DNA from: a virus
Length of the DNA stretch: 38,853 nucleotides
IMG/VR virus record: IMGVR_UViG_3300030450_002719
Location: 1 to 38,853 of that record
Strand: one strand, 5' to 3'
Below, one piece after another: positions 1 to 38,853 of the stretch. How positions within the stretch are numbered: position 1 is the stretch's first letter; each line of letters starts with the position of its first letter. The position numbers and the translations under genes are program-made. The notes beneath the pieces are model-generated. The model was not told the DNA's origin. It searched no databases and worked only from the letters and a program-made list of their open reading frames with translations.

Positions 1-209
1 CTAGATACTTCTGTAGCTGTAGTTCCTTGTACAACCTGAAGAAGTTTTCCGCCGCCAGCAGCAGCCCACGTATTGTCCCCACGCAGAAATGTACTCGAGC
101 TAGCCGTGCCTGTTGCAGATAAATCAGCTAATGCAACTGAATCATCAGGAAGCCCGCCGACCGCGAGGTTTGTGATCGTTCCGCTAGAACCGAGGTTAAG
201 AGTTCCCAT
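1..209 (-). CDS. Tail fibre-like protein, N-terminal part (cut by window edge)
   Basis: An open frame starts at ATG 209 and runs without a stop to base 1, giving about 69 residues. It begins MGTLNLGSSGTITNLAVGG and continues with DDSVALADLSATGTASSSTFLRGDNTWAA, the low-complexity Gly/Ser/Thr/Ala style of phage side fibres. A 'STFLRGDNTWA' stretch is common in fibre repeats of marine phages. It follows the stop of the long fibre gene by 9 bases on the same strand, so it is probably the third fibre or adhesion gene of this block. The rest lies outside the window and its adhesin tip is unseen. It was too short and truncated to be caught as a full ORF. Confidence 0.6.
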   Translation of the reverse strand, partial: MGTLNLGSSGTITNLAVGGLPDDSVALADLSATGTASSSTFLRGDNTWAAAGGGKLLQVVQGTTATEVS

Positions 210-218
210 GTTGAGATG

Positions 219-3200
219 TTAGCTGATAAGCCACGTTCCGTTAACCGTTACCGTGCCGTTGTTCGTTATAGGACCGACTGAATGCATTCCTTTGTTAGCT
301 GCAATCGTATAAGTTCCGGCTGAAATAGTCTGATCATTCTGGTAGCCACAACCATCAAGACTAGTAGAAGCTATTCCCGTTAGGTTCGCGCCAGATCCTG
401 CAAAAGCTGTTGCTGTAACTGTTCCTGTACTGGGGTTGTAATGGAAATCTCCGTCTGTTTCTAATCCACGACTACCAGCACCTTGAGCATCTTCTACAAA
501 GGCTATTAAGTTATTTTCATTGGTACTTTCATTGTCTGCGATAGTGACATGATCAGCCGTGCCAGTTGTATCTTGGTTTAACGTACCTACTACAAAATCT
601 AAGGTGCCGTCAGAATCTTCATAGGTTACTGTAATACCTGTTTCAGTATTACCCGTTACCATACCTCCAACCCAATCTTCAACATTCTCTTGAGTTACGC
701 TGGCCGGAACCGCTGCCCAGACTGGATTTGCTCCACTTCCTTGTGTTTTCAAAAAGTATCCAGATGTTCCTGCTGATAATCTCGCTGGGACTCCGGATGC
801 TCCGTAATAAAGAACATCACCTTGAGTTGCATGTGCTAATTGAGCAAGATCAACTGCGTTATCACTAGGTGTTCCAATATCAACAACTTCGCCGTTTAAA
901 ACAATAAATATGTCTGCTCCTGACCCTGGAGCTGCAGAGAATTTAATTCTTCCTGTTGTCCCTGTATCAATAACAAATCCATCTAAACCTGATGTACTAG
1001 AGCCAGCATTAGGCTGCTGAATGACTCCATTTACGCTCACTAAAAGTTGTTGAGCCGAAACGACTGCTTGGGCTGTTGTCGTACCTGATGTAACTAATGT
1101 GAAATCTGTATTGGTTAGATCGGCAGCTCCATTATTGGCGGAGTTTCTTAAAGTCAGAATCTTGTGATTTGCTGTACCTCCGCTGATATTTATAGTCTTC
1201 GTGGCGCCTGAGCCACTGGCTGTTACGCCAGACCCAGTGAAGTTTAATGTTGTTGCTGCTGTAGAAAGAGCGCTTCCTTCATCTTGAACAGTTACCTCTC
1301 CACCACTTGCTGCAATCGTGATGTTGTCAGCATCTGTATGTGTGAGGGTTATGTTGCTTCCAGCTACGAATTTAACGTCGTCATTTCCACTGCCAGATCC
1401 ACCTGCAGCCAACCTGAGAATTATGTCGTTACTGGAGTCAACAAATGACTGGCTATAAGTCGTATCGGTTGTACTAATGGTGGCCCACTCAAGACCAGTT
1501 GCTTCACTACTATTCGCCTTAAGAACTTGACCGTTTGAACCCGCCGCTAATTTCGTAACAGTGTCATTTGCCGTTCCTACATAAATATCTCCCTTAGTAT
1601 CTATCGTAGAAAGAGGGACTTTAGTGGCAATGCTATTTGTTACCGTAGTGGAGAAACTAGCATCATCTCCTAATGCTGCTGCCAACTCATTAAGTGTATT
1701 TAATGTACCTGGTGCGGAATCTACTAAGTTTGAAACTGCTGTCTCTACGTAAGCAGTAGTTGCTATTTTGGTACTATTATCTGCTGCGGATTGAGTGGTT
1801 CCTGTTACAGCAGAGGCTACAGTTCCCGTTACATTGACAGCATTAGTAGCGTTTGCTGGGGTGATATTTGCGGTGCCATCGAAGCTCGTTCCACCGATTG
1901 TTCTTGCTGTTTCGAGTGCAGTTGCAGTAGCAGCATTGCCTGTTGTGTCTTGATTAAGAGTTCCTATTACGAAGTCAAGAGTGTTATCGGAGTCTTCATA
2001 AGTAACAGTTATTCCTGTTTCTGTATTACTACCAACCATTGCCCCAACTGTGTCGGCAATAGTTTCAGCAAGACTTGTTCCGTTAATAGTTAAAGCATCT
2101 GTTTCGAGCGTTCCGTCAACATCAACATTGCCTGAAATATCAAGACTTGCCGCTACAACATCTCCAACGGTGATATTTGGTGTCCCAGACAATCCACCTG
2201 CCGTTCCTGTTGTGTTTTGATTGAGAGTTCCTATTACAAAATCAAGTGTATTATCTGAATCTTCGTAAGTAACAGTTATCCCCGTCTCTGTATTACTGCC
2301 GACCATTGCGCCGACAGTGTCCGCAATATATTCATTAAGAGCAACCCCATCGACGGTATAAGCATCTGCTTCCAACGTTCCATCAATATCGGCTCCTCCA
2401 GAAATATCTAAGGAGGCAGCAACAACGTCCCCTACAGTGATATTCGGTGTACCGGATAGACCTCCTGCTGTTCCTGTTGTGTTCTGATTAAGGGTGCCTA
2501 TTACAAAGTCAAGAGTATTATCTGAATCCTCATAGGTAACAGTGATATTTGTTTCCGTATTACTGGAAACCATCGCCCCAACTGTGTCAGCGATGTACTC
2601 ATTTAAAGCCGTGCCATTAACTGTGTAAGCATCCGCTTCTAATGTTCCATCAATATCGGCGTTACCCGAAATATCTAAAGAAGCTGCTATAACATCCGCA
2701 ACTGTGATATTTGGAGTGCCTGTTAATCCTCCTGCTGTTCCTGAAATATTCCCGACTGTAAAATCAAGTGTATTGTCTGCATCCTGATAAACAACCGTTA
2801 TATCTGACTCAGTATTACTTGAAACCATCGCGCCGACGGTATCAGCAATATATTCATTGAGAGCTGTTCCATCGATAGTTAACGCATCTGTTTCTAGCGT
2901 TCCGTCGATATCTGCATTGCCCGAAATATCTAAGGAAGCAGCTACAACATCAGTAACTGTGATATTTGGCGTACCGCTTAATCCAGCAGCAGTTCCAGAA
3001 GTGTTTCCTGTAACGTTGCCCGTTAAGTTTCCTGTAAATAATGTAGAAGTTAAATTGCCCGTCGATGGGTTGTAGTTCAACCCTGTATCAGTTTCCGCGC
3101 CCTGAGTTCCGGTTGCTCCATCAACAAATAAAGGATAAACAGTCTCATCTGTTGAATTATTGGCGCTAACAGTGATATTGGTAACCGAGGTAGCAGTAGC

Positions 3201-3761
3201 AGCATTCCCTGTGTACTGAGTCGCAGAGAGGACTTGAGTTCCTGCAACTTTTAAAACTTTTCCAGAAGCTAAATCAATATTTTCACTACTAGTCCAAGCA
3301 TCTGTCGAATCAACCCAGTTCCACGTTTTGTCCCCATCCGTAGAGTCAATAGTTATACCCGCACCATCTACAGCAGCATCGTTTCCATTCCCTTTTGCAA
3401 TCTCAATATTTTTATCTTTAACAGTCAGGTTGGTTGTATCAATAGTTGTCGTAGTTCCTTGTACTTCTAAATTTCCAGGAACAATTACACCTGTATCGGC
3501 AATTAGGAGTCTTGCTGCTCCACCTGTGACGAGTTGAATGCCATCAGCGCCATTCGCTGCTAGTCCTGTATTCGGATCACCTACAAAAGCTAGTGAGGGA
3601 GTTGAAGCACTACCTGCAGGAACATTAGTCAGTAAGACCGAGTACGCAATCTTTTTATTTTTATCTGCTGCTGCACTTTCGCTTTGATCAATAATCGGCA
3701 AGACATCGGTTGCCGCTGGCGCGGTCAACGCGGTCAGGTCAGTTATCTTCTTGTTGGCCAT
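219..3761 (-). CDS. Repeat-rich tail fibre protein (1180 aa)
   Basis: This is a long virion fibre, presumably for host attachment. The N-terminus (MANKKITDLTALTAPAATD) resembles fibre proteins that begin with a short virion-anchoring segment. Residues about 260-610 hold four near-identical units of 85-89 residues, each built as GTPNITV-DVVAASLDISG-DIDGTLE-ALNEYIADTVGAMV-ITVTYEDSDNTLDF. A partial fifth unit lies near residues 1025-1070. Residues 610-740 carry the fibre motif ARTIGGTSFDGTANI and a QSAADNSTKIATTAYV segment seen in side-fibre stalks. Near the C-terminus, 'YNPSTGTVTATAF' resembles repeats that often precede a terminal domain. It lies 22 bases downstream of the collar-domain fibre in the same late operon. 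Receptor and fold are not known. Confidence 0.8.
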   Translation of the reverse strand: MANKKITDLTALTAPAATDVLPIIDQSESAAADKNKKIAYSVLLTNVPAGSASTPSLAFVGDPNTGLAANGADGIQLVTGGAARLLIADTGVIVPGNLEVQGTTTTIDTTNLTVKDKNIEIAKGNGNDAAVDGAGITIDSTDGDKTWNWVDSTDAWTSSENIDLASGKVLKVAGTQVLSATQYTGNAATATSVTNITVSANNSTDETVYPLFVDGATGTQGAETDTGLNYNPSTGNLTSTLFTGNLTGNVTGNTSGTAAGLSGTPNITVTDVVAASLDISGNADIDGTLETDALTIDGTALNEYIADTVGAMVSSNTESDITVVYQDADNTLDFTVGNISGTAGGLTGTPNITVADVIAASLDISGNADIDGTLEADAYTVNGTALNEYIADTVGAMVSSNTETNITVTYEDSDNTLDFVIGTLNQNTTGTAGGLSGTPNITVGDVVAASLDISGGADIDGTLEADAYTVDGVALNEYIADTVGAMVGSNTETGITVTYEDSDNTLDFVIGTLNQNTTGTAGGLSGTPNITVGDVVAASLDISGNVDVDGTLETDALTINGTSLAETIADTVGAMVGSNTETGITVTYEDSDNTLDFVIGTLNQDTTGNAATATALETARTIGGTSFDGTANITPANATNAVNVTGTVASAVTGTTQSAADNSTKIATTAYVETAVSNLVDSAPGTLNTLNELAAALGDDASFSTTVTNSIATKVPLSTIDTKGDIYVGTANDTVTKLAAGSNGQVLKANSSEATGLEWATISTTDTTYSQSFVDSSNDIILRLAAGGSGSGNDDVKFVAGSNITLTHTDADNITIAASGGEVTVQDEGSALSTAATTLNFTGSGVTASGSGATKTINISGGTANHKILTLRNSANNGAADLTNTDFTLVTSGTTTAQAVVSAQQLLVSVNGVIQQPNAGSSTSGLDGFVIDTGTTGRIKFSAAPGSGADIFIVLNGEVVDIGTPSDNAVDLAQLAHATQGDVLYYGASGVPARLSAGTSGYFLKTQGSGANPVWAAVPASVTQENVEDWVGGMVTGNTETGITVTYEDSDGTLDFVVGTLNQDTTGTADHVTIADNESTNENNLIAFVEDAQGAGSRGLETDGDFHYNPSTGTVTATAFAGSGANLTGIASTSLDGCGYQNDQTISAGTYTIAANKGMHSVGPITNNGTVTVNGTWLIS
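1932..2984 (-). repeat. Four tandem ~260-base coding repeats inside the fibre gene
   Basis: Units begin at fibre residues 260, 345, 434 and 523 and are 85 to 89 codons long. The protein units are nearly identical, while the DNA differs at many synonymous positions. For example, the codons for NTLDFVIG and GAMVGSNTE differ between copies. A fifth, partial copy covers roughly bases 555-690. Confidence 0.85.
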
Positions 3762-3783
3762 TAGCTTAAATCAGAGGTGGGAA

Positions 3784-4683
3784 CTAGGTTTTGATGATGT
3801 ACATCATTGATATATTTCTTGGACGAGATTCTGAACCTCCACTCGTAGCGATAGTAATTCCAGTTGTATCGCTATTTGTATTTTTATTTCTTGCACCACA
3901 GTCATTATCCCCAGCTTTCCACGGCCTGTAGCCTTCCTGTATATTTTGCTGGTCAACATAAACATGTGAGTGCCCAGGGTCAGTAACAGTGTGAGTATGT
4001 GATTTATTGTCGTCACCTTGAGCTGTTGCTATTGCTCTTCCAGAATCAACTCCACGTGAGTGATCCCATCCACGAACAAACTCACCACGGAGGTCTGGAA
4101 CGGCAAAAGTGCTACTACCGTCACCGCTTCCATACGCGGTTCCGAGCACAGCAAAAAGGGTGGCATAAGTTGAACGACTTACATTTGCACCATTACATTG
4201 AAGCCATCCACTAGGAACAGCAGAAGTAGGAAAAGGAAGAACACTCCCAGCAGGGACACCCCCAACTTTCTCCCAGACTGTGCCTGTATATGCTTCTACA
4301 TCTGACAAAGTACTGTTATATCTAATATCGCCTGTTGCTCCTGTCGGTCTCTGGGCAGTCGTTCCAACAGGTAATTTAAGGCTTGTTGTACCTGTCAAAT
4401 CGAGCTCTGGAGCTGTTACTGTTCCCGTAAAAGTAGGTGAAGCTAAGGCAGCATGTCCCATGTCTGCTGTAGTTATACTTCCTAGTGATATCCAAGCATT
4501 ATTGGCCCCATTCCTTATTTTTAACAGGTTGTTAGTTGTATCTGCCCACAGCATATATGCTACTTTAGTTGAAGGTTCAGATCCTCCACTATTTGTAGAA
4601 TGAACTGCGTCTAAAACGTTATTTAAATCTGTACGGAAATTTGCTCCCGTAGCATTGGCAATGTCGTAATCATGTTGGGCCAT
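3784..4683 (-). CDS. Tail collar-domain fibre protein (299 aa)
   Basis: A short tail fibre with a phage tail collar domain. Residues about 145-215 contain the signature GSVLPFPTSAVPSGWLQCNG, then the 'STFAVPDLRGEFVRGWD' block typical of the collar domain (Pfam Phage_collar family). A His-rich SHTHTVTDPGHSH segment follows, of the kind that binds metal ions in trimeric fibre tips. The C-terminus SRPRNISMMYIIKT is the usual end of such proteins. The N-terminal half (residues 1-140) is a spacer with TSLKLPVGTTAQRPTGATG, a common fibre motif. Its ATG overlaps the stop of the J-like gene (TAATG), so the two are probably translated in a coupled manner. Confidence 0.85.
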   Translation of the reverse strand: MAQHDYDIANATGANFRTDLNNVLDAVHSTNSGGSEPSTKVAYMLWADTTNNLLKIRNGANNAWISLGSITTADMGHAALASPTFTGTVTAPELDLTGTTSLKLPVGTTAQRPTGATGDIRYNSTLSDVEAYTGTVWEKVGGVPAGSVLPFPTSAVPSGWLQCNGANVSRSTYATLFAVLGTAYGSGDGSSTFAVPDLRGEFVRGWDHSRGVDSGRAIATAQGDDNKSHTHTVTDPGHSHVYVDQQNIQEGYRPWKAGDNDCGARNKNTNSDTTGITIATSGGSESRPRNISMMYIIKT

Positions 4684-7600
4684 TAAGTGCGCTCCTTACC
4701 GAATCCCGAAGCAGCCCAAACAAATGAACGTGCTACGGCTGAACTACCATTCTTAAATGTTACCTGGAATCCTGTCCGAGAGATATTAGCTAACTCATAA
4801 AAGTCACCGGATTGCTGATTTGTTGGCGAAATAACAACTGTTGGAGTGTTCTTAAATGCATTTGTAAAAGTAACGGTGTACTGAGACGATCCTGTCGTTA
4901 CGGGTGTCGCTATGGATTCAGTACGCCCTTGAAGCTCTAACGTCGCTCCTAATTGAGTGATAGAAATATTTTGGTTGGTGTCTGCACTAGTTAATAAGGC
5001 TTTAAATTGGAAACCCCTTCCTTTGACTAATACATTAGAAAATTCTCTCCAGGTTCCCCAGGTTGCTGAGCCGCTAGCGGGATCATCGTTAGTCGCTCTG
5101 AGATAAAGAGTTGCATTGCACTGGTCAGCAACGGCACCACCAACATTATCAATAGTTCCCCAATCATCAATAAATCCTGTTCTGCTGTCCCAGTTAGTCC
5201 CTAAGTAGAAAGAAGCAGACCTTATATTCCTCTTAATATTGACATCGTAAGGCTGGGTTAAGTCAACAACAGTATTAAAAGCGTACTCTCCACTGGCTTT
5301 TACTACTCCTGAAGATACTTCACCTAATTGAAGTGCATCATTGCCAGAGTCATAAACAGTGTCAGTTTTTGTTCCTGCAAAGTTACCCGTATGTTCATCG
5401 ACAGTCTGCACCAACAATCTTTCAGTAGGAGCAGGTAAATCAATCTCAACACGAGTCTTGTCTAAGTCATTTGTTGTCGAAGGCTCTGCTGACTGGCGAC
5501 CTCCATCATCCATAAAACGAAGTAAATACGTTCCGGTTAATAATGGAACCTGCTTTTGAGTTTGTGATCCGGTTGCTGCAACAACAATTTCTTGAGAGTT
5601 TGCCCAAGTTGCGTTGCTTGTTAATTCAGAGTGTCTAATTAAAGTTCGACCCCCAAGTAATACATCGAGCTCAGTAGAACGATCCCAGGAAAGTATTGCG
5701 CTTGCTTCATCAATAGGTAAAAGACTTACTCCTGTTACCTGTGAAGGTAATGCTGTTTTTCCTTGAGCAACAAAAGGATCTAGTGTCGCCGGAGAAGCTG
5801 AGCTCAACCCGGAAGCGCTAAGACTATAGACTTCAATTTTGTAGTTACCCTGAACAGTATCAAGGATGTCGAAGCCCTTCGATCCTTCAACAGTTCTAGT
5901 CTCCCAGTTACCACTCTCATATCTCCATCTAACTCGTACATTATCTGTAGAAGAAGTCCAACTTAACTGAATTTTTACTCGCGCAATACCTGTATTCTCA
6001 TACATTATTTCCGTACCAACCAACCCCGAAGGAGCTTCAGGAGGAACATTTAAATCAGTTATGTCACGCTCAGTTAGAGCAATATTATTCTCTATAAACT
6101 CGTATTTAGTTGAGTTGTATTGAATAGCTGAGATAGCGTAATTAGTGCCGTCTTGCTCTTCTATTCCAAGGACTCTCCAGGTAGAAGTTTTTATACTCGC
6201 TGTTTGATATATCCATATTGAATTTGGTAAAGGAGCTGCGCTGAAAGCAGCCGTCGCGTTATTGATAACACCCCCGGAACTAATACCGCTTATGCTCTTT
6301 GTTTCTACAGTTCCATCAGGTAGCACTACTGTAATTGTGGTTGAAGGGGTATAAGTAATATCCCCGATATCATCTACAGTTACGGAAGTGGTAGTAGCGC
6401 TTTTTATTTTTCCTCCTCTTCTTTCTCCTGATTTAACCGGATCTGCAATTTCTATAATCTGTCCTGGTCTGACAATTACACCAGCTTCTAAAGAAGCTAT
6501 AAAGCTAACTGTTTCCCGTTCTACATTTTCCATGTACAACAACCACTTCCCAAGGCGATGAGCTTGTCCCCTTGATGTACATGCGAATGCATCTATATTT
6601 TTAACTACTGTCCCGTACCTAGCCTGGTTAGCAGTATCAGTAACTTCTTCATAGTTTATATCTCTCAATTCAAGATCTAAGTACTTAACAATCGCCACTG
6701 TTGATCTAGTCTTTTGGCTTGCATTCTGATATGTAAAACCAGGCTCTAGTACATTTGCCATCGTAAACATATAGCTAGGATCGGCAGGTGCATCCTGAGC
6801 AACAGTCATATTTCCTGCAGACCAAAAAGGCATAGCACGAAATATGCTGCACATCTGATTTATAGTTGAGTAAGCATCTCTAGGTCTTTGAATATTCATA
6901 TTGCAAGAGAATCTAGGCTCCGTTCCGCCTGTTCCCGTGCCGTCGTCTACCTGTTCTGAACAATATTTAGAAGCAGTATAAAAGGCAAATTTATCTAACC
7001 TATCAGCATCTAAATGGTCTCCTAAACCATAGCGGCTACTGGTAAGTAAATCATACAAACACCAAGCAGGATCATTTGTCCAAACAGCAGCCCCTAATGT
7101 ACCATTAAAAACTCCACTATAACTTAGGCTGCCATCTGTTCTTACACTTGCATTGTGAGGCACCTTCACTTTGATACCCTTAATTAAATACTTCCTAGCT
7201 GGAATATTGGTGAATTGCTCGGCATCTAAGCGAAGACCAACTAGAGCTGTATTATTATAAGGACGTGAATCATAGGTTATTTCTGTATAAGAAGTCCAAG
7301 AAAAGGCATTTGTTAATTTAGAAGTATCACTATCTTCTGTTACTCTTGTGACCCTTATATTTACAGGGAAAGTACCACTTAAACTAATTAAATAGTCTCT
7401 CTGATACAAGTCTCCTGTTCTACCCCCTATTTTTCCATCTTGTAGTTCTACAACATTTGAATAAGAACCTCCGTGGTATTGCACAGCTATAGCTAGTTCT
7501 ATATCCGTGCCATAGATATCGCCTTCGTCGGTCATTCTTTGAAGAGCTGGAATAGATATAGTCACCTTTACTGCATCAACAGTACTGTCTGTGATTTGGA

Positions 7601-7928
7601 CTACTCCAGGTGATCCATGCTGAATTGTTCCTAATCCTGTTGACTTAACAGTTGAAGTATTTTCTGTTATTGGAATTACTGTTTGACTCGAAGTACCAGT
7701 CCTTGTTTCCCAGCTAACGTCTTTAAAATTATATGTTCCGTCTGTTGATTGAAGTGGTGTGTTATTTAAGAATATAGATTTTGCTCCATCTACTAATCCT
7801 GATATCTCACCTTCGGAAATAACATCTAGAACTTTTGCAAACTGTTTACTATCTAAATTATCTTTTGCCTCATGGGGCTTATCCCCACCTCCTCCACCTT
7901 TTCCCCCAGAACCAATAATATAGGTCAT
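4683..7928 (-). CDS. J: Lambda J-like tail tip / host specificity protein (1081 aa)
   Basis: The central tail-tip protein, forming the distal hub and contacting the receptor. The N-terminus has a Gly-rich run, then DNLDSKQFAKVLDVISEGEI, the typical opening of lambda gpJ family proteins. Residues about 100-620 match the hub region by composition (SSRYGLGDHLDADRLDKFAFY, NQMCSIFRAMPFWSAG). Fibronectin type III-like segments follow at about 640-830, for example PPEAPSGLVGTEI and ALPSQVTGVSLLPIDEASA. The C-terminus ends in a beta-rich tip (TPTVVISPTNQQSGDFYELA). It is slightly shorter than lambda J (1132 aa). It follows I, K, L and M in the lambda order and overlaps I by 4 bases (ATGA). Confidence 0.92.
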   Translation of the reverse strand: MTYIIGSGGKGGGGGDKPHEAKDNLDSKQFAKVLDVISEGEISGLVDGAKSIFLNNTPLQSTDGTYNFKDVSWETRTGTSSQTVIPITENTSTVKSTGLGTIQHGSPGVVQITDSTVDAVKVTISIPALQRMTDEGDIYGTDIELAIAVQYHGGSYSNVVELQDGKIGGRTGDLYQRDYLISLSGTFPVNIRVTRVTEDSDTSKLTNAFSWTSYTEITYDSRPYNNTALVGLRLDAEQFTNIPARKYLIKGIKVKVPHNASVRTDGSLSYSGVFNGTLGAAVWTNDPAWCLYDLLTSSRYGLGDHLDADRLDKFAFYTASKYCSEQVDDGTGTGGTEPRFSCNMNIQRPRDAYSTINQMCSIFRAMPFWSAGNMTVAQDAPADPSYMFTMANVLEPGFTYQNASQKTRSTVAIVKYLDLELRDINYEEVTDTANQARYGTVVKNIDAFACTSRGQAHRLGKWLLYMENVERETVSFIASLEAGVIVRPGQIIEIADPVKSGERRGGKIKSATTTSVTVDDIGDITYTPSTTITVVLPDGTVETKSISGISSGGVINNATAAFSAAPLPNSIWIYQTASIKTSTWRVLGIEEQDGTNYAISAIQYNSTKYEFIENNIALTERDITDLNVPPEAPSGLVGTEIMYENTGIARVKIQLSWTSSTDNVRVRWRYESGNWETRTVEGSKGFDILDTVQGNYKIEVYSLSASGLSSASPATLDPFVAQGKTALPSQVTGVSLLPIDEASAILSWDRSTELDVLLGGRTLIRHSELTSNATWANSQEIVVAATGSQTQKQVPLLTGTYLLRFMDDGGRQSAEPSTTNDLDKTRVEIDLPAPTERLLVQTVDEHTGNFAGTKTDTVYDSGNDALQLGEVSSGVVKASGEYAFNTVVDLTQPYDVNIKRNIRSASFYLGTNWDSRTGFIDDWGTIDNVGGAVADQCNATLYLRATNDDPASGSATWGTWREFSNVLVKGRGFQFKALLTSADTNQNISITQLGATLELQGRTESIATPVTTGSSQYTVTFTNAFKNTPTVVISPTNQQSGDFYELANISRTGFQVTFKNGSSAVARSFVWAASGFGKERT

Positions 7929-8530
7929 ACTTCCACCTGATTAGTGTCGATAGCAGCCGAAACGACAATCGAACCCGTTAACATTTTTCCGTATACAACC
8001 GGAACAGGAACACCAGCTCTTGATGTGTTTTGAATACCTCCGAAACTAAAAGAATTTATAGGATCTTGAGTTTCCTCTGGAACAGTAGGGATAGGTGTAA
8101 GAGCTTCAGCCACACCATATAAAACAAGAGAAGCACCAGTGCTAGCCATAACATTCGCAGCAACTATTCCTATAGATGAAGCAGTCGTTCCTTGGATTCC
8201 CATAAATGCAAAAGTAGAAGGACCAAGAAGAATTGCACCAGCAATTAAAGCTACGCCTAGAAGGATCTTTCCAGTGCCTTTACCCGCACCACCTATTACA
8301 GGGGTGATGCTTATATCACTTGCTCCTGTCGGATAGTGCAGCTCCTCTTTCGATATTTCCCAGTCCCCTGCCGATACTTTGTAGTACTGATCGGCCATGT
8401 GTTTTTCAAGTTCAGGCCAATTAGCTATTAAAAAACGAACAGCTTCAGCCGCATTTTTTACTTCAGCCTCTAGAACACGGTGTCCTACAAACTTTGCAAG
8501 TTTTCCGTAGAGCTTAATCTTGCGGAGCAT
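7925..8530 (-). CDS. I: Lambda I-like tail assembly protein (201 aa)
   Basis: Tail-tip assembly protein of the lambda gpI family, thought to act with K, L and J in initiator assembly. Residues 1-80 form a ubiquitin-like beta-grasp region ([16 protein letters not shown], ending [13 protein letters not shown]). A Gly/Ala-rich hydrophobic stretch follows at about 85-150 ([17 protein letters not shown]), then the conserved tail [20 protein letters not shown], with [10 protein letters not shown] close to the end. This layout and length match the family. It overlaps K at its start by 17 bases and J at its end by 4 bases. Confidence 0.87.
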
Positions 8531-9221
8531 ACCTAATCCTCCTTCCCAAACATTTTAGATGCCATTCTGTGAGTTGGTCACGAGACGAGAGCCTGTTCTC
8601 TAGATGATGCAACAGTTCCTGCCCCCCAAGGTACACGCCGATGTGGTTTAAGCCAGGACTAGACATACTGAAAAGCATTAAGTCCCCTTTTTCTAGCTCC
8701 TCTCTTGGAAGTAATTCTCTAAAACCTGTTTCTTTCCAACAGCTATCAAACATAGGATTTTCTAAAAAATCTTCTCCGTCAAGAGGTCTATCCCAATCTC
8801 GCAAAGTAATACCTAATTCCTCCTTATACCAATCCCTACACAAACTCCAGCAGTCATTCACACCCCATGTCCACTTCCTTCCTATTAAAGGAGCTGTATA
8901 CCCGCAAGGTTCACATTCTCCCCATGTTTCTATATCTGGGTTAACAATCCACCATTTTAAACCTGACTTTTCACATGCAACACGATCAGCTTCACTGGGT
9001 TCAGGAGAAGTTGTTGGATGGGAGTGAAATACCCCTACTATTTCTCCTTTATCTTCTGCTTTGGCCCAGCTTTCTGGATCGATAATAAATAAGTCTTTCT
9101 TTCTTGGTGCTACATTCACACAAGGTAAAAACGTTTCTCTGCCTTTTACAATAGCAATTAAACCGCAAGCTTCTGACGGTGATTCAGCTTTCGCGTGTTT
9201 TAAAGCCTCTTCTTGCCACAT
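8514..9221 (-). CDS. K: Lambda K-like tail-tip peptidase: JAMM + NlpC/P60 domains
   Basis: A two-domain tail hydrolase. The N-terminal part is a JAB/MPN (JAMM) metallopeptidase: [17 protein letters not shown] at about residues 62-78 gives the HSH-x7-S-x2-D zinc site, with an upstream Glu in SPSEACGLI. The C-terminal part (from about 110) is NlpC/P60: the catalytic Cys lies in [14 protein letters not shown] and the His in [11 protein letters not shown]. In related phages this protein acts at the tail tip and may cut peptidoglycan during DNA entry. Both active sites look intact. Its ATG overlaps the L stop (TAATG). As no separate endolysin is visible, it is the only recognisable wall-active enzyme here. 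Confidence 0.92.
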
Positions 9222-10066
9222 TATGAATAGAAAGAACCAACTCCAGGGAAATCTCCCGGTAAAATTTGTCTTTTAGGAATCCTGACTCCTTGAATATCAA
9301 AGCTAGCAGCTAATTCGTACTCAACAACATTTCTATTTTCTGACGACTTTCTGTCAACATAATAGACTTCAGTGGGGAAGAGACCAGATGAATCTGCAGT
9401 CCCATGTGGGTTACTTGTGCCTTCTAACTTAAGTAAATTACCATCTTCTAAAACCAAACCGTCAGAGGCACTCTCTTCTACTAAAACATACCCTGGGTCA
9501 AAATTAGCATCATCCAAATAACGTTCCAGTGTTCTTATTCGTGTTATTTTTGCTCCCTCTAGGCCAGGGAAACCACTTATAGATAATATCGTGGTTATAG
9601 TACCTAAAATATTACTTATTCTTATAGTTGGCCTCGGTAACATCTTTCCGTCGTAGGCAAATCCATCTGCTTCTATAGGAAATCTGATGTATTCATTTCC
9701 GTCAAAGACAACATTTCCGTATGTACCTCCTTGGTCAAAGACTTCATTCATACCATTATGAAAACGATATGTCATCTGCGATTGGTTACCATGAATTGCT
9801 GAATCTAATTCAAGTATAAAAAGCTCAATAATATTGCTGGGATTAGGCTTTTGAAGTTCCGATGAAGTAGCGCTTACGGCTGTCCACTGCACTCCTCCGT
9901 CATAAGTTATAGAACCATAAGAAGAGCTCCAAACTGGCTCTGACGAAGCAGACGTTCCAGCGTTAGTAACCTTGAAATGTACTCCTGTGAGTTGGTTTGT
10001 ACTGGATTTTCGGACATCGCCTACGCTATAAGCGGTACTAGCGGCCCATGCTGCAACTGCTGCCAT
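9221..10066 (-). CDS. L: Lambda L-like minor tail protein with altered ends (281 aa)
   Basis: Tail-tip protein L, between M and K in lambda order. The core (residues about 80-275) carries typical L features: [25 protein letters not shown], the [18 protein letters not shown] region, and the ending [21 protein letters not shown]. In lambda L, the equivalent of 'PKRQI' is followed by a Cys-rich C-terminal domain that binds an iron-sulfur cluster. Here the protein ends ten or so residues later with no cysteine. Residues 1-65 are an added module ([19 protein letters not shown] ... [12 protein letters not shown]) resembling small carbohydrate-binding repeats found in phage tail proteins. The family call is firm; the two terminal changes are read from the sequence. 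Confidence 0.85.
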
Positions 10067-10410
10067 TAGGGTTCAAATACCTGTATAAAAGAAGCTTGAA
10101 TACTGGCTCTATCTTTATAAGGAATAGATTTAGTCCAAGTAGGGCAAATAAACTTGTAAGAGGTCGCTTCTCCTATAGGAGTCCAGTCAAAGGGTTCCCC
10201 ATCTGATGCTCTCGCCTCAAAGAAGACAGAAATAGTATCTGCGTCTGTTTCCGAAATATTTGTCCAACTAAGGTTCCACGTTTTTGGGTCAATGTTCATC
10301 CCAAATTTCACGCGATGGATGTAGCCATCATTGAATTGGGTAGCACTAACCTTCGGGCTAGATTGCTTTTGAGCTCCATAGCTAGGAGTTATAGAAGGAA
10401 AGGTTGCCAT
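10066..10410 (-). CDS. M: Lambda M-like minor tail protein (114 aa)
   Basis: A small tail-tip protein of the gpM family, needed in lambda to start tail tube assembly on the tape measure. The length of 114 residues is normal (lambda M is 109). Motifs: SPKVSATQFNDGYIHRVKFG, WNLSWTNISETDADTISVFF, and the terminal FICPTWTKSIPYKDRASIQ, close to the 'W..t....a...a.f.qvf.p' end of the family. Its ATG overlaps the tape-measure stop by one base, and its stop overlaps the L start. Confidence 0.88.
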   Translation of the reverse strand: MATFPSITPSYGAQKQSSPKVSATQFNDGYIHRVKFGMNIDPKTWNLSWTNISETDADTISVFFEARASDGEPFDWTPIGEATSYKFICPTWTKSIPYKDRASIQASFIQVFEP

Positions 10411-13400
10411 TATCTAGAGAGAATGCCTCCAGGTCTGCTTTGCTTTATTAATTCTGCCTGAACAGCAGCACCTAACAACCTTCCTAATTGTTGAGAACTT
10501 GGTTCGTTCCCTTGAACTTCCGAACCGCCTGTGGCATCTACGTTTACAACAACGTTTGTATCACTTGAGCCGCCTATCTTGTTGTTAGGAATAATCGTTC
10601 CAGAGCTATTAGGTTTAAAGATCTCTGGGCCTTTCTCCCCTACAAGATAAGATTTACCTCCGCTTACTGGGCCACCTGCTGCCATTCCTGGTAAGCCCAT
10701 CCACTTTAACGATGATGTCACCGCGTAGTTCATCATAATTCTGGCCATCTGACGAGCTACGGAAGCCACATTTTCCCCAAGGGTCTTGGTTCCGTCTATC
10801 GCATCCTCAATAGCCTGCACCATTCCATCTCTAATTGTTGTTCCTATTTGTGCGAATGCCTGATTAAGTGCATCGACTCTTTCAGTAGCTTCAGTTCCTT
10901 TTTTAACTAAGCCAAGTAATGTTCTTATTTCCTCTAACGATTCTATGAAATTCTTGGCATCTTCCGCTTTATTCTTATCAAATTCTGCTTGTAATTTTTT
11001 AACTCTTTCGTCTGCAAAAACTGAAGGATCTACAACCCTACCTGCCATTGGGTCACTAGCAGCCCCAGCCAAGATTCTATCCATAAAAGTTATTTGTTTA
11101 GCTTTTTCAAGAGTCTTTTTATGCTCTTCTAATGCTATTGCTCTTGCTAGAGCCAATTCCACTGTAGCCGAGTCAAGGATAAGATTTTGTTTTAATAATT
11201 CTTCTGCCTTAGCGTTACCTATTTTTTCTCTGGCAGCAAATATTTGTTCTGCCAACGCACCTTGAGTTTGTGCAGCAGCGATAGCATCAACTGTTCCTGA
11301 ATCTTTCCCAAACATACGGGATAAAGACATTCTTACGCCCTTGGAATCAAACTCAGAGAAAGCAGCTAATACACCCATTGCTTCTTGCTTGGTGATGTTC
11401 ATCTTCTTCGCTAACGCATCTATTTCTTTCGCTGTAATAAGTGAACCATCTCCTGTATCTTTTAATCTGACATTTAGTACCGCCAAAGACTTATTAAACT
11501 CCAGGTTCTTTTCATAAGCCTGCCCTAAAGCTGTACCAACAACAGATAATCCAAAACCAAATCCTCCGCCGATCGCTCCACCTACTGCACCGCCTATACC
11601 ACCACCAATGGCAGACGCTCCACCTTGCCCAAATAAGAGTGGGAAGCCACCACCAATCATGGCACTGCTAACTGCTCCTCTTGCACCACCTTGGAACATT
11701 CCTTTTTGATTAGCGGCTGCTTGCGTGGCTCGTCTCCTCTCCAGCACCATATTTATTCTCTGTTCTATGTTTAATTGCTTGCCCTTAATTAATACAGTTC
11801 TCTTATTAGCTGCGTCTAAAGAATTAGCCCACTTAAGTTCTTTTCTTCGCTGAGTGTCTGCAAAAGTCTTCCGTGTCCTTTCCCTCTGCTCCATCTTCGC
11901 GCTCCATGCGCCAAATCCGCTGGGCTGAATGTTCCCCGATCCTGTGGATATACCTCGCTCTAGTTTGGCCTTTGCGAGAGCGCGACCAGTCACAATATCA
12001 AACTTCCGTGCAGCTTCGGTAGATAACTTCAGCTCCTGCGTAAAGCCGCCTAAATTAGCTTCAGCCTGGATTAAAGATGGCGCGGTCTTCTGCGCGAGTG
12101 TTTTACCTAATCCCCATAAAGTAGTAGTTAACTTAGCCGCTGCTCTCTCAGGTACAACGAAAGCCTTCAAACCAAAGGCCATATAAGCAGCCGCAAAGGC
12201 CGCTGCATAACCAGGATGAGCAGTCATTATTGCTCCCAGTTTGATTAAAGCTGCCTGTAGTAAGTTCGCTTTAGCTGTGGTTATACCGAGCATTGAGCCA
12301 ACCTTTGTTCCCGCCGCAACGTTCCACTGATTGAACGCATCGTGTATACCTTTGCCCGCAGCGCCAGCGGCTGCCACTCCTAAACCCCTACGACCTACTG
12401 CATCCCCCAAATTATTTTTAATAAAGCCTCCAACACCTCCAGCAGCTCGGCGAGCTAAGCTTACGGATCTCTCTTCCTTCCTGTTTATAGACGACATTAT
12501 CTTATCTCTTTCCTGTAACTCTTTATTAATTAAATTCTGTATCTCGGATACTTTTATAGCCTGTTCTTTATACCCTTTTTGGGTACTTAACATCCTATCT
12601 AAAATCGCCTGTTGTTCCCCCAGAGCTTTATTTAATCCGTCTAGACCAGGCCCAGAAGTTACACCCTCTTTCTGTACTAAGGAATCTAATATTCTCTGCC
12701 TAGCGTATAATTCTTGGTTGATTGCGCCCTGTATCTCTCTTACTTTACTGACTTGAGCTATATACGTAGTATTAGTGGATATAAGTTTTGTTTGCTCTGC
12801 TGTAGCAGTAGCTAATAGTTGCCTTAAACCTTGTAACCCTTGCCCTTTAGCTAACTCTATAAGCCCAGTAGTTGTAACCTTTACTTGTGTGTCTAAGTCT
12901 TTAAATGCTCCCGTAAGTTTTGCAACTTGTACTGGTATCTGATCGGTTACTTTTCTTACTGCTTTGCCTAAGTTATATACATTAGGTATTACTTTGGTTA
13001 TAGAAGAACCAAATAAAGTATATGCAGCAACACTCCCTCCTATACCCGCAGTTAGTAAAGGATGTGCAGCAGCTAAAGCACCTATAGCTGCACTAGCTTT
13101 TGTTACTAAACTAGGTAAAAAGGCTAAAGCACCACCAAAAAACTTTACTTGTCTAGCAGCAGTTTCTACTTGTGGTGCTAAAGCCGCTGCCCCTGCTGCT
13201 AATAAAGTCGTATTCCTTATAAAATCTCTGCTACCCTGACTAGCTTTAGCAATAGAAGTACTTAATTTACCTACACTTTTAGCGGCTTTATTAACACCTG
13301 TTTCTAAACCACTAAACCCTTTACGCGATATTATGTCTAGTTTTTTCTCTATACGATCTAAGCTTTTAAATAGACGATCAGTAGCCTGCTTGATCTGACG

Positions 13401-13445
13401 ATCATTAACCTTGAACTCTATAAGTCGCGTATAATTCGTCGCCAA
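10410..13445 (-). CDS. Tail tape measure protein (1011 aa)
   Basis: This sets tail length and is injected or channelled during infection. Evidence is the size, the place between the tail chaperones and M, and the composition: an N-terminal coiled coil (DRLFKSLDRIEKKLDIISRK), Ala/Gly-rich hydrophobic stretches (AAGAAALAPQVETAARQVKF; about residues 585-640 with GGGIGGAVGGAIGGGFGFG) and a conserved C-terminal segment, MNYAVTSSLKWMGLPGMAAG, with GGKSYLVGEKGPEIF, which is a standard tape-measure ending. At roughly 0.15 nm per residue it predicts a tail near 150 nm. The start is a TTG at 13445; no Shine-Dalgarno sequence is obvious, but the residues after it (YTRLIEFKVNDRQIKQATD) fit the family. 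Confidence 0.93.
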   Translation of the reverse strand: MATNYTRLIEFKVNDRQIKQATDRLFKSLDRIEKKLDIISRKGFSGLETGVNKAAKSVGKLSTSIAKASQGSRDFIRNTTLLAAGAAALAPQVETAARQVKFFGGALAFLPSLVTKASAAIGALAAAHPLLTAGIGGSVAAYTLFGSSITKVIPNVYNLGKAVRKVTDQIPVQVAKLTGAFKDLDTQVKVTTTGLIELAKGQGLQGLRQLLATATAEQTKLISTNTTYIAQVSKVREIQGAINQELYARQRILDSLVQKEGVTSGPGLDGLNKALGEQQAILDRMLSTQKGYKEQAIKVSEIQNLINKELQERDKIMSSINRKEERSVSLARRAAGGVGGFIKNNLGDAVGRRGLGVAAAGAAGKGIHDAFNQWNVAAGTKVGSMLGITTAKANLLQAALIKLGAIMTAHPGYAAAFAAAYMAFGLKAFVVPERAAAKLTTTLWGLGKTLAQKTAPSLIQAEANLGGFTQELKLSTEAARKFDIVTGRALAKAKLERGISTGSGNIQPSGFGAWSAKMEQRERTRKTFADTQRRKELKWANSLDAANKRTVLIKGKQLNIEQRINMVLERRRATQAAANQKGMFQGGARGAVSSAMIGGGFPLLFGQGGASAIGGGIGGAVGGAIGGGFGFGLSVVGTALGQAYEKNLEFNKSLAVLNVRLKDTGDGSLITAKEIDALAKKMNITKQEAMGVLAAFSEFDSKGVRMSLSRMFGKDSGTVDAIAAAQTQGALAEQIFAAREKIGNAKAEELLKQNLILDSATVELALARAIALEEHKKTLEKAKQITFMDRILAGAASDPMAGRVVDPSVFADERVKKLQAEFDKNKAEDAKNFIESLEEIRTLLGLVKKGTEATERVDALNQAFAQIGTTIRDGMVQAIEDAIDGTKTLGENVASVARQMARIMMNYAVTSSLKWMGLPGMAAGGPVSGGKSYLVGEKGPEIFKPNSSGTIIPNNKIGGSSDTNVVVNVDATGGSEVQGNEPSSQQLGRLLGAAVQAELIKQSRPGGILSR

Positions 13446-13474
13446 GTTAAAAATTACAGAGCGTCCTAGTCAGT

Positions 13475-13666
13475 TTACCTGCTTTGTGTTCGAGAAGCAG
13501 CCCTTGACTGAGTAGCGTCACGGTCTTTGTCCATTTCTTCATTCTGAAGAGCAAAGAAAGCAGCCCAACCAACCATCTCTTCTCTAGTTAGAGTGGCCGT
13601 TAATTCACTTACTGTCTTACCTAATTCTTTGGCTAAAGAAAAAAGAAATCTCCAATCACCGTTAGC
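13475..13666 (-). CDS. Tail assembly chaperone, frameshifted C-terminal part (T-like)
   Basis: A 63-codon open frame follows the stop of the G-like gene in the +1 frame. It encodes ANGDWRFLFSLAKELG, then TLTREEMVGWAAFFALQNEE and ends SRTQSR at TAA 13475. The 'EEMVGWAAFFALQNEEM' region is typical of the T half of lambda G/GT tail chaperones. It has no start codon of its own near the front. The shift site would be TTA AAA A: tRNA-Lys on AAA (13668-13670) can move forward one base onto another AAA within a run of five A residues, just before the TAA at 13662. The full fusion would be about 186 residues. Confidence 0.72.
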   Translation of the reverse strand, partial: ANGDWRFLFSLAKELGKTVSELTATLTREEMVGWAAFFALQNEEMDKDRDATQSRAASRTQSR

Positions 13667-14036
13667 TTTTTAAGTCAGCTTGCGCCTGTTCTACCTCCTT
13701 ATCCGTACCAGATTCGAGCATTGCGAGCTGGATTTCTTGTAATACCGCAGCCTCTATCTCACGACGAAGGCTAGCTTTATCTCCGTCTGTAAAAAGTCTC
13801 TTCTCCTCTTTATCTAAGGCTTTCTGAATCATTAAAGCCAAAGCAAATTCATTTGCGTCATCCCCACTAGACTTTTTCTGGATTGATTCTCGCTCGGCAA
13901 TAGTTAAGGGATGCCAATAAACGGTGAGTATGGTCACTCCATCCTTTACTACTTCGTGTTGATAAAGTTGGCTAACTCCGAAGTTATTACGGAGCAGTTC
14001 AATGGCTCTTGACATAGTGGCTCTTGATTTCTTCAA
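13662..14036 (-). CDS. Tail assembly chaperone, upstream part (G-like, 124 aa)
   Basis: A small protein directly before the tape measure and its +1 frame extension, the classical place of lambda G, which binds the tape measure during tail assembly. It contains ELLRNNFGVSQLYQHEVVKD and VYWHPLTIAERESIQKK, the 'w.plt.aere.i' segment seen in tail chaperones. The C-terminus is Glu/Gln-rich and helical. The start is ATG 14036; an alternative is the internal ATG seven codons later (MSRAIELLRNN). Read normally it ends LKS-stop; a fraction of ribosomes probably shift at the final AAA codon into the next frame. Confidence 0.75.
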   Translation of the reverse strand: MKKSRATMSRAIELLRNNFGVSQLYQHEVVKDGVTILTVYWHPLTIAERESIQKKSSGDDANEFALALMIQKALDKEEKRLFTDGDKASLRREIEAAVLQEIQLAMLESGTDKEVEQAQADLKS

Positions 14037-14043
14037 TAATACA

Positions 14044-14472
14044 CTAAGCGTTAGCAGAAAATTGGCAAGTTATGGTTCCCAGAAAGTGTGCTCGGTCATC
14101 AAGTTCTACAGGAGTAGGGCCAACAACATCTCCTACACGAGGTTTACAACTAAATGTATCGCTGTAATTAGAAGCGTTAACAGACGTTAAACCATCTATC
14201 ACTGCTTCCCCAATAGAGGAGAACACAGAAGTTCCCTTGGACTTAGGCACATAAATATCACACACAACAAAACCTGTATAAAAATCAGATGAAGCTCCTT
14301 GATTCTGAAGAGTCGAAGAATTGAAATTGACAGACATTCTAATGAACTTGACTGTCTTACTAGGAGTAGTAAAAGGCGTGTTGTCGTAAGACATTTTCAC
14401 TGTTCCATCGGCACTAGCTACTGCATCTGTAACTGCCTTTTCTAGAGCTGCGCGAGCGTTTACGAGGGTCAT
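14044..14472 (-). CDS. Tail terminator protein (DUF4128-like, 142 aa)
   Basis: It probably caps the tail tube at its head-proximal end. Length, position between the connector genes and the chaperones, and the sequence pattern fit phage tail terminators of the DUF4128 / lambda U type: NARAALEKAVTDAV at the N-terminus, SVNFNSSTLQNQGASS in the middle, the pair 'TGFVVCDIYVPKSKGT', and FLGTITCQFSANA at the end. The product is soluble, with no signal peptide or membrane segment. The gene sits 7 bases upstream of the chaperone gene. Confidence 0.68.
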   Translation of the reverse strand: MTLVNARAALEKAVTDAVASADGTVKMSYDNTPFTTPSKTVKFIRMSVNFNSSTLQNQGASSDFYTGFVVCDIYVPKSKGTSVFSSIGEAVIDGLTSVNASNYSDTFSCKPRVGDVVGPTPVELDDRAHFLGTITCQFSANA

Positions 14473-14478
14473 TGTTCT

Positions 14479-15042
14479 TTAAAGCTTGCTCACATAAGTC
14501 ACTTCTCTATCATAATCGGCACCACTTGAGAAGTCTGATATAACTCCATACTTAGCGTTGGGTCTATTTTTATCACTAAACAAACGATCTATCTTTGCAT
14601 TTAGTCCTTCAGCGCCCAATATGTAAGGAATAATATTGCGTTTTGGAGATTCCAAGGCAAATACACTGTACTCAGCAGTATTTCCTATATAAACGGTGTC
14701 AGAAAGACGAATCTTCTTAGGTACATAGTGTCTTACTTTTTGAACGGGCCTATTACCCGGAGCTAAAATAGTTTTCCCGTTAACAACTACTGTTTTTATT
14801 TTGTTCCACGGGCTGTAATTTTTTCTAAAGTCAGATTGGTCTACTGGGCCAGTGGTACTGGCTTTCCAGCTAGAGGCAAAGAACCCGGTTAATACAGGGC
14901 TTATGGGCCTTCCATTTACAGTGCCTTTGACTAAATCGTTAATAGTTTCTCCTACTAATTGTCCGTATTGAGCTTCTATTTGGGTCTGAAGATCCCTCTT
15001 TATGTCGTCGGCAAACCCTTTGGCACTTTTTCGCTTTGGCAT
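14479..15042 (-). CDS. Neck / tail completion protein (187 aa)
   Basis: Basic head-tail joining protein, placed between the head-closure gene and the tail terminator. It begins MPKRKSAKGFADDIKRDLQ and has a stretch PISPVLTGFFASSWKASTTG, the 'P.dTG.l..sw' element common to HK97 gp10-like and related neck proteins. A later segment, VYIGNTAEYSVFALESPKR, also fits (Y-N-x-x-x-Y-a-x-x-x-E pattern). Its start overlaps the stop of the upstream gene by one base (TAATG). The exact family is uncertain; the role is inferred from position and these short motifs. Confidence 0.6.
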   Translation of the reverse strand: MPKRKSAKGFADDIKRDLQTQIEAQYGQLVGETINDLVKGTVNGRPISPVLTGFFASSWKASTTGPVDQSDFRKNYSPWNKIKTVVVNGKTILAPGNRPVQKVRHYVPKKIRLSDTVYIGNTAEYSVFALESPKRNIIPYILGAEGLNAKIDRLFSDKNRPNAKYGVISDFSSGADYDREVTYVSKL

Positions 15043-15425
15043 TAGAACCTAACTAGAAGAATGTAAAGGTACTCTTGACCCCCTCTATAGGTTGTTATGT
15101 CAGTAATCTGAGCCGTTTGACTACCTCCTGCATAGGTCAAAACTATTTCATCTTGAAGAGTGGGTTGATTGTTACCTATTAAGTCTGGTGTTACATATAT
15201 TTTCGCTTCCCTCTTTTCGTTTTCATCTTGTTCTTCAGAGCGTATGAACTCAATGGGAACACTTATAGCTGCATAAGAAGTATCTGTACTGGTGAGTGCT
15301 CCTGTTGACGTGTTATACGAAGGAAGTGTCTTACGAGTGTAAGTAATTGTGGTATCCAGGGCAGAACCCAGGTCAGCAACAACTTGTTTAGCTGCTGTTT
15401 TGAAAAGAGCGTCTAAAGCTGCCAT
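15042..15425 (-). CDS. Head closure / head-tail connector protein (127 aa)
   Basis: A small, mostly beta-stranded protein in the connector block. It has TITYTRKTLPSYNTSTG near residue 25 and EIVLTYAGGSQTAQITDITT near the C-terminus, a pattern fitting head-closure proteins that sit below the portal adaptor. It is 0-1 bases from both neighbours, so it belongs to the same translational unit. No catalytic motif, signal peptide or membrane segment is visible. The precise homologue cannot be fixed by eye. Confidence 0.55.
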   Translation of the reverse strand: MAALDALFKTAAKQVVADLGSALDTTITYTRKTLPSYNTSTGALTSTDTSYAAISVPIEFIRSEEQDENEKREAKIYVTPDLIGNNQPTLQDEIVLTYAGGSQTAQITDITTYRGGQEYLYILLVRF

Positions 15426-15956
15426 TTAACCCCTCACTGTTCTTATTTGATAGCTAGCAGAGCCACCAAGGCAATAAGCACCAAGATAGGACTGAAGCCA
15501 AGGATAAACGTCAAAAACGTTGTTTATCGTGCCAACTCCTTGGCTATCGGTGTTGTATTTAACTTCGAGATCTCCGAGTTTTACTTCTTCGTAAGTTCCG
15601 TCAGTACCTTTATTACCAGTTATTGCGTCTGTGTCGTTTGCAAGTGCTCGTGCCAGCTCATATTGAGCGTATTTAATGGTGTTGGGGATGGCTTCACAGT
15701 CCAGATCTACCCCGTCAACTGTGTAGTTATTTCGAGGCCACTTAAGTGCCTGATCATTGTCACAACGGTCTCCGTAAAAGTTGAGACTATCTATCCAGCG
15801 ACAGGCAGAAATTAAAGCCCGATTCTTCTGGTCGTCAGATTTATTTGTCCAGGTTGATGATTCTGGAGCAGTTTCAAAATACGTGTCAGCCTGAGCCAAA
15901 GTCACGTAACTATTTGCCGTTTCACTTTTCAGTGTGGCGGTTATGGTTGCAGCCAC
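15426..15956 (-). CDS. Head-tail adaptor (DnaT-like ssDNA-binding family, 176 aa)
   Basis: First gene after the capsid terminator and probably the adaptor that binds the portal ring. The sequence carries the markers of the phage 'DnaT-like' adaptor family: SYVTLAQADTYFETAP, then NRALISACRWIDSLNFYGDR, ALKWPRN, and 'IPNTIKYAQYELARALAND'. The C-terminus VYPWLQSYLG is also typical. The start is GTG at 15956; the residues after it (MAATITATLKSETANSYVT) match the usual beginning. A GCTACACT promoter-like site lies 27 bases upstream, so this gene leads the tail transcript. Confidence 0.75.
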   Translation of the reverse strand: MAATITATLKSETANSYVTLAQADTYFETAPESSTWTNKSDDQKNRALISACRWIDSLNFYGDRCDNDQALKWPRNNYTVDGVDLDCEAIPNTIKYAQYELARALANDTDAITGNKGTDGTYEEVKLGDLEVKYNTDSQGVGTINNVFDVYPWLQSYLGAYCLGGSASYQIRTVRG

Positions 15957-15982
15957 AATTCGTAAGAATAGGTATCCAACCC

Positions 15983-15988
15983 AGTGTA
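15983..15988 (-). promoter_or_regulatory. Promoter -10 (TACACT) for connector/tail operon
   Basis: On the minus strand CGCTACACT is placed so that transcription would begin about 20 bases before the GTG of the adaptor gene. No good -35 is seen, but the same GCTACA-C-T sequence precedes other minus-strand units near 22.54, 23.34 and 27.48 kb. It follows the capsid terminator directly. Confidence 0.5.
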
Positions 15989-15995
15989 GCGGACA

Positions 15996-16021
15996 TAAAA
16001 AGACCCTACCCGAAGGTAGGG
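15996..16021 (-). terminator. Rho-independent terminator after the capsid gene
   Basis: On the minus strand: CCCTACC, loop TTCG, GGTAGGG, then TCTTTTT. This is a 7-bp GC-rich stem with a UUCG tetraloop and a U-tract, 33 bases past the capsid stop codon. It is the clearest terminator in the window. Confidence 0.92.
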
Positions 16022-16053
16022 CCGTGCAGACCTATGCACTCTCTAATTATCAA

Positions 16054-17133
16054 TTAAAGAGTAGTTGTGTCTAGAGGAGTGTTAACAGTCAACTGAACGG
16101 CAGGGATTAGATCAATGTCGTAAGTTGCAGTCCAGTTATCCTTGTTGCCAAGAACACTGTTGGTTGGGTTGTCAGCAGCAGCACCCCACTTAGTACCCAT
16201 TACGTGATACGCAGTGTGGTAGTCAACTGAGAGAACGTCCTGCTTAGAAAGGATGTTGCGATCAGCTTCAATCCGTAGATCCTGCTGAACACCTTCCATG
16301 ATTGTGCCGGACTTAACCAAGTAGCAGTAGTACTCCTTGATGTGACCAGAGGAACCAGGCTGAACTGTGTTCACCTGAGAATCCATGATGACGTTCAAGC
16401 CAGCGAACTGACCGATGCTCTTAGCATCCACGCCAGCGCCGCCGCCACCCCAAGTAACTGCTCCACCTGAAACAAGTGAAGAAGTAGAGAAGGTTAGTAG
16501 TCCAACTTGATAGAGGTAGAAACCTACATTTGGGTGAACGATGATTGTGTCCAATTCATCGCCACGCTCTCCAAGAAGTGCGCGAGCCTTAGCTACGTTT
16601 GCACCTGTTAGATAGTTGGCTTCGCCTTGTCCAGAACTAGCAGCAATCGCATAGTCACCAGCATTGCCACTTAAGGCAGTGCCGAAAAGACCGTGTAGCT
16701 GATAGAAAAGACGCTGGCTGTTGAGCTTGTTGATTGCGTCTGCAATTTGGTTACGGATGTGAAGCATTGGATCTTCGCCAGCCGCCAAAACTGCTACATC
16801 ATCAACCGCGTAGGCAAAACCTCTGTGGCAGATGGAAGCAATCTGAGTTGCTGTACCGATTTTCTGAGGAGTCAGATAACCATTGGTACTTGTTCCCCAG
16901 TTAGCTGCACCAGTCATTACCTCCTCAGTTGGAGATACTGGATTGAACTCAGGAACTTGGATGCGTGTACCGCCTTCCCTTGAATCAAGGAAGGAGTTAC
17001 GAACTACAGCTCCACTCTTAATGAAGAGACTGCGTTCTTTAATGGCCTCGCTGACATAGCGAGACAAATTATTCCTCTTTACAACGTCCGCGAGAAGAAC
17101 GCCGCCGGAATAATTCTGAAACGGGGCTGCCAT
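16054..17133 (-). CDS. Major capsid protein (359 aa)
   Basis: Shell protein of the head. It is identified by size, by lying directly after the scaffold gene, by a strong terminator immediately behind it (as for highly expressed capsid genes), and by sequence. The N-terminus GGVLLADVVKRNNLSRYVSEA leads to REGGTRIQVPEFNPVSPTE and a long central helix region, DPMLHIRNQIADAINKLNSQ. A segment LDTIIVHPNVGFYLYQVGLL and the C-terminal VLSVDYHTAYHVMGTKW fit the 'HPxxxxxL' and late 'H...G' blocks of HK97-fold coat proteins. No separate prohead protease is seen. The 5' leader contains a perfect hairpin (17164-17180). No cysteine-rich or membrane features are present. Confidence 0.85.
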   Translation of the reverse strand: MAAPFQNYSGGVLLADVVKRNNLSRYVSEAIKERSLFIKSGAVVRNSFLDSREGGTRIQVPEFNPVSPTEEVMTGAANWGTSTNGYLTPQKIGTATQIASICHRGFAYAVDDVAVLAAGEDPMLHIRNQIADAINKLNSQRLFYQLHGLFGTALSGNAGDYAIAASSGQGEANYLTGANVAKARALLGERGDELDTIIVHPNVGFYLYQVGLLTFSTSSLVSGGAVTWGGGGAGVDAKSIGQFAGLNVIMDSQVNTVQPGSSGHIKEYYCYLVKSGTIMEGVQQDLRIEADRNILSKQDVLSVDYHTAYHVMGTKWGAAADNPTNSVLGNKDNWTATYDIDLIPAVQLTVNTPLDTTTL

Positions 17134-17163
17134 TTCAAAAAACGGGAATTAGTTATGCGTAGT

Positions 17164-17180
17164 CCAAGTCACGGACTTGG
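17164..17180 (-). other. Hairpin in the leader between scaffold and capsid genes
   Basis: A perfect 7-bp inverted repeat with a 3-base loop: CCAAGTC-CGT-GACTTGG on the minus strand. It is not followed directly by a U-tract, so it is unlikely to be a terminator. A stabilising or processing structure that raises capsid mRNA level is plausible. Confidence 0.5.
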
Positions 17181-17198
17181 GGGTTAGCTTCACGGAAA

Positions 17199-17924
17199 CT
17201 AACTAGATTGAGCCTCTCTCTTGAGCACGGCTGCAAGATCAGGCTCGGTAGCTTCAAGGGCCATTTGCCTTGTAATGTTAATGCTACCTTCTTTCCAGGG
17301 ATTAGACATGCCTGGAGAGACAGCAGAGTTAGGAGTTGGTTTGGCTCCCATCCCTGCCGCACTGCTTGGTTTGAAATGATGTTCCCACCCTGAACCTGGG
17401 TTTTTTAAGTTCCCTATATATGTAGATAGATCCTGTTCTATCCCGCCATTAAGAACAACAACCTTTCCATCATCGTTCTTTTTAAGTTTACTTTGCAACA
17501 GAGAAAGTGTTTGTTCCGCATTTATAGCCCCAGAATCACTTATGGCTGCAAGTGCTGCGGTCTTTGCGGTTTCAGCCTCATTTGACTTTCTTAAGTCTTC
17601 TAATTGCTGATTTAACTCAGCTATTTTTTGGTCTTTCCCTTGGGCGGTTTTGTTGGCTTCTTCCCATAGGTCTTTCCACTGGCCTTGGTCTTCGAGCGTT
17701 TTGCGGCGTTGGTCATCTTGTTTTTGGTACACCTCATCTAGCTTTCTTTTAACACCTTTACGGTCTTCTTGAGCCACAGACAACTCTTTCTGTAGCGAAG
17801 AAATTTTATTCTCGTACTCTGTTTTTAGAGAATCGAGATTTGGTGCTTCAGGAGCAGGAGTCTCAGCCACGGGCTGTTCAGCAGGAGTCACGGACTCAGG
17901 CTGAATGACTTTTTCCTCAACCAT
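17199..17924 (-). CDS. Scaffolding protein (241 aa)
   Basis: Internal assembly scaffold for the head. It is acidic at the N-terminus (EEKVIQPESVTPAEQPVAE) and has a long coiled coil from about residue 30 to 120 (KTEYENKISSLQKELSVAQE, KIAELNQQLEDLRKS). A small C-terminal helix ends ATEPDLAAVLKREAQSS, which could bind the coat protein. It lies immediately upstream of the capsid gene, as usual. The composition (Lys/Glu/Gln/Ala) and absence of hydrophobic core segments support the call. A protease fusion is not evident. Confidence 0.8.
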   Translation of the reverse strand: MVEEKVIQPESVTPAEQPVAETPAPEAPNLDSLKTEYENKISSLQKELSVAQEDRKGVKRKLDEVYQKQDDQRRKTLEDQGQWKDLWEEANKTAQGKDQKIAELNQQLEDLRKSNEAETAKTAALAAISDSGAINAEQTLSLLQSKLKKNDDGKVVVLNGGIEQDLSTYIGNLKNPGSGWEHHFKPSSAAGMGAKPTPNSAVSPGMSNPWKEGSINITRQMALEATEPDLAAVLKREAQSS

Positions 17925-17926
17925 AA

Positions 17927-18106
17927 TTAAGAATTAGTTTTAGAAGGTTTTACAGGAGCTTTAACCTCTTTTTCCTGCTTAGCGGTTAATCCCGCAAGAG
18001 GTTTTTCCACTTTTTTAGGTGCTGCTTTTGGAGCAGCTTTAGGAGCGAAAGCAGCTTCTAAGTCCTCCGCCCTTATGTTTCCTGAGTCCAAATCACCAGA
18101 AGGCAT
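17927..18106 (-). CDS. Small Ala/Lys/Pro-rich head-region protein (59 aa)
   Basis: Encoded between portal and scaffold. It starts MPSGDLDSGNIRAEDLEAAF, continues with APKAAPKAAPKKVEKPLAGL and ends with a Lys-rich tail. The low-complexity basic half suggests a flexible nucleic acid- or capsid-binding peptide. The stop lies 2 bases before the scaffold ATG. Start ATG 18106 was chosen because it is the only one giving a full frame. No family recognised. Confidence 0.65.
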   Translation of the reverse strand: MPSGDLDSGNIRAEDLEAAFAPKAAPKAAPKKVEKPLAGLTAKQEKEVKAPVKPSKTNS

Positions 18107-18150
18107 GGTAAAAAAATGAGTTGAAACTATTCTACTGTACTAAGCAAGAA

Positions 18151-19593
18151 TTAACTATCTGAGTTTTCTTGAACACTTGGAAGGACTTCTCCCTGTACCA
18201 AAATGTCTCTAAACTCCTCTCTATCAATGACTTTCTGATCAAAGAGGGAGGTTAAAGCAGTCACATCTTGGCCAATTAGACGTTCAATATCGAAATCACG
18301 GCTAATTTTAATTTCAGGAGGGTCTAATTGAAGGTATTTTGCAGATAAATTGAACGATTTTTGCAGTTTTTGCTCTAAGTCTAAAGAGACCATTGAAAGC
18401 ATCGAATTTGTGTCTACACGGTCTAATCGTCGTGCATCTGCTGATTCTGCGACGAATTTCTGCTGTGAGAGAGTACTGATGCCTAAAGAAGCCATCTGCT
18501 TCTCTAATTCTTGGATTTCTGCAGATTGAGCTTCAAAAGCACTTGATGCTGGCTCTACATAATAAACTTTATTGCCAGGTTGAGTCGCCATAGCGTAGTT
18601 AACGCTGATCGCCATATCCTTCGTCTGGTCATCCCATCCTTCGAGTACCAACATTGGCTGAGAAGCAACGTGCAGACTATGAATTAGGTCGGCTTGTCTC
18701 TGAAAATGAGCCAAATTCAGATAGGCAATGTCCAGCAGCGGCGGTTTACTGGTCATTGTGTCCGTTTTACCCGTGTAGACGGTCACTAGAGGAATCTCAT
18801 CCAAGCTGTAGTCGCCGGACTCAATCAATTCATACTCCTGCTGTTGAGGAGGGCCATTGAAATCCCCCGTAAATCCACCCTGCGAATAAGGTTCTAGAGT
18901 TTTTTGCTTCTCCGTTTGCCTGTAAACGCGGTAGCGACCTGGCTCGATAACTCTTATTTGGTTGTAGACGCTTTCCCCAAATTCCCCATTAGGAACAACA
19001 GCTTTTTCCCCAATGCGAACTTGGATCAAACTTCCATAATTAACCTCCCTATCAAGTCTCCAACCGTAAATATTGGTCGGATCAACTTCAATCCAATAGG
19101 GTCGTCTGTTTAATGATCTTTCCTCGGCAAGACTTTTTGCCCCTGTTGGAGCAGGAAAATCCACCAAAGTGTGACTATGCCCGTAAGTAAGAGCACATAT
19201 AAGGCTTCTTCGAGCGTATTCATCTAAATCAGAACCGCAACCATCTACATCTTTAGCGAAAACATCTGTCCAATAGGGGTCTCCTATTAGAGATATGGGC
19301 TTTCGAAGAATTAAACCTGTTGCTGCTCGGATTAAACGTTGCGTGTAAGGAGAAAATACAGCTCGGTTTACTCTTGATAAATAGGCCGTGTAATCTTCAC
19401 GCGGCTCAAGGGGTAAAAACGCTTCGGAGTTTTCCCGCAGGTATTCCGTCCCTTGCGAAACCGCCTTCATAATCTCCCAAGCCTTCATCTGCTCCAGCAC
19501 TGCGGCTGTTCGCATAAAAGGACTATCGGTACTACCTGGATAGGTTGTACTGACTATGTTTGTGCGAATTTTACCAGGAACGGCATACGTCAC
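18151..19593 (-). CDS. Portal protein (DUF4055-like, 480 aa)
   Basis: Dodecameric DNA entry/exit ring at the head vertex. The sequence fits the DUF4055 portal family: AYLSRVNRAVFSPYTQRLIR at about 80-100, GLILRKPI just after, EYARRSLICALTYGHSHTLV near 140, RPYWIEVDPTNIYGWRLDR near 180, then PLLDIAYLNLAHFQRQADL around 295 and the late segment ESADARRLDRVDTNSMLSMV near 390. The length is typical. The start is GTG 19593 with a GGGG sequence a few bases upstream. It is preceded, unusually, by the tail tube gene rather than directly by terL. Confidence 0.87.
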   Translation of the reverse strand: MTYAVPGKIRTNIVSTTYPGSTDSPFMRTAAVLEQMKAWEIMKAVSQGTEYLRENSEAFLPLEPREDYTAYLSRVNRAVFSPYTQRLIRAATGLILRKPISLIGDPYWTDVFAKDVDGCGSDLDEYARRSLICALTYGHSHTLVDFPAPTGAKSLAEERSLNRRPYWIEVDPTNIYGWRLDREVNYGSLIQVRIGEKAVVPNGEFGESVYNQIRVIEPGRYRVYRQTEKQKTLEPYSQGGFTGDFNGPPQQQEYELIESGDYSLDEIPLVTVYTGKTDTMTSKPPLLDIAYLNLAHFQRQADLIHSLHVASQPMLVLEGWDDQTKDMAISVNYAMATQPGNKVYYVEPASSAFEAQSAEIQELEKQMASLGISTLSQQKFVAESADARRLDRVDTNSMLSMVSLDLEQKLQKSFNLSAKYLQLDPPEIKISRDFDIERLIGQDVTALTSLFDQKVIDREEFRDILVQGEVLPSVQENSDS

Positions 19594-19622
19594 GGAATTA
19601 CCCCTTTTGTTACTTAACCCCC

Positions 19623-20042
19623 TTAGATAGCGTCAGAAGTTAGAGCGCCGTTCATCTGGAAACTAATGTTGACAACCTGTAAATCACCTACAGATGTTGA
19701 AAACTCTGCCCCAGTAACTAAACCATTAAAGGCAAGTTTTTTAGAGCCAGAAGTATCAAGATAAAGCTCAAACTGAGCATCAGCAGCATCTTGCGCTACT
19801 AAAACATCCTTGAGGAATTCTTGTGTTTCGTCTCCAGTGGTTGCTGTGTAGAGCAATTCAACAGAGCCGTTTCCATCAATAAAGCTACCTACGTAAGCAC
19901 GAGTAGTTGCTCCGTGTGCAGTAGTTTCAAGAACGTCTTTGGTTATAGAGAAGTTCCAGCTACGTGTAGAAGCAACAGCGGCAACAGTGCCAGCGCCGTT
20001 CTTAAACTTAACTGAACCTTCTTCGCCACGATAAAAGGCCAT
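19623..20042 (-). CDS. Major tail (tube) protein (139 aa)
   Basis: Probably the subunit of the tail tube. It begins MAFYRGEEGSVKFKNGAG and contains STRSWNFSITKDVLETTAHG followed by TRAYVGSFIDGNGSVELLY, a recognised pattern of tube proteins in which a beta hairpin is followed by 'v.Gs..g.Gs..l.y'. The C-terminus NISFQMNGALTSDAI is the usual 'v.f...G.lt' ending. At 139 residues it is close to the short tube proteins of siphoviruses. Its place between terL and portal is unusual; most siphoviruses keep it beside the tail terminator. No second tube candidate is seen there, which supports the call. Confidence 0.72.
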   Translation of the reverse strand: MAFYRGEEGSVKFKNGAGTVAAVASTRSWNFSITKDVLETTAHGATTRAYVGSFIDGNGSVELLYTATTGDETQEFLKDVLVAQDAADAQFELYLDTSGSKKLAFNGLVTGAEFSTSVGDLQVVNISFQMNGALTSDAI

Positions 20043-20075
20043 GACCTATCGAGAAAAAAGGGGTATGGCGTTAGT

Positions 20076-20234
20076 TTAACTCTTTGAATCTGGTTTTACA
20101 GTAGTTTCAACACTTGGTTTTTTAGATTTTTTCTTGTTAGCCATAGCAGCCTGACATCTTGGATCCCACAAACCAGGATTACGCTTACCTTTAACTTGCT
20201 CAATAATGTCAAGCATTTCTTCCGTAATTTCCAT
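20076..20234 (-). CDS. Small Lys-rich protein between terL and tail tube (52 aa)
   Basis: Frame MEITEEMLDIIEQVKGKRNP followed by GLWDPRCQAAMANKKKSKKP and an ending of TTVKPDSKS. It has an acidic helix at the front and a basic second half. The 'GLWDPRCQAAMANKKK' segment looks like a short motif rather than random sequence. It fills the gap between terL and the tube gene in the same direction. No function recognised. Confidence 0.6.
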   Translation of the reverse strand: MEITEEMLDIIEQVKGKRNPGLWDPRCQAAMANKKKSKKPSVETTVKPDSKS

Positions 20235-20242
20235 GTTGGGTG

Positions 20243-21499
20243 TTAGTAAATCCTATGGGTAGTCTGCCCCAGGGTTTCTGGTTTAGCCAAATTGAATTGT
20301 TGCAAACATAGATATCCGAAAGCGTCAAAAGCATGATCAACCCCCAAATTTTTGTTAGGTAGACCCGTATTTGGGGCATAAGTAAGAGTGCGAAGACTCT
20401 TAATTAATTGTTTACAACGTGGATGTATTACAGTACGGCGCGTGTTTGTGGCGTCAAGTAGTGCAGTATTAACTGCTGTGATTTTGTCTCTAATTTTCCA
20501 CGGAGCACGAGGGCTTGAAACGGTAAAACCACTTCGCCTCAGAATGCTGTGATCAGTTGCCCCCACACCCGCAGTTTTTCTTGCTCCACCAGTGGGGTCA
20601 GGGCAGGCAATTATTCTTCGTTCTACACCATATCTACGCACTACTTCTTCCGAAAAATCCCACGTAGTTGCCCCTCCTGTAAGTGTAATTTCATCGAAAA
20701 CATACAAAATATCGTCGTCTTTTACGGCACAAATGCCCGACATGGGGTCAACGTTAAAATCCACTCCCAGTAATAGGGGCATTACAGAGATATCTTTGGC
20801 TTCTGTTGAGATATTTGCGTCACTGAAGGAAACAGCCACTAAACCAGTTAAATTTTCAAAGCTAGCCTCAAATTCTTGACGAAATGTGCGCTGATCTAAC
20901 TGAGCGCGAGCTGCTTCAACTTCTTTTGCCGGAACGTTACCCCCTTGAACCGTTGTATAACTCCAGCGAGACCATTCCCCCGTCTCATCTTCGGGGACAT
21001 AACACCAAAGATCGTAAAACCAGCTCGCAGTTCCGTCGGGAGTGGAGATAAATAAAGTCCACCCCTGTTTATCGGCGAGTGCGGGTCGAATTACCTCAAA
21101 CCACACTTCGGAATCCATAAATGCGGCCTCATCTAAAACCACGCCCGCCAAACTTCGGCCCCTCAAAGCCATTGCATTTTCGGTTCCTTTTAGTTCAATC
21201 ATGGAACCGTTAATTAGTTCCACCTTTAAATCAGTCTCGTTTTTAGATTTAATCCACTGCGGAGGTATTAACCGCTTTATTTCTTTCCAGGCAATGTCTT
21301 TTGCCATGCGGTAGGTGGGGGCGCAATAAAAATAGGTCTCTCCAGGGCGATTAATTGCGGCACGAAGTAGTTCGATGCAGGATAGGTAGGATTTCCCGAA
21401 ACGCCTTCCGGCAACTAGGACGCGGAAACGACTTTTGTTGTTGAATACCTCCCCCTGCGCCCATCGAAGAGTAAGAGGTTCTGCTGTTTTTACTGTCAT
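20243..21499 (-). CDS. terL: Terminase large subunit (418 aa)
   Basis: ATP-driven DNA packaging motor with nuclease. ATPase: Walker A-like GRRFGKS at residues 31-37, Walker B VVLDEA with D123/E124, and coupling motif ISTPDG at 151-156. Nuclease: first acidic residue D247 in LLLGVDFNVDPMSG, then ACPDPTGGARKTAG near 300 and a late DHAFDAFGYL, giving the RNase H-like triad. The length is a little short but complete. The arrangement is consistent with Terminase_6-type proteins. It is the first gene of the minus-strand late arm; the terS-like gene starts 80 bases away on the other strand. Confidence 0.95.
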   Translation of the reverse strand: MTVKTAEPLTLRWAQGEVFNNKSRFRVLVAGRRFGKSYLSCIELLRAAINRPGETYFYCAPTYRMAKDIAWKEIKRLIPPQWIKSKNETDLKVELINGSMIELKGTENAMALRGRSLAGVVLDEAAFMDSEVWFEVIRPALADKQGWTLFISTPDGTASWFYDLWCYVPEDETGEWSRWSYTTVQGGNVPAKEVEAARAQLDQRTFRQEFEASFENLTGLVAVSFSDANISTEAKDISVMPLLLGVDFNVDPMSGICAVKDDDILYVFDEITLTGGATTWDFSEEVVRRYGVERRIIACPDPTGGARKTAGVGATDHSILRRSGFTVSSPRAPWKIRDKITAVNTALLDATNTRRTVIHPRCKQLIKSLRTLTYAPNTGLPNKNLGVDHAFDAFGYLCLQQFNLAKPETLGQTTHRIY

Positions 21500-21579
21500 A
21501 ACCTATAGATTACCGAGTTTTCCGTTTCTAAAAACAGGGTGGGGCGTTATTATCGGCTTAATGAGTACGCTTACTGCCC

Positions 21580-22023
21580 GTGGCTGAAGCAACATTTGAT
21601 GTATTTAATGAGGAAACTCGTGTCAAGCATGACGGGAGAAAAGTGGGGAAGAGAAATCCCGACGCTGTTATAGAGCTTCGCTGCCAGAGACTCTATAAAA
21701 GACAACTTGACGGATTAACTACCCGCCAATTAGTTCTAGAACACGCTGAAAAAGAAGGAGTCTGTGTAAAAACAGCGTGGAATGATTGGAAAAGAGTGAA
21801 CAGCTGGAGCGAAGAGGACTGGCAAAAGGATCGGGAAAATATGCTTTCCAGGGTTCAAAGTATGCGGGTTCAGCTCTTTAATAAGGCGGTTCGGAAAGGA
21901 CAGCTTCAAACTGCAGCGCAGATTTTGGATTCCATAGGCAAAGTGATTGGGGAAAGTGTGGAAACTGTGAATATCAACGCGCCAGAGCTTGCTATCAGGG
22001 TCGAATCTAAAACAGATGCTTAA
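21580..22023 (+). CDS. terS: Probable terminase small subunit (147 aa), divergent from terL
   Basis: DNA-recognition subunit candidate. The N-terminal half has a helix-turn-helix-like stretch, LTTRQLVLEHAEKEGVCVKT followed by AWNDWKRVNSWSEEDW. The C-terminal half holds helices RVQLFNKAVRKGQLQTAAQI and LDSIGKVIGESVE, the pattern of many small terminases where 'l...a...g....a...l..i....G' follows the HTH. Adjacency to terL supports it, although it is on the opposite strand. The start is GTG 21580; the ORF has no ATG nearby. It overlaps the next small gene by 8 bases. Confidence 0.68.
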   Translation: MAEATFDVFNEETRVKHDGRKVGKRNPDAVIELRCQRLYKRQLDGLTTRQLVLEHAEKEGVCVKTAWNDWKRVNSWSEEDWQKDRENMLSRVQSMRVQLFNKAVRKGQLQTAAQILDSIGKVIGESVETVNINAPELAIRVESKTDA

Positions 22024-22198
22024 AGGGCTGCGGGATTCGATTGGGAATCTTTTTGTGTATAGATCGCCAGAGCCAGGGGAAAGTTACCGGAATTATTTGC
22101 TATCCCTCCCCTCTAGGGAGTTGAAAATTAGAGCGGGGACAAGGACGCATTATGCGAAGCGGAAGTTGGTGGACATTATCTTGACTTCTCAGGGTTGA
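22016..22198 (+). CDS. Small basic protein downstream of terS (60 aa)
   Basis: Starts at ATG 22016, overlapping the terS end, so it is probably translated by re-initiation. Sequence MLKGLRDSIGNLFVYRSPEP continues with SYRNYLLSLPSRELKIRAG and a basic end, THYAKRKLVDIILTSQG. The segment 'LLSLPSRELKIRAGTRTHYAK' looks like a small DNA- or RNA-binding helix pair. No family recognised. An upstream in-frame ATG at 21989 exists but would overlap terS more. Confidence 0.6.
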   Translation: MLKGLRDSIGNLFVYRSPEPGESYRNYLLSLPSRELKIRAGTRTHYAKRKLVDIILTSQG

Positions 22199-22209
22199 TA
22201 GTGTAGTAT
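22181..22209 (+). promoter_or_regulatory. Candidate promoter TTGACT-17-TAGTAT
   Basis: The -35 TTGACT (22181-22186) and -10 TAGTAT (22204-22209) are separated by 17 bases, inside the end of the small gene after terS. Transcription would start near 22216 and enter the folded element at 22246-22359. There is no plus-strand gene directly behind it. Confidence 0.35.
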
Positions 22210-22245
22210 ATAAGAGTACTACAGAAGAGCTTATTTAGCGGATAT

Positions 22246-22359
22246 TATGTAGGTTCCCCACTCAGCGGTAAGGGCCAAAAAATCTCGTACCCGTCCCCCC
22301 AAAATGCGAGACGGGCCGAACCTATAAAGGGCGCGCGCCGATGCTTACCGGCCTACATA
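22246..22359. other. Strongly folded non-coding element near the terminase genes
   Basis: Outer arms TATGTAGG (22246-22253) and CCTACATA (22352-22359) pair over 8 bp. Second arms CGGTAAG (22266-22272) and CTTACCG (22344-22350) pair over 7 bp. The inside contains CCCGTC/GACGGG and the perfect palindrome GGCGCGCGCC. Possible roles are a packaging (cos/pac) site or a structured RNA; the sequence alone does not decide. It lies 48 bases past the small gene behind terS. Confidence 0.5.
22276..22315 (-). terminator. Candidate terminator for the 51-residue minus gene
   Basis: Read on the minus strand, CCCGTC and GACGGG (or the alternative TCTCG/CGAGA) form a stem that is followed by TTTTTT. It lies 30 bases after the stop codon of the small membrane gene at 22345. 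Confidence 0.5.
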
Positions 22360-22500
22360 TTTAATCATGCAATAGTCGGGATGATTTCCGGCTTGCTTGC
22401 ACTGAGCTATCCGCTGGTTAGTTTCTATACCGAATAAAACAATAAAAGGAGCCGTCGCGGTGAGGGTCAGCGTTGCAACCAACGGGGCAAGATTGTTCAT
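22345..22500 (-). CDS. Small membrane-type protein (51 aa)
   Basis: Frame MNNLAPLVATLTLTATAPFI followed by VLFGIETNQRIAQCKQAGNH and ending YCMIKYVGR. Residues about 4-27 are hydrophobic and could be a membrane anchor or an uncleaved signal; two cysteines lie in the polar C-terminal part. A TACACT -10 sits 36 bases upstream and a terminator-like hairpin follows, so the gene is probably its own transcript. No Shine-Dalgarno site is visible. Function unknown. Confidence 0.72.
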   Translation of the reverse strand: MNNLAPLVATLTLTATAPFIVLFGIETNQRIAQCKQAGNHPDYCMIKYVGR

Positions 22501-22535
22501 TTTGTTTAGTGGGCTTAGTGGCCCTAACTGTTGTT

Positions 22536-22541
22536 AGTGTA
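22536..22541 (-). promoter_or_regulatory. Extended -10 (TGCTACACT) for the 51-residue gene
   Basis: Minus-strand TGCTACACT contains the extended -10 TG-n-TACACT; the -35 is weak. The transcript would start about 29 bases before the ATG at 22500. Bases 22542-22681 hold no gene I trust, only a purine-rich stretch. Confidence 0.5.
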
Positions 22542-22681
22542 GCAGAGAAGAAAGGAGAAGCCAGACCTTGCAGCATTTCGCAACATTTGGCAGGCAGTCG
22601 GTGCGGCTCGGATTAGTTGGGAGAACATGGGAGACAGTCAAAAGGATTTACAAGAGGAAGAAAGGAAAGAACAAAAACCCG

Positions 22682-22921
22682 CTATTCGAAACGGTGGAAG
22701 ACATAAGTTACATAATCACCACCACCAAGACCAGGGGGCCAGCTAGACCAACTAAAATGAGGTTCGCCCTTAATGTCTACACACTCGCACTCGTTAAGAT
22801 CTAACCAGTCAAGCGTTTCCTTGATAATCTTTTTCTCGCCTGGCTCTAATCCCGAAACGTCACCATTAACAAGATACGAGGCCCAGTAAACAGGAAGCTC
22901 ACGTTCAATAACTTTAATCAT
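22682..22921 (-). CDS. Conserved phage/plasmid-type small protein (79 aa)
   Basis: Sequence IKVIERELPVYWASYLVNGD with SGLEPGEKKIIKETLDWLD, then HFSWSSWPPGLGGGDYVTYV near the end. The front 'RELPVYWASYLxNGD.SGLE.GE' and the back 'FSWSS' match a small family I know from phages and plasmids (probably DUF6926), of unknown function. It overlaps the gene before it by 4 bases (ATGA) and is the last gene of a cassette of small acidic proteins. There is no signal or membrane segment. Confidence 0.75.
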   Translation of the reverse strand: MIKVIERELPVYWASYLVNGDVSGLEPGEKKIIKETLDWLDLNECECVDIKGEPHFSWSSWPPGLGGGDYVTYVFHRFE

Positions 22922-23313
22922 GATACAAAAACCTCAACGGATGAACTCTCCAGGTCATCAGCCAGTGCCATTAGGTCGGCATCTTCTAGAACACGATCCC
23001 AACATTTGCCGAGTGTTTCGCTATCTTGCAAGATCTCATAACCCAAAACAAAAGCAGCCATATTTGCCACACGTTCAGGATCAGAGAAGTCAGTCGTAAC
23101 CTCTCCAATGTTGTCCTGTTCCCATTCTTTAATTAACTCAATAGCATCGAAGACGTGCGAGCCTAACCACTCCTTAGCCTTCCATGTTCCAATAATGTAG
23201 TAGTCAGAATTGCAAAGTTCATTGTGCAAGTCGCCGCCATACTCTCCAGCTCCTACACCATCGCGTAGCTTGTCGATGATGTCAGCGCGGACATCAGCTC
23301 TTAAATTTTCCAT
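22918..23313 (-). CDS. Conserved hypothetical acidic protein (131 aa)
   Basis: Contains GAGEYGGDLHNELCNSDYYI, IGTWKAKEWLGSHVFDAIEL and EWEQDNIGEVTTDFSDPERV, a block I have seen in phage and plasmid proteins of unknown function. The C-terminus is helical and rich in Asp and Glu. It is the first gene behind a TGCTACACT promoter-like site 27 bases upstream. The high acidity (many D/E, few K/R) would suit a DNA-mimic or anti-host role, but nothing in the sequence proves that. Confidence 0.72.
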   Translation of the reverse strand: MENLRADVRADIIDKLRDGVGAGEYGGDLHNELCNSDYYIIGTWKAKEWLGSHVFDAIELIKEWEQDNIGEVTTDFSDPERVANMAAFVLGYEILQDSETLGKCWDRVLEDADLMALADDLESSSVEVFVS

Positions 23314-23339
23314 AGCTTTAATGGGCTAAGTTCTCCCAT

Positions 23340-23345
23340 AGTGTA
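23340..23345 (-). promoter_or_regulatory. Extended -10 (TGCTACACT) for the 23313 gene
   Basis: Minus-strand ATGCTACACTATG gives an extended -10 with predicted start about 20 bases before the ATG at 23313. It is the same element as at 22.54 and 27.48 kb; the -35 is poor. Confidence 0.5.
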
Positions 23346-23350
23346 GCATA

Positions 23351-23722
23351 CTAATCCGCATATAAAAACCCATCATCACCTAAATAAATCTCAAGCGGTC
23401 CAAAACTAGAATTAATCAACTTGGCAATTTTGGTTGCCCAAGGTTCGCACCAGTCACCATCGAAGAAGCCCGCGCCGTGTCCGTTCCTTGTCAGAATAAA
23501 ATCATGCGCCACATAGTCCCAGGGGTCGCCATCATCCGGCCAATCTGTATTTCTACAGACTTCAGGATCAAAACCCCAAAGCTCCAAAGTGTGCCTGAAA
23601 ATTTCCCAGTCATCAGCTACACGATCCACAAGAGAAGAAGACGGGTCAAAAGTTTCCAAGCTTTCATGTTCACCGTCGGAAGAAGACCACAAAAGGGTAT
23701 GAAGACAAGCATCTACAGACAT
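23351..23722 (-). CDS. Conserved hypothetical acidic protein (123 aa)
   Basis: The middle to C-terminal part reads WDYVAHDFILTRNGHGAGFF, then DGDWCEPWATKIAKLI and ends PLEIYLGDDGFLYAD. The pattern 'HDF-LTRNGHG-GF-D' with a terminal 'Y-GDDG-LY' is common in small phage proteins of unknown function. It is very acidic. The start at 23722 overlaps the stop of the preceding 57-residue gene. No catalytic motif is clear. Confidence 0.75.
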   Translation of the reverse strand: MSVDACLHTLLWSSSDGEHESLETFDPSSSLVDRVADDWEIFRHTLELWGFDPEVCRNTDWPDDGDPWDYVAHDFILTRNGHGAGFFDGDWCEPWATKIAKLINSSFGPLEIYLGDDGFLYAD

Positions 23723-23724
23723 TT

Positions 23725-23898
23725 TTAAGCCTCTAATACATTAAGAAGAAAGCGCACACGATCCAGCGCGTCCATTAACTCATTCGGGTCTAATTCACTC
23801 TCTGAAAAAACGTCCTCAGGCGTTGCCTCTACCAGCTCGACAATTCGCCAAGCGTGCTTACGTGCCAGGGACACATTACCAGCAGACAATTTAATCAT
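23725..23898 (-). CDS. Small helical protein (57 aa), first gene of the acidic cassette
   Basis: Frame MIKLSAGNVSLARKHAWRIV, then ELVEATPEDVFSESELDPNE and the helix LMDALDRVRFLLNVLEA. The stop lies 2 bases before the next ATG. A possible promoter lies upstream on the minus strand: TTGCGC, 17 bases, TACTGT. No family recognised. Probably a small regulator or adaptor for the 123-residue protein. Confidence 0.65.
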   Translation of the reverse strand: MIKLSAGNVSLARKHAWRIVELVEATPEDVFSESELDPNELMDALDRVRFLLNVLEA

Positions 23899-24002
23899 TT
23901 TAAGAGTTGGCTTTAGTGAGCCTGTACTTACTTAATACAGTAACACGGAATAGGAAAAAGCGCAAATAGTGAGAAATTCCCATAAGAATTTGATTTTTTA
24001 GG

Positions 24003-24029
24003 TTGACTTTCTCACTTTTATGCTACAAT
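24003..24029 (+). promoter_or_regulatory. Promoter with extended -10 TGCTACAAT
   Basis: TTGACT at 24003-24008 and TACAAT at 24024-24029, with the extended TG at 24021-24022. The spacing is short (15), so the extended -10 may carry recognition. It drives the five-gene plus cassette; the leader contains a direct repeat of CATTCAAGCT. Confidence 0.6.
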
Positions 24030-24056
24030 ACAAGAGCATTCAAGCTCATTCAAGCT

Positions 24057-24395
24057 ATGCCTACAAAAACCAAAACGCTCCAAAAGCCGGAAGGCTTAAG
24101 CCTCATCGAGGAACTTTTAACCGCAAAAATGAAGCGGTTGGAAATCGTGGGGATTCTCACAGAAAACAACGTGCCAATCAGTTCAGCTTATCGGTGGCAT
24201 TCTGAAGCCTATAAGCTCCACGTATGGGAAGACGAACCAGAAAGCAAGGTCAATCAAGCTCTAAAAGATAAAGAGCTTGCACTTAACGCCATCCGTGACC
24301 AACTTCATGCAGCCATGCAGTCAGATGATGGCGATCGAGTCCTAAAGCTTTCCTCTGAGTTGATCAAAGCAAACAAAGCAGCAAGGAACTTTTAA
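24057..24395 (+). CDS. Small helical protein, possible DNA-binding (112 aa)
   Basis: The start is taken at ATG 24057, since the longer frame from 24003 would run through the promoter. Sequence MPTKTKTLQKPEGLSLIEEL, then LLTAKMKRLEIVGILTENNV and PISSAYRWHSEAYK, a helix-turn-helix-like arrangement (helix, turn at 'NNVPISSAYRW'). The C-terminal half is a long Lys/Glu-rich helix ending IKANKAARNF. It resembles small DNA-binding or terminase-small-like proteins; the role is not known. First gene of an early-type cassette. Confidence 0.62.
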   Translation: MPTKTKTLQKPEGLSLIEELLTAKMKRLEIVGILTENNVPISSAYRWHSEAYKLHVWEDEPESKVNQALKDKELALNAIRDQLHAAMQSDDGDRVLKLSSELIKANKAARNF

Positions 24396-24397
24396 AA

Positions 24398-24610
24398 ATG
24401 TCTAGCATTCACGATTACAGCGAAGCCGGAAACTGGGATGATTATTTTTCATCGTGGCTTCAGGTCGAACCACCCGAGAACTTCGATTTCGATCCAGCCG
24501 ATTTATCGGATGAGGAAATCGAACAAATGCGGGAAGAAATGGAGGCTAAAGAATATTTTGAAAATCATCCGAGCCTCTCAGCTCGCGAACGTAACCCAAA
24601 CTTAAATTAA
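24398..24610 (+). CDS. Small acidic protein (70 aa)
   Basis: Two bases after the upstream gene. MSSIHDYSEAGNWDDYFSSW then LQVEPPENFDFDPADLSDEE and EIEQMREEMEAKEYF: strongly acidic, mostly helical in the second half. No motif known. Such small acidic proteins in early phage cassettes often bind host proteins, but that is inference. Confidence 0.65.
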   Translation: MSSIHDYSEAGNWDDYFSSWLQVEPPENFDFDPADLSDEEIEQMREEMEAKEYFENHPSLSARERNPNLN

Positions 24611-24614
24611 ACCA

Positions 24615-24812
24615 ATGAACGAACCAACCGCCGAAATCCGCAGCGCTGCAAGGGTTTTGCGTTTCATGCGAGACCTAGACAGACCACCACAATTTACAGA
24701 CGCAAGCAAGGCACAGTCTTTTGCTTATGAAAACGCGCTACGCATTCTAATAGACGAGTTCGGATTGCAAGCGCACCATCATGAATTATTTTTCGGAGAC
24801 TCTAAAAAATGA
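24615..24812 (+). CDS. Small hypothetical protein (65 aa)
   Basis: Follows by 4 bases. MNEPTAEIRSAARVLRFMRD, then LDRPPQFTDASKAQSFAYEN and ALRILIDEFGLQAHHHELFF. Helical, with two His residues in a row near the end (HHH). No family recognised. It overlaps the next ATG by 4 bases. Confidence 0.62.
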   Translation: MNEPTAEIRSAARVLRFMRDLDRPPQFTDASKAQSFAYENALRILIDEFGLQAHHHELFFGDSKK

Positions 24813-25009
24813 AACTCAAAAAATCACGAAAAGAAAAACGCACTTGCTCGGTGTGTAGCTCATCCATCCTTAAGGGTGAGCTTTACGGGGAGCGCACCAA
24901 AACAATTCTTTCAGACCCTCAAGGTCAAAGCTTTAACGGTGGTAGAACTTGGGAGCCTTTCAGGCTTACTCAAAAAGTCAGTATTTGCAAGGGATGTGCT
25001 ACACCATGA
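24809..25009 (+). CDS. Small zinc-finger protein (66 aa)
   Basis: Basic start (MKLKKSRKEKRTCSVCSSSI) with a CxxC pair at residues about 13-16 and a second CxxC (ICKGCATP) at the C-terminus, together able to hold one zinc ion. Between them lies a 'GGRTWEPFRLTQKV' segment. It may bind DNA or RNA. The ATGA overlaps on both sides show translational coupling. Confidence 0.68.
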   Translation: MKLKKSRKEKRTCSVCSSSILKGELYGERTKTILSDPQGQSFNGGRTWEPFRLTQKVSICKGCATP

Positions 25010-25206
25010 AGCCAACACAACAAGAGCTGGAAAAGCTCAGAACATACGCTCCAGGGTTACTTATAAAAGTAGCCTTGGAGGAAATTTATAAAATCCTGAA
25101 AAAAGAAATACCGGATTTAATAAAAGATATTTTTATCTATGGATTTAAAGCGGGAAAATTTTTTAATTCTCTCTTGTTAAAAATTCAAGCGGCAAGATCA
25201 AGCTGA
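25006..25206 (+). CDS. Small amphipathic protein (66 aa), end of early cassette
   Basis: Start ATG 25006 overlaps the previous stop (ATGA). Sequence MKPTQQELEKLRTYAPGLLI, then KVALEEIYKILKKEIPDLIK and DIFIYGFKAGKFFNSLLLK. The last third is hydrophobic and basic and may associate with membranes. The 3' end overlaps the convergent exonuclease gene by 22 bases. No family recognised. Confidence 0.6.
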   Translation: MKPTQQELEKLRTYAPGLLIKVALEEIYKILKKEIPDLIKDIFIYGFKAGKFFNSLLLKIQAARSS

Positions 25207-26063
25207 GCTAAATAAATATTTAAACGCTCCAGGTATCTTTGCTCTGCTGCCAAAAGGTCAAGCTCACTCATCATTTTTACGGTGGGGGAGCCTGACCTTC
25301 TCGCGCATACGACAACGCCCCCTTTAGCTTTTATTCCTGTGAGGTTTTTCAGGCCCAGGGAATACGCTCCAATCTGATCATAAAATTGTGCGTACATTGC
25401 GTCAGATCGTTCATTCTGACTAGTCTTCCAGTCTAATAAATAAGGCCCATCTCCTTGTACATCCACAAGACAATCACACGTACCAGCAAACCCATGAATG
25501 GCTGTTTTTGTTCCATGAATGGCACTTTTTGGGGTGTAGTGAATGGAAAATTCAACGGCATGAATGGCCGAAATGTTGGCTTCTATAAAAGTCCGTAGAC
25601 CTCTGGCGTAGCCACTGGCGCTCCAGGGGACTTTTGGTGCGTTTTTGATGGCTTTTTGGAGCGCCCATGATGTAATTTTCGGTGGGCATCGCTCCAGGCA
25701 ATCGCCTCCGCTGTCCCATACTCCTCGCTTATTGGCGACTTGTCGCGAAAGTTTTGCTGCAGTTTTGAGGAGATATTCCGCATGGCCGTGTGCAAGATGC
25801 CCTCTTGTGCAGGCAACATCACGCTCCACGGCAGAAGTGGGTCTATTACTCCAACGTTCCAGGGCATCCTTTTGTTCTTGAGGGGCAGTTTCGTTAAGGA
25901 TATGGGTTACTGAGCTATAGACATTCCCTTTGTCATCTCTGTATACCCTGTGGGGAAAATCTGTATTGGAATCATCCCGTACCAGGTTCCACTTCCTTAG
26001 TCCTGCTAGAGCGTTTTGAGTGTCTAGCGTTACATTAGTGGGCATTAAGATACACGTTCCCAT
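25185..26063 (-). CDS. PD-(D/E)XK exonuclease, RecB/Cas4-like (292 aa)
   Basis: Probable 5'-3' recombination or degradation exonuclease. Motifs: an early YSSVTHILNETAP (residues 49-61), RGHLAHGHAEYLLK around 87-100 (motif with conserved His), then FAGTCDCLVDV with D197, and LLDWKTSQNE with D211 and K213, the D-x(n)-D-x-K core of this superfamily; YDQIGAYSLGLKN follows as the usual 'Q...Y' helix. It likely acts with the SSB-like protein. The start is ATG 26063, with MPTNVTLDTQ seven codons in as an alternative. An internal AIHG/AIHA repeat (residues 166-191) is odd. Confidence 0.82.
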   Translation of the reverse strand: MGTCILMPTNVTLDTQNALAGLRKWNLVRDDSNTDFPHRVYRDDKGNVYSSVTHILNETAPQEQKDALERWSNRPTSAVERDVACTRGHLAHGHAEYLLKTAAKLSRQVANKRGVWDSGGDCLERCPPKITSWALQKAIKNAPKVPWSASGYARGLRTFIEANISAIHAVEFSIHYTPKSAIHGTKTAIHGFAGTCDCLVDVQGDGPYLLDWKTSQNERSDAMYAQFYDQIGAYSLGLKNLTGIKAKGGVVVCARRSGSPTVKMMSELDLLAAEQRYLERLNIYLAQLDLAA

Positions 26064-26068
26064 AATTA

Positions 26069-26617
26069 CTATACCATGATTAAGCTACTCGACTTGGGGT
26101 AAAACTCTCCATAGAGTTCTTTTTTTACTTTCAGAGCTTTTTTGGCTTTATTTAATGAGGGAAAAGTTCCAAGATCTATAGGCTGACCTTCGTATTGAAA
26201 AGACACTCTATATCGTCCTCCTGATACATAGTAAATATTTGCATAGCCTGTGGAATTATTCCGATGAATACTTCTGTTCCTACTGTTCTCACCATGAGTC
26301 GCTAGACGTAAATTTGTCCACCGATTATCAAGAGAATTACGGTTTTCATGGTCTACTAATAATTCTCCAGGGTCATCGCCAGTTACCCACACCCAAATTA
26401 ATCTAGCCACTACATAACTACCGCCATTGATATAAGCCCCTCCCCAAAACTTCCTTCTGTTATGAATGGGGCCACCTTCTTTAATGATTCCTACGTGATC
26501 TCCTTTCTTTCTAGTGTTTAGATCTACTGAATGAAGGTAACGCCCTGAATCAGGATCATATGAATGAATTCCACGAAGAAATTCTTGAGAAGGAATAGAT
26601 AAATGAATTTTCACCAT
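26069..26617 (-). CDS. HNH homing endonuclease with AP2-like domain (182 aa)
   Basis: A free-standing homing endonuclease. Residues about 85-115 hold the HNH core: ELLVDHENRNSLDNRWTNLR followed by LATHGENSRNRSIH (HNH_3 type). Residues 117-165 form an AP2-like DNA-binding unit: NNSTGYANIYYVSGGRYRVS, then FQYEGQPIDLGTFPSLNKAK. The ATG has a GAGGA sequence 5-9 bases upstream, better than most genes here, which suits a mobile gene with its own signals. It interrupts the SSB-exonuclease block. Confidence 0.9.
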   Translation of the reverse strand: MVKIHLSIPSQEFLRGIHSYDPDSGRYLHSVDLNTRKKGDHVGIIKEGGPIHNRRKFWGGAYINGGSYVVARLIWVWVTGDDPGELLVDHENRNSLDNRWTNLRLATHGENSRNRSIHRNNSTGYANIYYVSGGRYRVSFQYEGQPIDLGTFPSLNKAKKALKVKKELYGEFYPKSSSLIMV

Positions 26618-26672
26618 ATTTTGTTCCTCGATCTACAGGAGTAGCCCTTATAGCTAGTAGGAATGGCTTTAA

Positions 26673-26855
26673 TCATTTACTCAAAGCCTCCAACGCAGCT
26701 AAATAAGCCTGGGCTTCTTCTAGGTCTGCACAAAATTTGCTAGAGCCGAGATAGGAAGCAAGGAAGCGCGAAAAAGTGCGCTTCCCTCCCTCTATTTCAA
26801 ACCCGTGTATCGTTCCACCCCTTGAAGAGGTGTGAAGTAACTCAGGTTTTTGCAT
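26673..26855 (-). CDS. Small hypothetical protein (60 aa)
   Basis: MQKPELLHTSSRGGTIHGFE then IEGGKRTFSRFLASYLGSSK and a helix DLEEAQAYLAALEALSK. It is directly adjacent to the SSB-like gene (0 bases), so probably co-translated with it. No family recognised; an accessory replication role is inference from position only. Confidence 0.65.
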   Translation of the reverse strand: MQKPELLHTSSRGGTIHGFEIEGGKRTFSRFLASYLGSSKFCADLEEAQAYLAALEALSK

Positions 26856-27440
26856 TTAACCTTCCTTATGTGGGTTTCCCCCGGAAAGTAGGCGGGATAT
26901 GTCAAACCCACCAGATTTGGATTCCTCCCAAGCTGCATTAATGCCGTCTTGAGACCCCTTTTTACGCGGTACTGCTCTAAGGCTGTACTCCGTGTTTAAG
27001 CCATTGCCTTCTTTACCGAGAACAAAATCCCACTCCAGCAAATTGGAATAGTCATCCATCTGGCTAATGGAATCAAATTCACGGTTAATAGACTTTTGAC
27101 TTACCTGAAGAACTTGAACTGAACCAGCGTCATGGTTAAAAACTGGAACAGCGATAGCGAACTTCGCTTGCTCTGGTGCAGAGCCTTCGCGGTTTAGGCG
27201 ACGGGTGTAGTCAGATCCAAACTCTACTTCGATATCTTCAGGTGTTGGTTCATTTCTGAACCTGAATGGCTTAACACTTCCGTCCGATGCCTCACCCCAA
27301 ACTTCGAAAAATTCGAGGGGATTGTCGTCAAGAAGTGCGAAGCGTACTGACGTTCCGCTTTGGATCTTGGAAGGGTTGAGATACCCTCCACCTGAACCAG
27401 CGGCAACAGCAGATGAGGCTTTTTCTGATAGAAAAGGCAT
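26856..27440 (-). CDS. ssb: Phage single-stranded DNA-binding protein (194 aa)
   Basis: Probable ssDNA-binding protein covering replication intermediates. The core resembles SSBs of marine T7-like and siphoviruses: FAIAVPVFNHDAGSVQVLQV then SQKSINREFDSISQMDDYSN, with WDFVLGKEGNGLNTEYSLRA close behind. That 'W-f-l-KeG-gl-T-YSl' segment is a hallmark of gp32/gp2.5-like phage SSBs. The C-terminus contains a flexible Gly/Ser part and ends GGNPHKEG, weaker in acidity than typical SSB tails. First gene behind a TTGACA-17-TACACT promoter. Confidence 0.75.
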   Translation of the reverse strand: MPFLSEKASSAVAAGSGGGYLNPSKIQSGTSVRFALLDDNPLEFFEVWGEASDGSVKPFRFRNEPTPEDIEVEFGSDYTRRLNREGSAPEQAKFAIAVPVFNHDAGSVQVLQVSQKSINREFDSISQMDDYSNLLEWDFVLGKEGNGLNTEYSLRAVPRKKGSQDGINAAWEESKSGGFDISRLLSGGNPHKEG

Positions 27441-27480
27441 TAGTCGGTTAAGCAGTGAGCACTATGCTCTGTGCTCCGCT

Positions 27481-27509
27481 AGTGTAGCAAAGTGACAGAA
27501 CCCTGTCAA
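27481..27509 (-). promoter_or_regulatory. Strong promoter TTGACA-17-TACACT for the SSB block
   Basis: Minus strand: TTGACA (27504-27509), 17 bases, TGC-TACACT (27481-27486), with an extended TG. Transcription goes left to the SSB gene 41 bases away. It shares its centre with the opposite promoter, forming a dyad. Confidence 0.85.
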
Positions 27510-27520
27510 CGCGCTACAAT
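27492..27520 (+). promoter_or_regulatory. Promoter GTGACA-17-TACAAT for the primase-polymerase block
   Basis: GTGACA (27492-27497), 17 bases, TACAAT (27515-27520). Start near 27527, at the base of a leader hairpin, 66 bases before the primase ATG. It interlocks with the minus-strand promoter. Confidence 0.8.
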
Positions 27521-27525
27521 GAAAA

Positions 27526-27556
27526 AACCCCCAAGGCGGGATAAGCCTTGAGGGTT
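27526..27556. other. Leader hairpin of the primase transcript; also terminator-like on the minus strand
   Basis: AACCCCCAAGGC and GCCTTGAGGGTT pair over 12 positions with one mismatch around the loop GGGATAA. On the minus strand it is followed by TTTTTTC, so it could stop leftward transcripts before the promoter pair. On the plus strand it caps the 5' end of the primase mRNA. Confidence 0.6.
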
Positions 27557-27592
27557 AAAACAAGCTCGATGACCTAAAGGAATAGTAGCACA

Positions 27593-29956
27593 ATGAACCT
27601 GCTTGAATTCGTCCAGAAACTTCCTGAAACACTTGTATACGCACCTATATACAAAAAGGGAGCAAAGATGCTCTCGCAAAGAGAAGCAACTGGTAAAAAT
27701 CCTCTTGAATCGGCGTTCCAAAGGAAGTTTTCTCCCTCTGATGTTGCTTTTGAGTTAGAGCGCAACAACAAACTCGGAGCTGTAGGACTATTTACAGGTA
27801 TTCGCGGTAATGGAATTGTCATTCTTGACTGCGATAGAAACCTTTCTGCGTTAAAGAGAAAATGGGGAGACACGCTTAAAGGTGCTCCGTGTATTACCTC
27901 CACCAAGAAAAACGCTGCTAAGTACGTCTTCCGCATCCCACAAGACCTTTGGTACGAAGTTCAAGGGCATGGGCTATCTCAGGCAACAGGAGGGTGCTAC
28001 GAGCTCCTGTGGGGCAGACAGGGATTAATTTTTGGTGACTACCCAGGGGGAAAAGTATCCGAACCAGGGCAATACGGCTTCGAAGGGGATCTGGACAATA
28101 TTCCGGTTGCTCCAGGGTGGTTAATCGCCGAGATGAAAGCGTCTAAAGCCGGAGAAGGAGAAGGCTTCGTAAAAAATAGAAAAGCACTTGATTTATCTGA
28201 CAGAACAGAAGATGAAATTGCTCAAATAATCCAAGAATGCTTAAACGCTATTACGCACCAGGGTGCAGGTAGTCGTGAGCATTGGATCAAGATCGGAATG
28301 GCTATCCATTCTGAACTTCCTAACGATCTTGGTTTAACCCTTTGGTCTGCGTGGTCTGCTCAAGATGCTGAATATGCCGATGAATGGGAGGGAAATGACA
28401 ATCCTTGCTCCCAACCCTGGGGTTCCTTTAGTAGTAGAGGAAGTATTGGTTTAGGAACTCTTATCTGGCTAGCGGATCAGGAAGATCCAAAGAGGTTGCG
28501 ATTTCAAGAGTCAAGCAGGGCAATTATTGAGAAAGCGGAAGCTGATCAGGTTCAGAAAATACGGACATCGACTCTTCCTTTCCCAGAGGTAATGAAGCAG
28601 GCAAAAGAAATTCTCCAACTAGAGAATCCTGCGGAAATGAACTACAAGTTGAACGCTCTTGCGCTCCAGGCTGGTTATAGAGATCAGGTTGCATTAGAGA
28701 AACTTATCGTTGATCAGATTCAGTTTGAAGGCGCAACCGGGTTAATGAAGGTAAAGGATCTGATGAATATGGAGGGAAGGAGGGATTATTTGATACCCGA
28801 TGTACTACCTACCCCGTCTGTTGTTTTGGTTTACGGAGCAGGTGGGGACGGAAAGTCAATGTGCGCCTGGGCTTTAGCAAAACATATTGCAACTGGTACT
28901 CCTTTCGTGGTTAAAGGTAAGCATTTACCAGTGCAACAGGGGCCTGTCCTTCTCTTGAATGGCGACCAGCCACTAGTCCAGTTAAAGGAACAGTTATCGG
29001 AAGTCGACTTTCCTTTGGACGACACTACTCACGTTCAAACAGATTGGTCGCTCCAGCGTTATGCCCAGTTTGTGAACTTGATGGAAAGAATTAACCCAAG
29101 TCTTGTGGTAATTGATTCTCTGATTGGGTGCAGTGGAGGAAGGGCATTTGACGAGAACAAATCTGACTTTGCAACTCCTCTTTACTGGCTGACAAGAAAC
29201 AACGGTGTGCTGTTTCCAGCCACAACGATTCTCCTGATCCACCATGCAAATAAGAATGGTGGTTTCCGTGGCACCAGTGCAATTCGTGATGCTGTGGACG
29301 AAACTTGGGCTCTGAAGATGCCATCAGATAAACAGATCGAAACAGTAGGAAAGCACTCACGAATTATCAACGTCGAGAAGTCAAGAAGCGGAAGATCAGG
29401 AACTTCACTGATTATGCGAATGGAAGACGATCTCAGTTTTAGCGTTAGTGACTACACGCCGGAAATGGATAAAGAAGATTCTTCACCTGCGGGAATCATT
29501 GACCGAGTTCTACACAGACTGAGAGTTGTTTATCCAGGGGAGCGCACCAGGGCTGACCTAAATGCTGATCCTCTTGTTGGAGGAAAAGTAGCTGCCATTA
29601 AAAAATCGCTCCAACGTTTAGAAAAGAGAGGATTAATCGAAGTCCGTCACTCTCCACAAGGGAACATATATAAAGCAGTCCTCGCGCGTGGAGAGGGTAC
29701 GTATATGTGTCCCACCCTAGGAAAAGATAGTGGTGGAGAGGAAAAAGACATGGGACAGACCCCTGGGACAGAGCCAAGTTGTCCCACCCCTGACATAAAA
29801 GACCCTGTCCCACCCCCTTGTCCCACCCCAGATCCCAGTGCTGGTACGGAAAGTGCTCTAGATGGGACATCTGGGATATATCCCCGCGCGCGCGAGGGAC
29901 GAACTACCGCTGAAATACAAGCTCTAAAAGAGGCCGCTTTTAAACTATGGGATTAA
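27593..29956 (+). CDS. Primase-polymerase / helicase fusion (787 aa)
   Basis: A replication initiator in one chain. Residues 1-180: bifunctional primase-polymerase (Prim-Pol) domain with GLFTGIRGNGIVILDCDRN; D79 and D81 are the expected metal ligands. Residues 205-295: PriCT-like linker (GAGSREHWIKIGMAIHSE, LTLWSAWSAQ). Residues 400-600: RepA/AAA_25-type helicase with Walker A GAGGDGKS (K421), Walker B LVVIDSL (504-510), and sensor LLIHHANKNGGFRGTSAIRD. Residues about 630-700: winged-helix segment (VAAIKKSLQRLEKRGLIEVR). The last 85 residues are a Pro/Thr/Cys-rich tail with CPTP repeats, whose DNA holds an unusual 7-copy motif. It heads the polymerase operon. Confidence 0.9.
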   Translation: MNLLEFVQKLPETLVYAPIYKKGAKMLSQREATGKNPLESAFQRKFSPSDVAFELERNNKLGAVGLFTGIRGNGIVILDCDRNLSALKRKWGDTLKGAPCITSTKKNAAKYVFRIPQDLWYEVQGHGLSQATGGCYELLWGRQGLIFGDYPGGKVSEPGQYGFEGDLDNIPVAPGWLIAEMKASKAGEGEGFVKNRKALDLSDRTEDEIAQIIQECLNAITHQGAGSREHWIKIGMAIHSELPNDLGLTLWSAWSAQDAEYADEWEGNDNPCSQPWGSFSSRGSIGLGTLIWLADQEDPKRLRFQESSRAIIEKAEADQVQKIRTSTLPFPEVMKQAKEILQLENPAEMNYKLNALALQAGYRDQVALEKLIVDQIQFEGATGLMKVKDLMNMEGRRDYLIPDVLPTPSVVLVYGAGGDGKSMCAWALAKHIATGTPFVVKGKHLPVQQGPVLLLNGDQPLVQLKEQLSEVDFPLDDTTHVQTDWSLQRYAQFVNLMERINPSLVVIDSLIGCSGGRAFDENKSDFATPLYWLTRNNGVLFPATTILLIHHANKNGGFRGTSAIRDAVDETWALKMPSDKQIETVGKHSRIINVEKSRSGRSGTSLIMRMEDDLSFSVSDYTPEMDKEDSSPAGIIDRVLHRLRVVYPGERTRADLNADPLVGGKVAAIKKSLQRLEKRGLIEVRHSPQGNIYKAVLARGEGTYMCPTLGKDSGGEEKDMGQTPGTEPSCPTPDIKDPVPPPCPTPDPSAGTESALDGTSGIYPRAREGRTTAEIQALKEAAFKLWD
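29708..29869. repeat. Seven copies of TGTCCCA / TGGGACA in 162 bases
   Basis: TGTCCCA at 29708, 29780, 29806 and 29819; TGGGACA at 29751, 29764 and 29863. They lie in different codon frames (giving CPT, GQT, GTE, DGT), so the repeat is a DNA feature and not only a protein repeat. A CGCGCGCGCG run at 29885-29894 follows directly. Candidate iteron-like binding sites or origin. Confidence 0.75.
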
Positions 29957-30300
29957 GAGCAGAGGACTACATCCCTTTTTGCCCTGGGTTCTTTGCAGAA
30001 GAAGAAACGTTTGCTGGAGCGTCTATGTCTCCCGTACACCCTGAAGCTATTAGGAAGGAGCACTCAGAAAACGGTTATATCTGCTGTACGTGGTCTTTAT
30101 GGGCTTGGACTTCTTTTAAATACGTAGAAGGCTCTGGCAAAATTCCTCATTATTCCTATTACCTAGACCCTGTAGATGCTTGGTTAGATGTATTTGAACA
30201 TGTTTCTGATAGATCCCTTTATTCCGATGAAAAACGTGCCAATGCTAAGAAAGACATAGCAACTTATGTTGCTAAAACCAAAGGTAAAAAGAAAAAATGA
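29947..30300 (+). CDS. Hypothetical protein (117 aa)
   Basis: Overlaps the primase end by 10 bases. Sequence LRAEDYIPFCPGFFAEEETF, then YICCTWSLWAWTSFKYVEGS and YSYYLDPVDAWLDVFEHVSD, ending in a Lys-rich tail KTKGKKKK. It is rich in aromatic residues and cysteines (CC pair). No family recognised. Its ATGA overlap with the next gene and place between primase and polymerase suggest a replication accessory, by position only. Confidence 0.7.
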   Translation: MGLRAEDYIPFCPGFFAEEETFAGASMSPVHPEAIRKEHSENGYICCTWSLWAWTSFKYVEGSGKIPHYSYYLDPVDAWLDVFEHVSDRSLYSDEKRANAKKDIATYVAKTKGKKKK

Positions 30301-30647
30301 CTTTATGGCAACGACTTAAGCATGCTTTATTTGGTAAACCGGAAGAAGAGGTGCAAAATAGACATGTTGACGAACTAACGGTTCCTGTGAGAAAAGAGCA
30401 CATTCAGTTAGCTGTCTTTCAGGTTCCCTATGACGCTGGGCCTATGGCTAGTGTCCGATACACCGCTTACGGAGACGACGGGAAACCTGTTGTAGTAGAG
30501 CAGATTGATTACGGATACCGAGCAGAAGATTTAGCTCAATTCGACATGGAAACAACTAATGCTCTGGCTATGGGTGTAGACGTGACAATATTTACGAAGA
30601 CAGATATAGAAATGTTTCCAAAGCTTGCAAGGTATACCAAAAGTTGA
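30297..30647 (+). CDS. Hypothetical protein (116 aa)
   Basis: MTLWQRLKHALFGKPEEEVQ opens with an amphipathic helix. It continues IQLAVFQVPYDAGPMASVRY, TAYGDDGKPVVVEQIDYGYR and ends TKTDIEMFPKLARYTKS, a small mixed alpha/beta fold. It overlaps the upstream gene by 4 bases. No family recognised. A promoter-like site overlaps its end region. Confidence 0.7.
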   Translation: MTLWQRLKHALFGKPEEEVQNRHVDELTVPVRKEHIQLAVFQVPYDAGPMASVRYTAYGDDGKPVVVEQIDYGYRAEDLAQFDMETTNALAMGVDVTIFTKTDIEMFPKLARYTKS

Positions 30648-30654
30648 TTGATGT

Positions 30655-30694
30655 GCTACATTAATGGGGTAGCAAGCGGTAACTTCCGCACCCC
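30655..30694 (+). promoter_or_regulatory. Extended -10 (TGCTACATT) and leader hairpin
   Basis: TACATT at 30657-30662 with an upstream TG; start near 30669. The leader folds: GGGGT (30666-30670) with ACCCC (30690-30694) and inside it GCGG (30676-30679) with CCGC (30686-30689). It leaves only six A/T bases before the ATG at 30701, so it could affect translation start. Confidence 0.45.
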
Positions 30695-30700
30695 TAAAAA

Positions 30701-30916
30701 ATGACCCAAGACGAAATTTTCTGGACACTCCAGACAGCTATTAAGCATGGTGGTGGTTTTATGCGCCGCCTTGCTGAAGCAGCACTAATTGCTGATGCTG
30801 ACAACAAGGCAAAGATTTTTGAAACATGGCCATCACTTATTTCTGTGTACGGCCCTAGCTCTGTTTTCTATGAGAAACCAAAGAGCCCTGAACTACCTAA
30901 TCTCCATAATTTATAA
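30701..30916 (+). CDS. Small protein before DNA polymerase (71 aa)
   Basis: MTQDEIFWTLQTAIKHGGGF, then MRRLAEAALIADADNKAKIF and ETWPSLISVYGPSSVFYEKP. 'FWTLQTAIKHGGGFMRRLAEAAL..AD..N...I...WP....YGP.S.FY' is a compact helical protein I have seen next to phage replication genes, of unknown role. Its stop overlaps the polymerase ATG (TAATG), so the two are tightly coupled. Confidence 0.75.
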   Translation: MTQDEIFWTLQTAIKHGGGFMRRLAEAALIADADNKAKIFETWPSLISVYGPSSVFYEKPKSPELPNLHNL

Positions 30917-32850
30917 TGACAAACTACACAGTGTACTACGGTATTGAGCATCTTCATAAGCTCAATACATGCACCAGTATTGCCCTAGATACTGAAACAC
31001 TCCAGATTTCACCGGAGCAGGGAAAACTTCGTCTTATTCAGCTTGGTAATAAGGCGCGTGAAACCATTGTTATTATTGACTGTTTTCAATTAGAGGACTC
31101 TGATTGGGAAAAATTAACGCAGTTCTGTGATAACGGGGAGCGTTTTTGGATAGCGCACAATGCTGTTTTTGATATTGCCTGGCTACAGGCGCAAGGAATT
31201 TTCCCTAGAGGGAGGTTTGGATGCACCATGTTAGCCAGCAGACTTCTAAACAATGGCATACCGAATGTAAGTCATAGACTGGACTCTATAAGTAAAAGGC
31301 ATCTGGACATTGAAGTTTCTAAGGAGCAACAGACTTCTGATTGGGGTGCTTTTGAATTAAGTGAAGAACAACTTTTATACGCAGCAAAAGATGTAGAAAT
31401 TTTATTGGATTTAGAAATAGAGCTAGATAAAAGACTAGCTATAGGACAACTTCAAGCAGCTTATGCTTTGGAGTGCAACGCGCTACCTGCCCTTGCTCAG
31501 ATGTGGAGAACAGGTTTGCCCTGGAACCCTCAAGCCTTAGAACAATGTCGGGTTGACTACGAGCACGATGCCAAAGAGATGGGCAGAGAGTTTCTTAGAG
31601 AACTAGATAATGCTTTACCTGAAGACCAAAAACTACCTAGAGAAGGAGATACAAGAATTAAGTACTTGGAAGGGAAACTTTCTGAAATGGGAAACTCTTT
31701 TACAGAAAGAACGATATGGAATAGAGAGCTAGAACAGCTTTACGAAGATAGAGAAGTAGCTGACTTCAATTTACGTACCAAAGATGAGGGCTCTATCCGA
31801 CTCGGTACTAAAAAATATAAAGGGTTCAATATCAACAGCCCTAAGCAGTTACTCGAAAAATTCGAGACAGTGCTGGGTTCCACCCCGAGGGATGTGAACG
31901 GAAAACCCAGCGCCTCGCGTCAAGTTTTGCGGAATTATTCGGCTGATCACGAGGTAATTCAAATGTATCTCACTTGGAAGAAAACGGAGAAAAGAAGACA
32001 AATGATAACTTCAATCCAAGAAAAAATGGACGCAGACGGTTTCGTTCGTGCGTCTTACATGCAGTTGGGAGCAGACACGGGAAGAATGTCCTGTATAAAA
32101 CCCAATAACCAACAAATACCAAGAGACCCTACTTTTAGGCAGTGCGTTGAAGCTCCGGAAGGGTGGAAATTGGTGGACGCTGACTACGGACAGATGGAAC
32201 TAAGACTTGCCGCTGCTCTATCGAAGGATGAAAAGATGATTGAGGTTTTTAAGAATAACGAAGACCTTCATGAAGTAACTGCTGAGGCGATTGGATGCGA
32301 TAGGCAGATAGCAAAGTCGGCAAACTTTGGTCTCCTATATGGAGCAGGAGCAGAGGGTCTTCGAAATTATGCAGGAGCTAATGGGATCAAGATGACTAAA
32401 GAAGAAGCGGAAGAGATTCGTACCAACTGGCTTACTACGTTCAGTGGTATTAAGACTTGGCAAATTAAAAACCAAGAAAAGGTAACTGAAACAGAGCACC
32501 ATGAATGGCCCGAAATTCGTATACCGAAAACAGGGATGCGAAGGTTCGTAAGAGGAGACTTAAACAGAGTTACTGTTAGGTGTAACACCCCCATACAAGG
32601 AGCAGGAGCAGCGATTCTTAAATGTGCGCTTGGTAATTTATGGCCTGAAATTAAAAAAGCAGGAGAAAACAAGGTAAAAATTGCTGCTGCAATTCACGAC
32701 GAAATACTTTTACTTGTTAAAGAAAACGAGGCAGAACACTGGGCTTCTGTTTTACGAGAGAAAATGGAGGATGCGGAGGCTAAATGGTTGGGAGATATCC
32801 CGGCATTAGCAGAAACTTCTATTGGCAAAACCTGGAGGGAAGTCCATTGA
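30916..32850 (+). CDS. polA: Family A DNA polymerase with 3'-5' exonuclease (644 aa)
   Basis: Replicative polymerase. The exonuclease domain (residues 1-190) has D25-x-E27 (SIALDTETLQ), IAHNAVFDIAWLQ with N82/D86, and LYAAKDVEILL with Y155/D159: all three exo motifs are intact. Polymerase motifs: A, LVDADYGQMELRLAA with catalytic D423; B, R463-x3-K467-x3-F471-x3-Y475 in DRQIAKSANFGLLYG; C, AAIHDEILLL with D595. The residue matching E. coli Pol I 762 is Phe (F471), the ancestral, high-fidelity state. There is no 5'-3' exonuclease domain. Length is typical for phage Pol A. Confidence 0.97.
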   Translation: MTNYTVYYGIEHLHKLNTCTSIALDTETLQISPEQGKLRLIQLGNKARETIVIIDCFQLEDSDWEKLTQFCDNGERFWIAHNAVFDIAWLQAQGIFPRGRFGCTMLASRLLNNGIPNVSHRLDSISKRHLDIEVSKEQQTSDWGAFELSEEQLLYAAKDVEILLDLEIELDKRLAIGQLQAAYALECNALPALAQMWRTGLPWNPQALEQCRVDYEHDAKEMGREFLRELDNALPEDQKLPREGDTRIKYLEGKLSEMGNSFTERTIWNRELEQLYEDREVADFNLRTKDEGSIRLGTKKYKGFNINSPKQLLEKFETVLGSTPRDVNGKPSASRQVLRNYSADHEVIQMYLTWKKTEKRRQMITSIQEKMDADGFVRASYMQLGADTGRMSCIKPNNQQIPRDPTFRQCVEAPEGWKLVDADYGQMELRLAAALSKDEKMIEVFKNNEDLHEVTAEAIGCDRQIAKSANFGLLYGAGAEGLRNYAGANGIKMTKEEAEEIRTNWLTTFSGIKTWQIKNQEKVTETEHHEWPEIRIPKTGMRRFVRGDLNRVTVRCNTPIQGAGAAILKCALGNLWPEIKKAGENKVKIAAAIHDEILLLVKENEAEHWASVLREKMEDAEAKWLGDIPALAETSIGKTWREVH

Positions 32851-33014
32851 ATCCTGTTAATCCGATGGAAGGAGACATGTTTATTGATCCTTCTATTGAT
32901 AAAACGTTTTACTACACAGGGGATAGATGGGTGGATATAACCAGAGCTAAGATAATACAACAGCCTGTGGGAATAACAGCGTGCCAGGGGCATCAAGAAC
33001 CGCAAGACAAATAA
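32847..33014 (+). CDS. Small beta-type protein after polymerase (55 aa)
   Basis: Start TTG 32847 overlaps the polymerase stop (TTGA) and has GGAGGGA 7 bases upstream, a good ribosome site. ATG 32865 or ATG 32877 (with AAGGAG before it) are alternatives. The sequence MEGDMFIDPSIDKTFYYTGD followed by RWVDITRAKI fits a tiny 'GD-F-D....Y.Y-G--W' unit found in several phage structural or accessory proteins. Role unknown. Confidence 0.6.
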   Translation: MNPVNPMEGDMFIDPSIDKTFYYTGDRWVDITRAKIIQQPVGITACQGHQEPQDK

Positions 33015-33016
33015 TT

Positions 33017-33193
33017 ATGGAAGAACTAAATAAGGAGATCTGTTTAGCAATGACAGCAGATCTCCAGAGGGCAGCTAATTTCTTGAAAGGAGCTAGAGAA
33101 GTAAGAGCAGGGAGCAAAAAACAAAGGCGTATATCTAGGGAAAGACAAGCAACTGCCTATAAAAGAAAAGACGATAGACCATGTACGTGGTAA
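33017..33193 (+). CDS. Small basic protein (58 aa)
   Basis: ATG 33017 is 2 bases after the previous stop. MEELNKEICLAMTADLQRAA, then NFLKGAREVRAGSKKQRRIS and RERQATAYKRKDDRPCTW: helical start and strongly basic second half (nucleic-acid binding likely by charge). No family recognised. Confidence 0.6.
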   Translation: MEELNKEICLAMTADLQRAANFLKGAREVRAGSKKQRRISRERQATAYKRKDDRPCTW

Positions 33194-33204
33194 AGTAGTA
33201 CAAC

Positions 33205-33210
33205 TACATT
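33205..33210 (+). promoter_or_regulatory. -10 (TACATT) for the ribbon-helix-helix gene
   Basis: AACTACATTTGTGTGAATG: the predicted start falls at or beside the ATG at 33218, implying a leaderless or nearly leaderless mRNA. The -35 is weak. Confidence 0.4.
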
Positions 33211-33217
33211 TGTGTGA

Positions 33218-33511
33218 ATGGCCCTTAAGCACGGAAATAAAACTTACCTCCAAATTCTCTTAGACCCTCATCGAGCTAAGTTAGTTCAAGAGAGAGCAAA
33301 GGCCCAAGAGATCCGAGCAACTGCCTGGATCAGAAATGCTGTCTACAAGGAGCTGGAGCGCGAATTACCTGCTTCAACTTATAAAGAGGCCGAAGCGAAA
33401 GACGAAGCTGTATGGCGAGAGTCAGTACGGCGAAGAGTCGAAGGCCGAACTACAAACCCTGATACACCTGATGACCCGTCTGACGAACAACCCCAGTGTT
33501 CCATGCCCTGA
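33218..33511 (+). CDS. Ribbon-helix-helix DNA-binding protein (97 aa)
   Basis: Probable transcription regulator. Residues 8-47 read NKTYLQILLDPHRAKLVQER then AKAQEIRATAWIRNAVYKEL, a beta strand followed by two helices with 'ATAWIRNAVY' as the second helix, as in CopG/Arc-type proteins common in cyanobacteria. The rest is a charged tail with RRRVEGRTTNPDTPDDPSDE. It may regulate its own near-leaderless transcript. The 3' end overlaps the zinc-ribbon gene by 41 bases in another frame. Confidence 0.75.
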   Translation: MALKHGNKTYLQILLDPHRAKLVQERAKAQEIRATAWIRNAVYKELERELPASTYKEAEAKDEAVWRESVRRRVEGRTTNPDTPDDPSDEQPQCSMP

Positions 33512-33740
33512 TTGCGGTCTATTTTGCAATCGTGTTATCTGTACTCGAAGGGAAGATACAGGTGTAATTATTAGACGAAGACACTGTATAGAGTGTGATC
33601 ACAGGTGGTACACAATGCAGTACCCGGAAGTGGCTACAAAGGATTACCCAAAGAAGAGAGGCAGAAAATCTAATAAGAAGGTTTCTGTTTACTCAAAAGT
33701 AAGTCCCGTTCCATCTCTAGGAATCCAATTCGGTTCATAG
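33471..33740 (+). CDS. NrdR-like zinc-ribbon protein (89 aa)
   Basis: The zinc ribbon matches the first domain of NrdR, the repressor of ribonucleotide reductase: PCPDCGLFCNRVICTRREDT, then GVIIRRRHCIECDHRWYTMQ, i.e. CPxC ... CxxC with 'RRRxxC..C..RWYT'. The ATP-cone that follows in NrdR is missing; instead there is a basic tail (PKKRGRKSNKKVSVYSKV). A viral stand-alone zinc ribbon could act as a DNA-binding modulator. The start is ATG 33471; the frame is open back to 33336, and an earlier start is possible. Confidence 0.72.
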   Translation: MTRLTNNPSVPCPDCGLFCNRVICTRREDTGVIIRRRHCIECDHRWYTMQYPEVATKDYPKKRGRKSNKKVSVYSKVSPVPSLGIQFGS

Positions 33741-33906
33741 CGTTTTCCAGAAGTTTGGATTGATATCGAGTTTGCTTAAGGAGACCTATACAAACACGCG
33801 CAACATGTTCCGCATCTTCATGTTTCTCTAATAGATGGGCTTCTTGCTCTATTTCTAAAGTTTCTTTGTCCGTAAACTTTACTTTTTCCCAGTCTTGAAA
33901 GTTCAT
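33670..33906 (-). CDS. Coiled-coil hypothetical protein (78 aa)
   Basis: MNFQDWEKVKFTDKETLEIE, then QEAHLLEKHEDAEHVARVCI and GLLKQTRYQSKLLENAMNRI: an extended helical, coiled-coil-like chain. It ends convergent to the zinc-ribbon gene with a 71-base overlap. Its start overlaps the previous stop (ATGA). No function recognised. Last gene of a short minus operon. Confidence 0.65.
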   Translation of the reverse strand: MNFQDWEKVKFTDKETLEIEQEAHLLEKHEDAEHVARVCIGLLKQTRYQSKLLENAMNRIGFLEMERDLLLSKQKPSY

Positions 33907-34115
33907 TTATCACTTACCAGACGACTAGGATGTTTCCTTTTTCCTCCCCATTTCCACGCTATATACCAGTCAGCATCACTCCTCAGAATTGAGGGGTCTG
34001 CTTTCTGAATAGCGTCTTGTAGTTCAGAAAGACTTCCTAACTGATGGGGATCACCGGGATCGAAGTGTTCAAAGAAATCTCTTATGTAGAGGGGGTGGGT
34101 TGGGGGTCTTTGCAT
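33903..34115 (-). CDS. Hypothetical protein (70 aa)
   Basis: MQRPPTHPLYIRDFFEHFDP, then GDPHQLGSLSELQDAIQKAD and PSILRSDADWYIAWKWGGKR. Aromatic-rich with a helical middle. It overlaps its upstream gene by 34 bases and the downstream ATG by 4. No family recognised. The codons used are like the neighbours. Confidence 0.62.
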   Translation of the reverse strand: MQRPPTHPLYIRDFFEHFDPGDPHQLGSLSELQDAIQKADPSILRSDADWYIAWKWGGKRKHPSRLVSDK

Positions 34116-34267
34116 AACTTTTCGGAATATTTAGCAGCAAGCCCTGTATAAGTCCCCGCTTGTGGATGATCAGGTTTGTCACGACCATCCTGTTTAAACC
34201 AAATGTCCATTTGCTTAACACGCCTTGCATTTTCATCACGCCAGGCTTTGTCCATTACAACGTCCAT
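34082..34267 (-). CDS. Small hypothetical protein (61 aa)
   Basis: MDVVMDKAWRDENARRVKQM, then DIWFKQDGRDKPDHPQAGTY and TGLAAKYSEKLCKDPQPTPST. The ATG overlaps the stop of the upstream membrane-type gene (TAATG). Polar, without membrane segments. Not recognised. Confidence 0.62.
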   Translation of the reverse strand: MDVVMDKAWRDENARRVKQMDIWFKQDGRDKPDHPQAGTYTGLAAKYSEKLCKDPQPTPST

Positions 34268-34422
34268 TAGGTATCAGTATCGGAAGATTTGGGCTTGAGC
34301 TTTTTAATACTATCTAAAACGAGAGCAACTATTCCGTTCTGCTTTAGGGCACTCGCTCCAATCAACTCTGAGACTAGGGCGAACGCAGCCCAGAATATAG
34401 GACTCGTTAATAGTTCATCCAT
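34267..34422 (-). CDS. Small hydrophobic protein (51 aa)
   Basis: MDELLTSPIFWAAFALVSEL, then IGASALKQNGIVALVLDSIK and a basic-polar tail KLKPKSSDTDT. Two short hydrophobic segments (residues 8-26 and 30-38) could insert in a membrane; holin-like size but no certain match. It begins a minus-strand operon of four genes joined by overlaps. Start ATG 34422; a second in-frame ATG is absent. Confidence 0.68.
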   Translation of the reverse strand: MDELLTSPIFWAAFALVSELIGASALKQNGIVALVLDSIKKLKPKSSDTDT

Positions 34423-34460
34423 AGTAAACACCAGAAGTCATCCAGACAATACTCTGGATC

Positions 34461-34488
34461 TTGCGGTTTATATCAAAAGTGCTACATT
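34461..34488 (+). promoter_or_regulatory. Promoter TTGCGG-16-TACATT
   Basis: -35 TTGCGG (34461-34466), 16 bases, TACATT (34483-34488) within GTGCTACATT. It drives the RNA below and possibly the membrane/secreted operon beginning at 34845. Confidence 0.6.
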
Positions 34489-34489
34489 T

Positions 34490-34565
34490 CGTGTGCTGCT
34501 CCCCAACGGCACACGGAACCCCTTTGATCGAGCGCGACAGGTCTTAGGGGTTTTGTTGTATTTTG
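34490..34565 (+). ncRNA. Candidate small RNA or attenuator leader
   Basis: Hairpin 1: CGTGTGC (34490-34496) with GCACACG (34509-34515). Hairpin 2: AACCCCT (34517-34523) with AGGGGTT (34546-34552), followed by TTGTTGTATTTT, terminator-like. An alternative 8-bp pairing, TCTTAGGG (34542-34549) with CCCTAAGA (34578-34585), would break hairpin 2. That fits either a terminated sRNA of about 75 nt or a regulated leader for the downstream operon. No ORF on either strand claims 34423-34639. Confidence 0.5.
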
Positions 34566-34639
34566 GCGGAGCATTGACCCTAAGAGTGGCAAGGACTCAG
34601 CTTGTCCCGCAGGACTTCGCGGTGTGCTCCTTAGATAGG

Positions 34640-34816
34640 TTACTTCCTCCAATCTCTCCTAGGAGCAGGTTGTAACTTTGCTACTTCCTTTTCTAGAGCG
34701 TTGATTCTGTGGAAGAGTTCTCGGATGTCGCGCTCACGTCTATTAGAGACGTTTGCCAACAGCATTAGAAAAGCAGAAGCGCCCGCGCCTATTATTGCGG
34801 CCCAAGTAGATTCCAT
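34640..34816 (-). CDS. Small membrane-anchored coiled-coil protein (58 aa)
   Basis: MESTWAAIIGAGASAFLMLL gives one membrane segment (residues 5-22); then NVSNRRERDIRELFHRINAL and EKEVAKLQPAPRRDWRK form a basic, coiled-coil-like cytoplasmic or periplasmic part. This layout is seen in small phage lysis accessory proteins (spanin- or holin-regulator-like), but no sequence family is recognised. Divergent from the plus holin-like gene by 28 bases. Confidence 0.68.
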   Translation of the reverse strand: MESTWAAIIGAGASAFLMLLANVSNRRERDIRELFHRINALEKEVAKLQPAPRRDWRK

Positions 34817-34844
34817 TTAGTCTTAACCTGCTTTTGTATTACTC

Positions 34845-35327
34845 ATGGAGGTTATTTTGCCAGACGAGAAACAACCTGAACCTTCAAAACCTGAAGCAAA
34901 ACCCCCTAAAAAGAAAAATGGGGTCATAAATAAACTTCAGGAAATCACTCCTGATAAAGAAGAACAGATCCAAATCATAGGTGTAGCAGTGCGTTTGGGC
35001 ATTGTTATATGGTCAGGATTCTGCCTAACTTTAGCCTATATAGATTTACCTGGATTCCCTAAACAGACCTTCGACCCGACCTTTATTGCTAGTGTTTTTA
35101 CCGGAGCTTTAAGTTCCTTTGGGTTGACAACATCAAAGAGTAAAGGTGGTGGAAACGGAGTCAGCAAGGCTGATCTTGAAAAAATGATGGCTGCTAATCA
35201 GGCTGGTGCTGGTGAACAAATCATTCGCATTCAAACTCCAATCCGTATTCAAGCTCCAGACGGTGGAGAAATTCAACAAGTCGTGCAGGCTCCACCAAAA
35301 CCTCCCGCCCCAAACACAAAAGCATGA
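34845..35327 (+). CDS. Holin-like membrane protein (160 aa)
   Basis: A charged, Pro/Lys-rich N-terminus (KPEAKPPKKKNG) is followed by two hydrophobic segments: IIGVAVRLGIVIWSGFCLTL at about residues 44-64 and FIASVFTGALSSFGL at about 80-94. A Gly-rich linker and a helical/charged part follow, then a Pro-rich end. Two-segment membrane proteins with this shape are common phage holins or membrane anchors. It starts a chain of genes overlapping by 1-4 bases with signal-peptide proteins. The family is not certain. Confidence 0.65.
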   Translation: MEVILPDEKQPEPSKPEAKPPKKKNGVINKLQEITPDKEEQIQIIGVAVRLGIVIWSGFCLTLAYIDLPGFPKQTFDPTFIASVFTGALSSFGLTTSKSKGGGNGVSKADLEKMMAANQAGAGEQIIRIQTPIRIQAPDGGEIQQVVQAPPKPPAPNTKA

Positions 35328-35848
35328 AAAAGTTACTGTTCCTATTACCGCTTGGCTTGGCGGTGGCAATGCCCGTTAATGCCGATATTCGTCACTCCAT
35401 AAAATCCAGTGCAACTATCACTTTGGATCCGGCTTATTCTTCTGCCACAAGAATAGGGTCAACATATTCGGTTTCGGGATCGAATGTGACTCCAAGTAAG
35501 ACGATTTCAGGGACAACAACCTCTGGAGCCATTGGTGGGCTGAACATTGGTTCAGTCACAGCAGGAGTGCCCGCTTTTATAGACACTGACTTCACTGTTA
35601 CCACAGCAGGATCTGCTTTTTCTGCGGTTGAATCGCTGACCCAAGGTGATGCGATCCAATCTGCCACAACTGTTAGTTCTGGTGTCGTGGGCTCACTTCC
35701 TTCTCTTGGTTCTACTGTTACAGGATCAGGCGGAGTTACAGGAGGAACGATTACTTCGCTCACTTCAGGAGTTCATACCTGTGGCGGAACTATGGGTGCT
35801 GGCTCAAGTTGCACGGCAACAAGCATCATAGAAACGCTGGTGGACTGA
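35324..35848 (+). CDS. Secreted/periplasmic protein A (174 aa)
   Basis: Signal peptide MKKLLFLLPLGLAVAMPVNA (cut after Ala20). The mature part is rich in Gly, Ser and Thr: IRHSIKSSATITLDPAYSSA, then RIGSTYSVSGSNVTPSKTIS and GTMGAGSSCTATS near the end with two cysteines. Proteins beginning 'ADIRHSIKSS....LTVD' are ones I recall from picocyanobacteria and their phages, of unknown function. A virion surface, periplasmic or adhesin-like role is possible. It overlaps the holin-like gene by 4 bases and the next peptide by one (TGATG). Confidence 0.8.
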   Translation: MKKLLFLLPLGLAVAMPVNADIRHSIKSSATITLDPAYSSATRIGSTYSVSGSNVTPSKTISGTTTSGAIGGLNIGSVTAGVPAFIDTDFTVTTAGSAFSAVESLTQGDAIQSATTVSSGVVGSLPSLGSTVTGSGGVTGGTITSLTSGVHTCGGTMGAGSSCTATSIIETLVD

Positions 35849-35925
35849 TGTTTGGGCTGACTTTCATAGTAATAATATTCATCCTCTTCCTTATTTGGAG
35901 AGGATTGTCTGATCCAAATGCATGA
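35848..35925 (+). CDS. Tiny membrane peptide (25 aa)
   Basis: ATG 35848 overlaps the stop of protein A; its TGA overlaps the ATG of protein B. The frame encodes MFGLTFIVIIFILFLIWRGL then SDPNA: a single hydrophobic span of about 15 residues. Its exact fit into the chain of overlaps argues that it is translated. It could be a small membrane regulator. Confidence 0.7.
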   Translation: MFGLTFIVIIFILFLIWRGLSDPNA

Positions 35926-36347
35926 AGAAACTATTACTGCTATTAATATTATTAATTCCAGCTAAGGCTGTAGCTGTGCCAGTGGTTCCTAACTTTTCGT
36001 CAGGAACTATGTCGGCTGTCACGCGTACAACAAGTGTGGTTACAGAAACTATATCGTCCCACGATTACAACACAGGCCATACTTACACAATGAATGGGAC
36101 AGGAGTAACAATTAATGGCAATATTTCACCTAGCCCGACAACTACTACCCAAGCAATCGATGGCACTAATTACACATGGACGGGAGCAAATCTCACAACC
36201 AAACCAACGGTAACTCTCACCACCCAAGGGAATCCCTTCCAGTTTGTAGAGAGCTATACAGGCCCAGGGCTCTCGAACATAACGAACATAACTCGAACCA
36301 CAAATATAGAAAGCGTCACAGAAACAACAAGTGTATTCTCGCAGTAA
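35922..36347 (+). CDS. Secreted/periplasmic protein B (141 aa)
   Basis: Signal peptide MKKLLLLLILLIPAKAVA, cut near residue 18. The mature chain is Thr/Ser-rich beta: VPNFSSGTMSAVTRTTSVVT, then ETISSHDYNTGHTYTMNGTG, and the end GNPFQFVESYTGPGLSNITN with TETTSVFSQ. This 'FQ-VE-Y-GPG-SN-T-I-RT--IESVT--TS-FSQ' ending is a family I recall from cyanobacteria and cyanophages, of unknown function. It contains no cysteine. The last 13 bases overlap the next gene in another frame. Confidence 0.82.
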   Translation: MKKLLLLLILLIPAKAVAVPVVPNFSSGTMSAVTRTTSVVTETISSHDYNTGHTYTMNGTGVTINGNISPSPTTTTQAIDGTNYTWTGANLTTKPTVTLTTQGNPFQFVESYTGPGLSNITNITRTTNIESVTETTSVFSQ

Positions 36348-37087
36348 TTTTATTATTACTTAGTCCAACAAAAGTATTAGCCCAAACTTCACAAACAGCC
36401 GCGCCAGTTGCGAATAGTTCAGGCAGCGTAACTAACATGGCTATTCAATCATTACAAGGTAACTTAATACAGAATCAATATGGCGGAAACATAGTCTGTC
36501 AGGGGCCTATGCTCACTTTTTCTCCTTTTTTAACAGACTCACATACGTATAGTAGTCCTAGAGAATATTGGTATGAACAACCCCAATATAATGATGCTGG
36601 TGAGATCACTCACTACACACAGAATAGGACGGGGCAGAAAGATAATATGGCTTTGAACCTCGGGTTTTCAATGACCTTTTCCGTCCCACTAGATAATTCA
36701 CTTCAAAGAAGATGTAAAGAAAGTGTCGATACTCAGATTTCTAGGCAAAAACAATTATTGCAAGATTCTCAACTTAATTGGCATATAGCGAGGTTAAAAA
36801 ACTGTGGGGAATTAAAACTTAAGGGGATAGAGTTCGCACCTTGGTCTCCCTACTTTGAGCTTTGCAAGGATGTAGTCGTGAAAGCGAAGATGGGGCAAGT
36901 CCTGCCACATCGACATCAGACTCCTGCTAAGACCATTTTACCGGAGGGAGATTCCTCTTCTCTCGATAAGCGTTGGTTCTTTTCTGGGATAAATTTGGAG
37001 TTACCACCTTTTTTCCGAGGATCTTCTGAACCCTTGTTAAAACCTGTTTCACGAGGGGTTTTACAATCCTCAGAAGAAAAGGAGTAG
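36335..37087 (+). CDS. Secreted/periplasmic protein C (about 250 aa; start unresolved)
   Basis: The frame opens with a typical signal peptide core, ILAVILLLLSPTKVLAQTSQ, preceded by basic residues (KYRKRHRNNKC). Protein body: SVTNMAIQSLQGNLIQNQYG, then GNIVCQGPMLTFSPFLTDSH, TGQKDNMALNLGFSMTFSVP, LDNSLQRRCKES and IARLKNCGELKLKGIEFAPW, followed by SPYFELCKDV. Four cysteines suggest disulfide bonds. No ATG/GTG/TTG lies just before the signal region: the frame's first ATG is 36176 inside protein B. The start could be a rare ATT at 36335 or another mechanism. I recall related proteins in picocyanobacteria. Confidence 0.72.
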   Translation: MLAVILLLLSPTKVLAQTSQTAAPVANSSGSVTNMAIQSLQGNLIQNQYGGNIVCQGPMLTFSPFLTDSHTYSSPREYWYEQPQYNDAGEITHYTQNRTGQKDNMALNLGFSMTFSVPLDNSLQRRCKESVDTQISRQKQLLQDSQLNWHIARLKNCGELKLKGIEFAPWSPYFELCKDVVVKAKMGQVLPHRHQTPAKTILPEGDSSSLDKRWFFSGINLELPPFFRGSSEPLLKPVSRGVLQSSEEKE

Positions 37088-37658
37088 CTGCTGCGCTAGC
37101 TGTTGCGACGACCGCAATCGTTCCAGTTGTAACTACCTGTGGAACGCTCGGTATTGCATCAACTATTTGCTGAGGGAATGAGACTTCTGAATATTGAGTG
37201 ACACATCTATTTCCTATTAACTGATAACCCGTTATCTCTTTTGTCCCCTTCCCGTCAGGAACCTTGGTGCCAATTTCTGCTGCATCAGGAGGCGGGCAAT
37301 CCGTGCTCTTCGGGGTGGACGGTGGTGGTTCATCTGATGCTGGTGTCTCTGGTTGTTCATATCTTTGCGGTTGCGTCTCTTCTGTAATAACCAGTTCCTC
37401 TGGCGTGTAATCCATTGCGTTGAAGCTTGGTACGCCCCCTGGACAGAGCGTGACATTGCCCTCTGGATCATTCGTAATTAGTGCATCATTCTCATAATCG
37501 CTGCGCCTTGTTTCAACGCAAGGCATCTCAATAATGGGAAACCCTATAGGTACAGAAACAGGAACTTCTGGGGCAGTCAGTATTGGGTAATTAACAATCC
37601 TCGTTTGAATCCCAGGAATGTCTATGTCTTTTATCTGAATACCTTTAATTTCACTCAA
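36927..37658 (-). CDS. Pro-rich envelope-type protein D (243 aa), antisense end
   Basis: N-terminus MSEIKGIQIKDIDIPGIQTR, then IVNYPILTAPEVPVSVPIGF, EGNVTLCPGGVPSFNAMDYT and PEELVITEETQPQRYEQPET; a Pro-rich linker (PASDEPPPSTPKSTDCPPPD) leads to a C-terminal region with a hydrophobic span TGTIAVVATASAAATPFLLR at about 178-197, then a basic end. The 'NYPI...PEV.V.VP.G.P.I..P' and 'DDPKGNVTLC....PSF..MD.TPE' features also occur in cyanophage proteins I recall. It is convergent with protein C and overlaps its last 161 bases. Probably a membrane-attached partner. Confidence 0.75.
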   Translation of the reverse strand: MSEIKGIQIKDIDIPGIQTRIVNYPILTAPEVPVSVPIGFPIIEMPCVETRRSDYENDALITNDPEGNVTLCPGGVPSFNAMDYTPEELVITEETQPQRYEQPETPASDEPPPSTPKSTDCPPPDAAEIGTKVPDGKGTKEITGYQLIGNRCVTQYSEVSFPQQIVDAIPSVPQVVTTGTIAVVATASAAATPFLLRIVKPLVKQVLTRVQKILGKKVVTPNLSQKRTNAYREKRNLPPVKWS

Positions 37659-38106
37659 CTAAAGTACCTCTAGACCTTCTTATGTCTTTTAATTCTTCGA
37701 AGTTTTTCTGCTTTGTCCCTCCGTCATATACCCACGCATAACCTTCCTCTACCATCTCCTCGTTTATTGAACGACTTGCACTACCAACGTATAACCATCC
37801 CAATAATCTGCCATATTTTCCGGTTGCTCCTTTATCCAATTCCGTTCGAATGGTTAAATCGTATCCATCATTAACTGCATCATCCAACTTATCTTCAAGC
37901 CAATAAGTTGCATCTTTACCAAGTTTCTTCTCAATAAGATTTCGAGTACGTTTTTCAGGAGTATCCACACCAGCAACTCGTACCCTCTGCTTTATTGATA
38001 AATCAAAACCTAGATCAATAGTTACATCAATCGTGTCGCCATCTACAACACGATCCACTTTACTAACTTTGTAATTCCAACAACTGACTCTGCTCGGAGG
38101 TTTCAT
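37651..38106 (-). CDS. Thermonuclease (SNase-like, 151 aa)
   Basis: Staphylococcal nuclease-like domain: DRVVDGDTIDVTIDLG with D22 and D24, RVRVAGVDTPEKRTRN with the conserved Asp and following Arg/Glu region, and KYGRLLGWLYVG with the Arg of the active site; the C-terminal YAWVYDGGTKQKN also fits. Phages use such nucleases for host DNA degradation or packaging. No signal peptide is visible, so it would act in the cell. Small overlaps with protein D (8 bases) show co-transcription. Confidence 0.9.
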   Translation of the reverse strand: MKPPSRVSCWNYKVSKVDRVVDGDTIDVTIDLGFDLSIKQRVRVAGVDTPEKRTRNLIEKKLGKDATYWLEDKLDDAVNDGYDLTIRTELDKGATGKYGRLLGWLYVGSASRSINEEMVEEGYAWVYDGGTKQKNFEELKDIRRSRGTLVE

Positions 38107-38114
38107 GACTTCTG

Positions 38115-38354
38115 TTAAAAGGGAGATCTTAGTGACTTTTGTGTTGCTGATCCAGGGCTTTTGGTTGGCAATGCTGGCCCAGTTAGTCCGCCTGGAATCG
38201 GGACATTTTGCATTACAGATTCAATAACCTGCTGTTTAACTTTCTCTTGGTTCTCTTCATTGGTTAACCATAAATAACCAAAAACCGTTCCTCCCGTTAA
38301 TGCAGCCACCAGTAAAAAGGAGACTACACTTATAGTGTTAATGATTTTTTGCAT
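38115..38354 (-). CDS. Small membrane protein with Gly/Pro end (79 aa)
   Basis: MQKIINTISVVSFLLVAALT and GGTVFGYLWLTNEENQEKVK: one membrane span at residues about 5-28, then a short acidic/basic helix (QQVIESVMQNVPIP) and a Gly/Pro/Ser-rich end. Proteins beginning 'MKKIINTISVVSF' are frequent in picocyanobacterial phages; function unknown. Its ATG shares bases with the opposite-strand gene at 38353. Confidence 0.72.
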   Translation of the reverse strand: MQKIINTISVVSFLLVAALTGGTVFGYLWLTNEENQEKVKQQVIESVMQNVPIPGGLTGPALPTKSPGSATQKSLRSPF

Positions 38355-38508
38355 GGAAAATGTGTGGCGAGATGCCTTTTTAAAAGCACTAACACCAACA
38401 ATCGTAATCGTATTTACAGGACTTGTCGCTTTACTACCTTTATATGTAGTTAGTCAGTCGTCCCTACCGCGCAAGACTCCGACTCTTCCTGCTCGGCTTC
38501 TGAAATAA
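38353..38508 (+). CDS. Small membrane protein (51 aa), divergent
   Basis: ATG 38353 on the plus strand, overlapping the start codon of the minus gene in CATG. MENVWRDAFLKALTPTIVIV, then FTGLVALLPLYVVSQSSLPR and KTPTLPARLLK: one membrane span (residues 13-34) after a helical start and a basic tail. This looks coding by sequence (many phages of this type have a similar short protein), although the start arrangement leaves no leader if both are used. It overlaps the end of the coiled-coil gene by 59 bases. Confidence 0.6.
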   Translation: MENVWRDAFLKALTPTIVIVFTGLVALLPLYVVSQSSLPRKTPTLPARLLK

Positions 38509-38650
38509 TCTTCTCAGCGAACTTAATTGCGCCATTTAGTTCTGCATATTCTTGCTTACACCGATCAATAACCTTATTTGCTTGATTGAACGTGTCTTGT
38601 ATCTGTTCTCTACGCTCTAACAAAGAAGCAAGTTCTGTTTCAACAGTCAT
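38450..38650 (-). CDS. Small coiled-coil protein (66 aa)
   Basis: MTVETELASLLERREQIQDT, then FNQANKVIDRCKQEYAELNG and AIKFAEKIISEAEQEESESC: an almost continuous helix with heptad-like spacing, soluble. Its start overlaps the stop of the oxygenase gene (TAATG), so it is coupled to it. Function unknown. Confidence 0.72.
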   Translation of the reverse strand: MTVETELASLLERREQIQDTFNQANKVIDRCKQEYAELNGAIKFAEKIISEAEQEESESCAVGTTD

Positions 38651-38853
38651 TAGTTGTGCCGAAAGATTGTAGTAATTGTCATTCTATATTTAGGAGCCTT
38701 AATTGACTGCGGTCTTATTGCGTGTGGAATCCCGCCATCAAAAAGTAAAACCCGCCCTGGTACGAAGCTTGATGTATAGATGACATCTGTTAAATCGCAC
38801 TTGTCGTAAAAAAGAGTTTCCCCATACCAGCCATCTTCCCAGTTTAAGTTTGC
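38650..38853 (-). CDS. 2OG-Fe(II) oxygenase, C-terminal part (cut by window edge)
   Basis: The frame enters at 38853 and ends TAA 38650 (67 residues seen). It begins ANLNWEDGWYGETLFYDKCD and contains VPGRVLLFDGGIPHAIRPQS, then APKYRMTITTIFRHN. The pattern 'GGET-FYD' followed by 'PGR--LFDG-IPHA-RP-S--AP--R-T' is the C-terminal half of phage 2-oxoglutarate/Fe(II) dioxygenases; the distal metal His is in IPHAIRP, and the first HxD pair lies outside the window. Common in marine cyanophages, where a substrate is unproven. Confidence 0.88.
   Translation of the reverse strand, partial: ANLNWEDGWYGETLFYDKCDLTDVIYTSSFVPGRVLLFDGGIPHAIRPQSIKAPKYRMTITTIFRHN

Follow-up and report, generated by a model that had tools for sequence, protein, structure and literature searches.

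A TGTCCCA array in the tail of a phage primase-helicase gene as a likely iteron origin within the gene of its proposed initiator

The heptamer repeats described here are real, are under selection at the level of the DNA and evolve in concert, and unrelated phages, too, carry them where replicative helicase genes end. In the window studied here (i.e. the whole stretch of 38,853 bases that makes up IMG/VR virus record IMGVR_UViG_3300030450_002719), seven copies of TGTCCCA lie in the tail of a primase-helicase gene, where the array-bearing part comes after a winged-helix-like stretch of some 70 residues (Table 1). This array is likely an iteron origin that is bound by the primase-helicase in whose gene it resides. 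Iterons placed right after the gene of an initiator helicase are known; what differs here is that the helicase is of the AAA_25 type and that the array lies inside the gene.

The original prediction was that seven copies of TGTCCCA or its complement TGGGACA, spread over different codon frames and followed by a CG run, act as DNA and constitute an origin candidate. The seven copies were recovered exactly as described at 29708-29869, four on the plus and three on the minus strand, irregularly spaced, and with phases 0, 1, 2, 0, 2, 0 and 2 for iterons 1 to 7, so that all three phases are indeed used. The accompanying estimate of about five chance copies per window on both strands was also right (shuffles gave 4.25 +/- 2.04), and the 12 copies observed in the whole window were reached in none of 100 shuffles. 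Because CPT is encoded in one shared frame by three of the four direct copies, CPTP-like peptides might be thought to be the selected entity, with TGTCCCA as a by-product of codon usage. There is next to no chance that this holds, as the copies occupy both strands and every frame and are lost when the codons of the tail are shuffled synonymously with the peptide kept fixed (mean 0.77 copies, maximum 5, in 20,000 shuffles); these shuffles, together with the non-coding arrays of relatives that lack such a peptide (see below), refute a repeat at the peptide level. No clear, marked AT-rich unwinding element was found next to the window array. GC skew was rejected as evidence for an origin: its cumulative minimum near 26-28 kb is uninformative because it coincides with a change of gene direction.

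Table 1. Features of the primase-helicase gene, its array and other genes of the window
Feature	Position	Strand	Remark
Primase-helicase gene	27593..29956	+	787 aa: PriCT_2, AAA_25, C-terminal winged-helix-like domain and tail
PriCT_2 domain	28229..28474	+	residues 213-294; Pfam PF08707, E 8.7e-15
AAA_25 (RepA-like RecA-fold) helicase domain	28766..29260	+	residues 392-556; Pfam PF13481, E 4.3e-19
Putative winged-helix DNA-binding domain	29480..29683	+	about residues 630-697; proposed iteron reader; weak TrmB/MarR_2 matches
Codon 670	29600..29602	+	within putative winged-helix domain
5' CG box CCTCGCGCG	29680..29688	+	inverted-repeat arm, in codons for VLARGE
Iteron 1 TGTCCCA	29708..29714	+	exact copy
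Iteron 2 TGTCCCA	29751..29757	-	exact copy
Iteron 3 TGTCCCA	29764..29770	-	exact copy
Iteron 4 TGTCCCA	29780..29786	+	exact copy
Iteron 5 TGTCCCA	29806..29812	+	exact copy
Iteron 6 TGTCCCA	29819..29825	+	exact copy
Iteron 7 TGTCCCA	29863..29869	-	exact copy
3' CG box CGCGCGCGCGAGG	29885..29897	+	near-fixed distance from last iteron in many relatives
3' inverted-repeat arm CGCGCGAGG	29889..29897
Family A DNA polymerase gene	30916..32850		just downstream of primase-helicase gene
Terminase large subunit	20243..21499		about 8 kb from array

The CG run after the array is present as predicted (CGCGCGCGCG, 29885-29894), and the array as a whole is flanked by a 9-bp inverted repeat, CCTCGCGCG and CGCGCGAGG. 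In many relatives the CG box is found some 18-21 bp past the start of the last iteron, in coding or in non-coding DNA. A covarying flanking stem was considered and rejected: the arms match over a mean of 7.2 bp within a phage, over 6.5 bp when combined across other iteron classes and over 5.3 bp after shuffling, and since the match within a phage is only slightly better than that across phages, the arms represent a conserved CG box.

A protein search with the window protein alone yielded 8 close relatives and an alignment search about 78; retrieval was by protein, though four rows of the alignment came from a motif scan. In the tail or 3' DNA after the winged-helix-like domain of the roughly 78 relatives, TGTCCC occurs 352 times in 21 kb, as compared to 71 times in the remaining 328 kb of the same loci, i.e. 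the tail is enriched about 77-fold. Most relatives carry at the equivalent place an array of 5-11 copies on both strands, in which the copies are near-uniform within a phage and the type differs among phages, namely TGTCCCA (5-9 copies), TGTCCCC (7-8 copies, e.g. L134 and L191-L195), TGTCCA (9-11 copies, L138-L155) or TGTCCTA (6 copies, L201/L202). The arrays thus evolve in concert, as would be expected of sites for one protein. Eroded arrays were seen in L001/L130 and L007, and no clear array in the L158/L160/L161 group of relatives. A second motif, TGGAGCG, is 4.8-fold enriched in the array regions of relatives (e.g. L138-L155), where it is interspersed with the iterons and lies on the strand of the gene in 75 of 78 occurrences; it is absent from the window array.

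The in-frame part of the tail ranges from 36 to 309 bases among the relatives, while the array stays in place. In five of them (L074, L078, L065, L079 and L123) the frame ends after the first copy and the remaining five copies are non-coding, and in L104 six of the seven copies lie in non-coding DNA. As the arrays persist past early stop codons in many relatives, they are selected as DNA and not for the CPTP peptide. Retention of this peptide with loss of TGTCCCA had been set beforehand as the observation that would speak against a DNA-level role, and the relatives showed the reverse. That role is supported by four lines of evidence: where the frame of a relative ends early, the array runs on beyond its stop codon; the copies switch in concert between phages; a motif search that is blind to genes finds arrays where replicative helicase genes end; and variation in the winged-helix-like domain of the protein tracks the sequence of the iterons.

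With respect to the latter, a tree was built from the primase and helicase columns of the relatives, on which the iteron class needs five changes. Residue 670 is R in 44 of the 47 TGTCCCA phages, H or Q in all 17 TGTCCA phages, and K in all nine TGTCCCC phages, which occupy two separate positions in the tree and include one member of the sister pair L133 (TGTCCCA, R670) and L134 (TGTCCCC, K670). It is the only one among 706 protein columns that changes in all four iteron-class contrasts, that of L133 with L134 included, where about 0.03 such columns would be expected if the separate rates are multiplied as if independent; the pattern emerged post hoc, once the data had been viewed, and comprises few independent events (the five changes of class on the tree). 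The window deviates from it, as it combines K670 with TGTCCCA, and therefore other residues must matter too. The surrounding stretch AAI(R/K/H)KSLQRL is taken as the putative recognition helix. Assignment of the winged helix is based on the sequence pattern and on weak TrmB/MarR_2 HMM matches below the curated cut-offs; no PDB sequence matched the winged-helix profile significantly. The tracking by residue 670 provides indirect support for the primase-helicase's own C-terminal domain as the proposed reader of the iterons.

Viral contigs were also scanned for three close TGTCCCA copies irrespective of the genes present, which gave at least 120 loci. Among the matches listed, copies on both strands within a span of 250 bases were seen at 64 of 120 loci; a control heptamer of equal composition gave 4 of 120. 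The matches listed include 56 viral arrays with at least five copies and both strands represented. A replicative helicase gene is found at 31 of these 56, in most cases with no more than about 130 bp between its stop codon and the array, and the helicases are of various types (PriCT_2+AAA_25, Prim-Pol+PriCT_1+AAA_25, Toprim+AAA_25, VapE, D5/DUF5906 and DUF927); in the control set such a helicase was present within 1.5 kb at 2 of 120 loci. At one of these two control loci (L388), the array of the control heptamer TCTGCCA lies 6 bases past the stop of a Prim-Pol+AAA_25 helicase gene; this seems to be the same layout with iterons of another type.

These associations bear on the reading of the array as an operator, a silencing site or a partition (parS-like) site for another phage regulator, which would control the replication operon. 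Mixed direct and inverted heptamers would suit such regulators as well, and in two mycobacteriophages repA is directly followed by five direct repeats that form an array of the parS type (PMC7157519). Nevertheless, the arrays go with the 3' end of helicase genes across unrelated helicase families and the iteron class goes along with a residue in a domain of the helicase itself, which makes a separate regulator unlikely. A host transcription factor or nucleoid protein that is common to many hosts is a very unlikely binding partner: it could account for the use of the same heptamer next to helicases that have no similarity to one another in their C-terminal domains as far as can be detected (hhalign found none among those of the PriCT_2/AAA_25, Prim-Pol/AAA_25 and VapE groups), but close relatives switch motif in concert and it is the phage residue 670 that tracks the switch.

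A terminase is near 17 of the 56 viral arrays listed (one of these 17 is also near a helicase), and 9 of the 56 are near neither. Sixteen terminase-linked arrays form related groups, in which the small-subunit gene (phrog_57, E 1e-34) carries the array at its start. An example is L009:3642-3789, just upstream of terminase gpA; the same arrangement, with 5-8 copies per array, occurs in L015, L016, L022, L026, L027, L030, L035, L037, L054, L057, L084, L086, L101, L115 and L125 and in genome loci L548 and L567. DNA similar to these terminase-start arrays is present in 59 E. coli genomes, strain HS included. The terminase-start arrays may be packaging sites of a cosB-like kind in which this heptamer serves as well. 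Given that a TGTCCCA array lies at the start of the terminase small-subunit gene in one prophage group of enterobacterial type, the window array, too, might be suspected of serving in packaging (cos/pac), with the terminase small subunit as its reader; this is highly unlikely, since the terminase large subunit of the window is encoded about 8 kb away and the arrays of the relatives come after the primase-helicase gene.

TGTCCCA (core TGTCC) could be a recurrent DNA address that non-homologous phage DNA-binding domains adopted independently, a tentative proposal that we consider rather doubtful at present. Equally tentative is its extension over several unrelated replicative helicase families and one terminase small-subunit family. 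Such recurrence could reflect a favourable recognition geometry, or a common partner that also reads TGTCCCA.

In bacterial genomes, 16 of 52 arrays are near a helicase and most others are near neither a helicase nor a terminase. Several of the bacterial arrays that were inspected are dispersed palindromic repeats, such as the palindromes TGGGACA...GGGGACG...TGTCCCA beside ordinary metabolic genes in L539, L569, L601, L602 and L606; the genome-wide heptamer scan is contaminated by such repeats and by chance matches. One contig, which bears the label of the archaeon Zestosphaera, has nine TGTCCCA copies on both strands (L514:7727-7882), with no helicase found nearby. Arrays of other heptamers, surveyed in 976 kb of control loci, were mostly hairpin arrays and other repeats. 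Tandem perfect hairpins were observed at L335:2313-2516, L345:5636-5796, L366:3663-3785 and L389:6640-6871; in these arrays (e.g. CCCTGTCCAGTGGACAGGG, four to five times) the stems differ and the flanking context is shared.

Named phages that were found by protein similarity alone carry arrays of various motifs just after the gene, namely GGTCACCCC in Marinobacter PS3, GGTTCA in Alteromonas PB15, TGTACC in Idiomarinaceae 1N2-2, TGTCCC in Salicola CGphi29 and TTATAC in Roseobacter CRP-821. As they share the position while the motifs differ, the layout is general and the motif varies by lineage. No array was seen in S-CBS4, Acadian, ctyzp037, Haddon and PPpW-3 (phages of the AAA_25 or VapE type), and in the VapE survey the most distant relatives (L438-L486) were without a clear array.

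Several known replication systems resemble the window in part. The alpha protein of phage P4 is a fused primase-helicase whose C-terminal winged helix binds short TGTTCACC-like iterons in both orientations; it differs in that the helicase belongs to SF3, the iteron sequence is another one, and ori and crr lie outside the tail of the gene. Plasmid origins of the RepA/TrfA type have long direct iterons of about 17-22 bp; the window array, with 7-bp iterons in both orientations and no marked AT-rich block, falls outside this type. In phage lambda, longer direct iterons are bound by O before DnaB is recruited via P. As in lambda, the iterons of the window are part of the sequence that codes for the putative initiator. 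The likeness is confined to the layout: O is neither helicase nor primase and the PriCT_2 + AAA_25 primase-helicase is not a homologue of O. The location of the lambda origin inside gene O is mentioned in PMC7157519.

The closest layouts are those of SaPI Rep, of which the C-terminal domain is described as binding iterons that immediately follow the rep gene itself (Ubeda et al. 2007, as cited in PMC7581432), and of SCCmec Cch2, of which the C-terminal domain binds iterons right after its own gene at a putative origin (PMC7581432). The window, as read from its sequence alone, shares with the former, as far as that account goes, a putative initiator helicase gene with short iterons at its 3' end. 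According to the same account SaPI has a helicase of another type, a separate primase and iterons downstream of the gene, whereas the window has an AAA_25 helicase fused to the primase and an array inside the coding tail. Cch2 has three direct iterons of 5 nt and works with a separate primase, CCPol-MP (PMC7581432), whereas the window has seven heptamers on both strands and a fused primase. The window gene resembles the SaPI Rep/Cch2 type in having a short-repeat array at or directly after the 3' end of a helicase gene, and by domain content (Pfam AAA_25 + PriCT_2) it lies outside that family. In SGI1, oriV is located immediately downstream of rep, so that an iteron origin adjoins the 3' end of the initiator gene, as is proposed for the window, but with 17-bp direct iterons, a putative DnaA box and AT-rich regions (PMC7433901). 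In the crenarchaeal plasmid pRN1, 166 bp of downstream sequence are required (PMC4234260). In the open-access literature searched, we found no description of the layout for AAA_25 primase-helicases, and searches for the bare heptamer TGTCCCA gave noise.

The favoured explanation, an iteron origin bound by its own primase-helicase, can be phrased as a mechanism. The C-terminal winged-helix-like domain would bind TGTCCCA in both orientations; we infer that several primase-helicase protomers would thereby assemble the helicase on the array, that the DNA near the array would open, and that copying would then be started by the fused primase together with the family A DNA polymerase that the phage itself encodes. 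By this mechanism the array would be the phage replication origin, or part of it, inside the gene of its initiator.

It was not to be expected that a single heptamer would be used next to helicases that are unrelated and also next to a terminase family, and if the idea of a recurrent address were true, one heptamer could locate origins and packaging sites across many phage lineages. The natural switches of iteron and winged helix, such as L133 versus L134, make the joint change of initiator and origin specificity directly testable. As to the origins of most uncultivated phages, which are unknown, the gene-terminal iteron array that comes with replicative helicases would provide a rule that can be applied to metagenomes from sequence only.

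Follow-up and report, generated by a model that had tools for sequence, protein, structure and literature searches.

What does a chain of tightly packed genes for exported and membrane proteins do in a phage of marine picocyanobacteria, and is it the property of one genome or a unit shared by many? The window analysed here is a linear virus record of 38,853 bases from a siphovirus-like marine cyanophage, which codes for a JAB-NlpC/P60 tail protein, a tail-collar protein and a family A DNA polymerase. From 34.8 to 37.7 kb, the plus strand carries the genes H, A, m, B and C, and gene D is located on the minus strand. A first-pass annotation had singled out this locus as a candidate for an undescribed system. 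The comparisons reported below show that the chain is genuine and of far greater age than the window, and they add the conserved dual coding of two genes, the core present in T7-like phages and the link across phage lineages. The cassette, made up of four to six proteins that are exported or reside in membranes, recurs in otherwise unrelated phages of marine picocyanobacteria, which are the most abundant phototrophs in the ocean.

Organisation of the cassette

The holin-like protein H (160 amino acids) is encoded at 34845-35327 on the plus strand, and its gene overlaps by 4 bases with A (35324-35848, plus strand), which codes for a secreted Ser/Thr/Gly-rich protein. A overlaps by 1 base with the gene for m, a single-span membrane peptide of 25 amino acids (35848-35925, plus strand), and m by 4 bases with B (35922-36347, plus strand), the gene for a secreted beta protein. 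Up to this point the chain agrees with the overlaps of 1-13 bases described earlier, but for B and C the overlap is 172 bases and not 13. The exported protein C is encoded at 36176-37087 on the plus strand. The gene for the Pro-rich protein D, located on the minus strand at 36927-37658, indeed converges on the chain, and the tails of C and D overlap by 161 bases (36927-37087). With the exception of the start of C, the coordinates of the first-pass annotation could be kept.

Dual coding of B and C

A 13-base overlap would place the start of C at 36335, where the codon is ATT. We rejected this start in favour of a conserved ATG at 36176, which lies inside B and out of frame, so that 172 bases (36176-36347, plus strand) are common to both genes. 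The ATG is located 169 bases before the stop codon of B in almost all siphovirus-like relatives and 163 bases before it in most myoviruses; two relatives use GTG or TTG, and the upstream stop of the C frame varies in position. In a set of 34 copies with less than 90% identity, 33 have an open C frame across the overlap, while 1.3 would be expected from synonymous-codon shuffles of each B; the third frame is open in none of the 34. The shuffles rule out that the overlap is a by-product of a conserved B, and since the C frame is open so much more often than expected, we conclude from these alignments that the B/C overlap is genuine, conserved dual coding. The sole copy without an open C frame is that of P-SSP7, whose B/C overlap is shorter. 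Identity at fourfold sites is 46% in the overlap and 39% outside, a modest rise in a weak test.

The overlap encodes a basic N-terminal stretch of C ahead of its signal sequence: the protein starts with a basic extension of about 52 amino acids, followed by the signal sequence at residues 53-69 and the mature domain from position 36383 onwards. Four cysteines in mature C are invariant in the family alignment, as expected for a protein that would reside in an oxidising compartment.

Protein families and predicted structures

H matches the Pfam family PF20048 (DUF6450; E-value 9e-28, 96.3 bits at a cut-off of 25). It contains hydrophobic spans at about residues 44-60 and 76-92, and its P-SSP7 homologue is annotated with two TM regions. 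B belongs to PF19847 (DUF6322; E-value 2.7e-32, 111.7 bits at a cut-off of 30.6), and its C-terminal motif is strongly conserved in the alignment. A reaches 23.5 bits against DUF6322, which is under the cut-off of 30.6; judged by its sequence, it is a distant paralogue of B. The signal peptides noticed earlier in A and B are Sec-type sequences, C has one as well, and they are found across clades. The four cysteines that had been seen in D, as in C, are likewise invariant within its family, but D has neither a signal peptide nor a lipobox. At its C-terminus D carries a hydrophobic span and then a cationic helix-like stretch.

The statement that none of the cassette genes has a known activity was borne out, with all Pfam and PHROG matches being to families without a function. 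None of the PHROG families (2714/721 for H, 564 for A, 650 for B, 848/1755 for C and 570 for D) has an assigned function, and in the annotation of T4-like cyanophages A, B, C and D are T4-GC 237, 236, 235 and 234 and H is T4-GC 218. The clusters T4-GC 234-237 and 218 (annotation of the genomes of Sullivan et al. 2010), DUF6450 and DUF6322 represent the same genes in the same order, listed as hypotheticals. A literature search found no paper naming DUF6450, DUF6322 or these T4-GC numbers, and no functional experiment on the cassette genes. The genes are thus not new, having been filed before as hypothetical gene clusters of cyanophages, but in the literature found they have not been described as a system.

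The AlphaFold2 model of C (pLDDT 74, pTM 0.46) contains long beta strands and a helix of 42 residues, with a start and a tail of low confidence. In the model of B, which like that of C is of moderate confidence (pLDDT 78.5, pTM 0.42), N- and C-terminal strands of 24-25 residues extend across most of the chain ends in the manner of a long hairpin. A Foldseek search of the PDB with both models gave no match with an E-value under 0.001, a PDB sequence search yielded nothing meaningful, and the best VIA-align Z-scores (4.4 for C and 4.2 for B) are not significant. Stems of ring-shaped pores, built as beta hairpins, make up many of the weak structural matches, perhaps for no other reason than a common hairpin arrangement. 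With no significant match to solved structures, we derived no function from the fold and did not use the pore-stem matches as evidence.

Distribution and gene order

Among 50,697 phage records, C was found in 444, H in 423, B in 412 and D in 408, and the records with H, B, C and D are all from Synechococcus or Prochlorococcus or are marine single-cell or fosmid records. Gene order was compared in loci picked for encoding C (60 siphovirus-like, 80 AG-345-A17-like, 80 myovirus and 80 T7-like loci). About 300 loci from four clades show the same order, a recurrence that excludes chance as an explanation. H-A-B-C converge on D in the 60 siphovirus-like and the 80 AG-345-A17-like loci, some of which are clipped by contig ends. 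The 80 myovirus loci have mostly A-B-C converging on D, followed by a further small membrane protein, x, and H, and in the 80 T7-like loci the core consists of a D-like protein, H, B and C. The D-like protein is present in 75 of these 80 T7-like loci and the terminase small subunit in 72. Represented by P-SSP7 ORF042, the D-like protein matches the C-terminus of D in a profile comparison (E-value 4.4e-6, probability 87%) and has the C-terminal span and the cationic stretch of D without the cysteine domain. S-TIM5, a separate myovirus lineage, has A-B-C beside Hsp20 and H elsewhere in the genome, and in S-SM1 the cassette genes are oriented against nearly all neighbours over about 90 kb.

As the presence of C had been the criterion for the gene-order loci, we turned to ten chosen phage genomes for an independent test of co-occurrence. 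H, B and C occur together in four phages (S-TIM5, Syn9, P-HM1 and P-SSP7) and all missing in six (S-SZBM1, P60, Syn5, PSS2, S-CBS4 and S-PM2). The linkage suspected from the window is found in other cyanophages, and in these ten genomes the three genes occur in an all-or-none manner. The numbers of phage records with H, B, C and D, which differ little from each other, agree with this.

A single scan of bacterial and archaeal genome contigs revealed 16 marine contigs with cassette genes, phage-like in look, and no homologue on an evident host chromosome. A host origin of the cassette was dismissed because these contigs resemble phage sequence. The contigs L310-L325, in which cassette genes were seen, are assigned to Bacteroidetes, archaea and other bacteria, one of them being a 188 kb contig of a Nonlabens isolate assembly; they look like cyanophage contamination or co-sorted phages.

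A candidate late lysis module

A major route by which carbon is set free in the ocean is the lysis of Prochlorococcus and Synechococcus by their phages. Kongari et al. listed these phages as spanin-less and posed the opening of the outer membrane as a question (PMC6139136); P60, Syn5, PSS2, S-CBS4 and S-PM2 are likewise on the list, and a fragile host membrane was put forward in the survey as a possible, simple explanation (PMC6139136). We propose that the cassette is a late lysis module replacing spanins in phages of marine Synechococcus and Prochlorococcus, and we give this proposal an even chance of being correct. It is based on genomic position, late-promoter timing and export signals. In P-SSP7 the cassette genes are located between the tail fibre and the terminase genes, and in T7 an interval of the same kind holds the holin 17.5 and the spanins 18.5/18.7. 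P60 has no cassette and carries its endolysin in that slot, with gp39 two genes on. In T4-like phages and in this window, the cassette does not adjoin an endolysin. Of 71 myovirus loci, 29 carry the motif NATAAATA, reported as the cyanomyovirus late promoter (PMC2984593), 52-71 bases upstream of the A domain, with about 2.3 expected, although the loci are related and do not represent 29 independent events. Lysis had been one of several functions considered in the first-pass annotation, and with the slot, the late motif and the spanin-less listing it is now the one with the most support.

In such a lysis module, H would act as a holin or holin partner and permeabilise the inner membrane. B, its paralogue A and C would leave the cytoplasm via Sec and, after oxidation and assembly in the periplasm, would jointly act on the outer membrane, doing the job of the Rz/Rz1 spanins without a lipoprotein anchor. 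D would join the complex at a membrane via its C-terminal span and cationic stretch. A complex at the cell envelope had been deduced from the tight coupling of the genes; gene order and signal sequences argue for a conserved envelope-directed unit, while the complex itself, like holin activity, direct interactions, outer-membrane disruption and the membrane side of D, is something we infer. It is possible, but doubtful, that several phage lineages infecting the same marine cyanobacteria have in this cassette a system that disrupts the outer membrane without a lipoprotein and has no relationship to spanins, in which the overlapping-frame proteins B and C would form a beta-rich periplasmic complex triggered by H.

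The cassette resembles two-component spanins (lambda Rz/Rz1, P2 LysB/LysC, T7 18.5/18.7) in having two envelope-targeted proteins encoded in overlapping frames by late genes, and in T7-like cyanophages it occupies the same genomic interval as T7 18.5/18.7. The out-of-frame overlap of B and C is a feature that is frequent, albeit not required, in two-component spanins. Unlike these, however, the cassette lacks a lipoprotein, codes for cleavable-type signal sequences on both B and C, includes a beta-rich protein (B) as well as two extra partners (A and D), and shows no match to a spanin family. An open reading frame with a lipobox within 3 kb of C was found in none of the 60 siphovirus-like, 80 myovirus and 80 AG-345 loci, and only sporadically, in two of 80, in podovirus loci. 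As no lipoprotein is encoded nearby, a classical spanin is not present. In two-component spanins, one partner is a type II protein of the inner membrane with a periplasmic helix, a part for which neither C nor x is a clear counterpart: C has a hydrophobic N-terminal segment and, in the prediction, the 42-residue helix, but its signal looks cleavable, and x has the topology but is short. The combination of an N-terminal lipobox and a C-terminal span seen in unimolecular spanins was not found, with D having the span only and A, B and C having no lipobox.

H is comparable to T7 gp17.5, being in T7-like cyanophages a small membrane protein in the holin interval. A small membrane protein in a lysis locus is what is expected of a holin, the locus being called a lysis slot here by analogy to T7 and P60. 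In contrast to holins such as T7 gp17.5, the putative holin H has no holin family match, and in T4-like phages it is located on the D side and not with A-B-C.

The cassette cannot be the only answer to the missing spanins, since P60, Syn5, PSS2, S-CBS4 and S-PM2 are spanin-less yet have no cassette. It is probably the means by which many picocyanobacterial phages open the outer envelope of their hosts, a step to which no genes had been assigned in these phages. The cassette provides an assayable function for gene clusters in several hundred phage records, and since the candidate module is conserved and its minimal core defined, the breach of the outer membrane becomes directly testable.

Alternative functions

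It is rather unlikely that A-D are minor virion or tail components, such as fibre tips or a surface layer, which would be synthesised late and either exported or added to the particle as it is released. The late-type position, after the tail fibres in P-SSP7, would agree with this, as would the predicted long beta hairpin of B, a shape common in fibres, and the presence of phage collar proteins among the weak structural matches. Sec signal peptides, however, are unexpected on virion parts of tailed phages, which are assembled in the cytoplasm, and in the S-TIM5 annotation A-D are "hypothetical" while other genes are "virion structural". The earlier suggestion of a virion surface layer thus gained no positive evidence. 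A virion protein list has been published for S-SZBM1, but this phage has no cassette.

Superinfection exclusion or envelope shielding, also among the earlier suggestions, would mean that the exported proteins alter the host surface and block injection by other phages. A set of exported proteins plus a membrane protein, common to phages that are not related but are rivals for the same hosts, might serve this purpose. The late-promoter motifs and the late-cluster position fit poorly with it, since T4 Imm and other exclusion proteins have their effect early, and exclusion has no need for a holin-like partner; we regard it as improbable. We give little credence to an outer-membrane channel or secretion complex serving the metabolism of the infected cell by nutrient uptake or export. 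Cyanophages carry nutrient genes such as pstS, the strands in the C model look amphipathic, and pore stems of beta barrels are among the weak structural matches of B and C (Z no higher than 4.2), but these matches are not significant, the timing is late, and the single genome-contig scan detected no homologue on an evident host chromosome.

Small peptides and neighbouring genes

Peptide m was found in this window alone and is therefore ruled out as a part of the core; having been counted as a member of the system at first, it turned out to be neither essential nor conserved in relatives. In about 18 siphovirus-like relatives (including the loci L022, L024, L048 and L007), the gap between A and B contains an unrelated, conserved single-span membrane peptide of 31 residues with the pattern MHVPxIV...NFLMWKHYMDIHR, which was not found in the other clades. 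The presence of a 25- or a 31-residue peptide in the same slot looks like an exchange.

Gene x (38115-38354, minus strand; PHROG 568) encodes a small single-span membrane protein and is located close to the cassette in 156 of 310 loci, usually near D. Its PHROG family is labelled "plasmid stability", yet x is a membrane protein of small size and accompanies the cassette; this name has no support here and seems mistaken. The SNase-like endonuclease gene E (37651-38106, minus strand; PF00565, E-value 3.4e-14) shares 8 bases with the beginning of D. It has 40 matches in the fetched loci and occurs near the cassette in some of them, on either side, as an occasional neighbour outside the core. In Syn9, an SNase-like endonuclease adjoins the large terminase gene instead.

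Upstream of the cassette, an open reading frame at 33336-33740 encodes a Zn-ribbon like that of the NrdR N-terminus, slightly under the Pfam cut-off, and v (33903-34115) was rejected as an endolysin (E-value of only 0.022). The protein z (34640-34816, minus strand), with one span and a short coiled-coil-like stretch, is encoded divergently from H in siphovirus-like relatives and was discarded as a homologue of P60 gp38 because the two do not align. The small membrane protein w (34267-34431, minus strand; PHROG 22542/15106), seen among the fetched loci in siphovirus-like ones only, is related to P60 gp39 (BLASTP E-value 1e-8), the gene of which follows the P60 endolysin and precedes its terminase small subunit.
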